DNA of 49,597 nt from Clostridia bacterium (GTDB taxonomy: Bacteria > Bacillota > Clostridia > Oscillospirales > Acutalibacteraceae), in assembly GCA_017436255.1 (NCBI GenBank), contig JAFSDK010000037.1:1-49597 (forward strand), given 5' to 3'. The notes below the pieces were generated by a model. It made no database searches and had not been told where the DNA came from. It was given only the letters and a program-made list of their open reading frames with translations. Below are positions 1-49,597 of the stretch, piece by piece. The first letter of the stretch is position 1. The number at the start of each line of letters is the position of its first letter. Both the position numbers and the translations under genes were made by a program.

Positions 1-354
1 ATGAAAACATTGAAAGTTTTGAAAATCACATCTGTTTTGCAAATTATCTTTTGCCTTTTCTGCGTTGCCTCCACCGTTTGTTTTGCAATTTCGAATTATG
101 CAATGACACACAATTCTGATTGGAGAACACCCTTTGGCGTTGCAAACATTTTAATTTACGGCTGGGTAGCTAATCCTGTTACACCGATTTCGTTTATTAT
201 TTGTGTCATATTTTTTCTAATTGAGCGAAAACAACCTGAGAACAAGCAATTAATTGGAAAGAAATGGATTTGGATTTTTATTTGGCCAGTTATTGCCACA
301 TTTTTTTATTTTGCTGCATTGATGTTAACGGTTGCATTCACTGGTGGTGTATAA
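1..354 (+). CDS. Small hypothetical membrane protein
   Basis: I do not recognise a family. The 117-residue product has three hydrophobic segments (about residues 9-31, 55-73 and 88-112) and a short charged loop (ERKQPENK) between the second and third, so it is probably an integral membrane protein. The ATG is the first base of the window, so no ribosome site can be seen and a longer gene starting upstream cannot be excluded. It ends just before the transposase-like gene at 359. No catalytic motif is visible. Confidence 0.55.
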   Translation: MKTLKVLKITSVLQIIFCLFCVASTVCFAISNYAMTHNSDWRTPFGVANILIYGWVANPVTPISFIICVIFFLIERKQPENKQLIGKKWIWIFIWPVIATFFYFAALMLTVAFTGGV

Positions 355-358
355 AATT

Positions 359-847
359 ATGAATGAGCTACCAAAGCGAAAAGTCATCCGCATTGAAGAT
401 TACGATTATTCCACACCTGGGGCATATTTCATTACGGTTTGTATTTCTGATAGAAAACCGATTCTCTGGAATGTAGGGGCGGCAGATTGCCGCCCGAGCC
501 TGTCAAAAATCGGCTCGGTTGTGAAAACGGCAATTCTGCAAATCTCGGAACATTACCCTATGATTTCCATAGATAAATATTGTGTTATGCCTGACCATAT
601 CCATATGATTCTGTCCATCAATACCGACGAGGACGGGCGGCAGATTGCCGCCCCTACGGTTTCGACGGTGGTCGGACATATGAAACGGTGGGTTTCTATG
701 CAAATTGGTCACTCTATTTGGCAAAAATCATTTATTGACCGAGTGATACGAAACGACAAGGGATATCGTGCCGTGTGGGAATATATTGAAAACAATCCCA
801 TCAAATTGGACACGGCATATGATATGCCGGATTTTGAGAATATGTAA
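359..847 (+). CDS. REP-associated tyrosine transposase (RAYT, IS200-like Y1 HUH family)
   Basis: 162-residue member of the TnpA_REP/Transposase-17 group, single-strand DNA nucleases that act on REP palindromes. The family opening (YDYSTPGAYFITVCISDRK, residues 15-33) is present, the HUH motif is MPDHIHMIL (His80, His82), and the end has the typical EYIENNP. The nucleophile is likely Tyr136 or Tyr142. I chose the ATG at 359 because an earlier in-frame ATG at 332 lies inside the upstream gene and adds a non-family tail. Two REP-like palindromes lie inside the reading frame (473-495 and 635-657), encoding residues 39-46 and 93-100, and two more follow the stop. Length and motifs look intact, so it may be active; a domesticated role is equally possible. 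Confidence 0.87.
   Translation: MNELPKRKVIRIEDYDYSTPGAYFITVCISDRKPILWNVGAADCRPSLSKIGSVVKTAILQISEHYPMISIDKYCVMPDHIHMILSINTDEDGRQIAAPTVSTVVGHMKRWVSMQIGHSIWQKSFIDRVIRNDKGYRAVWEYIENNPIKLDTAYDMPDFENM
473..495 (+). repeat. REP-like palindrome inside the RAYT gene (orientation 1)
   Basis: GTAG followed by GGGCGGCA-GAT-TGCCGCCC, a perfect 8-bp stem with a 3-base loop. It is read in frame as VGAADCRP. Directly after it, 494-500 and 512-518 form another perfect 7-bp stem (CCGAGCC/GGCTCGG). The same palindrome recurs at 635-657, 862-884 and 906-929. Confidence 0.85.
635..657 (-). repeat. REP-like palindrome inside the RAYT gene (orientation 2)
   Basis: The same GGGCGGCA-GAT-TGCCGCCC core, here with CTAC on the right, so it is inverted relative to the copy at 473. 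It is read in frame as GRQIAAPT. The two coding copies therefore form an inverted pair, as in BIME-type REP doublets. Confidence 0.85.
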
Positions 848-861
848 TTGTAGGAATAATT

Positions 862-884
862 GTAGGGGCGGCTAATAGCCGCCC
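862..884 (+). repeat. REP-like palindrome downstream of RAYT (orientation 1)
   Basis: GTAG then GGGCGGCT-AAT-AGCCGCCC, 8-bp stem, 15 bases after the RAYT stop codon. It is followed by a T-rich stretch, so it may also serve as the RAYT terminator. It pairs with the inverted copy at 906-929. Confidence 0.85.
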
Positions 885-905
885 GTTTTTGTTTTAGGTT
901 TTTGC

Positions 906-929
906 GGGCGGCAGATTGCCGCCCCTACA
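906..929 (-). repeat. REP-like palindrome downstream of RAYT (orientation 2)
   Basis: GGGCGGCA-GAT-TGCCGCCC followed by CTACA; inverted partner of 862-884 with a 21-base T-rich spacer. It abuts the spoVAC 3'-end fragment that begins at 930. Confidence 0.85.
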
Positions 930-1049
930 TTATAAAATCGTATATATCCAATAAATAACCCCATATACCACGCTTGCGGCGACACCGTATAAAATAACGG
1001 GGCCTGCGATGGTGAAAATCTTGGCGCCAACGCCCAATATAAAGCCTTC
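930..1049 (-). pseudogene. spoVAC 3'-end fragment
   Basis: The minus strand encodes 39 residues (EGFILGVGAK ... through to a stop) that match the C terminus of the SpoVAC encoded at 2022-2465. My hand alignment gives about 94 identical bases of 120 and shows no gap. Upstream of residue EGF the similarity stops abruptly, and no start or ribosome site belongs to it, so this is a displaced or copied gene end rather than a gene. It lies in the same orientation as the intact gene, with the cassette at 1090-2017 between them. Confidence 0.82.
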
Positions 1050-1089
1050 TGCTGCCGTCAATATAGGACACAGTGATTTTGCAAAAATA

Positions 1090-1118
1090 TTTACATTAAA
1101 TCGGTGGTGTGGTATAAT
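1090..1118 (+). promoter_or_regulatory. Promoter of the 1140 gene
   Basis: TTTACA (1090-1095), 17 bases, TATAAT (1113-1118), starting 40 bases past the spoVAC fragment and ending 21 bases before the ATG. Confidence 0.7.
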
Positions 1119-1139
1119 GAAATAAAGTGAGGTGGAAAA

Positions 1140-1988
1140 ATGGGCACATGGAATGTTAGTATTAACGGAAATGATACTGCACAGGATTTGAAATCTGAGT
1201 ATCAAGCCGCCTTTTTCTATAATGATGTTGATATTGCGCTTTCAAAAATTGATGCCTATGTGCGTACTATGTTTGACGAAACCGATGAGGAAGAATGGTG
1301 TAATTACTATTATTCACTGGCAGACTATATGTGGAAACACGGTATTTTGACAGACACAATACGAAATCAGGTCATTACTATGATCGACACCGGTTTTGGT
1401 TTAGAACTTTGGAAAGACGCAGGCGTCAAACCGTTAGAAAAACGCAAAAAAGCATTGACTGAGTTTCGTAATAAGCTTCTATCTCCACAACCACCTAAAA
1501 AGAAAATTAGGATTGATTTGCACATGACTCCTATATTCGAAGTTGGGGATTTGGTTGCACTTCAATTAAAAACATCTGACAAACACTATTTGGATAAAAG
1601 CAAATTCACAGAAGAAACATTTAAAGCTTGTGACGGTAAGTATGTTGTGCTAAGAAAAGTATGTGATGATATTTCTTATGTTTCCTCTGTTGAACCGAAT
1701 GTAAAAGATATATGGATTCGTTTTCAACTATATAAAGAAGTGTTTAATTCACTGCCGACCACGGATCAATTAGAACAAATTCCTTGGGCAAATACTGAAA
1801 ATACAAATGGTTCTTTTATTTGTGAGAGCAGTATGTTTTACTTTAAAAAGAGAAACTATTCCGTTATTGGAAAAAATGAAAAAAATTTGGAGTTTCCCTT
1901 TAATAATGTAATCAATGTTTATTCTTTTGGTATAAATAAGCCTTGGTACAATGCAGATACACAAATCCTAAATGCTATATATGGTTGA
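1140..1988 (+). CDS. Hypothetical protein, cassette next to spoVAC
   Basis: 282 residues, soluble, no signal peptide or membrane segment. The opening (MGTWNVSINGNDTAQDLKSEY) weakly recalls small DUF4259-type or immunity-like proteins that begin GTW/GAWG with an NDxAxD pattern, but I cannot assign a family. Residues 1-110 look helical and acidic; after a proline/lysine linker (QPPKKK, about 120) the rest looks like a beta-rich domain. GAGGTGG stands 5-6 bases before the ATG. The gene has its own promoter and a strong terminator and sits between two copies of the spoVAC 3' end, which suggests a mobile or recently acquired cassette. Confidence 0.7.
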   Translation: MGTWNVSINGNDTAQDLKSEYQAAFFYNDVDIALSKIDAYVRTMFDETDEEEWCNYYYSLADYMWKHGILTDTIRNQVITMIDTGFGLELWKDAGVKPLEKRKKALTEFRNKLLSPQPPKKKIRIDLHMTPIFEVGDLVALQLKTSDKHYLDKSKFTEETFKACDGKYVVLRKVCDDISYVSSVEPNVKDIWIRFQLYKEVFNSLPTTDQLEQIPWANTENTNGSFICESSMFYFKKRNYSVIGKNEKNLEFPFNNVINVYSFGINKPWYNADTQILNAIYG

Positions 1989-1991
1989 TAA

Positions 1992-2017
1992 AAAGGCTCG
2001 CCAATTGGCGAGCCTTT
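1992..2017. terminator. Bidirectional terminator between the 1140 gene and spoVAC
   Basis: A perfect 26-base palindrome (13-bp arms: AAAGGCTCGCCAA and its complement) lies 3 bases after the plus-strand stop codon and 4 bases after the spoVAC stop on the minus strand. Confidence 0.85.
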
Positions 2018-2021
2018 CGCG

Positions 2022-2465
2022 TTAGAATAATGTCGTTATCCAATAAATAACCCCATAAACAACACTTGCCACCGTGCCGTAGACAATAACAGGTCCTGCA
2101 ATGGTGAACATCTTGGCTCCAACGCCTAATATGAACCCTTCACTTTTAAACTCTATTGCAGGTGATGCAATGGCGTTTGAAAAGCCTGTAATGGGTACCA
2201 ATGTCCCTGCGCCTGCCACTTTTGCTATATTATCGAACACCTTAAGTCCCGTTAAAAGTGCGGCGATAACTATAAGGGTTACGGGCACTAACATTTTTAC
2301 AATTTCGGGTTCTAACTCTAAATAGATGTAGAGTTCTTTGAATGACTGCCCTAACATACAAATAAAACCGCCGATTAAGTAGGCGAAAAAGAAATTTTTA
2401 AGTTTTGGGGATGGTGGCGATGCCTTTTGTACCATTTTTTTATACTGTTGCTTTGAAATCTTCAA
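2022..2465 (-). CDS. spoVAC: Stage V sporulation protein AC
   Basis: SpoVAC-family inner-membrane protein, part of the channel that moves dipicolinic acid into and out of the spore. The sequence shows a charged N terminus (ISKQQYKKMVQKASPPSPK), then four or so hydrophobic segments (AYLIGGFICMLGQ, MLVPVTLIVIAALLTGL, GAGTLVPITGFSNAI, AGPVIVYGTVASVVYG), about 147 residues, normal for the family. I chose the TTG at 2463-2465: AGGAG (2475-2479) lies 9 bases upstream, while an earlier in-frame TTG touches the ribosome site. Unusually, spoVAD and spoVAE do not follow; a fragment of its own 3' end does (930-1049). Identity sure, function as an orphan unknown. Confidence 0.93.
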   Translation of the reverse strand: MKISKQQYKKMVQKASPPSPKLKNFFFAYLIGGFICMLGQSFKELYIYLELEPEIVKMLVPVTLIVIAALLTGLKVFDNIAKVAGAGTLVPITGFSNAIASPAIEFKSEGFILGVGAKMFTIAGPVIVYGTVASVVYGVIYWITTLF

Positions 2466-2511
2466 AATAATCAACTCCTGTATTTATTCTGTACAGGAAA
2501 TTAAAAAATAT

Positions 2512-2545
2512 AAAAACCTGATATCATTTTGATATCAGGTTTTTT
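2512..2545 (-). terminator. Terminator of degV
   Basis: 14-bp perfect stem (AAAAACCTGATATC and complement) around a 5-base loop; on the minus strand it ends in a T run and lies just after the degV stop. Confidence 0.85.
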
Positions 2546-2548
2546 CAA

Positions 2549-3436
2549 TTAGTCTACCCTTTCGTCACCCCAGAAGAAGAGCGCTACTGTTCCGGGACCT
2601 GTATGGCTACCGATTGTAGTTCCGATAGAATTCACAAGCACCTTACCATCAAGTTTAGTAAAATCACTTTCAACAAGTTCAGCTACCTGCAAGGCATCGT
2701 CTGCGCATGCCGAATTTGAAATATAACACTTGCCGTCATAATCTGTGCCGAACATTGCATGTTCCTTCATCTTTTCAACAATTTTTTGAATTACCGCACG
2801 CTTACCGCGTATTTTTTGACGAGGTACCAACTTGCCGTTTACGTCAACGTTCAGTAGCGGACAAATATTAAGTACCGTACCAACCAAACCAGATACCTTT
2901 GAAACGCGGCCACCCTTAACAAAAAACGTTAAATCGGTAGCAAAAAACCAGTGGTGCATCTTACGTTTGTTGTCTTCTGCCCATTTATAAAGTTCATCCA
3001 TACTCATACCGCCATCTCTAAGGTCGGCAAGTTTATCCATAATAAGTCCGTAACCCGAAGATGCAGCAAGGGAATCAACAACGTAGATTTTTTGATTTGG
3101 ATATTTTTCTTTTAAATCTTCGGCAGCAATGCATGCCGAATTATATGTGCCCGAAAGACCCGATGAAAGTGTTACGTGTAAAACGTCTTTACCTGTTTTA
3201 AGTAGTGACTCAAAATAATCGACAAACTCTTCTACGTTAATTTGTGAAGTTTTTGTATCGGCACCCGATGCCATCATACTGTAAAACTTTTCGTACGGCA
3301 TTGTTTGACCGAGATCATCGGTATAATGTTCGCCATTAATATAAAAATGAAAACAAACGTATGAAATATTTCTTGACTCTAAATGTTCTTTTGAAATATC
3401 AACTGTTGAACAACAACTTAAAATGTAATTTGACAT
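2549..3436 (-). CDS. DegV family fatty-acid-binding protein
   Basis: 295 residues. DegV/FakB proteins bind a fatty acid and present it to the kinase FakA for incorporation into phospholipid. Family features seen: CCSTVDIS near the N terminus, the TKTSQINVEEF segment (about 62-72), TLSSGLSGTYNSA (about 91-103), FFVKGGRVSK (about 170-180) and the C-terminal GTTIGSHTGPGTVALFF. I start at the ATG at 3434-3436 because GAGGTG (3443-3448) is 6 bases upstream; three extra residues are possible. No fakA is in this window, so its partner must lie elsewhere. It appears monocistronic. Confidence 0.92.
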   Translation of the reverse strand: MSNYILSCCSTVDISKEHLESRNISYVCFHFYINGEHYTDDLGQTMPYEKFYSMMASGADTKTSQINVEEFVDYFESLLKTGKDVLHVTLSSGLSGTYNSACIAAEDLKEKYPNQKIYVVDSLAASSGYGLIMDKLADLRDGGMSMDELYKWAEDNKRKMHHWFFATDLTFFVKGGRVSKVSGLVGTVLNICPLLNVDVNGKLVPRQKIRGKRAVIQKIVEKMKEHAMFGTDYDGKCYISNSACADDALQVAELVESDFTKLDGKVLVNSIGTTIGSHTGPGTVALFFWGDERVD

Positions 3437-3548
3437 ATAAAGCACCTCGCTTAAAAGTTTACACTAATTATTTTAACCGCTTTAAAGTGAAAATACTATC
3501 TATTGTTGTTGTAGAGTTCTCTATCATTAAAAACAAGAAATGAGAGTC

Positions 3549-3579
3549 AAAAAAAATCACTCTCAAAAAATGAGAGTGA
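3549..3579 (-). terminator. Terminator of the XRE membrane regulator
   Basis: 9-bp stem TCACTCTCA/TGAGAGTGA (3557-3565, 3571-3579), followed on the minus strand by eight T (3549-3556), 7 bases beyond the gene's stop at 3586. Confidence 0.85.
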
Positions 3580-3585
3580 CCTATT

Positions 3586-4164
3586 TTAGCGTATTCTGAA
3601 ACTGAGACCGACTATAATTTGCGCCGGTATACCGAGCAAAAATATCGGCCACCAAGAATATACCGAGAAATACACAGCCGTTAAATAAACGGCGGCAAGT
3701 ATACTCCACACAAGAAGTGAAACTATGAAAAAACGGCTTAAAGTTCTACCGTAAACAGCATTGAACACAAGCAAAACTATAAGCGATACAGGTAAGGCAT
3801 ACACAAACACTAGCCATAAAGGATTACCATATATCCAAAGTATAATAAAGGTAAGTAAAGCCGCCGTCCATACGCCAATGAAAGAAATACCCGTTATGTT
3901 GTTAAAGTTGCGGATATTTATTTTAGGGCGAATATGCTTTTCTTTAATCTCTTTTTTTAGCATATTGTCAATTGTCACACCGAATATCTCACTCATAGCC
4001 ACCAAAACCTTGGCGTCGGGTATTGCTTCTCCCCGCTCCCAACGTGAAACTGCCTTGTCGGAATAGTTAAGCTTTTCGGCAAGTTCAAGTTGGGTAAAAT
4101 TGTTTTTAGTACGCAAATATATTATATTTTTTGCAAAAATTTCATTAAGATTTAACCGTTGCAT
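3586..4164 (-). CDS. XRE-family regulator with C-terminal membrane domain
   Basis: 192 residues. Residues about 12-66 are a Cro/CI helix-turn-helix (NFTQLELAEKLNYSDKAVSRWERGEAIPD), a very good match. After a basic linker (KEIKEKHIRPK) come four hydrophobic segments (about 93-112, 113-133, 142-164, 166-188), so it is a membrane-anchored DNA-binding protein, a common Firmicute type of unknown signal. GGAG lies 6 bases before the ATG. It has its own terminator and faces away from nothing obvious; its target is not visible. Confidence 0.88.
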   Translation of the reverse strand: MQRLNLNEIFAKNIIYLRTKNNFTQLELAEKLNYSDKAVSRWERGEAIPDAKVLVAMSEIFGVTIDNMLKKEIKEKHIRPKINIRNFNNITGISFIGVWTAALLTFIILWIYGNPLWLVFVYALPVSLIVLLVFNAVYGRTLSRFFIVSLLVWSILAAVYLTAVYFSVYSWWPIFLLGIPAQIIVGLSFRIR

Positions 4165-4290
4165 AAATTACTCCAAAAAAGTTTATATACCAATATTAAC
4201 ACATTTTTAGTTGTTTGGCAATCTTAAATTAAATAAAAAGCCTATAACTAAATGTTATAATCTCACTTACTATTTAACAAGTATAAACAT
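4165..4290. other. AT-rich gap between XRE gene and DUF4097 gene
   Basis: 126 bases, very AT-rich, no convincing ORF or strong hairpin. It must hold the promoter of the XRE gene and the end of the padR operon transcript. Confidence 0.5.
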
Positions 4291-5253
4291 CTATTTTAAA
4301 GTAATTTTTATATCTCCCGTGTTGGTGGTAATTTCACATTTGCCACCGCTCACAGTTTTGGGCACCTTAATATCACCTGTATCGGTTGTAGTTATAAACT
4401 TTTTACCGCTGAGCAAACTGCCACGCACATCACCAGTATCGGTTTTTACAAAAATCTCGTTAGCATCGACACCGTCAAACGTAACGTCACCGGTGCTTCT
4501 TTCAATTGAGAAATTTTGTTTAGCAACAACATTCTTAAAGGTTATATCCCCCGTATTTCCGTTTGTTGTAATATTATTACACTTAACGTCGGTAAAATAT
4601 GCCTTGCCCGTTGATACACCGACCGTAATATCGCCAACACAGTTTGCACCCGTTACGGTCACCTTGCCTGTTGAAACCGAAAGGTCGAGTGCGCCGACAG
4701 ATATATTTTCAACCCTGATATCACCGGTACTGGTCTTTATTTTAATTAACCTTAAAGCCGATGCACAAAAGTCAACGTCGCCTGTACTTAACGAGATGTT
4801 AACATCCTCAAAATTAAAATCTTTTGGCATAACAATATCACCTGTGTGTTCTTTGATTAAAAGAGACGAGTACTCGGTTTTTGGAAGATAAACCGTTATC
4901 TTTGGTGAACCTAAGTTTATTCCGATATAGTCATACCACGCTTTTTTGTCAATCAACTCAACGGTAAGTGTGCCATCTTTGACAGTTACGGAATGCTTTG
5001 CATTTTCTTCCTCGTAACACTCCACTTTACATTTTCCGTCATCCGATAACGCAAATATGATGTCTGCGGTATCGGTTTTGATAGATATATTAGTGAATGC
5101 GTCGCCGATTTCATAAGTATTAGTTTGGTACTTGACCGTTGACAGTTTTGTAAAATCCCATTTAAGCATTGCAATTACACCTCCAAAAATCAAACCGCCA
5201 ACAAGTATTAAGGAAGTCGCTAAAATAAGCCACTTTTTTGTTACTTTTCTCAT
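4291..5253 (-). CDS. DUF4097 beta-repeat protein, membrane anchored
   Basis: 320 residues. An N-terminal hydrophobic segment (about 9-30) follows MRKVTKK, then an extracellular domain of roughly ten imperfect 20-residue strands, each carrying a [HSND]TG[DK] motif (HTGDI, STGDV, STGDI, STGKV, NTGDI, DTGDV and so on), typical of the DUF4097 putative-adhesin beta helix. Function is not established; such proteins commonly sit with PadR and DUF1700 partners in an envelope-related operon, as here. Its ATG overlaps the DUF1700 stop by one base (TAATG), implying translational coupling. Confidence 0.9.
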   Translation of the reverse strand: MRKVTKKWLILATSLILVGGLIFGGVIAMLKWDFTKLSTVKYQTNTYEIGDAFTNISIKTDTADIIFALSDDGKCKVECYEEENAKHSVTVKDGTLTVELIDKKAWYDYIGINLGSPKITVYLPKTEYSSLLIKEHTGDIVMPKDFNFEDVNISLSTGDVDFCASALRLIKIKTSTGDIRVENISVGALDLSVSTGKVTVTGANCVGDITVGVSTGKAYFTDVKCNNITTNGNTGDITFKNVVAKQNFSIERSTGDVTFDGVDANEIFVKTDTGDVRGSLLSGKKFITTTDTGDIKVPKTVSGGKCEITTNTGDIKITLK

Positions 5254-5849
5254 TACGCTTCCTCCTTTTTGATGAAGCAGTTTTTAATACAAACTGCTAT
5301 TTTCTTTGTAAGTATCAAAACGCCCTTGCTTGCCAATTTGCATCCATAGAACATAAAAATACCAAAACCTGCACATATAATACCCGCTGAAATTACGGCA
5401 ATTCCTGCGTAAATATCACCTTTGTAAATTAATACTGCGCCACCAACAACACAACCTAAAGCACAAGCGGCAAATGACACAAATACTGCCCACAAAGAAA
5501 TTATAACCGACCAAAGTGACACGTAAAGCGCCAGAATCACGGCAACTGCAGCAATAGATAATGAGAGCCAAATTGGTGACCCGAGCACCAAAAGCACTAT
5601 TTCCCACGCCTTTAATCTTTTTGTTTTAATTCTTTCCTTTGCAATTTTTGCAAAAGGAATTTCTGACACTGTTTGAAATACGATTTCCTCAACAGAGCCT
5701 ACCGCTGCAATCGCTTCGGTTTCCGAAATTCCCTCTTCAAGTCGGTCATCTATAATTTCGGCATAGAATGCTATGCGTTCTTCAACGTCTTCCTGCGGTA
5801 AACCGTATAGGCCTTTACGCAGCAACTCAAGAAATTCTTGCTTATTCAT
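5253..5849 (-). CDS. DUF1700 (HAAS-domain) membrane protein
   Basis: 198 residues. The start MNKQEFLELLRKGLYGLPQ (family hallmark: helical HAAS module with the EERIAFYAEIIDDRLEEG segment, about 25-43) is followed by three membrane segments (about 80-105, 108-140, 145-172) and a lysine-rich tail. I chose the ATG at 5847-5849: AAGGAGG lies 9 bases upstream and the gene then overlaps padR by 8 bases. A longer in-frame extension exists but runs through padR and has no family similarity. Probably works with the DUF4097 protein; mechanism unknown. Confidence 0.9.
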   Translation of the reverse strand: MNKQEFLELLRKGLYGLPQEDVEERIAFYAEIIDDRLEEGISETEAIAAVGSVEEIVFQTVSEIPFAKIAKERIKTKRLKAWEIVLLVLGSPIWLSLSIAAVAVILALYVSLWSVIISLWAVFVSFAACALGCVVGGAVLIYKGDIYAGIAVISAGIICAGFGIFMFYGCKLASKGVLILTKKIAVCIKNCFIKKEEA

Positions 5850-6162
5850 TACCATAATCCTCCTTGCACACGAATCTGTATATAGATAAGATTTCATTCC
5901 ATTCACTTTTAAAATCTTCAATACGTTTAAGTCCATCGTCGGTAATATGGTAGTATTTACGAAGTCTGCCACCATGCTCGGCAGTATGAACGGTTAACAT
6001 ATTAGACGTTTCAAGACGTTTCAAGATGGTATATAGGGTCGATTCAGAAAGTTCAATATACGGCTTCATATCTTTGATTATCTTGTAACCGTACGAATCT
6101 TCGTCTTTAATTGCCGCCAATACCGAGACGTCCAAAAGTCCGCGCTTTAACTGAATATCCAT
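5842..6162 (-). CDS. PadR-family transcriptional regulator
   Basis: 106 residues, the usual short PadR-s2 length. Winged helix: MDIQLKRGLLDVSVLAAI, then DSYGYKIIKDM and SESTLYTILKRLETSNML, then the wing GGRLRKYYHITDDG. PadR proteins repress their own operon and neighbouring membrane genes. The ATG at 6160-6162 has GGGAGGT 5 bases upstream; the upstream in-frame extension is a shadow across the tRNA region. First gene of the padR-DUF1700-DUF4097 operon. Confidence 0.93.
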   Translation of the reverse strand: MDIQLKRGLLDVSVLAAIKDEDSYGYKIIKDMKPYIELSESTLYTILKRLETSNMLTVHTAEHGGRLRKYYHITDDGLKRIEDFKSEWNEILSIYRFVCKEDYGNE

Positions 6163-6186
6163 ACTATACCTCCCTTTACGTAATAC

Positions 6187-6215
6187 ATCGTAACACGAAG
6201 TATATGTTTTGTCAA
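6187..6215 (-). promoter_or_regulatory. Promoter of the padR operon
   Basis: On the minus strand TTGACA (6210-6215), 17 bases, TACGAT (6187-6192). ACAT and ATGT half-sites lie across the spacer and -10, where PadR could bind to autoregulate; the operator is only a guess. Confidence 0.65.
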
Positions 6216-6223
6216 TGCTTTTC

Positions 6224-6284
6224 ACAAAAAAAGAAAGCGCTTGCCTAAAACAAGCACTTTCAAAAAGTTGGTCGAGGTGACAGG
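6224..6284 (-). repeat. Copy A of the tRNA-Pro 3' end and terminator
   Basis: 61 bases identical to 6426-6486. It contains, on the minus strand, the tRNA 3' T-stem and acceptor strand (CCTGTCACCTCGACCA) and the same terminator hairpin and T run. The rest of the tRNA is missing: beyond 6284 the sequence is unrelated and GC-rich. A truncated tRNA copy. Confidence 0.85.
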
Positions 6285-6425
6285 TGAGGTTGCGAGCGCG
6301 TCCGGTGGACGATGCAGCGAGCAAAACGAAGCGCCGCGGTCGACAAGTGAGATACGGCAGTATCGAGCCGTCGGGCACCGCAAGAGTGAAAGAACCGCAG
6401 GTTCAAGTCCGTTTTTTATGCAAAA
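6285..6425. other. GC-rich insert between the two tRNA 3' ends
   Basis: About 140 bases much richer in G+C than the surroundings and without a supported gene. Its right end (6395-6410, CCGCAGGTTCAAGTCC on plus) is a perfect 16-bp inverted copy of the T-arm of the intact tRNA (6485-6500), so the insert carries an inverted piece of a tRNA. Confidence 0.6.
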
Positions 6426-6428
6426 ACA

Positions 6429-6463
6429 AAAAAAGAAAGCGCTTGCCTAAAACAAGCACTTTC
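6429..6463 (-). terminator. Terminator of tRNA-Pro
   Basis: On the minus strand GAAAGTGCTTG / CAAGCGCTTTC form an 11-bp stem (one G-T pair) with a 7-base loop, followed by seven T. It begins about 8 bases after the encoded CCA. Confidence 0.85.
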
Positions 6464-6470
6464 AAAAAGT

Positions 6471-6547
6471 TGGTCGAGGTGACAGGACTTGAACCTGCGG
6501 CCTCTGCGTCCCGAACGCAGCGCTCTACCAAACTGAGCCACACCTCG
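6471..6547 (-). tRNA. tRNA-Pro (anticodon CGG)
   Basis: Complete cloverleaf on the minus strand: acceptor CGAGGTG/CACCTCG, D-arm GCTC...GAGC, anticodon stem CTGCG/CGCAG with loop TTCGGGA (anticodon CGG, reads CCG), T-arm GCAGG-TTCAAGT-CCTGT, discriminator A, and an encoded CCA (6471-6473). Flanked on both sides by partial copies of itself. Confidence 0.95.
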
Positions 6548-6569
6548 TTATTTTTATCAATATTAAATT
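6536..6569 (-). repeat. tRNA-Pro 5' end plus leader, copy 1
   Basis: 34 bases covering the 5' acceptor strand of the intact tRNA and its upstream AT-rich leader. Repeated with a single missing T at 6731-6763. Confidence 0.8.
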
Positions 6570-6730
6570 TTGTGTTTTTCAAATAAACTTACGAGAGCGC
6601 TGCTACTCCGCTTACACTTGAAACAATCTCGCACTGCTCACTACCGTTCACATTACTCGTGTTTCGGCGCCATTTCGTTCTCCCTGTTTCTGCCACAGGC
6701 AGCGGTCGAACTCAATGCTACCAGAACTAA
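6570..6730. other. GC-rich stretch right of tRNA-Pro
   Basis: About 160 bases of compositionally distinct sequence with no supported gene. The part next to 6731 (minus strand GGCTTTAGTTCTGGTAG) loosely resembles a decayed tRNA D-arm, so it is probably the remains of another tRNA copy. Confidence 0.5.
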
Positions 6731-6763
6731 AGCCACACCTCGTTATTTTATCAATATTAAATT
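6731..6763 (-). repeat. tRNA-Pro 5' end plus leader, copy 2 (truncated tRNA)
   Basis: Same sequence as 6536-6569 minus one T: acceptor 5' strand CGAGGTG, TGGCT and leader. No anticodon or T-arm follows, so this copy is not a tRNA gene. Confidence 0.8.
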
Positions 6764-6864
6764 ACAGGCAAACTAACGCAACACATCGAAATATTTGACT
6801 TTTTGTCACACGACTTAACAATTATATTAAATCGGTGGCAAAAAGTCAATAGTTTATTACTTTA

Positions 6865-7926
6865 TTATTTATTTTTTTGTATTTTTAGTGTTAATAGAAA
6901 ATTAACCACAATTAATGCCAAAACAATTAAACCTAAATATCCAAAAAGCGGATATACAGTGCCTATGAGGTCGCCAAAGCCAAAAAGACTGCCTAAAAAA
7001 TTCAAAATGGATAAAACAACTACAATCGGCAACAATTTAAGTTTTGAACACTTAACCTTAACATAATTTGAAATTGACATCATACTGGTAAGTGCGGCGC
7101 CAAACATACCACCAAGTAATAATACCGCGTATATAATGCCAAGCACTTTATTTATGCTAAATGCAACGTTTAACATCGGCAACTCACCGAGCGAATTTTG
7201 GATTAGAGAAAAGACCGACAATAGAATTGCAGACGCTATTAAGAACAGTATAACACCGCCCAAAATTGACCCTAAAACAGTGGTCGATTTTTTATTTATG
7301 TTTTTGGCAAGTGGTGATATTATGCCGACCGAAGAAAATACGCTATATGATAGATAAGATATGCTTGCAAGCAACCAATGACTAAGCAGTGGATTTGTTT
7401 CATCCGGTGTACCCACTGCTATATTAGGTAAACCGTTTTTTACACAGACAAAGATACTTATGCCGAGCGAAAACACGGCAATAAGCGGTACCAGAACTGA
7501 GAAAAAAGCCGATATGCCCGATATGCCAAGCATTGTAACTACCGCCAAAATAACGCTAAATATTAAAGCCGCAACCGTTCTGTCAATACCTATTATCTGT
7601 TGCAGTAAAGTTGCCGCACCTGACGTCATAATAACGATTATGGCAAAAACCAAGACCGTTTGTAAAACGGCAAGCAGATTACCTATTATCGGCGATAAAA
7701 AAGGCAGAATAATATCCTCGAGTTTTTCAGAATTTTTATGTTTTGAAATAGAAATTATCATAAAACCGAAGGCACAAATTGTCGCTACTGAAATAATACA
7801 ACCTAAAATGCCAAGCCATCCAAAATTACCGAAAAACTGCTTTAATTCATTACCGGATAAAAATCCCGCGCCCAAAAAACAGCCCGCAAATATAAATCCT
7901 AAACTCAAAAAGTTAATTTTTCTCAT
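6865..7926 (-). CDS. YkvI-family membrane protein (putative LeuT-fold transporter)
   Basis: 353 residues with about ten membrane helices. The N terminus (GFIFAGCFLGAGFLSGNELKQ) carries the broken-helix GAGF(A/L)SG(N)E signature of the COG3949 YkvI group, related to APC/NSS amino-acid transporters. Substrate is unknown. It is the last gene of the nucleoside operon, 29 bases after the metallopeptidase-SGNH gene, which raises the possibility that it moves a nucleoside-related or amino-acid substrate; that is inference from position only. Confidence 0.85.
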   Translation of the reverse strand: MRKINFLSLGFIFAGCFLGAGFLSGNELKQFFGNFGWLGILGCIISVATICAFGFMIISISKHKNSEKLEDIILPFLSPIIGNLLAVLQTVLVFAIIVIMTSGAATLLQQIIGIDRTVAALIFSVILAVVTMLGISGISAFFSVLVPLIAVFSLGISIFVCVKNGLPNIAVGTPDETNPLLSHWLLASISYLSYSVFSSVGIISPLAKNINKKSTTVLGSILGGVILFLIASAILLSVFSLIQNSLGELPMLNVAFSINKVLGIIYAVLLLGGMFGAALTSMMSISNYVKVKCSKLKLLPIVVVLSILNFLGSLFGFGDLIGTVYPLFGYLGLIVLALIVVNFLLTLKIQKNK

Positions 7927-7955
7927 AACACCATATTATGTAAATACGAAAAATA

Positions 7956-9542
7956 TTATTCACCGTACACGTAGAACGTGCGTATTGTACCCTTACCCTC
8001 TTCACCATTTCTAAGCACTACGCTGTGCTCGCCATGCGGCAAATCTCTGGCAAAGGTAACGTGAATTATAGAATGGTCGTTCTTTCTGAATGATGCAGAA
8101 CCAACCTCTACGCCGTCAACTATACAGATAAGGTTTGATGTTGCTTCTTCATTAGGCCAACAATGTGCCATAGCACCAACGTATGTACCGGTAAACTTAA
8201 AGCTGATTTCGTCGCCCTTATGGTAACAATTATACAACTGTTTTGCACCAAACTCACCATCTTCAAGAAGGAAACCGTTTGCCTTTATATCCTTCATATC
8301 ATTTAATGCTACGCGTTCTGTTTTGCCCAGCATTAAAGGCTGAGATGAATATTGCTCTTTGGGACAGGTAGCCGTAGGCTCTTCGTGTACACTATTAAAA
8401 TCTTCTTCCAAAAACTCACGTATTACCTCAGCATACAACTTATAACCATTGTCGCAAGGATGAACCCAGTCTTTTAAGTAATCACCGATGGGATTGCCTG
8501 TTTCGGCAAGTTCTTTTGCCAAAACGTCATTAAGGCTTATTGTAGGTATATTATAGTGGTCGGCAAGACGCTTGTGTTCGTCAAGCCATTCGGAGCCATT
8601 ATAAACTACGTTACGGTCGGATATATATAGGCAAATTATATCTGCAAGCGGATTAGCTGCATACAATCGGCGTATTATTGATTCATAGTAAACAACACTT
8701 TCTTCTAAGGTGTATTTTTGGTATTTATCGTTAAGTGTAAAATCAATGAACACTAAATCAGGTTTGTGGGCAATAACGTCTTCATCCATTCTGAAAAGAC
8801 CAATACCCGTACCCGTACCGCCAATAGCAGCCTTTACGTTTTTAACTTCTGCATCAGGGAATCTCTTTACAAGATATTCGCCTATAATACCGCGCCAACT
8901 TGTTTCGTCAGGAACCGAGGCACAAGTGCCTGCAGTAACCGAACCACCAAAATAAACAACGGTAAGTTCCTTATCCTGTGTGGCTTTTTTATAAGTGTTA
9001 TTAAGTTTTTTAGCCATTTTCAATAACTCCTTTTTTAATATCTTTTCCCTTACTTTATAGTCGGGCAAAAATTCTTTTACAAAATCATAAAACTCACGTG
9101 AGTGATTATGGTGTTTTATGTGTGCCAGTTCATGCACTACAACGTAATCTATCGCTTCTTGCGGGTAAAGCATAAGTAAATATGAAAAACATATACCGCC
9201 TTTACCGCTACAACTGCCAAATCTTTTCTTGGCCGACGTAATTTTAACCGACGTAGGTGTAACACCCATAATATGCGAATAATATTCTACACGTTTTGGC
9301 AAAACTAACGCCGCCATCTGTTTTAACTGCGCTACCCTTTCATTACTTAAAACCGCCAAGGTGTTTTGACGATTTTTAATAATCTCAATTTTTTTGTTAA
9401 TCCACACAGTATGTTTTAAAACAAAATCGTCAATTTTTGCCTTACTTAAAAATAATGGCGCCGAAACAACTACGTTTAAATCGCTATCAATCTTAAGTGA
9501 TAACGTTTTTCGGTTTGAGCGTTTCAAAATATATTTATACAT
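7956..9542 (-). CDS. Fusion of YgjP-like metallopeptidase and SGNH/GDSL hydrolase
   Basis: 528 residues. N-terminal part (1 to about 170) is a YgjP/DUF45 zinc metallopeptidase domain: HELAHIKHHNHSREF gives ligands His137, His141, His147 and catalytic Glu138. The C-terminal part is an SGNH hydrolase: block I GGSVTAG (Ser201), GTGTG, FIDFTLND (block III) and DWVHP (block V Asp/His), then a beta-rich C-terminal domain. Start at 9540-9542 (overlaps the pdp stop, ATGTATAA), because the in-frame extension runs through pdp. At the junction an AAAGGAG and ATG (9015-9017) form a good internal start for a 353-residue SGNH protein, suggesting an ancestral second gene whose upstream stop was lost. No signal peptide. 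Confidence 0.85.
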   Translation of the reverse strand: MYKYILKRSNRKTLSLKIDSDLNVVVSAPLFLSKAKIDDFVLKHTVWINKKIEIIKNRQNTLAVLSNERVAQLKQMAALVLPKRVEYYSHIMGVTPTSVKITSAKKRFGSCSGKGGICFSYLLMLYPQEAIDYVVVHELAHIKHHNHSREFYDFVKEFLPDYKVREKILKKELLKMAKKLNNTYKKATQDKELTVVYFGGSVTAGTCASVPDETSWRGIIGEYLVKRFPDAEVKNVKAAIGGTGTGIGLFRMDEDVIAHKPDLVFIDFTLNDKYQKYTLEESVVYYESIIRRLYAANPLADIICLYISDRNVVYNGSEWLDEHKRLADHYNIPTISLNDVLAKELAETGNPIGDYLKDWVHPCDNGYKLYAEVIREFLEEDFNSVHEEPTATCPKEQYSSQPLMLGKTERVALNDMKDIKANGFLLEDGEFGAKQLYNCYHKGDEISFKFTGTYVGAMAHCWPNEEATSNLICIVDGVEVGSASFRKNDHSIIHVTFARDLPHGEHSVVLRNGEEGKGTIRTFYVYGE

Positions 9543-10845
9543 CTTTTGTAACGACCTCGTATACAAGCGGCGCATCCAACGGCTTTTGTTCACCTACAAC
9601 AATGGCTTGGTTAAATAACGCTACAGCTTTAGACATATCCTTCACGGTATTTGAATAAAGTGTTGCAATTTTTTCGCCTTTTTTTACTAAATCCCCTGTT
9701 TTATGCGCCAAAACAAGACCTGCTTTAAAGTCTATTTCATCATCCTTGGTAGCACGACCACCACCGAGCATTACCGAAACGATCCCCAATTTTTCAGCAT
9801 CCATCTTGGTTATATATCCGTCCGCCTCGGAGAAGACTTCTACATTATACTCTGCCTTTACAAAATTTTCAAGGTCATCAAATACCGAAACATCGCCGCC
9901 CTGTGCGGTAATCCACTCTAAAAACTTGTTATATGCCAAACCGTCGCATAAAGCTTTTTTAACCTGTAATTCAGATTGATTAATATCAATCCCTTTAACA
10001 AGACTTATTATATTAGACGCCAACGCTATACACACCTTGGCTAAATCACTGTTTATATTACCTTTTAGCACCGCGGCCGCCTCTTTAACCTCTAAGGCGT
10101 TACCGATAGCATAGCCGAGTGGCACGTCCATATTGGTAATAAGTGCCGAAACCTTTTTGCCGCAATTATAACCTATATCAACCATTGCCTGTGCCAAATC
10201 TTTTGCGTCGTCAAGATTTTTCATAAAGGCGCCCGAGCCTACCTTGACGTCAAGCACAATATTATCGGTGCCTGCGGCTAATTTTTTACTCATAATGCTT
10301 GAAGCAATAAGAGGTATACTGTTAACAGTTGCCGTAACGTCGCGTAAAGCGTATAGTTTTTTATCGGCAGGTGCTAAATTACCGCTCTGACCGATTACTG
10401 CAATACCGATATTTTTAACCTGATTTAAAAATTCGTCCGATGAAAGCGTTGTTTTAAAACCCTTAATAGATTCTAATTTATCAACTGTACCACCCGTATG
10501 GCCTAGTCCCCTGCCCGACATTTTGGCAACGTAGCCGCCAAGACTTGCAACAACAGGTGCTACTATAAGGGTGGTTTTATCACCAACACCGCCCGTACTG
10601 TGTTTATCGGCAGTTTTACCGCCAAAGCAGGACAAATCTACCTTATCACCCGAATCGCGCATAGCCGCAGTAAGAAGTGCCGTTTCTTTTTCACTCATAC
10701 CGTTAAAGAAAATTGCCATACAAAGTGCCGATGCCTGATAATCGGGTATATTATCGGCAGTATATTCACTAATAAACCAATCAATTTCTTGTTTGTTAAG
10801 TTCGCCACCGTCACGCTTTTTAGCAATTATATCATACATTCTCAT
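9535..10845 (-). CDS. pdp: Pyrimidine-nucleoside phosphorylase
   Basis: 436 residues, normal length. Cleaves uridine, thymidine or deoxyuridine with phosphate to base and (deoxy)ribose-1-phosphate. Signature SGRGLGHTGGTVDKLE (about 110-125), phosphate/nucleoside residues KHSTGGVGDKT (about 81-91), and ALRDVTATVNSIPLIASSIM with MSKKLAAG. Firmicute Pdp rather than deoA is likely but the two are hard to separate by eye. AGGAG lies 7 bases before the ATG; it overlaps cdd by ATGA. Product sugar phosphate is handled by deoB and deoC in the same operon. Confidence 0.95.
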   Translation of the reverse strand: MRMYDIIAKKRDGGELNKQEIDWFISEYTADNIPDYQASALCMAIFFNGMSEKETALLTAAMRDSGDKVDLSCFGGKTADKHSTGGVGDKTTLIVAPVVASLGGYVAKMSGRGLGHTGGTVDKLESIKGFKTTLSSDEFLNQVKNIGIAVIGQSGNLAPADKKLYALRDVTATVNSIPLIASSIMSKKLAAGTDNIVLDVKVGSGAFMKNLDDAKDLAQAMVDIGYNCGKKVSALITNMDVPLGYAIGNALEVKEAAAVLKGNINSDLAKVCIALASNIISLVKGIDINQSELQVKKALCDGLAYNKFLEWITAQGGDVSVFDDLENFVKAEYNVEVFSEADGYITKMDAEKLGIVSVMLGGGRATKDDEIDFKAGLVLAHKTGDLVKKGEKIATLYSNTVKDMSKAVALFNQAIVVGEQKPLDAPLVYEVVTKDV

Positions 10846-11237
10846 TTGTTTTCTCCTAAAGTGAAAGAAAAAGGTAATAATTTGCCGAGTGTATATTCTT
10901 TATATTCACCCGTTTTATTGGCGCAAATAATCTTAAAATCGGCACCACAAAATTCACTAATAACCTGACGGCAAACACCGCAAGGCATACATATTTTATC
11001 ATCCGAGCCGATTACGGCAATAGCAGTAAAATCTTTCTGTCCTTCGCTAATCGCCTTAAAAAATGCCGTGCGTTCGGCACATACAGTGGCCGAATATGAC
11101 GAGTTTTCAATATTACAACCTGTATAAATTTTGCCGTCACCACAAAGCAATGCCGCACCTACGCAAAAATTTGAGTATGGTGAATAGGCATTTTCTTGCG
11201 CGCATTTTGCCGCATCAATTAGTTTTTTAACATCCAT
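10842..11237 (-). CDS. cdd: Cytidine deaminase
   Basis: 131 residues, the tetrameric Firmicute type. Converts cytidine and deoxycytidine to uridine and deoxyuridine, which Pdp next door can cleave. Zinc site is CAE (Cys53, Glu55) and PCGVCRQ (Cys86, Cys89); substrate motif NIENSSY (42-48). Overlaps pdp by 4 bases and lies 1 base after deoB, so the three are tightly coupled. Confidence 0.96.
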   Translation of the reverse strand: MDVKKLIDAAKCAQENAYSPYSNFCVGAALLCGDGKIYTGCNIENSSYSATVCAERTAFFKAISEGQKDFTAIAVIGSDDKICMPCGVCRQVISEFCGADFKIICANKTGEYKEYTLGKLLPFSFTLGENK

Positions 11238-11238
11238 T

Positions 11239-12393
11239 TTACAAACCTAATTCCTTTTTAAAACTTACACCATGAGTTTTATAATCTAAACTAAATATAT
11301 CCGAAATTGTTGCCGCTATATCGGCAAAACTGTGCCTTACACCTAAATCGGTATTGCGACCACCATACACCAAAACAGGCGCATATTCTCTTGTATGGTC
11401 GGTACTGTTGTCGCCCGGGTCACAACCGTGGTCGGCAGTAATTATGAGCATATCTTCACTATTTAATTTTGGTAAAAATTCAGATAGCCATTTATCAAAA
11501 TTACTTAGCGCCTCGGCATAGCCGTCTATATTATTTCTGTGACCGTAAACCATATCAAAGTCGACCAAGTTAACAAAACACAGACCATTAAAATCCCAAT
11601 TAACTATTTGGTCGGTCACTCGCATACCGTCGTCATTATCGGTAGTAGATATGCTCTTTGTAATGCCGTGGGATGCGAAAATATCGTTAATTTTGCCAAC
11701 GGCAATTACGTCGTATCCGTTATCTTTTAGGGCATCTAACACCGTTTGACCGATAGGTGCTAACGAATAATCGTGTCTACGAGATGTGCGACTAAACGGA
11801 TATTCACCCGTAAAGGGGCGTGCGATAACACGACCGACGCCGTGTTCACCTTTGAGTATTTCGCGCGCTATTTCACAGTAACGATACAACTCCTCTACAC
11901 CGACCACGTCTTCGTGCGCCGCAATTTGAAACACACTATCTGCCGAAGTATAGACTATTAAAGCACCGCTTTCTATATGCTCTTCGCCATAGTCCTTTAT
12001 AACCTCGGTGCCCGAATAAACCTTGTTACAGATAACCTTTCTGCCCGTTTTTTCTTCGAACTCTTTTATAACGCTATCGGGAAATCCGCCCGAATAGGTT
12101 GGAAAAGGCTTTTTAATGTTAAGCCCTGCAATTTCCCAATGTCCCGTAGTGGTATCCTTGCCCTTTGAAATTTCACACATTTTACCGTATGAAGCAAGTG
12201 GATTATCTGTACTTTCAAGATAGTCAATGCCGTTTATATTGCCGAGTCCCAATTTAATTAAGGTAGGTATATTAAATTTTTCAGAACGTGATATACGTCG
12301 CATTGTGTCAGCACCGCTATCGCCATATTCTGCCGCATCGGGTAAAAAGCCTACACCTACGCTATCAAGCACAATAAGGAAAATTCTTTTCAT
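11239..12393 (-). CDS. deoB: Phosphopentomutase
   Basis: 384 residues. Interconverts (deoxy)ribose-1-phosphate and -5-phosphate, linking the phosphorylases to DeoC. Alkaline-phosphatase fold with metal motifs LIVLDSVGVG (N terminus) and ITADHGCDPGD (about 323-333), and DTTTGHWEI with the phospho-acceptor Thr region. It is 1 base from deoD and 1 base from cdd. Confidence 0.96.
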   Translation of the reverse strand: MKRIFLIVLDSVGVGFLPDAAEYGDSGADTMRRISRSEKFNIPTLIKLGLGNINGIDYLESTDNPLASYGKMCEISKGKDTTTGHWEIAGLNIKKPFPTYSGGFPDSVIKEFEEKTGRKVICNKVYSGTEVIKDYGEEHIESGALIVYTSADSVFQIAAHEDVVGVEELYRYCEIAREILKGEHGVGRVIARPFTGEYPFSRTSRRHDYSLAPIGQTVLDALKDNGYDVIAVGKINDIFASHGITKSISTTDNDDGMRVTDQIVNWDFNGLCFVNLVDFDMVYGHRNNIDGYAEALSNFDKWLSEFLPKLNSEDMLIITADHGCDPGDNSTDHTREYAPVLVYGGRNTDLGVRHSFADIAATISDIFSLDYKTHGVSFKKELGL

Positions 12394-12394
12394 A

Positions 12395-13120
12395 CTATTT
12401 CTCCGCCGCTACAGCTAATTCAAGCGCCAACTTCATCATATCATTAAAGGAATTCTGGCGCTCTTCTGACGAAGTAGCCTCACCTGTAACAAGACTATCC
12501 GAAATAGTGCAAATTGCAAGCGCTTTTTTGGATGCGCGTGCAGCGTTCATATAAAGTGCCGCCGCCTCCATCTCAACAGCGAGTACGCCCATTTTTGCCC
12601 AGTCGCCGCCCTTGGTATCGCTATAAAAGGTATCGCTTGAAAGCAGATTGCCTACGTGATAGTTAAGTCCCAAATCGGTAGCAATTTGGCTTGCTTTTTG
12701 TAAAAGTGAAAAATCGGCAATAGGTGCAAAGGTACCGCCAAGTTCATACTGATTAGCATATGATGAATTGGTGCAAGCGCCTTGACCCAAAACAACATCA
12801 CGCACCTTAACCCTCTTCTGCATAGACCCGGCAGAGCCTATGCGAATTATATTCTCAACGCCAAAGAAATTAAACAGCTCATAACTATAAATGCCCATAG
12901 ACGGCATGCCCATACCGCTTGCCATAACCGATACCTTTACGCCCTTATAAAATCCGGTGTAACCCTGCACACCGCGAACGTTATTTACAAGTTCGGCTTG
13001 TTCTAAATAATTTTCGGCAACGTATTTTGCGCGTAACGGGTCACCCGGCATAAGTACCGTTTTGCCAAAGTCTTCAGGGACTGCATTAATATGTGGTGTC
13101 GGATATAACTTCTCTGCCAT
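12395..13120 (-). CDS. deoD: Purine-nucleoside phosphorylase, DeoD type
   Basis: 241 residues, hexameric PNP. Motifs: VLMPGDPLRAKYVAENYL (phosphate and ribose site), GVQGYTGFYKG, RIGSAGSM, VEMEAAALY (Glu contacts ribose) and the purine-site TISDSLVTGE containing the catalytic Asp. The ATG at 13118-13120 has AAGGAG upstream and the family start MAEKLYPTPHINA; six extra residues upstream are unlikely. Overlaps deoC by 35 bases, unusually long but both ends are well supported. Confidence 0.96.
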   Translation of the reverse strand: MAEKLYPTPHINAVPEDFGKTVLMPGDPLRAKYVAENYLEQAELVNNVRGVQGYTGFYKGVKVSVMASGMGMPSMGIYSYELFNFFGVENIIRIGSAGSMQKRVKVRDVVLGQGACTNSSYANQYELGGTFAPIADFSLLQKASQIATDLGLNYHVGNLLSSDTFYSDTKGGDWAKMGVLAVEMEAAALYMNAARASKKALAICTISDSLVTGEATSSEERQNSFNDMMKLALELAVAAEK

Positions 13121-13769
13121 TTTCCTTCTCCTTAACAATTTTTACAATTCTACTGGTACCGAGTCTATCGGCACCAAGTTCTATGAATCTTTCGGCATCG
13201 GCAATAGACGATATACCACCTGCCGCCTTTATTTTTTTGTTGATTACATTTTCACTAAACAGTGCTATATCTTGGAATGTAGCGCCACCGTTTGAAAAAC
13301 CTGTTGAGGTTTTAATATAGTCGGCGTTTGAATTTGACACAATTTCGCACATTTTAATCTTCTCATCATCAGTCAACTGACAGGTTTCAATAATAACCTT
13401 TAGAAGTTTGCCACCGCAACTCTTTTTAATTCGATTTATTTCATCTAAAATACTATCGTATTTTTTATCCTTTAGCCAACCGATATTTATTACCATATCA
13501 ATTTCGTCGGCACCGTCTTTTACCGCCTGCTCGGTCTCAAAGCACTTAACCGAAGTGGTATTGTAGCCATTTGGGAAACCGATTACGGTACATATTTTCA
13601 AATTTTCGCCATACCTTTGTTTTGCAAATGCTACGTATGAAGGCGGAATACAAACCGTAGCAGTGCCAAAACGAATCGCATCATCACACAAAGTCACTAT
13701 ATCCTGCTCGGTAGCAGTTGTGCCAAGTTGTGTGTGGTCTACCTTTGATAAAATTTCCGATAAATTCAT
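13086..13769 (-). CDS. deoC: Deoxyribose-phosphate aldolase
   Basis: 227 residues, class I aldolase. Splits deoxyribose-5-phosphate into glyceraldehyde-3-phosphate and acetaldehyde. Schiff-base lysine is Lys153 in YIKTSTGF; proton-relay residues are Asp91 (DEIDMVIN) and the Lys of KAAGGI. AGAGG precedes the ATG. Its C terminus (GREVISDTTY) overlaps deoD. Completes the path from deoxynucleosides to glycolysis. Confidence 0.96.
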   Translation of the reverse strand: MNLSEILSKVDHTQLGTTATEQDIVTLCDDAIRFGTATVCIPPSYVAFAKQRYGENLKICTVIGFPNGYNTTSVKCFETEQAVKDGADEIDMVINIGWLKDKKYDSILDEINRIKKSCGGKLLKVIIETCQLTDDEKIKMCEIVSNSNADYIKTSTGFSNGGATFQDIALFSENVINKKIKAAGGISSIADAERFIELGADRLGTSRIVKIVKEKENGREVISDTTY

Positions 13770-13772
13770 AAA

Positions 13773-14813
13773 TTAACCTCTGATAACGTAAAAATTTGTA
13801 TCCCATGCGGGAACGTAAGGATGATGTCGCATATATATTTTATAGTTTGGACTCATTTCGTTTATAAGTAACGGCAAAGTGAAAATATCTTCATTACGAT
13901 GATATGCCGCTATATTAAGTTTTGGCGAGTGGGTAATAAGTGTTTTTTGCGCGCCTTTTATTGCTGCATATTCTTGACCCTCAACATCCATTTTAATATA
14001 TGAAATTTTCTCACCATTTAAAATGCTGTCAACACTTTCTTTAACTATTTCGGTGCCCTCTCCTACAGATGAATTGCGTCCACCGCGCATAGCAAAAAGC
14101 ATCGTGCCCTTTTGGTCGGATATGCCTGCATTTATAAGGGTTACGTTTTTGTATTTATCGGTATTGGCAGTTAATTTTTTGAAGTTTTTGGCATCAGGTT
14201 CTACCGCTATTATCTTTTGATAACTGCACTTAGTATATTCTATAAATTCCTTAACAGTATCACCGTTATATGCGCCAATATCCAAATAAGACTCTTCATC
14301 TGTAAAGTTTAAAAGCGAATATGCTTCACTCTTATCTGTTTCAATTTCAAATAGATAATCAAGTTTACCCGTTAATTTATAGAGTACAATATTTTCAAAA
14401 ACCTTTTTTGAAAGGTCATCAGCAAGCAGATTATATGCTTGTTTTAAAGAGTCAATATGTTCTTTTGCGTAAGATAAATCAAATATACTTTGACCGCCAA
14501 TAACCTCAACGTCGGGTGCATATAATTCGCACTTCTTTGAAATCTCTTTGATATTTTCTATAACGTCGGACAACTGTGAGCCGAAAGATAAAAGCGCAAT
14601 TAAATCGGGCGACTCTGAAATCGCATCACTAAATGATATAACCTTAAAACCTCTAAAATAGCGGTCGCGCACAAATCCGTCTGATGCAAATACACCCTTG
14701 ACCGAGATGTTTCGACGTATAAGTTCATCTAAAATCTTATCGGCACCGTTTCCGGTACCATACAGATAAATCGGCTTTTTAGTTTGTTTAAGATAGTTCC
14801 ATAAATCTAACAT
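13773..14813 (-). CDS. FkbM-family methyltransferase
   Basis: 346 residues. Residues about 15-105 form an N-terminal region starting with a Rossmann-like PIYLYGTGNGADKILDEL; the C-terminal half is the FkbM SAM methyltransferase: YLDIGAYNGDTVKEF (SAM loop, about 195-209), IIAVEPDAKNF, and YIKMDVEGQE (about 273-282). Substrate not predictable; many relatives modify glycans or sugars. First gene of the operon, 3 bases before deoC, so co-transcription is certain but a role in nucleoside use is not. Confidence 0.88.
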   Translation of the reverse strand: MLDLWNYLKQTKKPIYLYGTGNGADKILDELIRRNISVKGVFASDGFVRDRYFRGFKVISFSDAISESPDLIALLSFGSQLSDVIENIKEISKKCELYAPDVEVIGGQSIFDLSYAKEHIDSLKQAYNLLADDLSKKVFENIVLYKLTGKLDYLFEIETDKSEAYSLLNFTDEESYLDIGAYNGDTVKEFIEYTKCSYQKIIAVEPDAKNFKKLTANTDKYKNVTLINAGISDQKGTMLFAMRGGRNSSVGEGTEIVKESVDSILNGEKISYIKMDVEGQEYAAIKGAQKTLITHSPKLNIAAYHRNEDIFTLPLLINEMSPNYKIYMRHHPYVPAWDTNFYVIRG

Positions 14814-14829
14814 TTCTTATCCTTCAAAA

Positions 14830-14856
14830 TAAGCAGCGCCATAAAATGACGCTGCC
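14830..14856 (-). terminator. Hairpin after the GH3 gene, before the nucleoside operon
   Basis: Minus strand GCAGCGTC-ATTTTAT-GGCGCTGC (14833-14855) followed by TTATTTTG. It is a moderate terminator; only about 17 bases then separate it from the FkbM start codon, with no clear promoter, so it may act as an attenuator between bgl and deo genes. Confidence 0.7.
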
Positions 14857-14865
14857 TTGTGTTTA

Positions 14866-16956
14866 TTATTCGTTACCTGCCATAATAACTTTGTGAGCCC
14901 AAGCGTCGTCCCAGCGTTCTCTTGCAATTGTATAATCCTTATCCCATTCAATAGTATAAACGCCACTTAAGCGAATATCGGTAGCCGAAGCTGCAACCAT
15001 AATATCATACTCACCCGACTCAACGTGCCAATCATCTTCATTTGTATTCCAATATGCAAATGAGCGCTCGTCAAGTTCAATAGTAACGGTTTTAGTTTCA
15101 CCCGGCTTTAGTTCAACCTTATCAAAGCCCTGAAGTTCTTTAATCGGGCGAACAATTGTACCATCTTTAGCCGATACGTAAACCTGTGCAATTTCTTTAC
15201 CTGTTACATCACCTGTATTGGTAATATCAAACTGTACCTTAACAACCTGTTTGGGATCATCGCTTCTTTCAGGTGTGATAACAAGATTGCTATATTCGAA
15301 TGTAGTATATGATAAACCGTGACCAAAAGGATACCAAACCTTTTCGGGATGTTTATCGTAATAACGATATCCGATGAACATTCTCTCTTTATAATCAAGT
15401 TTTCTGCCATCACCCGGGAATTCAATATCGGGGTCCATCTCACGCATAAAGGTACAGGGCAATTTACCATTGGGGTTTACTTTACCGAATAAAACATCGG
15501 CAACGGCTTTACCGCCGCCCTCACCCGTCATCCAGGTCTGCAAAATAACCTTGGGGTCACCAAGATAATCATAAGGAGCGATAGCGCAACCATTCTGCTG
15601 AACAATAATGCTCTTCGGATGCATACGCGCAACCTCACTTGCAAGTCTTGTCATGCTATATGGCAAGTAAAGGTCAAGACGGTCGTCACCCTCAACGCCG
15701 TGGTACGGGTGATAACCCGCAAAGAATATAGCAACGTCACCCTTAGCCATTGTTTTAATCATCTTATCACGAAGTGGCATACCGAATTCACCGCACTCTT
15801 TTTGATAAAGCGGCTCATAAATTACTTCGGCGCCAATCTCTTCGGCATATTTCTTAATAAAGTCAAGGGGTTTATCAACCGACTCAAAATTAACGGTTAC
15901 ACCGCCGCTTGTCCAGTTGCCTGCGGCGTACATCGGGTCTTCTGCAAACTTACCTAAAACGGCAATGGTTTTAATCTTCTTATCTGCAGTAAGGGGAAGA
16001 ATATTTTTTTCGTTCTTAAGCATTACGATACCATCGGCTGCCGCTTTTTGTGCAATAGCATGAACCTCATCACGATTGTACGGTTCGTCACTTCTGTTCA
16101 TATCAAGAATTCTGTCAACGAGGCGTAGGTTGTTTTCAACTGCACGGTCAATATCCTCCATAGTACACCAACCGCGTTCAAGACCTAATTTTACGTCGTC
16201 AACGATTTTTCTGTTTACCGGCATCTGAAGGTCCATACCTGCGGCAAAAGCCTTACCGGGATTATGAATAGCACTCCAGTCAGAGATAAGTTCACCCTCA
16301 AATCCCCACTCGTCACGCAAAATTTTAGTGAGTAATTTTTTGTTTTCGGAACAGTAAGGGCCATTAACTTTATTGTACGCACACATAACCGAAGTAGGCT
16401 GAGATTTTTTTACTACAATTTCAAAAACGCGAAGATAAAGTTCGCGCATTGTACGTTCATCAACGTTAACACTCAATTCACTTCTAAAGCGCTCCTGATG
16501 GTTCATAGCGTAGTGCTTAAGCGAAGTACCAACACCTTCAGACTGAACACCCTTAATATATTCAGCGGCTAGTTCACCTGCCAAAAACGGATCTTCGGAG
16601 AAATACTCGTAGTTTCTACCGCAAAGGGGGTTTCTATGTAGGTTAACTGCAGGTGCCAAAAGCATATCAACGTTATGTGCAATACAACTTTTACCAAGTC
16701 CGTGGCCAACTTCGTTTATAAGCTCTCTATCCCATGTAGATGCCATTGAAATTGCCGGCGCAAAAGCAACGTCGCCACCGGGCACGCCATCATCCCACAC
16801 GTGTCTAACACCTGAAGGGCCGTCACACATAAATATACTGCGTATACCTTTTTCCGGTATATCATGTGTCTGCATTTTCTTCTCAAAGTCACCCGTTAAG
16901 AGAAGTGCCTTCTCTTCAAGTGTTAATTCAGCAATGATTTTTTTGTAATTTAGCAT
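14866..16956 (-). CDS. Glycoside hydrolase family 3 (beta-glucosidase-like)
   Basis: 696 residues. Releases beta-linked sugars from oligosaccharides; exact specificity is not readable. GH3 N domain: DGPSGVR (45-51), LAPAVNLHRNPLCGRNYEYFSEDP, KHYAMN (Lys147/His148), nucleophile Asp226 in ISDWSA. C domain with VLGKFAEDP and GEGGGKAVADVLFGKVNPNGKLP; fibronectin-III-like end with DVTGKEIAQVYV. No signal peptide, so probably cytoplasmic. Divergent from a close paralogue at 17140 with a 183-base shared promoter region. Confidence 0.94.
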   Translation of the reverse strand: MLNYKKIIAELTLEEKALLLTGDFEKKMQTHDIPEKGIRSIFMCDGPSGVRHVWDDGVPGGDVAFAPAISMASTWDRELINEVGHGLGKSCIAHNVDMLLAPAVNLHRNPLCGRNYEYFSEDPFLAGELAAEYIKGVQSEGVGTSLKHYAMNHQERFRSELSVNVDERTMRELYLRVFEIVVKKSQPTSVMCAYNKVNGPYCSENKKLLTKILRDEWGFEGELISDWSAIHNPGKAFAAGMDLQMPVNRKIVDDVKLGLERGWCTMEDIDRAVENNLRLVDRILDMNRSDEPYNRDEVHAIAQKAAADGIVMLKNEKNILPLTADKKIKTIAVLGKFAEDPMYAAGNWTSGGVTVNFESVDKPLDFIKKYAEEIGAEVIYEPLYQKECGEFGMPLRDKMIKTMAKGDVAIFFAGYHPYHGVEGDDRLDLYLPYSMTRLASEVARMHPKSIIVQQNGCAIAPYDYLGDPKVILQTWMTGEGGGKAVADVLFGKVNPNGKLPCTFMREMDPDIEFPGDGRKLDYKERMFIGYRYYDKHPEKVWYPFGHGLSYTTFEYSNLVITPERSDDPKQVVKVQFDITNTGDVTGKEIAQVYVSAKDGTIVRPIKELQGFDKVELKPGETKTVTIELDERSFAYWNTNEDDWHVESGEYDIMVAASATDIRLSGVYTIEWDKDYTIARERWDDAWAHKVIMAGNE

Positions 16957-16997
16957 AAATATTCCCCTTTTGAACCTTATGTTAATTTATTAAAATA

Positions 16998-17026
16998 ATT
17001 ATACCAAGTAGTTCACCATAAAGCAA
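16998..17026 (-). promoter_or_regulatory. Promoter of the minus-strand GH3 gene
   Basis: Minus strand TTGCTT (17021-17026), 17 bases, TATAAT (16998-17003). Confidence 0.65.
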
Positions 17027-17077
17027 TAAAATTATGTCAATTTTTTCAAAAAAACAACAATATTATGAACATTCATA

Positions 17078-17105
17078 TTGCAAAACTACAATATGTTGTT
17101 ATAAT
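17078..17105 (+). promoter_or_regulatory. Promoter of the plus-strand GH3 gene
   Basis: TTGCAA (17078-17083), 16 bases, TATAAT (17100-17105), 34 bases before the ATG. The two GH3 promoters are back to back about 50 bases apart, so one regulator could control both. Confidence 0.65.
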
Positions 17106-17139
17106 ATAGATGTAATTCGCCTTGCAAGGAGGTAAAATA

Positions 17140-19224
17140 ATGAAAGACTATAAGGCTATAGTGTCAAAACTTACGCTTGATGAGAAAATTAAACTTCTTA
17201 ACGGTGTAAAAATGAATACTGTTCCGCTACCCGAACATGATATTGGAACGGTACAAATGTCCGATGCTACATCGGGTGTTCGTTGCCCGTGGAAAGAGCG
17301 TATCGGCGGCGGTGGTGACGTTGCATTCCCAAGTGAAACGGGTATGGCGGCTACCTTCAACCGCGATATGGTAAGAAAAATTGGTGCGGCAATTGCAAGA
17401 AACTGTATTGCACACGAGATTGATATCCTTTTAGCCCCTGCTACAAATATTCATCGTAATCCCCTTTGCGGCCGTAACTTTGAGTATTTTTCTGAAGACC
17501 CGTATTTATCGGGCGTAATGTCTACCGAATATATTAAGGGCGTTCAAGGTGAAGGTGTTGGTACGTCACTTAAACACTTTGCTATGAACAACCAAGAAAA
17601 TCTACGTAACATTATCAATAGCGAATGTAATGATGAACGCGCTATGCGCGAAATCTACTTCACCCCCTTTGAAATGGCGGTAAAGGATTCTAACCCCACT
17701 ACCGTTATGTGTTCTTACAACAAAATTAACGGTGTATACGCTTCAGAAAACCACTGGTTACTAACCGAAGTTTTAAGAGATGAATGGGGTTATGACGGCC
17801 TTGTTGTTTCTGACTGGGGCGCAGACCATAACTACGCAAAGGCCGTACACGCAGGTCTTGACCTTTGTATGCCTAATCAAAAAGACTTTGAAGAAAAACT
17901 TAAAAAAGGTCTTGAACGCGGTTGGTGTACCGAAGAAGATATTGATAAGTGCGCAGAACGTGTGCTTCGTCTTGCCGACGGTATATTAAATATGCCGAGA
18001 AGCAATGAGCCTTACGTTAGAGAAGATTTACATAAGTTAGCGAGGGAAGCATCGGCTGACGGTATTGTACTTCTTGAAAACAAGGACAAAATATTGCCTA
18101 TTAGTCCCGAAAAGGTTAAGAAGATTACCGTTCTTGGTAAATATGCCGAAGAGCCCCTTGCGGTATCGGGTTATTACGAAATGCGTGGTAACCTTTGCGG
18201 CGGTGTTACTATTGACCCCGCGTCACTTGACAGTCCGCTTGATTACATAAGACAGTACGCAAAAGAAAACGACATTGAAGTTACATACGAACCCCTTTAC
18301 GATATGTTTAGCGGTAGTATTGATATGGCGCTTCGTGACGTTATGATTAACTCTATAAAAGAGGCCGATTTGGTGTTATTTTTTATCGGTATGCCTCCAT
18401 ATTATGAGATGGAGGGCGATGACCGAATTGAGCTTAGCTTCCCCTTCTATATGAGCCGCCTTGCAACCGACGTTTGTCGTTTCAACCGCAACACCGTTGT
18501 TATTCAACAGGCCGGTTGCGCTGTATCAAACTACTTCTTTATGAAACCGCCTAAGGCTATTGTTCATATGTGGCTTTGTGGTGAAGGCGGCGGTAAGGCT
18601 ATTGCCGACGTTCTCTTTGGTAAGTCTAACCCCTGTGGTAAGTTACCGATGACCTTTATGAACAAACTCGATCCGCGACTTGACCGGCGCGGCGATGGTC
18701 GTAAGGTTGTGTACAGAGAAGGTATGGAAGTTGGTTATCGTTACTACGATAAACACCCCGAAGACGTATGGTTCCCGTTTGGTCACGGTCTTTCATACAC
18801 TACCTTTGAATATAGCAACATTAAGGTAACTCCCGATAAGAGTAATAACCCCGATGAAACCGTTACCGTTACCTTTGACATTACCAACACAGGCGATGTT
18901 AAGGGCAAAGAAATTGCTCAGATTTACGTGCAGCAGCACGACCCGAGCGTTGTAAGACCTATTAAAGAACTCAAAGAGTTTGCTAAGGTTGAGTTGCAGC
19001 CCGGTGAAACCAAAACCGTTAGCATAACACTCAACAAACGTTCATTTGCTTATTACAACACCTGTCTACACGATTGGTATGCAGAGCCTGACACCTATCA
19101 TATTCTTGTTGGTGCTTCTTCGGCCGATATCCGTCTTTCTGCTGATTACGAGCTTGATTGGGATGACGGTTACACAACGCTTCGTGAGAAGTGGGATAAT
19201 GATACACAATTCATTATGGCATAA
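17140..19224 (+). CDS. Glycoside hydrolase family 3 (beta-glucosidase-like), paralogue
   Basis: 694 residues, clearly paralogous to the 14866 gene along its whole length. Motifs: SDATSGVR, LLAPATNIHRNPLCGRNFEY, KHFAMNNQE, nucleophile Asp225 in VVSDWGADHN, CGEGGGKAIADVLFGKSNP and the FnIII-like end (DVKGKEIAQIYVQ). No signal peptide. I start at 17140: AAGGAGG (17126-17132) lies 7 bases upstream, and six extra upstream residues are spurious. Different loop after the active site (DSIDMALRD region and PPYYEMEGDD) suggests a different preferred sugar. Confidence 0.94.
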   Translation: MKDYKAIVSKLTLDEKIKLLNGVKMNTVPLPEHDIGTVQMSDATSGVRCPWKERIGGGGDVAFPSETGMAATFNRDMVRKIGAAIARNCIAHEIDILLAPATNIHRNPLCGRNFEYFSEDPYLSGVMSTEYIKGVQGEGVGTSLKHFAMNNQENLRNIINSECNDERAMREIYFTPFEMAVKDSNPTTVMCSYNKINGVYASENHWLLTEVLRDEWGYDGLVVSDWGADHNYAKAVHAGLDLCMPNQKDFEEKLKKGLERGWCTEEDIDKCAERVLRLADGILNMPRSNEPYVREDLHKLAREASADGIVLLENKDKILPISPEKVKKITVLGKYAEEPLAVSGYYEMRGNLCGGVTIDPASLDSPLDYIRQYAKENDIEVTYEPLYDMFSGSIDMALRDVMINSIKEADLVLFFIGMPPYYEMEGDDRIELSFPFYMSRLATDVCRFNRNTVVIQQAGCAVSNYFFMKPPKAIVHMWLCGEGGGKAIADVLFGKSNPCGKLPMTFMNKLDPRLDRRGDGRKVVYREGMEVGYRYYDKHPEDVWFPFGHGLSYTTFEYSNIKVTPDKSNNPDETVTVTFDITNTGDVKGKEIAQIYVQQHDPSVVRPIKELKEFAKVELQPGETKTVSITLNKRSFAYYNTCLHDWYAEPDTYHILVGASSADIRLSADYELDWDDGYTTLREKWDNDTQFIMA

Positions 19225-19229
19225 AATAC

Positions 19230-19256
19230 AAAAAGGCGTGAAATTCACGCCTTTTT
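19230..19256 (+). terminator. Terminator of the plus-strand GH3 gene
   Basis: 13-bp stem (AAAAAGGCGTGAA and complement) ending in five T, 5 bases after the stop; symmetric enough to work for the minus-strand gene ending at 19255. Confidence 0.85.
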
Positions 19257-19682
19257 ATTTATATAATTCAATTATTGTTTTGTTCTTGTTTTTTGCATAT
19301 TCTTTAAATTGAGCCGCACCCCCAAATTTATCCCTTACGTACGTTATTATTATATTGGATTTTTCAATCATCCACTTGTTTCGATATATTATTGCAAATT
19401 TAGGAATGACTTTTTCTATTCCTGTCGGAAGTATTGTATTGTGCTTGTATTTTATTATGTTACCATTAGGCATATACGCCAACACAATATAAACTTTTAT
19501 ATCGTATTTTTCTTTTAGCTGTTGCAGAGTTTTTGATACCATTGCGTCAAAATTACCGTGATTTCCAACATAAAAAATTCTACATCCGTTTTAATTATTT
19601 GTTCAATATTATCGTATAATTGCGGCATAATATCTTTAGTAGCATTTCTATTACCAAAAAAAGTACATACAAATCCGTTCAT
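19255..19682 (-). pseudogene. SLOG-family protein with a frameshift
   Basis: Start ATG at 19680-19682 (MNGFVCTFFGNRNATKDIMPQL). The frame runs to a six-A tract on the plus strand (19572-19577; T6 in the gene); if one base is added there, the second part follows in frame as FYVGNHGNFDAMVSKTLQQL, then VLAYMP, LPTGIE, PKFAIIYRNKWMI, IIITYV and FGGAAQF, matching a SLOG (DUF1273/YoqJ-like) nucleotide-binding family. As written the second part starts only at an internal ATG (19540-19542). Either a true pseudogene, a homopolymer sequencing error or slippage-controlled expression. Divergent from an XRE regulator. Confidence 0.75.
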
Positions 19683-19699
19683 TCACTATCACCAATATA

Positions 19700-19739
19700 A
19701 TTATAGGTCAATTTCACCCTAACGTCAATAGGTCAATTT
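19700..19739 (-). promoter_or_regulatory. SLOG promoter with direct-repeat operators
   Basis: Minus strand TTGACG (19723-19728), 17 bases, TATAAT (19700-19705). Two exact 12-base direct repeats ATAGGTCAATTT (19703-19714 and 19728-19739, plus strand; 25-base period) overlap the -10 and border the -35, ideal sites for the small XRE protein encoded at 19765. Confidence 0.7.
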
Positions 19740-19764
19740 GCCATAATTATTATGAGGTGATATT

Positions 19765-19983
19765 ATGAGCAGATTAAAGGCACTTCGTATAGAAAAAGGT
19801 TATACCCAAGTTAAAATGCAAATGCTCACAGGAATAGACCAAAGTGACTACTCAAAAATAGAAAGTGGTAAACGCTACTACACTTTTGAGCAATGCCGAC
19901 GCATTGCTATTGCTTTGGGTACAAGTATGGATTACCTTGCCGAGTTAACCGATGAAAAGAAACCATATCCACGAAGCAAATAA
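19765..19983 (+). CDS. Small XRE-family repressor
   Basis: 72 residues, essentially a lone Cro/CI helix-turn-helix: RLKALRIEKGYTQVKMQMLTG then DQSDYSKIESGKRYYTFEQ and LGTSMDYLAEL. GAGGTGAT lies just upstream of the ATG. Divergent from the SLOG gene with repeated operators between them, so it probably represses both. Followed by a strong terminator. Confidence 0.9.
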   Translation: MSRLKALRIEKGYTQVKMQMLTGIDQSDYSKIESGKRYYTFEQCRRIAIALGTSMDYLAELTDEKKPYPRSK

Positions 19984-19986
19984 TTT

Positions 19987-20017
19987 AAAAGCAGTGCTAG
20001 ACTTAAGCACTGCTTTT
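19987..20017. terminator. Terminator between the XRE gene and the TIGR04086 gene
   Basis: 12-bp stem AAAAGCAGTGCT/AGCACTGCTTTT with T run on plus and A/T-rich flank on minus; placed between convergent genes, likely bidirectional. Confidence 0.85.
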
Positions 20018-20419
20018 TTATACTATTTTCACCTTTGAAGATTTATTAACCCCTAAAATTCCGCCTATTGATGCCGCTAAACCAATTATAACAAGTCGGA
20101 TAAATGACATAAGTGAAACCTGCTCGCTTACAAATGCACCCACTACCGAAAATAAAATAAACATAACTGCTGCTACAAGCAAACCACCCAGTAGCCCTTT
20201 GGCACCATTTTTACGGGCAGAGAAATATCCGCCAATAAATGCGCCTATTGCCGCCGCAACACTTGAAAGCGGTGACGCATAGGACGAACCCATACCGCCT
20301 AATACCATAATTGCCGCTATACCAAAAAGCAAAATTAATGTTACCACGATACCAATACCCGCACCTATAAGTACGTTTATATAAAAGCTCTTGTTGTCAT
20401 TTGAAATACTTTTAAACAT
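20018..20419 (-). CDS. TIGR04086 (YrzE-like) membrane protein
   Basis: 133 residues with four membrane helices (about 12-40, 46-66, 72-96, 104-124). The small glycine-rich segments (VLGGMGSSYASPLSSVAAAIGAFIGGYFSARKNGAKG) and the position beside yajC and tgt match the TIGR04086 family found in Clostridia and Bacilli. Function unknown. Its ribosome site (GGAGG) is inside the 3' arm of a hairpin at 20423-20457, so its expression may be limited by that structure. Confidence 0.85.
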   Translation of the reverse strand: MFKSISNDNKSFYINVLIGAGIGIVVTLILLFGIAAIMVLGGMGSSYASPLSSVAAAIGAFIGGYFSARKNGAKGLLGGLLVAAVMFILFSVVGAFVSEQVSLMSFIRLVIIGLAASIGGILGVNKSSKVKIV

Positions 20420-20420
20420 T

Positions 20421-20457
20421 AAAAACCCCTCCGGAATATACTATTCCGAAGGGGTTT
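20421..20457 (-). terminator. Hairpin between yajC and the TIGR04086 gene
   Basis: Minus strand arms AAACCCCTTCGGAATA (20442-20457) and TATTCCGGAGGGGTTT (20423-20438), about 15 pairs with one mismatch, then TT. Works as a terminator for yajC, but its 3' arm holds the GGAGG of the next gene, so it could instead regulate translation. Confidence 0.75.
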
Positions 20458-20471
20458 AAAATATAACCTAA

Positions 20472-20798
20472 TTATTTCTTGGCAGGTGCATCGTCATGAA
20501 CGGTCAAATTTGACTGAATTGCCCAACGAGCCAATTTCTGCTTTGAATGGTCAAGAACTGACTCAATAACAATGCTGTCTTCCTTAACCGATACAACCTT
20601 TGCGTGGAAACCACCGATTGTGATAATTTCATCACCGATTTGAAGATTATTTCTCATCTTCTCCTCTTCTTTTTTCTTCTTGTTCTGTGGACGAATGAAG
20701 AAGAAATAGAATGCTGCAAAAATTGCGGCATAGATAAGTAACATTACCCACATATTACCGCCAGCGGCTTTACCAGCTTGTCCTTCTAACAAATACAT
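20472..20798 (-). CDS. yajC: Preprotein translocase subunit YajC
   Basis: 108 residues. Accessory subunit of the Sec translocase. One N-terminal membrane helix (about 15-36, VMLLIYAAIFAAFYFFFIRPQ), then KKKKEEEKMRNNLQIGDEIITIGGFHAKVVSV, the family hallmark. GGAGG precedes the ATG. Located after tgt, the common yajC context. Confidence 0.96.
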   Translation of the reverse strand: MYLLEGQAGKAAGGNMWVMLLIYAAIFAAFYFFFIRPQNKKKKEEEKMRNNLQIGDEIITIGGFHAKVVSVKEDSIVIESVLDHSKQKLARWAIQSNLTVHDDAPAKK

Positions 20799-20865
20799 TA
20801 TTTAAACCTCCGTTAAATTACTGAAATTTATTATAACCTTATTACCTTTAAAAAGCAAGGGTTAT

Positions 20866-21996
20866 TTATATTCTTTGACCATATATCGCTTCTTTTTCCT
20901 TTTTAAACTCAGCAAAACGACCCTCTTCAAGTGCCGTTCTTATATCCTCCATAAGATGATTGTAAAAATACAAATTATGAAGTACAAGAAGACGTTGTGA
21001 CAACATTTCACCGCTTTTTAGCAGATGGCGAATATATGCCTTACTATATCGTCTGCAAGCAGGACAATCGCAATTTTCATCAATAGGTGTCATATCACGG
21101 TCATACTTTTGATTATTGATATTTATAATACCTTTTGAAGTGAAAAGATGTCCGTGACGTGCATTACGGCTGGGCATAACACAGTCGAATAAATCAATAC
21201 CGCGCTCTACCCCGTTTAAAATATTAAGCGGTGTGCCAACGCCCATTAAATACCGTATTTTATTGGTTGGCATTTCCGGACAAACATGGTCAAGTACGTC
21301 GTACATAACCTCGGTAGGCTCGCCTACCGCAAGACCGCCAACGGCATATCCGTCAAGGTCAAGTTCGGCAATTTCTTTCATATGCTCAACTCTTAAATCA
21401 TTATATGTGCAACCTTGATTTATACCAAAGAGCATCTGCTCAGGGTTAATGGTTGTATCTAATTTATTAAGTCTCGCCATTTCTGCCTTGCAACGTTTAA
21501 GCCAACGTGTTGTTCTCTCGCAAGATTCCTTTGAATATCTATGCTCGGCAGGGTTTTCAACACACTCGTCAAATGCCATAGCGATAGTGGAGCCAAGGTT
21601 TGATTGTATCTGCATACTTTCTTCGGGACCCATAAATATTTTGCGTCCGTCAACGTGTGAGTTAAAAGTTACACCCTCTTCATTAATTTTGCGTAAAGCT
21701 GCTAAAGAAAACACTTGAAATCCGCCGCTATCTGTTAATATAGGGCCGTCCCAAGTAGAAAACTTGTGAAGTCCGCCACATTCCTTTATAAGGGTGTCAC
21801 CGGGGCGAACATGCAGATGATATGTATTGCTAAGCATTACCTGACAACCAACTGTTTTTAGGTCTGCCGCCGATACCGCACCTTTTATTGCGCCCTGTGT
21901 AGCAACGTTCATAAAAGCAGGTGTTTTCACAACACCACGATTGGTGTGAAATTCTCCAAGACGGGCATTACCCTCTGTTTTAAGTAATTTGAACAT
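20866..21996 (-). CDS. tgt: Queuine/preQ1 tRNA-guanine transglycosylase
   Basis: 376 residues. Exchanges G34 of GUN tRNAs for preQ1. Motifs: TPAFMNVATQGAIKG, the TDSGGFQVFSL loop (general acid Asp about residue 90), VGGLAVGEP, nucleophile Asp in DLFDCVMPSRNARHG, and zinc site CDCPACRRY plus a downstream His in LVLHNLYFY. Downstream of queA in the same direction with a 137-base gap containing a repeat element. Confidence 0.97.
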   Translation of the reverse strand: MFKLLKTEGNARLGEFHTNRGVVKTPAFMNVATQGAIKGAVSAADLKTVGCQVMLSNTYHLHVRPGDTLIKECGGLHKFSTWDGPILTDSGGFQVFSLAALRKINEEGVTFNSHVDGRKIFMGPEESMQIQSNLGSTIAMAFDECVENPAEHRYSKESCERTTRWLKRCKAEMARLNKLDTTINPEQMLFGINQGCTYNDLRVEHMKEIAELDLDGYAVGGLAVGEPTEVMYDVLDHVCPEMPTNKIRYLMGVGTPLNILNGVERGIDLFDCVMPSRNARHGHLFTSKGIININNQKYDRDMTPIDENCDCPACRRYSKAYIRHLLKSGEMLSQRLLVLHNLYFYNHLMEDIRTALEEGRFAEFKKEKEAIYGQRI

Positions 21997-22133
21997 CGTG
22001 TTTTTCCTTATCTTTTATAAAATAATAATAGCATCGCCGAAGTTTACGGGATATGTGAAAAATTAATAATCCGTCGGCGAAGCCGACACCTTACCTCTTC
22101 ACTATTACCTATTACTTCTTACCTGCTCATCCG
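21997..22133. other. queA-tgt gap: heptamer-repeat element and possible queA remnant
   Basis: No gene. On the plus strand GTCGGC-GAA-GCCGAC (22073-22087) is followed by five exact-register heptamers (TTACCTC, TTCACTA, TTACCTA, TTACTTC, TTACCTG; 22091-22125). Near 22020-22045 the minus strand reads VNFGDAIIIL and a stop, resembling the QueA end FSFGDAMLIL. Confidence 0.6.
22091..22125 (+). repeat. Five-unit heptamer repeat tract
   Basis: Units TTAC(C/T)T(C/A/G) with one TTCACTA variant, in strict 7-base register, next to a GC hairpin. The same hairpin-plus-tract design occurs at 48704-48752. Confidence 0.8.
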
Positions 22134-23156
22134 CTATAGGATGAGCATCGCGTCGCCAAAACTGAAAAATCGGTATTTTTCATCGACGGCTTTTTTATAG
22201 GCATTCATTGTGTTTTCGTATCCTGCAAATGCAGAAACCAGCATTATTAACGTGCTTTCAGGCAAATGGAAATTGGTAATTAGACCATCCATAACCTTAA
22301 ACTCATAACCCGGATAGATAAATATATCGGTATCATCACTACACTCTTTAATTTCACCGAATTTGGTAGCCGCACTTTCAAGCGTACGGCAAGAAGTAGT
22401 GCCTACACATATAACTCTGCCGCCGTTTTTCTTGGTTTCGTTTATAACCTTTGCCGTTTCTTCTGATATACAGTAATGCTCAGAGTGCATTTTATGGTCG
22501 GTAATTTCGTCAACCTTAACGGGTCTAAAGGTGCCGAGACCCACATGCAAGGTAACGTAGGCTATGTTGATGCCTTTAGCCGACAACCGCTCAAGCATTT
22601 CTTTTGTAAAATGCAAACCTGCGGTTGGTGCCGCCGCCGAGCCAAGTTCTTTAGAATAAACGGTTTGGTAACGCTCGTTATTTTGGAGTTTTTCTTTAAT
22701 ATAGTGCGGCAACGGCATCTGTCCTACCTTTTCAAGTACCGAGAAAAACTCACCATTGCAGGTAAATTCTATAATTCGGTTACCATCGGGTAAAACGTCA
22801 ATAACGTTTGCCGATAAATCGTCCGAAAAGACAAAAGAAGTACCCGTTTTTGCCTTTTTACCGGGACCCGCAATACACTCCCAAACAAGTGTAGATTTTT
22901 GCTTTAAAAGCACAAATTCAACTACCGCACCCGTATCACGACGAGTGCCGAAAATTCGTGCAGGTAAAACCCTCGTGTTATTAAGAACAAGTGTATCCCC
23001 CGCCTTTAAAAAGTTATCTAACTGATTAAAAACGGTATGCCCCACTTCACCGCCTGAACGCGCAAACGTCATAAGACGCGACGAGTCGCGAGGCTCAATC
23101 GGGGTCTGTGCGATTAGCTCTTCGGGTAAATGGTAAAAAAAATCGCTCTTTCTCAT
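22134..23156 (-). CDS. queA: S-adenosylmethionine:tRNA ribosyltransferase-isomerase
   Basis: 340 residues. Adds the epoxycyclopentane precursor from SAM to preQ1-tRNA, the step after Tgt. Signatures: MRKSDFFYHLPEELIAQTPIEPRDSSRLM, NNTRVLPARIFG, AAPTAGLHFT (about 200-209), HVGLGTFRPV, and the end RFFSFGDAMLIL. The ribosome site AAAGGA is 10 bases upstream. Transcribed with tgt and yajC; divergent from asd. Confidence 0.97.
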   Translation of the reverse strand: MRKSDFFYHLPEELIAQTPIEPRDSSRLMTFARSGGEVGHTVFNQLDNFLKAGDTLVLNNTRVLPARIFGTRRDTGAVVEFVLLKQKSTLVWECIAGPGKKAKTGTSFVFSDDLSANVIDVLPDGNRIIEFTCNGEFFSVLEKVGQMPLPHYIKEKLQNNERYQTVYSKELGSAAAPTAGLHFTKEMLERLSAKGINIAYVTLHVGLGTFRPVKVDEITDHKMHSEHYCISEETAKVINETKKNGGRVICVGTTSCRTLESAATKFGEIKECSDDTDIFIYPGYEFKVMDGLITNFHLPESTLIMLVSAFAGYENTMNAYKKAVDEKYRFFSFGDAMLIL

Positions 23157-23177
23157 AAATAAAGTGGCTGTCCTTTC

Positions 23178-23206
23178 TTGACAAACATACTAAACAATGC
23201 TATATT
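23178..23206 (+). promoter_or_regulatory. Promoter of asd-dapA-dapB
   Basis: TTGACA (23178-23183), 17 bases, TATATT (23201-23206). The 5' leader of about 105 bases contains a 10-bp inverted repeat (TTGCAAATTT 23248-23257 with AAATTTGCAA 23282-23291) shortly before the ribosome site. It is too short for a lysine riboswitch. Confidence 0.65.
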
Positions 23207-23241
23207 TTAATATAATAATATTATCAATACATATCTTTTGT

Positions 23242-23270
23242 ATTATATTGCAAATTTCGCCATTAGGCAA
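23242..23270 (-). promoter_or_regulatory. Promoter of queA-tgt
   Basis: Minus strand TTGCCT (23265-23270), 17 bases, TATAAT (23242-23247). It lies downstream of the divergent asd promoter, so the two transcripts overlap. Confidence 0.6.
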
Positions 23271-23318
23271 TACTTAATTTTAAATTTGCAAATTTATTAC
23301 TCGAAAGGCTGATTATTT

Positions 23319-24398
23319 ATGAAGAAGTACAAAGTTGGTATTATAGGCGCTACCGGTATGGTAGGTCAGCGTTTTGTTTTGCTCGTATCAAATCATCCGT
23401 GGTTTGATATTGAGGTTATGGCGGCTTCAAGCCGTTCTGCAGGCAAAACATACGAGGAGGCTGTCGGTAACCGTTGGGCTATGCAGGATGCTATGCCTGA
23501 AGAGGTTAAAAAGATGATGGTGCTCGACGCTACTGCAGATATGGAAAAAATTGCAAAGTCGGTTGATTTTGTTTTCTGCGCAGTTGATATGAAGAAGGAT
23601 GAAATCAAGGCTCTTGAAGAGGCTTATGCGCGTCTTGAGTGTCCCGTTATTTCAAACAACAGCGCACACAGAGGCACTTCGGACGTTCCGATGATTATTC
23701 CTGAAATCAATCCCGAACACGCAAAGGTTATCGAATCACAGCGCAAGCGTCTCGGTACTAAACGCGGCTTTGTTGCAGTTAAGTCAAACTGCTCACTTCA
23801 AAGTTACGTACCCGCACTCTTCCCTCTTTCTAAATATGGCATTACAAAGAGCCTTGTTTGTACATATCAGGCTATCTCAGGCGCAGGTAAAACCTTTGAG
23901 CGTTGGCCCGAAATGGTTGACAACGTAATCCCCTTTATCGGTGGTGAAGAAGAAAAATCAGAGAATGAACCGCTTAAAATCTGGGGTAAGGTTGAGGGTG
24001 ACGTTATTGTAAACGCTACAGAACCCAAAATCACCGCTCAGTGCTTACGTGTTCCTGTTTCTGACGGTCATATGGCGGCTGTGTTCGTAAGTTTTGATAA
24101 GAAACCCACTAAGGAAGAAATCTTAAACGACTGGAAAGTTTTCTCGGGTCGTCCGCAGGAGTTAGAACTCCCTTCCGCACCCAAGCAGTTCCTTAACTAC
24201 TTTGTTGAGGATAATATGCCGCAGACCAAACTTAACCGCAACCTCGAAGGCGGTATGGCAGTTTCTATCGGTCGTCTTCGTGAAGACAGTCAGTACGACT
24301 ACAAGTTTGTTTGTCTTTCACACAACACCCTTCGCGGTGCTGCAGGCGGCGCAGTATTACTTGCCGAACTTCTCTGTGCAGAAGGTTACATAGACTAA
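23319..24398 (+). CDS. asd: Aspartate-semialdehyde dehydrogenase
   Basis: 359 residues, the archaeal/fungal-type Asd. Reduces aspartyl phosphate with NADPH, feeding lysine, threonine and methionine. GATGMVGQRFV (10-20) binds NADP, SNNSAHRG is family-typical, Cys158 in VKSNCSLQ is the nucleophile, and the His is in SDGHMAAVF. First gene of asd-dapA-dapB; ribosome site GAAAGG. Confidence 0.95.
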   Translation: MKKYKVGIIGATGMVGQRFVLLVSNHPWFDIEVMAASSRSAGKTYEEAVGNRWAMQDAMPEEVKKMMVLDATADMEKIAKSVDFVFCAVDMKKDEIKALEEAYARLECPVISNNSAHRGTSDVPMIIPEINPEHAKVIESQRKRLGTKRGFVAVKSNCSLQSYVPALFPLSKYGITKSLVCTYQAISGAGKTFERWPEMVDNVIPFIGGEEEKSENEPLKIWGKVEGDVIVNATEPKITAQCLRVPVSDGHMAAVFVSFDKKPTKEEILNDWKVFSGRPQELELPSAPKQFLNYFVEDNMPQTKLNRNLEGGMAVSIGRLREDSQYDYKFVCLSHNTLRGAAGGAVLLAELLCAEGYID

Positions 24399-24412
24399 TT
24401 GGAGGCTTTTAC

Positions 24413-25303
24413 ATGAAAAAGACTATTTTCAAGGGTGCCGCTACAGCGCTTATCACCCCTATGAATAACGACGGCTCGGTTAATTTTGAGCAACTTAAAA
24501 ATTTGGTTGATTCACAGATTGATGCCGGTATTGCCGCTTTGGTTGTTTGCGGCACAACAGGTGAAAAATCAACCCTTAACTACAAAGAGCATATTGACGT
24601 TGTTAGAGCCGTTGTTGATTACACCGCTAAAAGAGTGCCCGTAATTGCGGGTGCAGGCAGTAATGATACTGCATACTCTGCAGGTATCTGTCAAGAGGCT
24701 ATTGACGTTGGTGCCGATGCTTTACTTATGGTTACACCCTACTACAATAAAACCTCACAGGCAGGTCTTGTAGCGCATTATAATTATGTTGCCGATAGAG
24801 TTAACGCACCTATCATTGTTTACAATGTACCATCGCGTACAGGTATGAACATTTTACCCGAAACCTATGCCGAACTTGCTAAGCACGAAAACATCGTAGC
24901 CGCAAAGGAGGCAAATGGTGATTTGGCTTCGGTTATTAAGACAAGATCCTTATGTGGCGACTCACTCGATATTTATTCCGGTAATGATGATCAAATTGTT
25001 CCGCTGCTTTCGGTCGGCGGTAAGGGTGTTATCTCGGTTGTTTCCAATGTCGCACCCGCACAGACCCAAAGAATGTGTCAAGCATATTTTGAAGGTAACG
25101 TAAAAGAGGCTGCCGACATTCAGATTAAATATATCGGTCTTATAAACGCTCTTTTCAGCGACGTTAACCCCATCCCCGTTAAAGAAGCTCTTAACATTAT
25201 GGGATTTGAGGCAGGTCCTTGTCGTCTACCGCTCGTCCCCATGAGCGATGCTAAACGCGAAGCTCTTATTTGCGAACTTAAAAAAGTTGGCCTTGTAAAA
25301 TAA
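24413..25303 (+). CDS. dapA: 4-hydroxy-tetrahydrodipicolinate synthase
   Basis: 296 residues. Condenses pyruvate with aspartate semialdehyde. Schiff-base Lys165 (IVAAKEANGD), Tyr137 (IIVYNVPSRTG) and Thr48/Thr49 (CGTTGE) form the active site. The start at 24413 has TTGGAGG just upstream; an in-frame extension into asd is spurious. 14 bases after asd. Confidence 0.97.
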   Translation: MKKTIFKGAATALITPMNNDGSVNFEQLKNLVDSQIDAGIAALVVCGTTGEKSTLNYKEHIDVVRAVVDYTAKRVPVIAGAGSNDTAYSAGICQEAIDVGADALLMVTPYYNKTSQAGLVAHYNYVADRVNAPIIVYNVPSRTGMNILPETYAELAKHENIVAAKEANGDLASVIKTRSLCGDSLDIYSGNDDQIVPLLSVGGKGVISVVSNVAPAQTQRMCQAYFEGNVKEAADIQIKYIGLINALFSDVNPIPVKEALNIMGFEAGPCRLPLVPMSDAKREALICELKKVGLVK

Positions 25304-25321
25304 ATCAACGGATGTGAAAAA

Positions 25322-26074
25322 ATGCTTAAAATTATTTTAAGTGGTTGCTCGGGTAAAATGGGCAGAGTTATTACCGATATAGTTGCAAACGACACTGCAT
25401 GTGAAATCGTTGCCGGCGTAGACCCATTTATAATCGGCAAAACCGATTACCCCGTATATACAAGTTTTGAAAATTTGCCTAAGGCAGACGTTGTAATTGA
25501 TTTTTCAAATCCTGCCGCACTTGATGGTATGCTTGAATTCGCCCTTAAAAATAATATGCCTACCGTTATCTGCACAACAGGTTACAACGATTCACAGATT
25601 GAGAAAATCAATTCTGCAGCAAAGAACATACCTATTTTCTTCTCATTCAATATGTCGCTTGGCATAAATCTTCTTGTATCGCTTGCCAAAAAAGCTACGG
25701 CGATACTCGGCAGTGATTATGATATTGAAATTATTGAAAAACATCATAATCAAAAAATCGATGCACCATCAGGTACCGCCATTATGTTGGCAAATGCCAT
25801 AAACGATACAATGGATAATAAGATGATTTATGAGTATGACCGCCATTCAAAACGCGAAAAGCGCAGTAAAAACGAGATAGGTATTCACTCGGTACGAGGT
25901 GGCACTATTGTCGGCGAGCACGAGGTTATATTTGCAGGTGATAACGAGGTTGTGTCACTCACCCACCAGGCTTTTTCTAAAAATGTGTTTGCCTTTGGTG
26001 CCGTTAAAGCCGCTAAGTTCTTAAACGGAAAGTCAGCCGGCATATACGATATGAACGGACTTATAAGTGAATAA
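25322..26074 (+). CDS. dapB: 4-hydroxy-tetrahydrodipicolinate reductase
   Basis: 250 residues. Reduces HTPA with NAD(P)H. Nucleotide loop SGCSGKMGR (7-15), catalytic EKHHNQKIDAPSGTA (His/Lys pair), and SVRGGTIVGEHEV. 18 bases after dapA and followed by a strong terminator. Product goes to diaminopimelate for peptidoglycan and, in spore formers, dipicolinate. Confidence 0.97.
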   Translation: MLKIILSGCSGKMGRVITDIVANDTACEIVAGVDPFIIGKTDYPVYTSFENLPKADVVIDFSNPAALDGMLEFALKNNMPTVICTTGYNDSQIEKINSAAKNIPIFFSFNMSLGINLLVSLAKKATAILGSDYDIEIIEKHHNQKIDAPSGTAIMLANAINDTMDNKMIYEYDRHSKREKRSKNEIGIHSVRGGTIVGEHEVIFAGDNEVVSLTHQAFSKNVFAFGAVKAAKFLNGKSAGIYDMNGLISE

Positions 26075-26075
26075 A

Positions 26076-26109
26076 AAACAGCAGGCTCAAACCTGCTGTT
26101 TATTTTTTT
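26076..26109 (+). terminator. Terminator of the asd-dapAB operon
   Basis: 10-bp stem AAACAGCAGG/CCTGCTGTTT with a 6-base loop, then a T-rich tail that is also the end of the convergent SLOG gene. Confidence 0.88.
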
Positions 26110-26435
26110 GCAACATATATTTTAATCTTTTTAATTCTATTTCTGCAATTGTCTATTACATACTTAGTACCATGTGACTCGCCGTCCCAAAAAGCAATTA
26201 CCTCGTCGGCATAATCAATAATTTCAAGATTTCTTATAAGTGGTGCACGTTTACCATATTTTTCATATTCGGGCAAAAACTCGGTTAATTTAATATTGTT
26301 CTTTAATGCGTATATTTTCGCACAGGTATCTATCCCCTTGGCACCGCCCGATACAATTTCTGTTACGCCAATAGGTAAATATTCACCTAAATTATTAACC
26401 TTTAAATTTCTTGAACCAATTATTGCTATTTTCAT
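26100..26435 (-). CDS. Small SLOG-family (DprA/YspA-like) nucleotide-binding protein
   Basis: 111 residues. Rossmann-like start MKIAIIGSRNL, then EIVSGGAKGIDTCAKIYA (the SGGAxG(I/A)D motif of DprA/YspA-type SLOG domains), RAPLIRNLEIIDYADEVIAFWDGESHGTKYVI. SLOG proteins bind nucleotides or their derivatives; a precise role is unknown. GAGGTG precedes the ATG. Divergent from a tiny RHH gene, with a motif in the gap shared with the second RHH gene. Confidence 0.85.
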   Translation of the reverse strand: MKIAIIGSRNLKVNNLGEYLPIGVTEIVSGGAKGIDTCAKIYALKNNIKLTEFLPEYEKYGKRAPLIRNLEIIDYADEVIAFWDGESHGTKYVIDNCRNRIKKIKIYVAKK

Positions 26436-26487
26436 ATTAACACCTCTTTTGGAATTATTTTAGATATATTTTAATTCCATTTCAAAC

Positions 26488-26510
26488 ATTATAACACATA
26501 ATGCGTCTAA
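26488..26510 (-). promoter_or_regulatory. SLOG promoter with GACGCA motif
   Basis: Minus strand TATAAT (26488-26493) with TTTATT 17 bases upstream (26511-26516). The sequence TTAGACGCATTATG between them resembles TTTTGACGCAATAT in front of the second RHH gene, a candidate operator. Confidence 0.5.
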
Positions 26511-26544
26511 AATAAACACAAAATAAATACAAACGAGGTGCATT

Positions 26545-26709
26545 ATGGCTACAAAAAGTTTATCAATAAGAATAGACGAGAAAATGCTCAACAAATTACA
26601 TGTTATAGCCGACTATGAACAGCGCAGTGCTAACAGTGAAATTTTAATTTTAATAAGAAATGCGATTGAAGATTTCGAAGCAAAACACGGCGAAATTAAA
26701 TTTGATTAA
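26545..26709 (+). CDS. Arc/CopG-type ribbon-helix-helix protein 1
   Basis: 54 residues, too short for many gene callers. TKSLSIRIDEKMLNKLHVIAD gives the beta strand and first helix, QRSANSEILILIRNAIEDFEAKH the second helix, typical of Arc-like DNA-binding dimers. CGAGGTG lies 5 bases before the ATG. It shares the C-terminal 12 residues DFEAKHGEIKFD exactly with the gene at 26928. Likely regulates the divergent SLOG gene; that is inferred. Confidence 0.82.
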   Translation: MATKSLSIRIDEKMLNKLHVIADYEQRSANSEILILIRNAIEDFEAKHGEIKFD

Positions 26710-26736
26710 AAACAAATCCACAGACAGTTGATACCT

Positions 26737-26766
26737 AGGGGCGAACATTGTTCGCCCCTTTTTTAT
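26737..26766 (+). terminator. REP-like hairpin after RHH gene 1
   Basis: AGGGGCGAACA/TGTTCGCCCCT, 11-bp arms around one base, followed by a T run. It is preceded by CT, giving CTAGGGGCG, like the REP palindromes near the RAYT gene; probably a repeat that acts as terminator. Confidence 0.8.
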
Positions 26767-26864
26767 ACGCATTTTTCGGGCCAAAAATATCTTAAACCTA
26801 TAATTGCTATTTTAATGATATCTCTTTAAAATTATTCGTCGTTTTGATGTCATTATACCACCAT

Positions 26865-26895
26865 TTGCGTTTTGACGCAATATTTACATTATAAT
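26865..26895 (+). promoter_or_regulatory. Operator/promoter region of RHH gene 2
   Basis: TTGCGT-TTTG-ACGCAA (26865-26880), a perfect 6-bp inverted repeat, followed by TATAAT (26890-26895) 32 bases before the ATG. A good site for autoregulation by a ribbon-helix-helix dimer. Confidence 0.55.
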
Positions 26896-26927
26896 TAAGT
26901 CATAATAATGTTGTTTGGGGTGTTATT

Positions 26928-27098
26928 ATGGAAGATAAACTTTTACGCTACACATTAAGAGTTGATAGATTACTCTTTAAAAAATTTAGATACATCGCAG
27001 ATTCTGAAGGACGTTCCGCCAATAAAGAAATAGAACAGTATTTAAAAAGAATTGTAGCAGATTTCGAAGCTAAACACGGTGAAATTAAATTTGATTAA
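26928..27098 (+). CDS. Arc/CopG-type ribbon-helix-helix protein 2
   Basis: 56 residues. LRYTLRVDRLLFKKFRYIAD is the strand and first helix, GRSANKEIEQYLKRIVADFEAKH the second. Paralogue of the 26545 gene (identical last 12 residues, and the 3' flank AAGCAAATC...GGACAG is also related), so a local duplication. GGGGTG precedes the ATG. Confidence 0.82.
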   Translation: MEDKLLRYTLRVDRLLFKKFRYIADSEGRSANKEIEQYLKRIVADFEAKHGEIKFD

Positions 27099-27209
27099 AA
27101 GCAAATCAACGGACAGTCGAGGACGCCTGTCCCTACGGGTTTGCTTTAATACAATAAAAGCGCAAAATCAAAAGAGATACAAACTAAACGTTTGTATCTC
27201 TTTTTTTAT
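27099..27209. other. Gap with degenerate REP-like sequence
   Basis: Contains AAAGCAAA (27100-27107 region) and its complement TTTGCTTT near 27139-27146, enclosing GGACGCCTGTCCCTAC, a degenerate relative of the other REP-like repeats and a weak terminator for RHH gene 2. Confidence 0.5.
27171..27207. terminator. Terminator of the radical SAM gene (bidirectional)
   Basis: 11-bp stem GAGATACAAAC/GTTTGTATCTC (5-base loop) flanked by AAA and TTTTTTT; it closes the typA operon on the minus strand. Confidence 0.85.
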
Positions 27210-28073
27210 CTAAAAATTAAAATCGGGTATATATTTTTTGCTTGAACTTGAATAATCCTGAATAAAAACGTTTTGTACTGATTTTGTATATAAATGCTCT
27301 AACACCTTTTCGTACTCACGTTTGGTGATTTTGCGGTTAAGTTCTTTAAACTCCTCCGCTTTACCACAAGGAACGTACTGTGACATAAGGCTTAAATAGG
27401 CATCAGGTGTATTTTCGCAAAACCAATCAATTACCGCTATAGCCTCGCGTGTGGCAAGCGGTAGCACCAAATGGCGCACAATAACACCGCTTTGCATAAT
27501 GCCGTTTGGGTCGATTACGGTTTTTCTTAAGTTATATGCCGCCTTAACGGCGCGCGATGCAAACTCAAAATAATCCTTAGCGCAAGAATATTTTGCCGAT
27601 TTTTCACTTGATACGTATTTAATATCCATTAAATATATATCGAAAATATCTTCGTTTATATTTTCTTCTAAATCATATCCGCCCGAATTATACACAAGCG
27701 GTATATTGGGACGATAAATTTTAAGCGCCTGCTTTATTGCCTCAAAATAATGGGTGGGATTAACGAAATTGATATTATGTGCGCCTTTGCTTTCTAACTC
27801 GCGCATTATATCGGCAAGTTGTTGGGGCGTAATTACCCTACCCTTCCTATTTTGGCTTATTTCATAATTTTGGCAATAAACACAATTAAGTGAACAACCG
27901 CTAAAAAATATAGTGCCCGAGCCGTTTGTACCGCTAATGCATGGCTCCTCCCAAAAGTGAAGGTCGGCACGTGCAATTTTAGGATATGACGGCATACCGC
28001 AAAATCCACCTATGTTTTCACTCGGTGTGCGCTCGGCATTACACCCGCGGGGACAAAGATTACACCGTAACAT
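27210..28073 (-). CDS. Radical SAM protein, PflX/COG1313 family
   Basis: 287 residues. 4Fe-4S radical SAM motif GCSLNCVYCQN (CxxxCxxC, about 57-67). The N-terminal CNLCPRGCNAER adds four cysteines typical of this family, often annotated as a putative pyruvate-formate-lyase activating enzyme, although true function is not known. No pflB is nearby. Ribosome site AAGGTG; it overlaps the exonuclease end by 14 bases. Confidence 0.88.
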   Translation of the reverse strand: MLRCNLCPRGCNAERTPSENIGGFCGMPSYPKIARADLHFWEEPCISGTNGSGTIFFSGCSLNCVYCQNYEISQNRKGRVITPQQLADIMRELESKGAHNINFVNPTHYFEAIKQALKIYRPNIPLVYNSGGYDLEENINEDIFDIYLMDIKYVSSEKSAKYSCAKDYFEFASRAVKAAYNLRKTVIDPNGIMQSGVIVRHLVLPLATREAIAVIDWFCENTPDAYLSLMSQYVPCGKAEEFKELNRKITKREYEKVLEHLYTKSVQNVFIQDYSSSSKKYIPDFNF

Positions 28074-28935
28074 CCTGTTGCACCTTCTCGGTTGGGTAAA
28101 TTATGCGCTTTGACGCCTTTACACCATTGTATGTAACCTTTAACATAACCCTTGCCAAAAATTTATTGCCGCATTTAAGGCAGATAAACTCGGTCATAAA
28201 CCAATGGTTTTTATACTTCCATTTTTTAGAACGCTTTGCCTCGTTTGAACATTTATCACAGATGAACGACAAATGCTTCGGCTCTATTCTTGGGTCGGTG
28301 AGTTTTGTAATATACTGCTTTTTAAAGGTAAGTTTTTTGTAAAACTCGGGGTCGGTTGTGTCCTTAATATAGGGGGCAAAACGCGATTCATTATAGGTCT
28401 TTTTTAAAACTGCGGCGGTAATGGTGCTATCGTCAAGTGCGGTATGTAATTCAAACATATCGGTTGAAATGCCAAGCATTTCGGCGGCGGCAGACAGTGA
28501 AATCTGATTGTTAATTTCGTGACCTTTAAGTCTTAGCTCATTTTGAACAAAACTTTGCAGGTCGGCATAATTGCCTGTCTTAAACTGTAAACCGTCACTA
28601 AGCAGAAATTTCACATTATTCATAATAGCGTATAAATCAGAATTACTCCAGGTAAGCGTTACAAAATCGTCGCCCACCCAATCATTATACTCTCTCACCG
28701 CGTCATTAAGCGGAATACCGGCTAACATATCTTCGGTTGTAATACCTGTAAGTTCCGTAAAGCGTTTGGTAACCTTTTTAGAAACAGCAGAACGAACGGT
28801 ACGGCTAAAATTATCAACAAAATTAAGGTTTTGGTCTAATTTTACGGCACCGATTTGAATAATCTGATTTATAAATCCGCTTTTCTTTTTACAGTATGCA
28901 CTATCCCACTCAAGGTCAAGAATAATAAAATCCAT
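28060..28935 (-). CDS. DEDDh 3'-5' exonuclease with C-terminal zinc ribbon
   Basis: 291 residues. DnaQ-like fold: DLEWDSAY (Asp7, Glu9), IIQIGAVKL, ITTEDM, WSNSDLYAIMNN and HTALDDSTITAAV (His and Asp of motif III). KapD/inhibitor-of-KinA-like relatives share the first 190 residues. The extra C-terminal region has two CxxC knuckles (CDKCSN and CLKCGN), a zinc ribbon. Acts on single-stranded DNA or RNA ends; the physiological target is unknown. Start overlaps the typA stop by 1 base. Confidence 0.86.
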   Translation of the reverse strand: MDFIILDLEWDSAYCKKKSGFINQIIQIGAVKLDQNLNFVDNFSRTVRSAVSKKVTKRFTELTGITTEDMLAGIPLNDAVREYNDWVGDDFVTLTWSNSDLYAIMNNVKFLLSDGLQFKTGNYADLQSFVQNELRLKGHEINNQISLSAAAEMLGISTDMFELHTALDDSTITAAVLKKTYNESRFAPYIKDTTDPEFYKKLTFKKQYITKLTDPRIEPKHLSFICDKCSNEAKRSKKWKYKNHWFMTEFICLKCGNKFLARVMLKVTYNGVKASKRIIYPTEKVQQDVTV

Positions 28936-30764
28936 TATCTGTTCTTTGCCTCGTATTTCATACGGGCTTCCTTATTTAATATCTTCTTGCGCAGACGAAT
29001 ATTGTTGGGTGTGATTTCAACAAGTTCGTCCTCTTTAATAAATTCAAGCGACTGCTCGAGGCTTAACACCGAGTGCGGTACAATGCGCAACGCATCATCA
29101 CTACCTGCGGCACGGGTGTTGGTCATCTGCTTTTTCTTACAAACATTACAAACTATATCCTCATTTTTGGGATTTTCGCCCACAATCATACCCTCGTAAA
29201 CGGGGGTGCCGGGACCGATAAACAATCTACCGCGACTTTGGGTATTAAATAGGCCGTAACCCGTACTCTCGCCAGTTTCGTGAACGATGATAGAACCCGT
29301 AGTTCTGGCATCAATATCACCCTTAAATTCTTCGTAAGAATTAAACACGTGGTTCATAATACCATTACCATTGGTATCAGTTAAAAACTGTGAGCGGTAG
29401 CCAAGCAGTCCACGTGCAGGAATTAAAAATTCAAGGTGTGATGAACCACCGTCACGAACACCCATATTTTTAAGTTCTGCTTTACGGGTACCAAGTCGCT
29501 CCATAACGGTACCGACGTATTCTTCGGGTAACTCAATCATCAAAAGTTCAATGGGTTCAAGTAATCTACCGTCTGCATCTTTTTTATAGATAACGGTGGG
29601 CGGTGACACCTGAAACTCATAACCCTGACGGCGCATAGTTTCAATTAAAATTGATAAGTGCAATTCACCTCTGCCCGAAACCTTAAAGGTATCTGCCGAG
29701 TCGGTTTCTTCAACCCTTAAACTTACATTGGTTTCAACCTCTTTGAAAAGGCGGTCACGAAGATTTCGAGAAGTTACAAACTTACCGTCTTTACCTGCAA
29801 AGGGTGAGTTGTTTACCATAAAATTCATCGAAAGCGTAGGCTCGTCAATCTTAACAAACGGCAATGGCTCAACGTGGGCGTTATCACAAGCGGTTTCGCC
29901 TATATTCAGTTCGGCAATACCTGCCACCTGAATTAAATCACCAACCTTTGCCGACTCACATTCAACACGTTTAAGTCCGTCTATCATAAAAAGTTTTGAA
30001 ATTCTAACGGGAGTAGTTGTGCCATCCTTATGGCAAAGAGTCACACTTTGTCCAACCTTAACGCTACCGCGTTCAACACGTCCTACACCAATTCTGCCTA
30101 AATATTCATCATACTCAATATTAGAAAACAGTATTTGAAGCGGTGCATCAACGTCACCTTTTGGTGCTTCAATCTCATTAACAATCGTTTCGAAAAGGGG
30201 TTGCAAATCCGAGCCTAACTCAGCAGAATCGAGTGAAGCATAACCGTCACGACCCGATGCGAATACAACGGGGAATTCTATCTGCTCATCATCGGCACCA
30301 AGTTCAATGAAAAGGTCAAGCACCTCGTCAACAACCTCGTCAGGTCTCGCCATTGGTCTATCAACCTTATTAACAACGACAATTGCCTTTTTACCTAGAG
30401 AAAGTGCCTTTTTAAGCACAAAACGTGTCTGAGGCATACAACCCTCAAATGCATCAACAAGCAATAGCACACCGTCAACCATCATAAGTATACGCTCAAC
30501 CTCGCCACCAAAATCGGCGTGTCCGGGTGTATCAACGATATTAATTTTAATATCCTTATACTGTACACTTGTGGTCTTTGAAAGTATGGTAATACCACGC
30601 TCACGCTCTAAATCATTAGAGTCCATTACGCGCTCGTTCACCTGCTCGTTTGTTCTAAAAGTGCCGCTTTGTTTAAGCAACTGGTCAACAAGGGTTGTTT
30701 TGCCGTGGTCAACGTGGGCAATAATTGCGATATTTCTTAAATTTTTAATTGATTCAACTGCCAT
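28935..30764 (-). CDS. typA: Translational GTPase TypA/BipA
   Basis: 609 residues, normal length. Ribosome-binding GTPase for stress and assembly. G1 AHVDHGKTT (16-24), switch region RERGITI, G3 [12 protein letters not shown]4 NKVDRP; then EF-G-like beta and alpha-beta domains and the TypA-specific C-terminal domain ([26 protein letters not shown]). First gene of the typA-exonuclease-radical SAM operon. Confidence 0.97.
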
Positions 30765-30800
30765 AAAACTACTTCCCTAAATAATAACATTAACTTTATA

Positions 30801-30829
30801 ATTATACTGTTTTTAGCGTATTATGTCAA
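30801..30829 (-). promoter_or_regulatory. Promoter of the typA operon
   Basis: Minus strand consensus TTGACA (30824-30829), 17 bases, TATAAT (30801-30806), 36 bases before the start codon. Confidence 0.8.
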
Positions 30830-30830
30830 T

Positions 30831-30856
30831 AAAACGTCCGAAAAATCGGACGTTTT
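30831..30856 (-). terminator. Terminator of the lactate dehydrogenase gene
   Basis: 11-bp stem AAAACGTCCGA/TCGGACGTTTT with a 4-base loop. Confidence 0.82.
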
Positions 30857-30859
30857 ATC

Positions 30860-31888
30860 TTAAAAGCATTTATTTGTTCTGTGATTTTTACAAGAATCCA
30901 CCCTACCGCACCGATAGCAAAGTTCATTAACGCTTGCGCCGTTTTCAAAGAACTCGTTTATATTGTTTATGGTGGTTTCGGCAATGTTGTTAAGTGCTTC
31001 TTCGGTTAAGAAAGCTTGATGCGACGTTACAAGAACGTTTGGCATTGTAATAAGGCGTGCCAAGGTATCGTCCTCAACAATATGACCTGAGTAGTCCTCA
31101 AAAAAGATATCCGATTCCTCTTCATACACGTCAAGGCAGGCGGCGCCGACCTGACGTGATTTAATGCCCTCAAGTAAGGCATCCGCCTTAATAAGCGCAC
31201 CGCGTGAAGTATTAAGCAATACTACACCCTTTTTCATTTTAGCGATGGCATTTTCATCTATAATGTGTTTGGTGTCAGGCGTTAGCGGACAATGCAGTGA
31301 GATAATATCACTTTTCTTCAAAAGTTCATCAAGTTCGACATACTTAATATCACTGTTCTCTACAGGGAACTTGTCATACGCCAAAACCTTCATACCAAAA
31401 CCTTTGCAAATATCAATAAAAACTTTGCCAATTCTGCCGGTACCAATAACGCCCACCGTTTTGCCGTAAAGGTCAAAACCAGTAAGACCGGAGAGGCTAA
31501 AATTGAACTCTCGGGTACGGTTGTACGCCTTGTGGATACGGCGAATTGAGGTAAGCAGCATAGCCATAGTATGCTCTGCTACGGCATATGGCGAATATGC
31601 AGGAACGTGTACAACGTGAATTTTACCAAAACAGTACGCAATATCAACGTTGTTATAACCTGCACAACGAAGTGCAATAAGTTTAACACCATTTTCATAA
31701 AGTTTATCAATAACCGCCTTGTTGACGGTATCGTTAACAAATACGCAAACAACCTCACACCCTGCCGATAATGAAGCAGTATCTGTATCAAGTTTAGTTT
31801 CAAAAAAATGTATTTTTATATCATCATTCAGGTATGGCTCAAAGGATGATACGTCATATGGTTTGGCATCAAAAAAAGCAATATTCAT
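30860..31888 (-). CDS. D-2-hydroxyacid dehydrogenase (D-lactate dehydrogenase-like)
   Basis: 342 residues. NAD-binding GTGRIGKVF (149-157), substrate Arg in LNTSRGALI, Glu in LDVYEEESDIFFED, and His in LVTSHQAFLT, the pattern of D-lactate dehydrogenases (LdhA-like). Reduces pyruvate to D-lactate to regenerate NAD in fermentation. Odd feature: a cysteine-rich tail (CYRCGRVDSCKNHRTNKCF; five Cys in the last 19 residues). Single gene with its own terminator. Confidence 0.88.
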   Translation of the reverse strand: MNIAFFDAKPYDVSSFEPYLNDDIKIHFFETKLDTDTASLSAGCEVVCVFVNDTVNKAVIDKLYENGVKLIALRCAGYNNVDIAYCFGKIHVVHVPAYSPYAVAEHTMAMLLTSIRRIHKAYNRTREFNFSLSGLTGFDLYGKTVGVIGTGRIGKVFIDICKGFGMKVLAYDKFPVENSDIKYVELDELLKKSDIISLHCPLTPDTKHIIDENAIAKMKKGVVLLNTSRGALIKADALLEGIKSRQVGAACLDVYEEESDIFFEDYSGHIVEDDTLARLITMPNVLVTSHQAFLTEEALNNIAETTINNINEFFENGASVNELCYRCGRVDSCKNHRTNKCF

Positions 31889-31923
31889 ATAGTTTCTCCC
31901 TTCACTTTTTAATCTACCTATTA

Positions 31924-31952
31924 TTTACAATTTTATACTTTTGTTGTATAAT
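31924..31952 (+). promoter_or_regulatory. Promoter of the RluA-family gene
   Basis: TTTACA (31924-31929), 17 bases, TATAAT (31947-31952), 17 bases before the ATG. Confidence 0.7.
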
Positions 31953-31969
31953 TTACAAGAGGGATTTTT

Positions 31970-32611
31970 ATGTTTAATATACTTTTTGAGGATAAAAATT
32001 TAATAGTTCTTATAAAACCTGTCGGTATTTCGTCCGAAGAGGGTATGATTTCGCTACTACGTGAGTATTTTGGTGACCTTAACGCATATATAGGCGTCAT
32101 TCACAGACTTGATACTGCAGTTAGCGGCGTTATGGTATATGCTAAAACTAAAACTGCGGCTGCCGACCTTTCTCGTCAGATACAAGACGGTGTTTTTATT
32201 AAGAAATATTTAGCCGTGGTTTCGGGAAAACCTGAAAATAATAGGGGCAGATATGACGACCTGCTTTTTAAGGATTCTGCTAAAAATAAGTCGTTTGTTG
32301 TAAAAAGTGAGCGTAAAGGTGTAAAGAAAGCAAGCCTTAGTTACCAGTGTATTGGTGAGTGCGTTTTAGATGATATAGGCGTTTCGCTTGTTAAAGTGCA
32401 ACTGCACACGGGGCGCACACACCAAATACGCGTACAGTTTTCACACAGAAAAATGCCGCTACTTGGTGACAAGAAATACGGCAGTAAATTCGACTGCGGC
32501 ATTGCCCTATTCTCGCACAGTTTAGCATTCAATCACCCCGAAACAAAAAAAGAAATGTGTTTTACGGCATTACCAGAAAACACATTTCCCTTTAGTAAAT
32601 TTAAAATTTAA
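31970..32611 (+). CDS. RluA-family pseudouridine synthase
   Basis: 213 residues, the short type without an S4 domain. Catalytic Asp in HRLDTAVSG (about 45-53), family motifs KPVGIS, KKYLAVVSG, and the C-terminal LHTGRTHQIRVQFSH. Modifies uridines in rRNA or tRNA; target unknown. Followed by a strong terminator and convergent with galK. Confidence 0.93.
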   Translation: MFNILFEDKNLIVLIKPVGISSEEGMISLLREYFGDLNAYIGVIHRLDTAVSGVMVYAKTKTAAADLSRQIQDGVFIKKYLAVVSGKPENNRGRYDDLLFKDSAKNKSFVVKSERKGVKKASLSYQCIGECVLDDIGVSLVKVQLHTGRTHQIRVQFSHRKMPLLGDKKYGSKFDCGIALFSHSLAFNHPETKKEMCFTALPENTFPFSKFKI

Positions 32612-32640
32612 AAGCCTTGTCTTTTGACAAGGCTTTTTCT
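32611..32640. terminator. Bidirectional terminator between the RluA gene and galK
   Basis: 11-bp stem AAAGCCTTGTC/GACAAGGCTTT (4-base loop) with T runs. The plus gene stops at 32611 and galK stops at 32641. Confidence 0.85.
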
Positions 32641-33918
32641 TTATTTTGTAATTTCGCATCCGCCGATGGGTCTAATGTTAAGAATATAACAACTACCCTC
32701 ACCGAATACCTTTTCTACGTACTGCTTATAATCATTCAAATGTTCAATTGGCATAAAGCACTGAATTGTACCTGCGAAACCGCCGCCGTGAACACGAGCC
32801 GCACCCTTAATGCCCTGCATAAACTGTTCGGTTACTGCAAGACCTAAAGAAATACCCTGCTCGTAAATATTTGAATTTGAGTAAACGTTTTGCAAATACT
32901 TGAAAGAAGAATTACCCGATTCATTTACAAGTCTCAAGAACTCATCAAAATCATTATTAAGTAATGCCTGCTTTTCAAGGTCTGCACGCTTATCTTCATT
33001 AAAGAAGTGAAGCGCACGTAAAACCGCACGGTCGTTATACTCACGTCTTAAAACGCCCAACTCTGCAAAGAAATCATCTGGGTTAACGTCGCGCAAGAAA
33101 CCTTTATTAAAGTGATTGCTAATAAGACGGCATTCAACCGTAATATCGGCATAATCTTGTGTAAGATTTGCATGGTTACCGCCCGTATTAACTACGCAAA
33201 GTGCATAGCCGTGTTTTGCAAGGTCAAAATCAACCTTCTCTACTATCGGGTTTGCAGGGTCCTTAAAGTCAATAGCGGTAAAACCACCGAGTGAACTTGC
33301 AGATTGGTCTAAAAGACCGCAAGGCTTACCAAAGTAAACGCTCTCTGCCTTTTGAGAAATCTTGGCAATTTCGATTTTATCAACCTTACCGCCGTTATAG
33401 ATGCCGCTAAGGATATTTGAAATCAAAACCTCAAAAGCGGCTGAGGACGAAATTCCCGAGCCTTTTAGCACGTTTGAGGTAGTATAGGCATCAAAACCGC
33501 CAATCTCGTGTCCGTTTTCTTTAAACGAAGCACAGATACCACGAATAAGCGAAATAGCTCTGCCTGTTTCGGCAGGGTCTATTTCAAGATTATTAAGGTC
33601 AACGGTATCCATATCGTAACCTTCAGACTTAATGCGCACAATGTTTTCACTGTTAGGTGAAACAATGGCGATTACGTCAAGGTCAACACCGCCAACAAGC
33701 ACACGTCCGTGCTGATGGTCGGTATGGTTACCACCAACCTCAGTACGTCCCGGTGCCGAGAACAAACGCATATCTTCACGAAGGCCATAAAGTTTTACGA
33801 ACTCATCGCAAGCCTTTGCGTAACGATTTTGTGCAAGTGACACGTCACTATATATTTTAGCAAAGAAATCATTATAATCCCCTGCTAAAATACTTTGTTT
33901 TATCTCATTAGTATTCAT
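32641..33918 (-). CDS. galK: Galactokinase
   Basis: 425 residues. Phosphorylates galactose at C1. GHMP kinase: signature GRTEVGGNHTDHQHG (about 58-72, a Clostridia variant of the usual GRxNLIGEHTDY), ATP loop LKGSGISSSAAFE (about 150-162) and GGGFAGT near the C terminus. AAGGTG precedes the start. Downstream of ackA with a 19-base gap and probably co-transcribed; no galT or galE in the window. Confidence 0.93.
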   Translation of the reverse strand: MNTNEIKQSILAGDYNDFFAKIYSDVSLAQNRYAKACDEFVKLYGLREDMRLFSAPGRTEVGGNHTDHQHGRVLVGGVDLDVIAIVSPNSENIVRIKSEGYDMDTVDLNNLEIDPAETGRAISLIRGICASFKENGHEIGGFDAYTTSNVLKGSGISSSAAFEVLISNILSGIYNGGKVDKIEIAKISQKAESVYFGKPCGLLDQSASSLGGFTAIDFKDPANPIVEKVDFDLAKHGYALCVVNTGGNHANLTQDYADITVECRLISNHFNKGFLRDVNPDDFFAELGVLRREYNDRAVLRALHFFNEDKRADLEKQALLNNDFDEFLRLVNESGNSSFKYLQNVYSNSNIYEQGISLGLAVTEQFMQGIKGAARVHGGGFAGTIQCFMPIEHLNDYKQYVEKVFGEGSCYILNIRPIGGCEITK

Positions 33919-33937
33919 AAAAACACCTTGTCAATAA

Positions 33938-35146
33938 TTATTTGCTGATAACTTCTTTGGTTTCGCGAGCGATTGCCAACTCTTCATTGGTCGGAACTAC
34001 GTAAACACCAACCTTGGAATCAGCGGTTGAAATTCTTATTTCAAGACCGCGCTTGTTGTTGGGCTCGTCATCAATTTCAATGCCGAGGAACTGAAGGTCT
34101 TTACAGATATCCTTACGAAGTTGCGGATTGTTTTCACCGATACCTGCGGTAAACACGATAGCGTCAACACCGTTCATAGCGGCAACGTAAGAACCTATGA
34201 ATTTAACAATCTGATAACGTTGCATTTCGAGTGCTAAAGCAGCCTGCTCGTTACCTTCTTCTGCGGCATTAACAAGGTCACGGTTATCATTTGTAAGTTC
34301 TGAAATACCGAGAACGCCCGATTCCTTATTGCAGATACGATTAATATCGGCAGGTGTGAGGTTTTCCTTCTCAGCAATATATGTAAGTACCGAGGGGTCT
34401 AAAGTACCGGTACGTGTACCCATCATAAAACCATCAAGCGGAGTGAAGCCCATTGATGTATCAAAGCAAACGCCGTCTTTAATAGCGGAAATAGAACAAC
34501 CTGAGCCTAAGTGACAGGTAATAATCTTCATATCCTTTTTATCTTTACCGAGCATAGCGGCTAAGCGGTCGCTAACGTACTTGTGTGAAGTACCGTGTGC
34601 GCCGTACTTACGTACACCGTACTCTCTATAGTACTTGTAGGGTAAAGCATACATATAGGTGCGCTTAGGCATGGTCTGGTGGAATGCGGTATCAAAAACA
34701 CCAACCTGCGGAATTTTATCACCAAACGTTTTAAGACAAGCACGAATTGCTAAAACGTGTGCAGGATTGTGAAGCGGTGCGAGTTCGCCAAGTTTCTCAA
34801 CCTCATCAATTGCAGCATCATCAAGAATACATGACTCAGGAAACACACTACCACCCTGTACTATTCTGTGGCCAATAGCCGAAATCTCATCAAAAGAATC
34901 CATAACCTTAGCATCACTCTTGGTAAGCGCATAAACTACGCTTTCAAATGCTTCGGCGTGGGTAGGCATTTCACACTCGTTCTCATAAATTCTGCCATCA
35001 GGAGTTTTATGGGTAATGGTACCAAGCGAACCGTCGGTAGCACCGATACGGTCACAAATACCTTTACAAACCAATGACTCATCACTCATATCAATAACCT
35101 GATATTTAAGTGTTGAACTACCTGCATTAACAACAAAAATTTTCAT
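33938..35146 (-). CDS. ackA: Acetate kinase
   Basis: 402 residues. Interconverts acetate/ATP and acetyl-phosphate/ADP, the last ATP-forming step of fermentation. Signatures: FVVNAGSSTLKYQ (N-terminal ASKHA motif), GHRIVQGG, FDTAFHQTMP, HLGSGCSISAIK, and FTAGIGENNP. No pta is adjacent. It is followed by galK. Confidence 0.97.
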   Translation of the reverse strand: MKIFVVNAGSSTLKYQVIDMSDESLVCKGICDRIGATDGSLGTITHKTPDGRIYENECEMPTHAEAFESVVYALTKSDAKVMDSFDEISAIGHRIVQGGSVFPESCILDDAAIDEVEKLGELAPLHNPAHVLAIRACLKTFGDKIPQVGVFDTAFHQTMPKRTYMYALPYKYYREYGVRKYGAHGTSHKYVSDRLAAMLGKDKKDMKIITCHLGSGCSISAIKDGVCFDTSMGFTPLDGFMMGTRTGTLDPSVLTYIAEKENLTPADINRICNKESGVLGISELTNDNRDLVNAAEEGNEQAALALEMQRYQIVKFIGSYVAAMNGVDAIVFTAGIGENNPQLRKDICKDLQFLGIEIDDEPNNKRGLEIRISTADSKVGVYVVPTNEELAIARETKEVISK

Positions 35147-35274
35147 AACCTTCTAATTCCCTTCTAAAATGTTATTGCACAAAGTTTTTTTGTATGATAA
35201 TATATACTTACTAAACAATAATACTGTATTTGATGCGGTTTTTCAAGTGCTTTTTTGAAAGGAGAAGTGAATTT

Positions 35275-36441
35275 ATGCAAAATATTGGAATAATAGCAGA
35301 ATTCAATCCCTTTCACACAGGCCACAAGTATCTTTTAGACAGTATTAAAGCCAAAAACAACGCAATAACGGTTGTTATGTCTGGCAACTTTGTTCAGCGC
35401 GGACAGACCGCAATTTTGCCAAAATCGGCACGTGCTGCTGCTGCCATTAAAAGCGGAGCCGATTTAGTAATTGACCTGCCTACACCCTGGGCTATGTCCA
35501 CCGCACAAAACTTTGCTTTTGGCGGCGTTAGTATTTTAAAAAATCTCGGTAACGTTGACGGAATTTGTTTTGGTAGTGAATGTGGCGATATAGACCTTTT
35601 AAAATCAACTGCCGCCATACTTAAAAGCAAAGAATTTTCGCAAGAACTTACCGCAAATTTAGAGTCGGGCGAAACATTTGCCAAAATTCGCAGTAACACA
35701 ATTAAACAGTGGGGCGAAAGTTACGAAGAGGTGCTTTTAAACCCTAACGATACTTTAGCTTGTGAATACATTTTTGCCGCCGACAGACTAAACTTTAACA
35801 CAAATTTTAGTTGTGTTAAACGTATAGGTGCCGCACACGATTCACTCGAGCAGGCATCACACGTTTCGGCTACCCTTTTGCGTAAAAGTATACTCGAAAA
35901 CGACCTTACTTTTACCGAGCAATTTATGCCCAACTCACATATTGACTTTAATAAAGTGTCGGACATAAAAAACATTGAAAAAGCCATTTTAGCCGATTTA
36001 AGAATTAAGGCGACAAATGGTCAATTAAAAAATATTGCCGACAGTAGTGAAGGTATTGAAAATCGCCTAAAAACTGCTATAATGAAAGCAGGCAGTCTTG
36101 ACGAATTATACGACCTTGTTAAGACCAAGCGTTATACACACGCTCGTGTTCGACGTCTTGTACTCTCTGCATTTTTGGGCATTGATAATTCCTTCGCTTT
36201 TCGCGAGGTGCCTTATATTCGCGTATTAGGTTTTACTAAGATGGGCGAGCAAATATTAAAGGATGCTAAAGCTAAATGCAAGGTGCCAATTATAACCACC
36301 GCTTCACAGGTAAAATCGCTTGACGAGTTTTCACAAAAGGTATGGCAAAAAGACTGTGACGCAACCGATATTTTCTCACTTTCGTTAACTGTTCCGCAAA
36401 GTTGCGGAAATGAATATTATCACAAAATAATAAAGGAGTAG
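35275..36441 (+). CDS. tmcAL: tRNA(Met) cytidine acetate ligase (YlbM)
   Basis: 388 residues. Uses ATP and acetate to acetylate C34 of elongator tRNA-Met. N-terminal nucleotidyltransferase motif FNPFHTGHKYL (His14, His17), MSGNFVQRGQ, and VIDLP, all family marks. Start at 35275 because GGAGAAG lies upstream and the family begins MxxIGIIAEFNPFHxGH; 15 upstream residues are spurious. Divergent from ackA, whose reaction also uses acetate. Confidence 0.94.
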   Translation: MQNIGIIAEFNPFHTGHKYLLDSIKAKNNAITVVMSGNFVQRGQTAILPKSARAAAAIKSGADLVIDLPTPWAMSTAQNFAFGGVSILKNLGNVDGICFGSECGDIDLLKSTAAILKSKEFSQELTANLESGETFAKIRSNTIKQWGESYEEVLLNPNDTLACEYIFAADRLNFNTNFSCVKRIGAAHDSLEQASHVSATLLRKSILENDLTFTEQFMPNSHIDFNKVSDIKNIEKAILADLRIKATNGQLKNIADSSEGIENRLKTAIMKAGSLDELYDLVKTKRYTHARVRRLVLSAFLGIDNSFAFREVPYIRVLGFTKMGEQILKDAKAKCKVPIITTASQVKSLDEFSQKVWQKDCDATDIFSLSLTVPQSCGNEYYHKIIKE

Positions 36442-36446
36442 GTAAA

Positions 36447-37370
36447 ATGTTCGAAACAAAAATTATCGACTACAAAGATTACGGCAGGTGCCTTTCAATC
36501 ACCAATGGTATTGTTGACCTTGCGGTAACACTTGACATTGGCCCGCGTATTATCAGATACGGTTTCGTAGGTGGCGCAAATATTATGCTTGACGATAAAT
36601 CGTTATTAAGACCGCAGACCAACGAAAAATTTGAAAAATACTACGGTGAAGGCAAATTTTACTGTGGTTACGGCGGTCACAGACTTTGGATTTCACCTGA
36701 ATATTTCCCCGAAATGTATTATCCGGATAACGACCCTGTTGAATATGAAATTGTTGGTAATACTGTAATCTTCACCCCTCCCGCACAGGTCGAAAATGAT
36801 TTACAACATAGCATTACCGTTACTCTTAGTGAAGACAGCACCGAAGTACAGGTTGACCATAAGGTAGAAAATCTTGGTGATCGCACAAAAGAGTTTGCTC
36901 TTTGGGCGCTTACTATGGCTGCTAAGGGCGGTCTTGAAATTATCCCGATGAACACACAAAACACCCACCTTTTGCCCAACCGCAAAATGGTACTTTGGAC
37001 ATATACAAACCCACAAGCAGATAATATCTTCCTTGGTAAACAGTACACCACCATCGCTCAACCCGAAAACGGTGCTTTAAAGCTCGGTTTTGACCTTAAA
37101 GACGGTATTGCCTACTACGTACTTGGCGACGACGTATTTACCAAGAAATATTATCCTAACTTCCCCAACGGTGTATATCCCGATGGCGGTGTTTCATTCG
37201 AAACCTACTCTTGCATAAAATTCACCGAACTTGAAACCTTAGGTGAATATAAGAAGGTTGCTCCCGGTGAGATTGTTAGCCATCTTGAAACCTGGTCACT
37301 CACAAAGAAACCTTGCGATTTTGACCGCAAGGATGAAAAATCTGTTGCCGAATTTATTGAAAAACTTTAA
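36447..37370 (+). CDS. DUF4380 / aldose-epimerase-like sugar-binding protein
   Basis: 307 residues. N-terminal beta sandwich like galactose mutarotases: VTLDIGPRIIRYGFVGGANIM, then GGHRLWISPEYFPEMYYPDNDPV and the conserved WALTMAAKGG. Best reading is DUF4380, a mutarotase-like fold of unknown substrate; there is no signal peptide. The gene starts 5 bases after tmcAL with AAAGGAG in the overlap and ends 4 bases before the left inverted repeat of the 37375-38412 island. Confidence 0.75.
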   Translation: MFETKIIDYKDYGRCLSITNGIVDLAVTLDIGPRIIRYGFVGGANIMLDDKSLLRPQTNEKFEKYYGEGKFYCGYGGHRLWISPEYFPEMYYPDNDPVEYEIVGNTVIFTPPAQVENDLQHSITVTLSEDSTEVQVDHKVENLGDRTKEFALWALTMAAKGGLEIIPMNTQNTHLLPNRKMVLWTYTNPQADNIFLGKQYTTIAQPENGALKLGFDLKDGIAYYVLGDDVFTKKYYPNFPNGVYPDGGVSFETYSCIKFTELETLGEYKKVAPGEIVSHLETWSLTKKPCDFDRKDEKSVAEFIEKL

Positions 37371-37374
37371 AAAT

Positions 37375-37389
37375 AAAAATTCCCAAGTC
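37375..37389 (+). repeat. Left terminal inverted repeat of the island
   Basis: AAAAATTCCCAAGTC, exactly complementary to 38398-38412. Similarity continues inward for about 23 more bases with mismatches (TAxGGGTxGTA... and TAAGGA). Confidence 0.7.
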
Positions 37390-37392
37390 ATA

Positions 37393-37420
37393 GGGGTTGT
37401 ATCTGTAAGGATACAACCCC
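37393..37420 (+). terminator. Hairpin after the DUF4380 gene
   Basis: GGGGTTGTATC-TGTAAG-GATACAACCCC, 11-bp stem, followed by AGTTTTATT, 22 bases after the stop. Likely the DUF4380 terminator and also the first structure of the array. Confidence 0.75.
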
Positions 37421-37497
37421 AGTTTTATTCGCCTTACGGCGAGTTGTATTGCTTCGCAGTTATATTCGGCTAAAAGCCGAGCGTTATTCGCTTTGCG
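37421..37497 (+). repeat. Array part 1: AGTTNTATT units alternating with hairpins
   Basis: Units AGTTTTATT (37421-37429), AGTTGTATT (37442-37450), AGTTATATT (37458-37466) and AGCGTTATT (37480-37488). After each comes a small exact palindrome: CGCC-TTAC-GGCG, GC-TTC-GC, CGGCT-AAA-AGCCG and CGC-TTT-GCG. Confidence 0.8.
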
Positions 37498-37514
37498 AGT
37501 TTAGGAGCGAATAA

Positions 37515-37596
37515 AATATCACTAAAACCGCAAGGTTTTAATATCACTTTGCCGTTAGGCAAAATATCACTGTGAGACCTGTCTCACAATATCACT
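37515..37596 (-). repeat. Array part 2: AATATCACT units alternating with hairpins
   Basis: Four exact AATATCACT copies at 37515, 37540, 37563 and 37588 (periods 25, 23, 25). The spacers are exact hairpins of unrelated sequence: AAAACC-GCAA-GGTTTT, TTGCC-GTTA-GGCAA and GTGAGAC-CT-GTCTCAC. On the minus strand the unit reads AGTGATATT, one base from AGTTATATT of part 1, so the two parts face each other. Confidence 0.88.
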
Positions 37597-37623
37597 ATTA
37601 AAATATTTTCTCTTGAGATAGTA

Positions 37624-37656
37624 AAACGGATGTGCAGAAATTCTACACATCCGTTT
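37624..37656. terminator. Strong hairpin inside the island
   Basis: 11-bp stem AAACGGATGTG/CACATCCGTTT with an 11-base loop. Confidence 0.75.
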
Positions 37657-37688
37657 AATATTTGTCTCATACCATAACAAGCAGGACA

Positions 37689-37724
37689 TTTGGGTGCCCA
37701 AATATCATTGTTAGGAGAACCTAA
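37689..37724. repeat. Degenerate array unit
   Basis: TTTGGG-TG-CCCAAA hairpin (37689-37702), AATATCATT (37701-37709), then TTAGG-AGAA-CCTAA hairpin (37711-37724): the same hairpin/nine-mer/hairpin order as the main array. Confidence 0.6.
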
Positions 37725-37777
37725 AACCCTTTAATTCATAAATTTGCAATAAGTTGGCAGTACACAAAAGAGTAAAG

Positions 37778-38272
37778 TTAGATCGTCTCTCTTCTAATGC
37801 ACCCCAGATTATTTTCCATTAAATCAAACAATTTATCTTCTGTTGTTTTTAATTCTACAATAGAACGACGAAGTATTTTGGCAAATAACCATCTAAAGAA
37901 TAAAAAAGCATATATAATCAATATAAACGGCGACAATATGATATACAATAAACATTCTCTAATTTTGTCAATCAATCTTCTCAACTTTGATTTTGAGGAG
38001 GTTGCCGAATCACTTTCGGGACCAATATATTCAATGGTACCTTTCAATTCGATTTTACCATTGTATTCTGTGATTGTGGGAATAAACCATTGTCCGCCAG
38101 AGTGTCCTGCGCGTTCAATTCCAAAGTGAATTTTATTATCAACAAATTTAACAATGTAAGCATCAAAATAATAAAATCTGCCATTAGAATACTCATTGTT
38201 AGGAAAAATATTCAATTTATTCAAAAGTTCTTCTTTTGTTCCGTTGAATTCAAACACATATTCCTTTGACAT
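37778..38272 (-). CDS. Orphan membrane-associated protein inside the island
   Basis: 164 residues, no family recognised. N-terminal half is a soluble beta-rich domain (EYVFEFNGTKEELLNKL, then RFYYFDAYIVKFVDNKIHFGIERAG). About residues 108-135 form one hydrophobic hairpin (ECLLYIILSPFILIIYAFLFFRWLF), followed by a charged C-terminal tail. GAGGTG stands upstream of the ATG and a good promoter lies before it. It is the only gene in the island. Confidence 0.75.
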   Translation of the reverse strand: MSKEYVFEFNGTKEELLNKLNIFPNNEYSNGRFYYFDAYIVKFVDNKIHFGIERAGHSGGQWFIPTITEYNGKIELKGTIEYIGPESDSATSSKSKLRRLIDKIRECLLYIILSPFILIIYAFLFFRWLFAKILRRSIVELKTTEDKLFDLMENNLGCIRRETI

Positions 38273-38293
38273 ATTTTATCACCTCTTTTTTGC

Positions 38294-38322
38294 ATTATAA
38301 CATTTCCCATAACTTTTTGCAA
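38294..38322 (-). promoter_or_regulatory. Promoter of the island gene
   Basis: Minus strand TTGCAA (38317-38322), 17 bases, TATAAT (38294-38299). Confidence 0.7.
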
Positions 38323-38331
38323 TAGACATAG

Positions 38332-38356
38332 AAAACCCCACCGAAAAACCGGTGGG
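38332..38356 (-). terminator. Hairpin between antiporter and island gene
   Basis: Minus strand CCCACCG/CGGTGGG 7-bp stem followed by GTTTTC; terminates transcripts leaving the antiporter gene. Confidence 0.65.
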
Positions 38357-38397
38357 ATTAAATCGTTTGCATATGTCCTTAACAGTACTACCCTTAC

Positions 38398-38412
38398 GAC
38401 TTGGGAATTTTT
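38398..38412 (-). repeat. Right terminal inverted repeat of the island
   Basis: GACTTGGGAATTTTT, exact complement of 37375-37389, directly touching the antiporter stop codon. Confidence 0.7.
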
Positions 38413-39693
38413 TTAATGATATTTACCTTCTTTGGCAAGGTCACGTGCGCTGACCTTTTCTTCGGGTCTGATTTCGCCTGCTTTTTGCAATGAAATTTTA
38501 GTAAGGAAAGGACCTACAAGTTCATATATAAGCACCGAGAAAAGCGTTATATTAGCAACTATCGAACCAATTTCCCCAAGCGCTTCAGCCTTAATTGCCA
38601 TACCTAGCGCTACACCTGCCTGTGGGAAAAGTGTTATACCTAAATATTTAACGATATTATTGTCGCAATTAACCGCTCTTGCGCTAAATGATGCACCAAA
38701 ATATTTACCTATACAGCGTGAAACAATATATACTACGCCAATTATTACGATTATATAGTCCTTAAACACCGACAATTCAAGCTCAGCACCGCTAATAACA
38801 AAGAATAGTATTAATAACGGAGAACTCCAACGTTCTACCCTAGCCATAAGTTCTTCTGAGAAATCGCACTCGTTACAAAATACCGTACCGAGCATCATAC
38901 AAACAAGAAGTGACGAAAACGCAACGTGTATTCCACCGATATTAAATTCCAGCATAGAAAGTGCCACCGTCACAAGCACAAAGGTAACCGACATCGAAAG
39001 ACGCTTTGAACGCGAATGGAAAAATCTTTCCGACCAAGTAAATAGCTGACCCATAAGCGCGCCAAGTCCAAGCGATAACACAACCTCTAAAATCGGCTCA
39101 ACAATTACCGAGAGAACGTCTACATGACCCGAAATAAGCGCCTTTGAAATACCGAATGATACCGCAAACAAAACAAGACCCACCGCATCATCAAGCGCAA
39201 CTATCGGAAGTAATATGTCGGTGAGCGGTCCTTTTGATTTGTACTGACGTACAACCATAAGCGTTGCCGCAGGGGCGGTTGCCGATGCTATTGCACCAAG
39301 AACAATAGCAGCAGGAAGCGGAAATTTATTAGGTATAATAAAATGAACACCAATAAGCAAGGCATCAACAACGAGTGTTGTAAATACCGCCTGCACAATA
39401 CCTATAACTGTTGCCTGTTTACCGGTGTTTTTAAGATGTGACAGACGAAACTCATTACCGATTGAAAACGCTATAAAACCAAGCGCCACGTCGGACAATA
39501 TTGAATACGTTTTTATATCACTCATACTTACAAAACCGATACCTTGAATTCCTAAATTGCCAAGCACGTAAGGACCAACCAAAATACCGGCCACAAGATA
39601 TGCCGTAACGGCGGGCAACTTAACAAGTTTTGCAAGACGGGATAGCATTAATCCCGCAAAAATTGCGATTGATAGACTAAGTAAAGCTTGCAT
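38413..39693 (-). CDS. Cation:proton antiporter (CPA2/Kef-NapA type)
   Basis: 426 residues with about 12-13 membrane helices. N terminus MQALLSLSIAIFAGLMLSRLAKLVKLPAVTAYLVAGILVGP is the CPA2 hallmark; ASATAPAATLMVVRQYKSKGPLTDILLPIVALDDAVGLVLFA carries the ion-binding Asp pair region (DD). No C-terminal TrkA-N domain, so a Na+/H+ or K+/H+ antiporter without nucleotide gating. Start at 39691-39693 with GAGGTG 8 bases upstream; 21 residues of upstream ORF are spurious. Confidence 0.9.
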   Translation of the reverse strand: MQALLSLSIAIFAGLMLSRLAKLVKLPAVTAYLVAGILVGPYVLGNLGIQGIGFVSMSDIKTYSILSDVALGFIAFSIGNEFRLSHLKNTGKQATVIGIVQAVFTTLVVDALLIGVHFIIPNKFPLPAAIVLGAIASATAPAATLMVVRQYKSKGPLTDILLPIVALDDAVGLVLFAVSFGISKALISGHVDVLSVIVEPILEVVLSLGLGALMGQLFTWSERFFHSRSKRLSMSVTFVLVTVALSMLEFNIGGIHVAFSSLLVCMMLGTVFCNECDFSEELMARVERWSSPLLILFFVISGAELELSVFKDYIIVIIGVVYIVSRCIGKYFGASFSARAVNCDNNIVKYLGITLFPQAGVALGMAIKAEALGEIGSIVANITLFSVLIYELVGPFLTKISLQKAGEIRPEEKVSARDLAKEGKYH

Positions 39694-39767
39694 TGAAAAT
39701 TCACCTCTAATTTTTACCAACCCTATGATTTTAGTACTATAAAAGTCGTTTGTCAAGATGAAAACAC

Positions 39768-39808
39768 AAAAAACGCCCGATATCTTGTCTTGTATCGGGC
39801 GTTTTTTT
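39768..39808 (-). terminator. Terminator of the small 39863 gene
   Basis: Stem AAAAAACGCCCGATA/TATCGGGCGTTTTTT (15 bp) with a 10-base loop and flanking T/A runs. Confidence 0.85.
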
Positions 39809-39862
39809 AATATAGTAAAAAATTTCTACTAAAATTACTTCATTATGGATGTGGAATGGTTG

Positions 39863-40033
39863 TTATTCCTTGCTTTCGGGGGATTCCTCGCTATTGTCTT
39901 CTGTATTTACCCACTTATCAACCTTTTTAGCGGCAGTTGCGCCTGTCTTAATAAGCGTTTTTCCTAAATCGCGAAAAGCATGCCCGAGGCTTGTTCCCGT
40001 TTCTTTCCAGGTTCCTCTTAAATCATTAGCCAT
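39863..40033 (-). CDS. Small conserved clostridial protein (56 aa)
   Basis: Too short for many gene lists. MANDLRGTWKETGTSLGHAFRD then LGKTLIKTGATAAKKVDKW and an acidic serine-rich tail (NTEDNSEESPESKE). The amphipathic helix with GTSLGHAF recalls small Clostridia proteins of unknown function. Good evidence that it is real: AAGGAGG 8 bases before the ATG, a consensus promoter and its own terminator. Confidence 0.8.
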   Translation of the reverse strand: MANDLRGTWKETGTSLGHAFRDLGKTLIKTGATAAKKVDKWVNTEDNSEESPESKE

Positions 40034-40067
40034 AATCAAGTCCTCCTTACTATTTATTTACAATTAT

Positions 40068-40096
40068 AGTATAATATCATCACTTTTGATTGTCAA
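40068..40096 (-). promoter_or_regulatory. Promoter of the 56-aa gene
   Basis: Minus strand TTGACA (40091-40096), 17 bases, TATACT (40068-40073); the -35 lies inside the end of the acyltransferase gene. Confidence 0.75.
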
Positions 40097-41300
40097 GTAA
40101 TGCTATTTTATTTTGTTGTAGCTCATAAAATATTTTTACCATATTTATAAACTTCATCACAAGTCTGCCGTCACCTAAAACACAGCGGTATATGTCTTCA
40201 CCGCACTGTATTTCAAAATACTTGCCCGGGCTAAACGGTAATGAAGCAAAATTAACGGTTGGCACAATAATTTCCTTTTCCTGTCCGTTTATAAAGCCCT
40301 TTATGATAAACCTACCTTTTTGCAGCGTAATCTGCGCCTCGCCTACGTCGACAAATTTATTCTTAGAGTAATCAATCATTCTGATGGTGGCGTACGACGA
40401 AAGCTCCCGTTCGTCCCCGTTTATCACCCTATTTTTAAGGTCATTATATATAAGGCGGCTCCAATCTGAGACGTAGCGAATCTCTTCACCCGTTTGTGAG
40501 GTCTTATGCAAAAAGCCAAAACGGTCACTGCACTGTTCATATCCACAATTTTTACAAAATAGTGTATTTTTGTTTTTTATATTAATAGCAAATTCTTTTT
40601 TACAGTGGGGACACATATATAACACGTGCTGCAAGCCCTCAATATTATCACCCTTTGAGTATTTAAAGCGCCGACCTTCCTGCTCTTTATATGCATCAAA
40701 CAAAATTGTATTTTGCACATCTTCCTTAATCTGCGGAACATCAAGCGACAACAACTCGTCTTTGGAGAATAATTTATAAACATCAAGCTCGGTTTTACCT
40801 ACTCGCAATCCCTTAGACCATTTGGGCATTGAAAAATACGTACCGTAGGTGCGTGCTACGTAAACATCGGCACCAAGCCATTTTAAAAACTTGTAGGTTG
40901 CCACAGGTATTGGGGTGGAAAGCCCGTCCTCACACATAAGTCCTGCCGGATATATAACGAGAGGGTTGCCACTATCAATCACCGACTTCATTTTTTTCAT
41001 ATCCTTGACGGTGGTTTGAAATTGTTGTTTGGGAATTACACCGATTTTTGATATGATGCCTTTTATTGGCAAGGAATTATAAAAAGAATTGCTTATAACG
41101 AAGGTCATAGGTGTCTTGGTTATACCAATTAAATTCACAAAATCAAGTGCAGCCTGATGGTTTGCAATGATAACAAATGGTCCTTGCTTATTCTTTATTT
41201 CGTTTCTAATAATTTTTCGTCTAAATATAAAGGTCGAAACAATCCACGAAGCAAATTGAGCAATTCTATAAATAAAGATATTTTGTTTAATACTTTTCAT
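40080..41300 (-). CDS. PlsC-like acyltransferase with zinc ribbon
   Basis: 406 residues. Residues about 35-200 are a 1-acylglycerol-3-phosphate acyltransferase domain: NHQAALD (the NHx4D active site, His48, Asp53) and a later YPAGLMCEDG in place of the usual FPEGTR motif. The second half, unusual for PlsC, has two CxxC pairs (CPHC about 230, CKNCGYEQC about 250) forming a zinc ribbon, then a beta-rich C-terminal domain. N-terminal hydrophobic segment for membrane binding. A lipid acyltransferase role is likely; the specific substrate is unknown. Confidence 0.82.
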   Translation of the reverse strand: MKSIKQNIFIYRIAQFASWIVSTFIFRRKIIRNEIKNKQGPFVIIANHQAALDFVNLIGITKTPMTFVISNSFYNSLPIKGIISKIGVIPKQQFQTTVKDMKKMKSVIDSGNPLVIYPAGLMCEDGLSTPIPVATYKFLKWLGADVYVARTYGTYFSMPKWSKGLRVGKTELDVYKLFSKDELLSLDVPQIKEDVQNTILFDAYKEQEGRRFKYSKGDNIEGLQHVLYMCPHCKKEFAINIKNKNTLFCKNCGYEQCSDRFGFLHKTSQTGEEIRYVSDWSRLIYNDLKNRVINGDERELSSYATIRMIDYSKNKFVDVGEAQITLQKGRFIIKGFINGQEKEIIVPTVNFASLPFSPGKYFEIQCGEDIYRCVLGDGRLVMKFINMVKIFYELQQNKIALLDNQK

Positions 41301-41408
41301 AACCTCACCCCTTTAAACAAAAAAATTATACCATATTTTTAAATTTTTTAAAGAGATAATTTTAATTTATGAATTAATTTTTTGCAGTAATTTATAAATA
41401 TAATTCTC

Positions 41409-41484
41409 GAAGGCATATCTCCTTTGATTAGAGTACTTGCTTGATATGCAAGGGATCGCAGATTCAAGTTCTGCTGTCTTCACC
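41409..41484 (+). tRNA. Divergent tRNA-Ile (anticodon GAT) or tRNA-like sequence
   Basis: Acceptor GAAGGCA/TGTCTTC (7 pairs, one G-T), D-arm TCTC...GAGT (weak, one mismatch), anticodon stem CTTGC/GCAAG with loop TTGATAT (anticodon GAT at 41443-41445), T-arm GCAGA-TTCAAGT-TCTGC, discriminator A then CC but not an encoded CCA (CCT). The D loop has GATTA rather than GGTTA. A TATAAT lies only 5 bases upstream. Could be a real low-scoring tRNA, or a decayed or phage-derived copy. Confidence 0.6.
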
Positions 41485-41541
41485 TGAAAATAACTCCCTC
41501 CTTACGGACGGAACAAATCCACCTGCGGTGGGGAAAATCAC

Positions 41542-41570
41542 TTGCATATTAATTATACGTATGTTATAAT
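41542..41570 (+). promoter_or_regulatory. Promoter of the DUF4349 lipoprotein gene
   Basis: TTGCAT (41542-41547), 17 bases, TATAAT (41565-41570). Confidence 0.72.
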
Positions 41571-41612
41571 TAATTTAAGGGACATATCCCGTATTAAAAA
41601 GGAGGAATACTT

Positions 41613-42524
41613 GTGAAATCCATGAAAATCGGCAAAATATACATTTGTATTTTAGTTCTTCTTGTAGCATTTACGCTTGTAGGTTGCGGTGCATCCAAGG
41701 ATTCAGTCGCAGGTAATATGATGTCTAATCCTAATAGTAACTTTACCGGCCAAGAAATCACCGAGGACACAGAGGGAATTTCTCAAAACTTACCGGAAGA
41801 CCGTAAGTTAATACAAAGAGCCAGTATGCGTATTGAAACTGAAGATTTAGACACGTTGATTACTAATATTGAAAAACGCATTTCTGAACTTGATGGATAT
41901 GTAGAAAACTTCAACGTGCAAAACGGAAGCACCTATGCTGATAAACGTTACCGCAGTGCAAATATGACCATTCGTATTCCTGTAAAATCTTTTAATTCAT
42001 TTATTGAAAAGGTTGGTGAACTATCCAACGTAGTTTCTTCACAGAAAACGGTTGAAGATATTACCCTTGACTACGTGGCAACCGAAAGCCGCATGAAGGC
42101 TCTGCAAGCCGAGGAAGCACGACTGCTTAAATTTATGTCACAAGCAGATACAATGGATAGTTTAATAACGGTAGAAAAACGATTAACCGAAGTTCGTGCT
42201 GAACTTGAAACTGTTACCTCTGCTTTGCGTGTACTTGAAAATCAGGTAAATTATTCTACAATTGATTTAAGCATTAATGAAGTAACCGAATATACCGACG
42301 TTACAGAGCCCGAAACAATATGGCAAAGAATGGGCGGCGGATTTAAAAAGAGCCTTAAAAACATCGGAAATTTCTTTAAGGAATTGTTTGTTTTTGTAGT
42401 TGCCGCCAGTCCGTACCTAGTTATGTTTGTAATATTCCCACTTTGCATTATCTTTGGTATTATAACTATTCGTCGCAAGCGCAACAAAAACAAATCACAA
42501 GAAGATACCAAAAACTGTGACTAA
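41613..42524 (+). CDS. DUF4349 lipoprotein
   Basis: 303 residues. Lipobox VGC (Cys25) after a hydrophobic signal, then residues about 60-260 are the DUF4349 domain: RKLIQRASMRIETEDLDTLI, YVENFN, ANMTIRIPVKSFNSFIEKV, a coiled-coil (TESRMKALQAEEARLLKFM ... VEKRLTEVRAELE) and QVNYSTIDLSI. A final membrane helix (about 264-290) and basic tail follow. Envelope protein of unknown function. GTG start at 41613, 7 bases after GGAGG; an ATG three codons on is a weaker alternative. Confidence 0.9.
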   Translation: MKSMKIGKIYICILVLLVAFTLVGCGASKDSVAGNMMSNPNSNFTGQEITEDTEGISQNLPEDRKLIQRASMRIETEDLDTLITNIEKRISELDGYVENFNVQNGSTYADKRYRSANMTIRIPVKSFNSFIEKVGELSNVVSSQKTVEDITLDYVATESRMKALQAEEARLLKFMSQADTMDSLITVEKRLTEVRAELETVTSALRVLENQVNYSTIDLSINEVTEYTDVTEPETIWQRMGGGFKKSLKNIGNFFKELFVFVVAASPYLVMFVIFPLCIIFGIITIRRKRNKNKSQEDTKNCD

Positions 42525-42557
42525 TCTTTTAAACAACACAACTACTAAATTTTAAAC

Positions 42558-42597
42558 AAAATGGCACTTTCAAAAACGAAAGTGCCATTTTGTTTTT
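42558..42597. terminator. Terminator between DUF4349 and HAD genes
   Basis: 14-bp stem AAAATGGCACTTTC/GAAAGTGCCATTTT with a 6-base loop and T-rich tail; the convergent HAD gene stops at 42597. Confidence 0.85.
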
Positions 42598-43235
42598 TAC
42601 AAATATTTCTTTAATATATGAATCGCCTCATCGAGTGAAGTAATTTCGGCAAAAAGTGTATCTTTTATTTCCTTACTAAACTCAGTAATATCGGGTACGC
42701 CTATGCATTTCATACCTGCGGCCACCGCCGCCTTAACTCCATTTGGTGAATCTTCAAATACAAAACAGTCGTCAGGGCTTGTTCCCAAACATTTAGCGGT
42801 TTCAAGAAAGATATCCGGTGCCGGTTTTCCAACCTTAACGTCAGAGCCTGTAAGAGTTACATCAAAAAAGTGATAGGCATCAAGCTCACCTAAATGATGA
42901 TTAACCGATTCGCGCGATGATCCGGAAGCCAAGGCAATTTTAATTTTATTTTCAATAAGAAAACCTATAAGTTCCTCGGCGCCTTTTTTAAATCGCACAA
43001 CTTGATTATCGATAATATACTGACGCATTTCTATATTAAATTTATCGGCATCAAGTGTTGGACAATTTTCCTTTAAATATTTAGTCCAACCAACCTTGTT
43101 CATACCGCTGACGTTTTTTATATGTTCACCCATGCCTATAATACCTTGTCGTTCACCCGCATAGTCCCACGCAGGCACACATATACGCTGTGTATCAAGC
43201 AGAGTGCCATCCATATCAAAAATAACGCTAAACAT
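42597..43235 (-). CDS. HAD-family phosphatase/phosphomutase
   Basis: 212 residues, beta-phosphoglucomutase-like HAD subfamily. Nucleophile motif DMDGTLLDT (Asp8, Asp10), motif II ALASGSSRES, motif III VGKPAPD, motif IV FEDSPNGVKAA. Substrate is a small sugar or other phosphate; the cap domain (about 18-80) does not identify it. Downstream of the ZIP transporter gene by 6 bases. Confidence 0.9.
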   Translation of the reverse strand: MFSVIFDMDGTLLDTQRICVPAWDYAGERQGIIGMGEHIKNVSGMNKVGWTKYLKENCPTLDADKFNIEMRQYIIDNQVVRFKKGAEELIGFLIENKIKIALASGSSRESVNHHLGELDAYHFFDVTLTGSDVKVGKPAPDIFLETAKCLGTSPDDCFVFEDSPNGVKAAVAAGMKCIGVPDITEFSKEIKDTLFAEITSLDEAIHILKKYL

Positions 43236-43241
43236 AATTGA

Positions 43242-43994
43242 TCATCCCAACAGAATATCACTAACAAGCATTATGCAAAAGCCTACAAGCAATGCATAGG
43301 TCGCACCACGCTCATTGCCGTGTGCATGGGTTTCAGGTATCATTTCGTCACTTATAACGTAAAGCATCGTACCACCGGCAAATGCCAATGCAAACGGTAA
43401 AATTGCGGTTGATATGCTTACCGCAAAATAACCTAAAAACGTACCTACAACCTCGACAACACCCGTAATCATTGCGCAAATAAAGGTCTTGCGCGGTGAT
43501 ACGCCCGCCGCTAACATCGGTCCTATAATAACCATACCTTCGGGTATGTTTTGAAGTGCGATACCACCTGCTATCATAAGTGCTTGCGTAGTATCACCCG
43601 AACCAAATCCAACACCTGCCGCTATACCTTCCGGCAGATTGTGAATGGCAATTGCCATAACAAAAAGTAAAACTTTACTTAGATTTGCATTATTGTGCGC
43701 TTCAATTTCGCCTCCTACAAATCTATGAAGGTGCGGCACCAATTTATCAATAAGATTTAGGCTAAGAGCACCCGTAAATATACCGGCAACAGTAATCAAA
43801 ACACCATATTTGCCGCCATATTCTACCGAGGGTAAAATTAAGCCTAAAAAAGCCGCCGCCAACATAACACCCGCAGCAAACGACAATATTATATCTGAAA
43901 ATTTTTGTGATAATTTTTTAAACAGAAAACCTATAAATGCGCCAAACACAGTCGAAAAACCAACACCGAGCGCCGTTATTAAGACAAGTTTCAT
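43242..43994 (-). CDS. ZIP-family metal transporter
   Basis: 250 residues, eight membrane helices, ZupT-like. Metal site signatures IAIHNLPEGIAAG (helix 4) and GGIALQNIPEGMVI (helix 5), and a His-rich loop (LVPHLHRFVGG). Imports zinc or other divalent metals. ATG at 43992-43994 chosen: GGTGA lies 6 bases upstream and the ORF extension starts with TTG. Probably an operon with the HAD gene. Confidence 0.92.
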   Translation of the reverse strand: MKLVLITALGVGFSTVFGAFIGFLFKKLSQKFSDIILSFAAGVMLAAAFLGLILPSVEYGGKYGVLITVAGIFTGALSLNLIDKLVPHLHRFVGGEIEAHNNANLSKVLLFVMAIAIHNLPEGIAAGVGFGSGDTTQALMIAGGIALQNIPEGMVIIGPMLAAGVSPRKTFICAMITGVVEVVGTFLGYFAVSISTAILPFALAFAGGTMLYVISDEMIPETHAHGNERGATYALLVGFCIMLVSDILLG

Positions 43995-44074
43995 GACATT
44001 CACCAATTAATTTTTATTTCATTTTAATAATATCATACCCATAATTCCTTTTCAAGGCATATTAGTAAAAAACA

Positions 44075-44114
44075 TCTGCATATAATTACCTAAAAGGTGG
44101 TAATTATATGCAGA
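44075..44114. promoter_or_regulatory. 16-bp inverted repeat over the tspO start
   Basis: Exact 16-bp arms TCTGCATATAATTACC (44075-44090) and its complement (44099-44114) around an 8-base loop. The arm contains the ATG (44108-44110); the AAAGGTGG ribosome site lies in the loop and the base of the 3' arm. Either an RNA switch on tspO translation or a DNA operator. Confidence 0.7.
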
Positions 44115-44587
44115 CAAAACTAAAACCGTATTTTATATCTGTAATTATAGCGCTAGGCGTAGGGCTACTATCCGCATTTTTAACTGCGGGCAGTATGAAC
44201 ATCTATCAAGATATTATAACTCCCCCACTTTCCCCATCCGCCGCAGTATTTCCAATAGTATGGACCATACTTTACATATTGATGGGAATAAGCGCTGCCA
44301 TAATTTATACCAATGATTTTGTAAGTGTTCCCAAGCGTAAAAGCGCGCTTTACACCTATACCGCCAGCCTTGTGGTAAACTTCTTTTGGAGCATAATTTT
44401 CTTTAATATGCGTTCCTATTTCTTCGCGTTTATTTGGTTATTATTACTTTTATTTCTTATAATCAGAACAATTATGAAATATTATAAAATAAACCCTATC
44501 GCCGCATATTTACAACTCCCATATCTTGCTTGGGTAACCTTCGCGGGATACTTAAATTTTGCAATTTGGTACCTAAACAGAGGATAG
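44108..44587 (+). CDS. tspO: TspO/MBR family membrane protein
   Basis: 159 residues, five membrane helices. Family marks: SMNIYQDIITPPLSPSAAVFPIVWTILYILMGISA, FFWSIIFF, and the C-terminal LAWVTFAGYLNFAIWYLN. TspO binds porphyrins and related tetrapyrroles; the physiological role in Firmicutes is unclear. AAGGTGG precedes the ATG inside a long inverted repeat. Confidence 0.95.
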   Translation: MQTKLKPYFISVIIALGVGLLSAFLTAGSMNIYQDIITPPLSPSAAVFPIVWTILYILMGISAAIIYTNDFVSVPKRKSALYTYTASLVVNFFWSIIFFNMRSYFFAFIWLLLLLFLIIRTIMKYYKINPIAAYLQLPYLAWVTFAGYLNFAIWYLNRG

Positions 44588-44627
44588 ATACTATTCTGTA
44601 ATATTTAACACTACTAAAATACCCTTT

Positions 44628-45143
44628 TTAGCATTTAACGGTCTTTGCGTATTTACAAATGTTATCGTACTCTTCGTTAAAATCTTCACTTGATGCGCCA
44701 AAACATAGCACCCAGAAACAGTCATCATTCTTATAAAACATTACTGCTATTGTTTGCTTTTCGCCTTCCTCACCTGCAGTATACTGCATGGTGGGTATGC
44801 CATCAATCTCGGTAACCGCTGTCGGATTACTCTCGAGCATTCGCGAGCGGAAGTTTTTTGCAAATTCAATAACAGGCAATTCACCTAAATCCGTTTCGGT
44901 ATGCACTATTTTCATTCCCATTAACGTAAGGGTTTCGGTACCAACTATAAAATCATAATCTTCACTAACAAAGTCCATACGCAAAAACTCGGTTGTAAGT
45001 TCAATGGACAAGCCGTCAAATTCAAATGTTTTGGACTTCGCTTTTATGTTTAATGTAGAATCGACAATGTCATTTGCAAAATCACAAGCACAAAGTGAAA
45101 AGATTAAGCAAAAAACCATTAAAACTGATAAAACTTTTTTCAT
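44628..45143 (-). CDS. Hypothetical lipoprotein
   Basis: 171 residues. Signal MKKVLSVLMVFCLIFSLCAC with lipobox Cys at 20 (or 18). The mature part is soluble and beta-rich (FEFDGLSIELTTEF, DFVSEDYDFIVGTETLTLMGMKI, TMQYTAGEEGEKQTIAVMFYKNDDCFWVLCF) and resembles small secreted proteins of unknown function in Clostridia. No enzyme motif. Single gene. Confidence 0.8.
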   Translation of the reverse strand: MKKVLSVLMVFCLIFSLCACDFANDIVDSTLNIKAKSKTFEFDGLSIELTTEFLRMDFVSEDYDFIVGTETLTLMGMKIVHTETDLGELPVIEFAKNFRSRMLESNPTAVTEIDGIPTMQYTAGEEGEKQTIAVMFYKNDDCFWVLCFGASSEDFNEEYDNICKYAKTVKC

Positions 45144-45218
45144 CTCTATACCTCTTTTATTATAAATTTATCTTCTTCAGTTAAATCGAGCAAATTATCC
45201 TTATGTGAGCGCTCCGTC

Positions 45219-46502
45219 CTACACATCTTTTCTTTTTTGAATTAATTTTTTGATACCTACAACAATGTAGTATAATGATATCGCAACCGCGATTGCAACC
45301 ACCAAATCAAATATAACGGTGAGCACAAAGGTCAAAACAAGGATTATAATATCTAAGAAATTTTTAGATTTAATTATTTCGACAAATTTGCGCCACTCAC
45401 TCATATTATAGGCTACAATGAATAAAATAGCTGCGATAACCGGCATAGGAATAAGAGCGGCATACGGCATTAAGAATAAAAGCACAAGCAATAGCACAAT
45501 AGAGTGTACCATTGCGGCAACCGGTGTTCTACCGCCGTTTTTAATGTTTGCCGCCGTTCTTGCAATGGCACCTGTTGCGGCTATACCGCCAAACATAACA
45601 CTTGCTATATTACCCACACCTTGTGCCACAAGTTCGGCATTTGGGTTGTGTTTTGAATTTATCATACTATCTGCAACAACGCCAGAAAGTAGTGATTCGA
45701 TTGCCGCTAAAACGGCTATTGTAACCGCATCAGGCAAAACCGCAACAATCTTTTTTACACTAAAATCCATTGAACCGAAATCAATTTTAGGTAGTCCAGC
45801 AGGTATAGTGTAAAGGTCGCCTATTGTATAAACCCCGTTTGAAAACACAGAAATCAGACCAACCATTAATGCGCCAACCACAACGGCAATTAATGACGGA
45901 GGTACCCTTTTTTCAAGTTTAGGATAAAAAATAAGAATTGCAAGACTTATTACGCCAATAACCAAGGCTTCCCACGAGAATGTGCCTATAAATTTAATGT
46001 TGGCCTCTATTTTTTCGATTGTCTCAACAGGACGAACACCGTCCGCATATGTAAGACCAAAAAAGTCTTTGAGTTGTCCGAGAAAAATTGTTACGGCAAT
46101 ACCACCTGTAAAGCCAACTACTATTGGATGCGGTATGTACTTAATAAATGCGCCGAGTTTCAGCACACCCATAAGTATAAGTATAATACCGGCAATAACG
46201 GTTGCTATAAAAAGCCCGTCCATACCTTGTGTTGCTACTACACCCGCAACAACTGTTGCAAATGCGGCGGTGGGACCTGCAATTTGTACGCGGCTACCAC
46301 CCAGAAGCGCCACAAAAAAACCTGCCGCAATTGCGGTATAAATGCCACAAGCAGGTTCAACACCTGATGCTAACGCCAACGCAATTGAAAGCGGCAATGC
46401 AATAATCGCCACAATTAAACCCGCAATTAAATCATTAATAAACTGCGCTTTTGTATAACCTTTGATAACCGAAAAAAACTTCGGCTTAAGATATGCAAAC
46501 AT
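45219..46502 (-). CDS. SulP-family anion transporter lacking STAS
   Basis: 427 residues, 10-12 membrane helices. The SulP opening FINDLIAGLIVAIIALPLSIALALASGVEPACGIYTAI and FGGIAATGAIARTAANIKNGGRTPVAAMVHS are clear. Carries sulfate, bicarbonate or another anion. Unlike most SulP proteins it ends at IKKLIQKRKDV without the C-terminal STAS domain, either a natural short form or a truncated gene. Confidence 0.92.
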   Translation of the reverse strand: MFAYLKPKFFSVIKGYTKAQFINDLIAGLIVAIIALPLSIALALASGVEPACGIYTAIAAGFFVALLGGSRVQIAGPTAAFATVVAGVVATQGMDGLFIATVIAGIILILMGVLKLGAFIKYIPHPIVVGFTGGIAVTIFLGQLKDFFGLTYADGVRPVETIEKIEANIKFIGTFSWEALVIGVISLAILIFYPKLEKRVPPSLIAVVVGALMVGLISVFSNGVYTIGDLYTIPAGLPKIDFGSMDFSVKKIVAVLPDAVTIAVLAAIESLLSGVVADSMINSKHNPNAELVAQGVGNIASVMFGGIAATGAIARTAANIKNGGRTPVAAMVHSIVLLLVLLFLMPYAALIPMPVIAAILFIVAYNMSEWRKFVEIIKSKNFLDIIILVLTFVLTVIFDLVVAIAVAISLYYIVVGIKKLIQKRKDV

Positions 46503-46534
46503 AATATATCCCCTTTTTTATTTTAGCGGTCTAC

Positions 46535-46563
46535 ATTATAACATTGTGGTAAACAAATGTAAA
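46535..46563 (-). promoter_or_regulatory. Promoter of the SulP gene
   Basis: Minus strand TTTACA (46558-46563), 17 bases, TATAAT (46535-46540). Confidence 0.7.
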
Positions 46564-46588
46564 TACCCACCTGAAGTAAAATACAACA

Positions 46589-46620
46589 AAAAACTCCTTG
46601 AGATTTCTCAAGGAGTTTTT
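46589..46620. terminator. Strong hairpin upstream of SulP
   Basis: 15-bp perfect stem AAAAACTCCTTGAGA/TCTCAAGGAGTTTTT with a 2-base loop and T run. It can end transcription of the minus-strand gene at 46742 and shields SulP. Confidence 0.85.
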
Positions 46621-46741
46621 TCTGTCTTTTCCCCCCATAAAATACGAACAATACTTTTTCAAATTCAGGTCGTTAGTTCATGTCTGGGAGATTGGTTATT
46701 ACCGACACTCAAAACGGAACCGGTCCTAAAACCAAAGATTT
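46621..46741. other. Unassigned stretch
   Basis: About 120 bases without a gene I can support. The segment around 46665-46725 is more GC-rich than its flanks and looks like a fragment of something larger, but I recognise nothing in it. Confidence 0.4.
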
Positions 46742-47230
46742 TTACAAAAAATATTTAAAATTTGTTTTAGACCTGATAAATGAAGTTATAAGCGAATAAA
46801 TAAAAAAAGCTATATCAAAATAAAAAATATATGAGACAGCCATAATCAAATCAAACCCTATCCCAAACATTGACATGCTTCCGCTAATCCATGGCGATGC
46901 AAATCCAACTATCATAGCTTCAATAGAATAAGGAAGTGCGGCAATTACAAAAAAAGATACCGAACAAACTACTGTCATAAATGAAAACATGGGTCGTTTT
47001 ATAGCAAAAACAGTTCCTAAACAGGATAAAAATAAAATCATCATTACAAAATATGGTTGAATGAAGCTTAAGCTATTGCCAAAAAAACCGATAAAACACT
47101 CATAAAAATTTCGTTTTTCATGAAACGGCAAAAAAGCAACAATTATAACTATAACAAACACAAAAACGCAAATGTGTAACACCAAACTGCAAATACTTAC
47201 AATGTGATATATTTTGTCGTTTTTAATCAT
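46742..47230 (-). CDS. Hypothetical membrane protein
   Basis: 162 residues with four membrane segments (about 12-32, 55-73, 78-101, 123-150). Basic ends (MIKNDK and FIRSKTNFK) and no motif. GGTGAT stands before the ATG. It follows the metallopeptidase lipoprotein gene by 107 bases on the same strand and may share its transcript. Confidence 0.65.
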   Translation of the reverse strand: MIKNDKIYHIVSICSLVLHICVFVFVIVIIVAFLPFHEKRNFYECFIGFFGNSLSFIQPYFVMMILFLSCLGTVFAIKRPMFSFMTVVCSVSFFVIAALPYSIEAMIVGFASPWISGSMSMFGIGFDLIMAVSYIFYFDIAFFIYSLITSFIRSKTNFKYFL

Positions 47231-47336
47231 ATAATATCACCGACCTTTAAGTGTATTATATGCTTGTGTTAAATCAGGAACAAATCCATCTCTATGAAAT
47301 TTGTATAGGTGGAATCCTAATAATCAAATATTATCT

Positions 47337-48392
47337 CTACCAATTCTCATTATAGAGAACATCAGGAACTTCGTCAGTCCAACCTATATAAAACGCTGTG
47401 GCATTACCAATATTATTGGTAATTATATAATAATTTGCACCTAACATAATATCAGCAGGATAATATTTTTTTGCAAGATTTTTTCTGTTCGTAGTCGCAT
47501 AAAAATCCTCCGCACCAAAAAGATGCAACATTTCGTGGGCGATGATGGAAGACTGTGATCCTATTGGATCGTTACGATTAGAATTTAAGTCATAAGCAAA
47601 AATAATGCAATGCTCCTCTATTTGCATAGTTTCGCCCCTGGTTGGATTAATAGCATAAGCGGTACCGTTTTTGTTGAATATTGTAAAACAAACTATTTCT
47701 GTTCCATACTGAGATTTAAAGTCAGCAATCATTTCTTCGTCGGAAGAATAATTCAAACCGTGCGCTGCCTGACTAAGCACATCAATGGTTGCAAGTCCTG
47801 TTTCTTTTATACTTAGTATAACTTCATCATCATAAAAGATAGATGAATAACTTTGTTTTATACTCAAATCCAATTCAACGCCATATGACTTTGCTTCTTT
47901 TTCCAAAAACGCCAATCCTGGTTTTACTTCATTGTTTGTAAAGTTTGTTATTTCATCAGCTGTCCAGCCACTTTCAAAATCATCCATAAAAAATAGAATA
48001 ACCGAAACATTTCCGCTTAAATTTCGACAGGTCCCTAAGTTATAATCAACCCGTAATTTATTAATTCCAACAAGCTCCTCTACAAAATTTTTATCATTAT
48101 CATTGTTGTCATTTATTGAATTGTTTGAATCTATAGGCTTGCTCGGTTGAGTAGGTATATCAATTTGAATAGATTCATCCTTCTGTGTGAACTGATTTGT
48201 TACGGTAGACTCACTATTTTCTGTAGTATAATCTTTTTCCTGTGATGTCTCTGGATAATTTATCGTTTGAGATTTTGATGATTCATTTTGAGATACGGCA
48301 AAGTTTGCATCAGGGTTTGTTTCGCTTTGCTCACAAGCAGATAAAAAACATATGATCACAATAACCAGTAAAACAATTTGCAGTTTTCTCAT
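47337..48392 (-). CDS. Secreted HExxH metallopeptidase lipoprotein
   Basis: 351 residues. Signal and lipobox LSAC (Cys20), then a long low-complexity Ser/Thr/Asn linker (about 25-105), then a catalytic domain with IIAHEMLHLFGAEDFY: His286, Glu287, His290 plus the metzincin-like Gly293 and Asp296. A zinc protease anchored on the outer face of the membrane; substrate unknown. The ATG at 48390-48392 has GAGGTGAT upstream; six extra ORF residues are unlikely. Confidence 0.85.
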   Translation of the reverse strand: MRKLQIVLLVIVIICFLSACEQSETNPDANFAVSQNESSKSQTINYPETSQEKDYTTENSESTVTNQFTQKDESIQIDIPTQPSKPIDSNNSINDNNDNDKNFVEELVGINKLRVDYNLGTCRNLSGNVSVILFFMDDFESGWTADEITNFTNNEVKPGLAFLEKEAKSYGVELDLSIKQSYSSIFYDDEVILSIKETGLATIDVLSQAAHGLNYSSDEEMIADFKSQYGTEIVCFTIFNKNGTAYAINPTRGETMQIEEHCIIFAYDLNSNRNDPIGSQSSIIAHEMLHLFGAEDFYATTNRKNLAKKYYPADIMLGANYYIITNNIGNATAFYIGWTDEVPDVLYNENW

Positions 48393-48724
48393 AAATATCA
48401 CCTCAAGCATGTCTGGTTCGTTTTGATAACTTTAATATAACATTTACAAAATGCTTTTTCAAGTTATATATGGAAATAAAGTTACCCCAAAAATACGAGA
48501 CAACTCTATTTTTTGATGGTATGACAAAAATCATACCGACACTTTGAAAATCATACCAAAGAAAAGGAAGTTAAAGACTTTGTTTTTAAGCAGTAAAACC
48601 GCCGAAAGTATGACGGTTATTCCTGCCTTGCCTCGCTAATTTGATAAAATAGGCAAGGATAAATAGTTATTTGTCCCTATTGTAGCACAAGCATAGCATA
48701 AAAGCGGCAAAGCCGCAATACTTA

Positions 48725-48752
48725 TTACCTCTTACCTATTACTTCTTACTTC
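48725..48752 (+). repeat. Four-unit heptamer repeat tract
   Basis: TTACCTC, TTACCTA, TTACTTC, TTACTTC in 7-base register, 8 bases after a GC hairpin, as at 22091-22125. Confidence 0.8.
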
Positions 48753-48780
48753 CCAAAAATCCCGTGCGAAACTTTATTTT

Positions 48781-48815
48781 GAGGTAAGAGTGAAGAGGTA
48801 AGAAGTAAGAAGTAA
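48781..48815 (-). repeat. Five-unit heptamer tract, inverted
   Basis: On the minus strand TTACTTC, TTACTTC, TTACCTC, TTCACTC, TTACCTC. It is the inverted partner of 48725-48752, so the transcript could fold into a long stem. Confidence 0.8.
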
Positions 48816-48913
48816 AAATCCCGCCCACTTACGTGAACTGGATTTTTGGGTGTTTTGAACTTAGTGGCACGAATTAAAGGGCTCTGAAAACATCATTTCT
48901 TCTTTGTTTTTTC

Positions 48914-49399
48914 TTAAAAATCGATTTCCTTTAAATCGATTGAGCCACTGTCCATATGCAACTCAATACCATAATGCTTTATTCGACCGTTTTTGTCTTT
49001 ATAAGATATTCCTCTGTTAAGCATTGCATCGTTAATATAAGTGTGGAAAATATAGCTCTCACCGATTTTTGCAGACTCAATCTCGTAAAGTGTTTTACCA
49101 ACCTTTAAATTTTCCGACTCGTCAAGTTCTAAGAATTTTAAATCATCGATTTGACCATTTACAGTAATTACAATATTATAATTATTGCTCACATTTTCGC
49201 TGTCATAAAAATGGATATAATCAGTGGTGTTTATAAGTTGCTCCGATGTTGCTATTCCGAGCGAAATTGCGATACTATCAGAACTACTAACATCAGATGA
49301 ACTCTCTAAATTACCCGAGTTATCGCTACATGCCGATAAGCAAATCGAAAACACAAAAAGAAACAAAACAACCATAGCAATTGCAATAATTTTTTTCAT
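48914..49399 (-). CDS. Hypothetical lipoprotein
   Basis: 161 residues. Signal peptide with lipobox LSAC (Cys24), a serine-rich linker (ESSSDVSSSDS), then a soluble domain without a recognised family (YNIVITVNGQIDDLKFLELDE, KVGKTLYEIESAKIGESYIFHTYI). Likely an envelope protein. The next gene lies off the right edge. Confidence 0.78.
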   Translation of the reverse strand: MKKIIAIAMVVLFLFVFSICLSACSDNSGNLESSSDVSSSDSIAISLGIATSEQLINTTDYIHFYDSENVSNNYNIVITVNGQIDDLKFLELDESENLKVGKTLYEIESAKIGESYIFHTYINDAMLNRGISYKDKNGRIKHYGIELHMDSGSIDLKEIDF

Positions 49400-49502
49400 A
49401 TCATCACCGACCTAATTATAAAAGTAAACTTTTTTATGGTTATATTACAATAACGATAAAAATATTTATTTTGTGACAAAAATTTTTAAAAAAACGAAAA
49501 TA

Positions 49503-49597
49503 CTATTTTATTCCCTTGTTTTTCTTAACAATATCTACAAAATATTTAAAAATTTCTAAACCATAATTTTCATCACCTATTGTAAGTAGTATAGCAT
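49503..49597 (-). CDS. Possible C-terminal end of an off-window gene
   Basis: The minus strand has an open 30-codon stretch to the edge ending in a stop at 49503-49505 (GDENYGLEIFKYFVDIVKKN), with plausible amino-acid use. Too short to name or to be sure that it is coding. Confidence 0.35.
   Translation of the reverse strand, partial: AILLTIGDENYGLEIFKYFVDIVKKNKGIK

What the first reader, a model, noticed from the sequence alone, without database searches (positions are those of the whole stretch)
37421..37724. Array of nine-base units alternating with exact small hairpins
Four exact AATATCACT units (starts 37515, 37540, 37563, 37588) are separated by spacers that are each a perfect hairpin, but all of different sequence (loops GCAA, GTTA, CT). 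Left of them four AGTTNTATT-like units alternate with four more exact hairpins. Read on the minus strand, AATATCACT is AGTGATATT, one base from AGTTATATT, so the two halves face each other; a degenerate unit (AATATCATT between two hairpins) follows at 37701. Conserved linkers with structure-conserved but sequence-free spacers point to selection on folded RNA or DNA. It is not a CRISPR array, since the repeat is 9 bases and the spacers are self-complementary. I know of no described element with this grammar.
Basis: seen in the sequence. Interest (0 to 1): 0.82.

Follow-up and report, generated by a model that had tools for sequence, protein, structure and literature searches.

The report
Hairpin arrays in terminator-loop mobile elements
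A repeated DNA unit that alternates a fixed nine-letter word with freely varying hairpins turns out to be the core of a family of small mobile elements in gut Clostridia, some of which sit inside the loops of gene terminators and travel with a mysterious protein known from interrupted ribosomal RNA genes.

Summary
The array is real (37421-37596) and recurs: four further arrays and two fragments in its own genome, 45 of 250 sampled family genomes (two are false hits; reversed-pattern control 0), 116 stretches in a capped genome scan. Stems covary strongly (178 double-change cells; 53 in shuffles); a long-range stem between first unit and centre covaries too.

In the window the array belongs to a roughly 1008-bp element (37390-38397) with imperfect inverted ends and a 164-aa passenger ORF, lying in the loop of an intrinsic terminator between convergent genes. 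Two elements have empty sites in a sister species, each an uninterrupted terminator. A related VanW cassette is 96% identical between species whose orthologous regions elsewhere align at 74-84%: mobility.

Favoured loops are C-GNA-G/C-GNNA-G, on the plus strand in the right half and the minus strand in the left; this fits DNA hairpins better than one RNA. Arrays of this grammar, with this or other linkers, lie beside genes of the 23S rRNA intervening-sequence protein (IVP/S23p) above chance; L265 carries array, IVP gene and the same ends in a terminator loop. I read it as an IVS-like, hairpin-loop-targeting element; IVP binding is inferred. Not CRISPR, not REP/RAYT.

The parts
37376..37389 (+). 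5' arm of the host intrinsic terminator (AAAATTCCCAAGTC)
   Evidence: complement of 38398-38411; uninterrupted terminator AAAAATCCCGAGTC-ACAA-GACTCGGGATTTTT at the orthologous place of G075
37390..38397 (+). whole mobile element, about 1008 bp (exact breakpoints within the old loop are not resolved), inserted in the terminator loop
   Evidence: empty site in sister species; inverted ends
37390..37420 (+). left end: terminal inverted repeat folded as hairpin 0 (GGGGTTGTATC/GATACAACCCC)
   Evidence: in the orthologous C7 array hairpin 0 shows two compensatory double changes
37421..37497 (-). left half: linkers at 37421, 37442, 37458, 37480 alternating with hairpins 37430-37441, 37451-37457, 37467-37479, 37489-37497; across the family the GNA-type loops of this half are on the minus strand
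37498..37514 (+). centre; 37507-37516 GCGAATAAAA pairs with 37423-37432 TTTTATTCGC (stem P1, alternative to hairpin 1)
37515..37596 (+). right half: linkers AATATCACT at 37515, 37540, 37563, 37588 with hairpins 37524-37539, 37549-37562, 37572-37587; across the family the GNA/GNNA loops of this half are on the plus strand
37624..37656 (+). terminator-like hairpin after the array
   Evidence: I1; similar hairpins after the array in other copies
37664..37729 (+). conserved module GTCTCATACC...AGGAGAACCTAAAACCC found in several elements, in either orientation
   Evidence: C45, C42, L265
37778..38272 (-). passenger ORF, 164 aa, unknown function
   Evidence: no Pfam or NCBIfam family; matched only in the own genome among 79 searched
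38336..38357 (-). terminator-like hairpin upstream of the passenger ORF
   Evidence: read from the sequence by eye
38372..38397 (-). right terminal inverted repeat
38398..38414 (+). 3' arm and T-run of the host terminator (GACTTGGGAATTTTTTT)

Best explanation
The array is the structural, non-coding core of a family of roughly 0.35-1.1 kb mobile elements that insert into the loop of a hairpin, here the loop of a rho-independent terminator, and that carry either no gene, a gene for the 23S rRNA intervening-sequence protein (IVP/S23p), or other small genes. The nine-base linkers and the hairpins form two inverted arms. Each arm shows extra-stable C-GNA-G / C-GNNA-G hairpins on the strand that runs 3' towards its own end of the element, so single-stranded tails of that strand would fold into a rod of hairpins joined by the fixed linker. 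Most likely a trans-acting protein (IVP is the candidate) recognises linker plus hairpin on single-stranded DNA (less likely RNA) when the element moves into another hairpin loop; the window copy, with a foreign passenger gene, would be moved in trans. Shown: element, ends, loop insertion at two loci with empty sites, stem covariation, strand asymmetry, association with IVP genes. Inferred: recognition by IVP, the single-stranded intermediate, movement in trans.
For: Two empty sites in G075: C32 and C5 (the terminator stem sequence has diverged there), both an intact terminator where the element sits. Inverted match between upstream arm and downstream flank in 17 of 69 arrays tested, against 1 of 69 with another locus's flank. 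Arrays lie directly behind a codirectional ORF in 42 of 82, or 32-55 nt behind a tRNA in 10 of the 75 array loci scanned (my count; 80 loci were given, 5 not from the array list). VanW cassette 95.75% identical over 1318 bp between G000:C45 and G075:C19 (where it adjoins an array), while the orthologous regions around C32, C5 and C7 align at 74-84%. Covariation score 0.487, shuffled 0.158, slid at most 0.096; P1 99.3% paired with 18 double-change cells. Loops G..A 165 against T..C 5 in 309 distinct hairpins read on the AATATCACT strand, 152 of 159 three- or four-base G..A loops closed by C-G; G.T 15 against A.C 4; opposite strands in the two halves. IVP: present in 39 of 45 array-positive against 81 of 205 array-negative genomes; 5 of 44 listed IVP hits in array-positive genomes lie within 1.5 kb of an AATATCACT array; 6 of 34 CTTCAC-linker hairpin clusters lie within 700 nt of a listed IVP gene, 0.05 expected; element with the same array, an IVP gene and the same ends in a terminator loop in L265.
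Against: No transposase or other mobilising enzyme was identified in the elements examined, and IVP has no known catalytic activity (recalled). Only 4 of 82 arrays have an IVP-motif ORF within 900 nt to the right (65 of 82 have a usable flank; L166 rests on the motif alone), and 81 of 205 array-negative genomes have IVP genes, so IVP and this linker are only partly linked; the genome-level test ignores phylogeny. 52 of 69 arrays did not reach the inverted-arm threshold, and for tRNA-linked arrays loop insertion was not shown. Target duplications were not resolved. GNRA-type loops are 48 of 82 GNNA tetraloops (my sum from the 30 commonest loops), so RNA is not excluded. No convincing linker-to-linker covariation was seen in 40 arrays (highest z 2.6).
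Confidence: 0.5

Rival explanations
1. RNA-level element: the array is transcribed as a 3' UTR or small RNA of the upstream gene and acts as a folded RNA (stability, processing or termination after the terminator was split).
For: 42 of 82 arrays lie just behind a codirectional ORF; terminator-like hairpins follow the array in the 22 loci printed, by eye in many; strong covariation; slight G.T over A.C excess on the AATATCACT strand, 15 to 4.
Against: The GNA/GNNA loops are on opposite strands in the two halves, so one transcript would show favourable loops in one half only; tetraloops are not restricted to GNRA; wobble pairs are about 1% of pairs (15 of 1518).
Confidence: 0.25
2. REP/BIME-type element moved by a RAYT (Y1) transposase acting on ssDNA hairpins.
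For: Inverted pairs of hairpins on ssDNA recall BIMEs (recalled); a RAYT-like protein lies in this window (332-847; NF047646 68.5 bits, below its cut-off of 80); Y1_Tnp in 25 of 36 array-positive genomes given (of 45).
Against: Y1_Tnp not found in 11 of those 36, including G003, G004, G177 and G198. Of 9 Y1 loci read, 7 have GTAGGGGCGG-type matches (up to 2 mismatches; one match only in L288 and L289) and none has an exact copy of this linker. REPs keep their stem sequence (recalled); here stems are free and the linker is kept.
Confidence: 0.12
3. No function in the hairpins: palindromes are created and perfected by template switching during replication, and the linkers persist as sites for slippage.
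For: Stems are almost perfect (1499 Watson-Crick of 1518 counted pairs); another linker of the same grammar also occurs as a plain tandem repeat, (CTTCACT)n; a tandem expansion exists (L169).
Against: Loop type and closing pair are strongly biased and strand-specific; number and order of units are kept across the aligned arrays; stem P1 covaries across about 75-90 nt.
Confidence: 0.12

Closest known systems
Intervening sequences (IVS) of 23S rRNA genes with S23p/IVP ORF (PF05635, TIGR02436)
   Same: Sit where a small hairpin loop was; ends are complementary; some carry the IVP gene; called selfish, with function and origin unclear (PMC4990558, start of abstract and passages)
   Different: Target is a terminator, not rRNA; long linker/hairpin array; many copies per genome; other passenger genes; the window copy has no IVP gene
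BOX, RUP and SPRITE repeats of pneumococcus
   Same: Small non-autonomous repeats with folded modules; BOX has a module that may be absent or repeated (PMC3049150, passages)
   Different: No fixed linker with sequence-free hairpins and no insertion in terminator loops in the passages seen
REP/BIME with RAYT
   Same: Inverted hairpins, acting as ssDNA (recalled)
   Different: Linker kept and stems free here; most RAYT loci read carry a different repeat
CRISPR array
   Same: Regular short repeats with variable spacers
   Different: 9-base repeats, self-complementary spacers, two inverted halves
Stable DNA loop motifs d(cGNNAg) and GNA mini-hairpins
   Same: Loop and closing pair of the array hairpins match (Nakano 2002, title seen only in a reference list; GNA mini-hairpins recalled, search listing for GCGAAGC)
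   Different: Those are biophysical motifs, not elements

Membership tests
MITE (non-autonomous transposable element) | terminal inverted repeats | tested here: met
   37375-37411 against 38376-38412, 87% over 37 nt, partly host terminator arm; other copies
MITE (non-autonomous transposable element) | no transposase of its own | tested here: met
   only a 164-aa ORF without a known family in the window copy
MITE (non-autonomous transposable element) | target-site duplication | tested here: inconclusive
   terminator arms are inverted; no clear direct duplication seen at the two empty sites
MITE (non-autonomous transposable element) | ends shared with an autonomous transposon | tested here: inconclusive
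   end pattern in own genome: 8 places, on C32, C42 and C45 passenger elements without a transposase, plus one 3-mismatch place on C40 not examined
23S rRNA IVS | replaces or splits a hairpin loop | tested here: met
   two empty sites, in terminators
23S rRNA IVS | lies within an rRNA gene | tested here: not met
   between protein genes; Rfam scan of the window found two tRNAs only
23S rRNA IVS | encodes S23p/IVP | tested here: not met
   not in the window copy; met in L098, L265, L266, L270, and by N-terminal likeness in L170
23S rRNA IVS | excision by RNase III | not testable with these tools
   needs RNA
REP/BIME | conserved stem with GTAG-type foot, beside a RAYT gene | tested here: not met
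   stems free; 7 of 9 Y1 loci carry another repeat, none this linker
CRISPR | long repeats (recalled: about 23-47 bases) with unrelated spacers | tested here: not met
   9-base repeats, palindromic spacers
Diversity-generating retroelement (Avd) | reverse transcriptase | tested here: not met
   PF00078 in 10 of 36 array-positive genomes given (of 45), none in G000; IVP of L265 matches the Avd model only at E 0.0065
BOX element | boxA/boxB/boxC sequence | not tested
   compared by description only

The most novel reading that the evidence does not exclude
A general class of mobile DNA recognises nucleic-acid hairpins, not sequences, as targets: IVP/S23p elements whose arms are inverted arrays of a short linker and sequence-free GNA-loop DNA hairpins jump into hairpin loops of terminators, tRNA-linked terminators and, in other bacteria, rRNA (the classical IVSs). 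Linkers differ between elements (AATATCACT, ACTTCAC, GATTTCATC, CATCAC), the grammar does not. IVP would be the mobility factor of 23S intervening sequences.
Probability: 0.3. Interest if true: 0.88.

Novelty: new variant of a known kind. Interest (0 to 1): 0.74.

Why it matters
The function and origin of 23S intervening sequences are described as unclear (PMC4990558, passages). A multicopy, apparently still moving relative with empty sites, a fixed linker and an obvious binding substrate makes both testable. It also offers a natural example of selection on exceptionally stable DNA hairpin loops, and a class of terminator-splitting insertions that Rfam does not hold, to judge from the window scan.

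Tried and rejected
Rfam scan of the window: only two tRNAs. Literature: each returned one unrelated paper, none; led to the IVS and pneumococcal repeat papers; none of the listings describes such an element. Only open-licence PMC papers were searched. Viral contigs: 6 stretches, not examined further. Linker-to-linker pairing: no convincing covariation in 40 arrays; right-half linkers were required exact in the scan that fetched L101-L216, so their invariance there is partly ascertainment. RAYT and reverse transcriptase as movers: (36 of 45 array-positive genomes given; left out: G011, G060, G068, G072, G084, G130, G183, G192, G230). Passenger ORF relatives: none. False or unrelated hits: G084 and G192 (non-palindromic 30-base spacers), L174 (Planktothricoides tandem repeat), L193 (Methanosarcina, not examined). 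Rows dropped: L174 and L193, L078 and L079 also in 67; L204 and two entries without a parsable centre; 18 of 82; 42 of 82; L089, L166, L167 and L201 from the alignment.

Full report
The observation. Single-strand folding of 37390-37600 is far beyond shuffles on both strands and with both energy sets (z -7.4 to -9.6, 0 of 200 shuffles in each run). The supposed ninth unit at 37701 is not one: it lies in a separate conserved module, and two other copies of that module lack the resemblance.

It is a family. In the own genome the double pattern AATATCACT-N5-30-AATATCACT occurs in four places (C7, C32, C45, C60), and DNA similarity adds C5 and fragments at the contig ends of C12 and C50. In 250 genomes of the taxonomic family 45 have the pattern and none its reversed control; G084 and G192 are false hits. 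A scan of genome contigs with three exact units stopped at 116 stretches; all but two of their titles name Clostridia, Oscillospiraceae or other Bacillota, many from ruminant guts; the two are L174, an unrelated tandem repeat, and L193, not examined. The order is kept across these loci: hairpin 0, AGTTNTATT, hairpin 1, three more units and hairpins, a centre GGCGAATAN, then AATATCACT with hairpins 5-7; partial arrays also occur (L101, L112).

Structure is under selection. In an alignment of the window and 29 of the 33 arrays that met length and completeness limits, 90.2% of stem cells pair, with 178 double-change cells (shuffled 53) and covariation 0.487 (shuffled 0.158; slid partners at most 0.096). 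The structure was taken from the window row, which favours it over slid versions; helix 3 is only 69.8% paired, where the alignment is gapped. The first unit with the 5' arm of hairpin 1 pairs with the centre: the variable base is A:T 30, T:A 19, C:G 13, with 2 exceptions (64 of 82 parsed), and one search counts 18 double-change cells. This stem excludes hairpin 1, so the two alternate or differ by context. At the orthologous C7 array, hairpin 0 has two compensatory double changes between sister species.

DNA or RNA. Read on the AATATCACT strand, 165 of 309 distinct hairpins have loops G..A and 5 T..C; of the three- and four-base G..A loops 152 of 159 are closed by C-G. In the window orientation this is the plus strand for the right half and the minus strand for the left half (right: G..A 106, T..C 2 of 177; left: T..C 135, G..A 2 of 186; distinct hairpins 59 to 2 of 113 and 38 to 2 of 74). 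GNA triloops and GNNA tetraloops are loops known as unusually stable in DNA (Nakano 2002, title seen in a reference list; GCGNAGC mini-hairpins recalled, with listings). Tetraloops are not limited to GNRA, but 48 of 82 are GNRA (my sum over the 30 commonest loops), so RNA is not excluded. On both strands the favourable hairpins are in the 3' half, as if 3' single-stranded tails at both ends of the element had to fold. This last sentence is inference.

The element. The array does not stand alone. 37375-37411 matches 38376-38412 in inverted orientation. The outer part is a terminator stem: in sister species G075 the same two convergent genes are separated by AAAAATCCCGAGTC-ACAA-GACTCGGGATTTTT, in the window by AAAATTCCCAAGTC, about 1008 bp, GACTTGGGAATTTT. 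A second empty site exists for the C5 element; the terminator there has a diverged stem. Across loci the upstream arm recurs inverted behind the array in 17 of 69 arrays at a threshold that 1 of 69 mismatched pairs reaches, about 110-205 nt away in short copies and about 550-1050 nt away in copies with a longer insert. Of 82 arrays 42 follow a codirectional ORF within 120 nt, and for 18 of these the next ORF is convergent within 260 nt. Ten of the 75 array loci scanned for tRNAs lie 32-55 nt behind a tRNA, directly after a terminator-like hairpin; there loop insertion was not shown. Passengers differ: the 164-aa ORF here, VanW, DUF559, IVP, small proteins without a family. The VanW cassette is 95.75% identical between G000:C45 and G075:C19 although the orthologous regions around C32, C5 and C7 align at 74-84%, which points to recent movement.

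Link to IVP/S23p. L098 carries PF05635, and L089 and L170 begin with the same N-terminus. IVP genes occur in 120 of 250 family genomes, in 39 of 45 array-positive and 81 of 205 array-negative ones; 5 of 44 listed IVP hits in array-positive genomes lie within 1.5 kb of an AATATCACT array (phylogeny not controlled, both listings capped). Thirty IVP loci were returned for reading, one per genome from the better scores, not a random sample; among 29 with enough flank, 16 have an inverted repeat around the gene clearly above mismatched flanks. By eye many are plain short-repeat arms such as GTCAGTGGTCAGT or AATTAGGAATTAGG, and several have hairpin arrays with other linkers: GTGAAGT (L252, L256), GTGATG (L248), AGCTATATT (L255), and GATTTCATC in the own genome (L293). 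With the linker CTTCAC, 34 of 250 genomes match, but 12 of 250 also ring in the reversed control, and some matches are plain tandem repeats or look coding; so only 34 hairpin-like clusters of the listing, chosen by eye, were used: 6 lie within 700 nt of a listed IVP gene, 0.05 expected for a 2-Mb genome. L265 is the key specimen: terminator arm AAATCCCGAC, the same end and array, a promoter-like stretch, IVP (TIGR02436), a second ORF, the same right end, and GTCGGGATTTTTT. In L247 the gene sits between two inverted halves. The window copy is thus a relative of IVP elements with another passenger.

What is not shown. No enzyme that moves the element was identified. RAYT and reverse transcriptase families are not consistently present in array-positive genomes (25 of 36 and 10 of 36; 36 of the 45 were given), and the RAYT-like gene at 332-847 of this window sits among GTAGGGGCGG-type repeats of its own. 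Recognition by IVP is the simplest reading of the linkage but rests on genome context; only 4 of 82 arrays have an IVP-motif ORF within 900 nt.

Known relatives. IVSs of 23S rRNA replace small tetraloops, have complementary ends and encode S23p, with unclear origin (PMC4990558, start of abstract and passages). The present elements work like IVSs moved to terminators, but fail the defining location, so they are not filed as IVSs. BOX and similar pneumococcal repeats (PMC3049150, passages) and prokaryotic MITEs (PMC10969869, passages) are the nearest general kind. I found no description of this grammar in the listings.

Noticed in passing
window 332-847 and 840-930: RAYT-like Y1 transposase (NF047646, below cut-off) with GTAGGGGCGGC...GCCGCCC repeats around and inside it: a separate REP-like system in the same window.
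   Followed up: partly
L249, L250, L240: IVP elements with plain arms flanked by direct copies of part of what reads as a tRNA-Leu gene, as if insertion duplicated that part (by eye).
   Followed up: no
L089 / L270 (G184:C29): Palindrome of about 35-base arms spanning a tRNA-Ser 3' end and its terminator directly beside the array, as by snap-back copying.
   Followed up: no
G000:C45 (L059) 2540-5480: Element with VanW gene followed by a second cargo segment, each closed by a near-identical right end: possible accumulation of cassettes behind one left end.
   Followed up: partly
L059 2030-2490: DUF559 gene between inverted GCCTCCCTTGTG...CACAAGGGAGCC ends, another terminator-like small element with a gene.
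   Followed up: no
L227-L256: IVP genes between inverted arms of many different short tandem repeats (GTCAGTGG, AATTAGG, AATGCAA, GAGTGGC, GGTAGGA and others).
   Followed up: partly
L169: GC-rich tandem expansion of linker plus hairpins, repeated several times.
   Followed up: no
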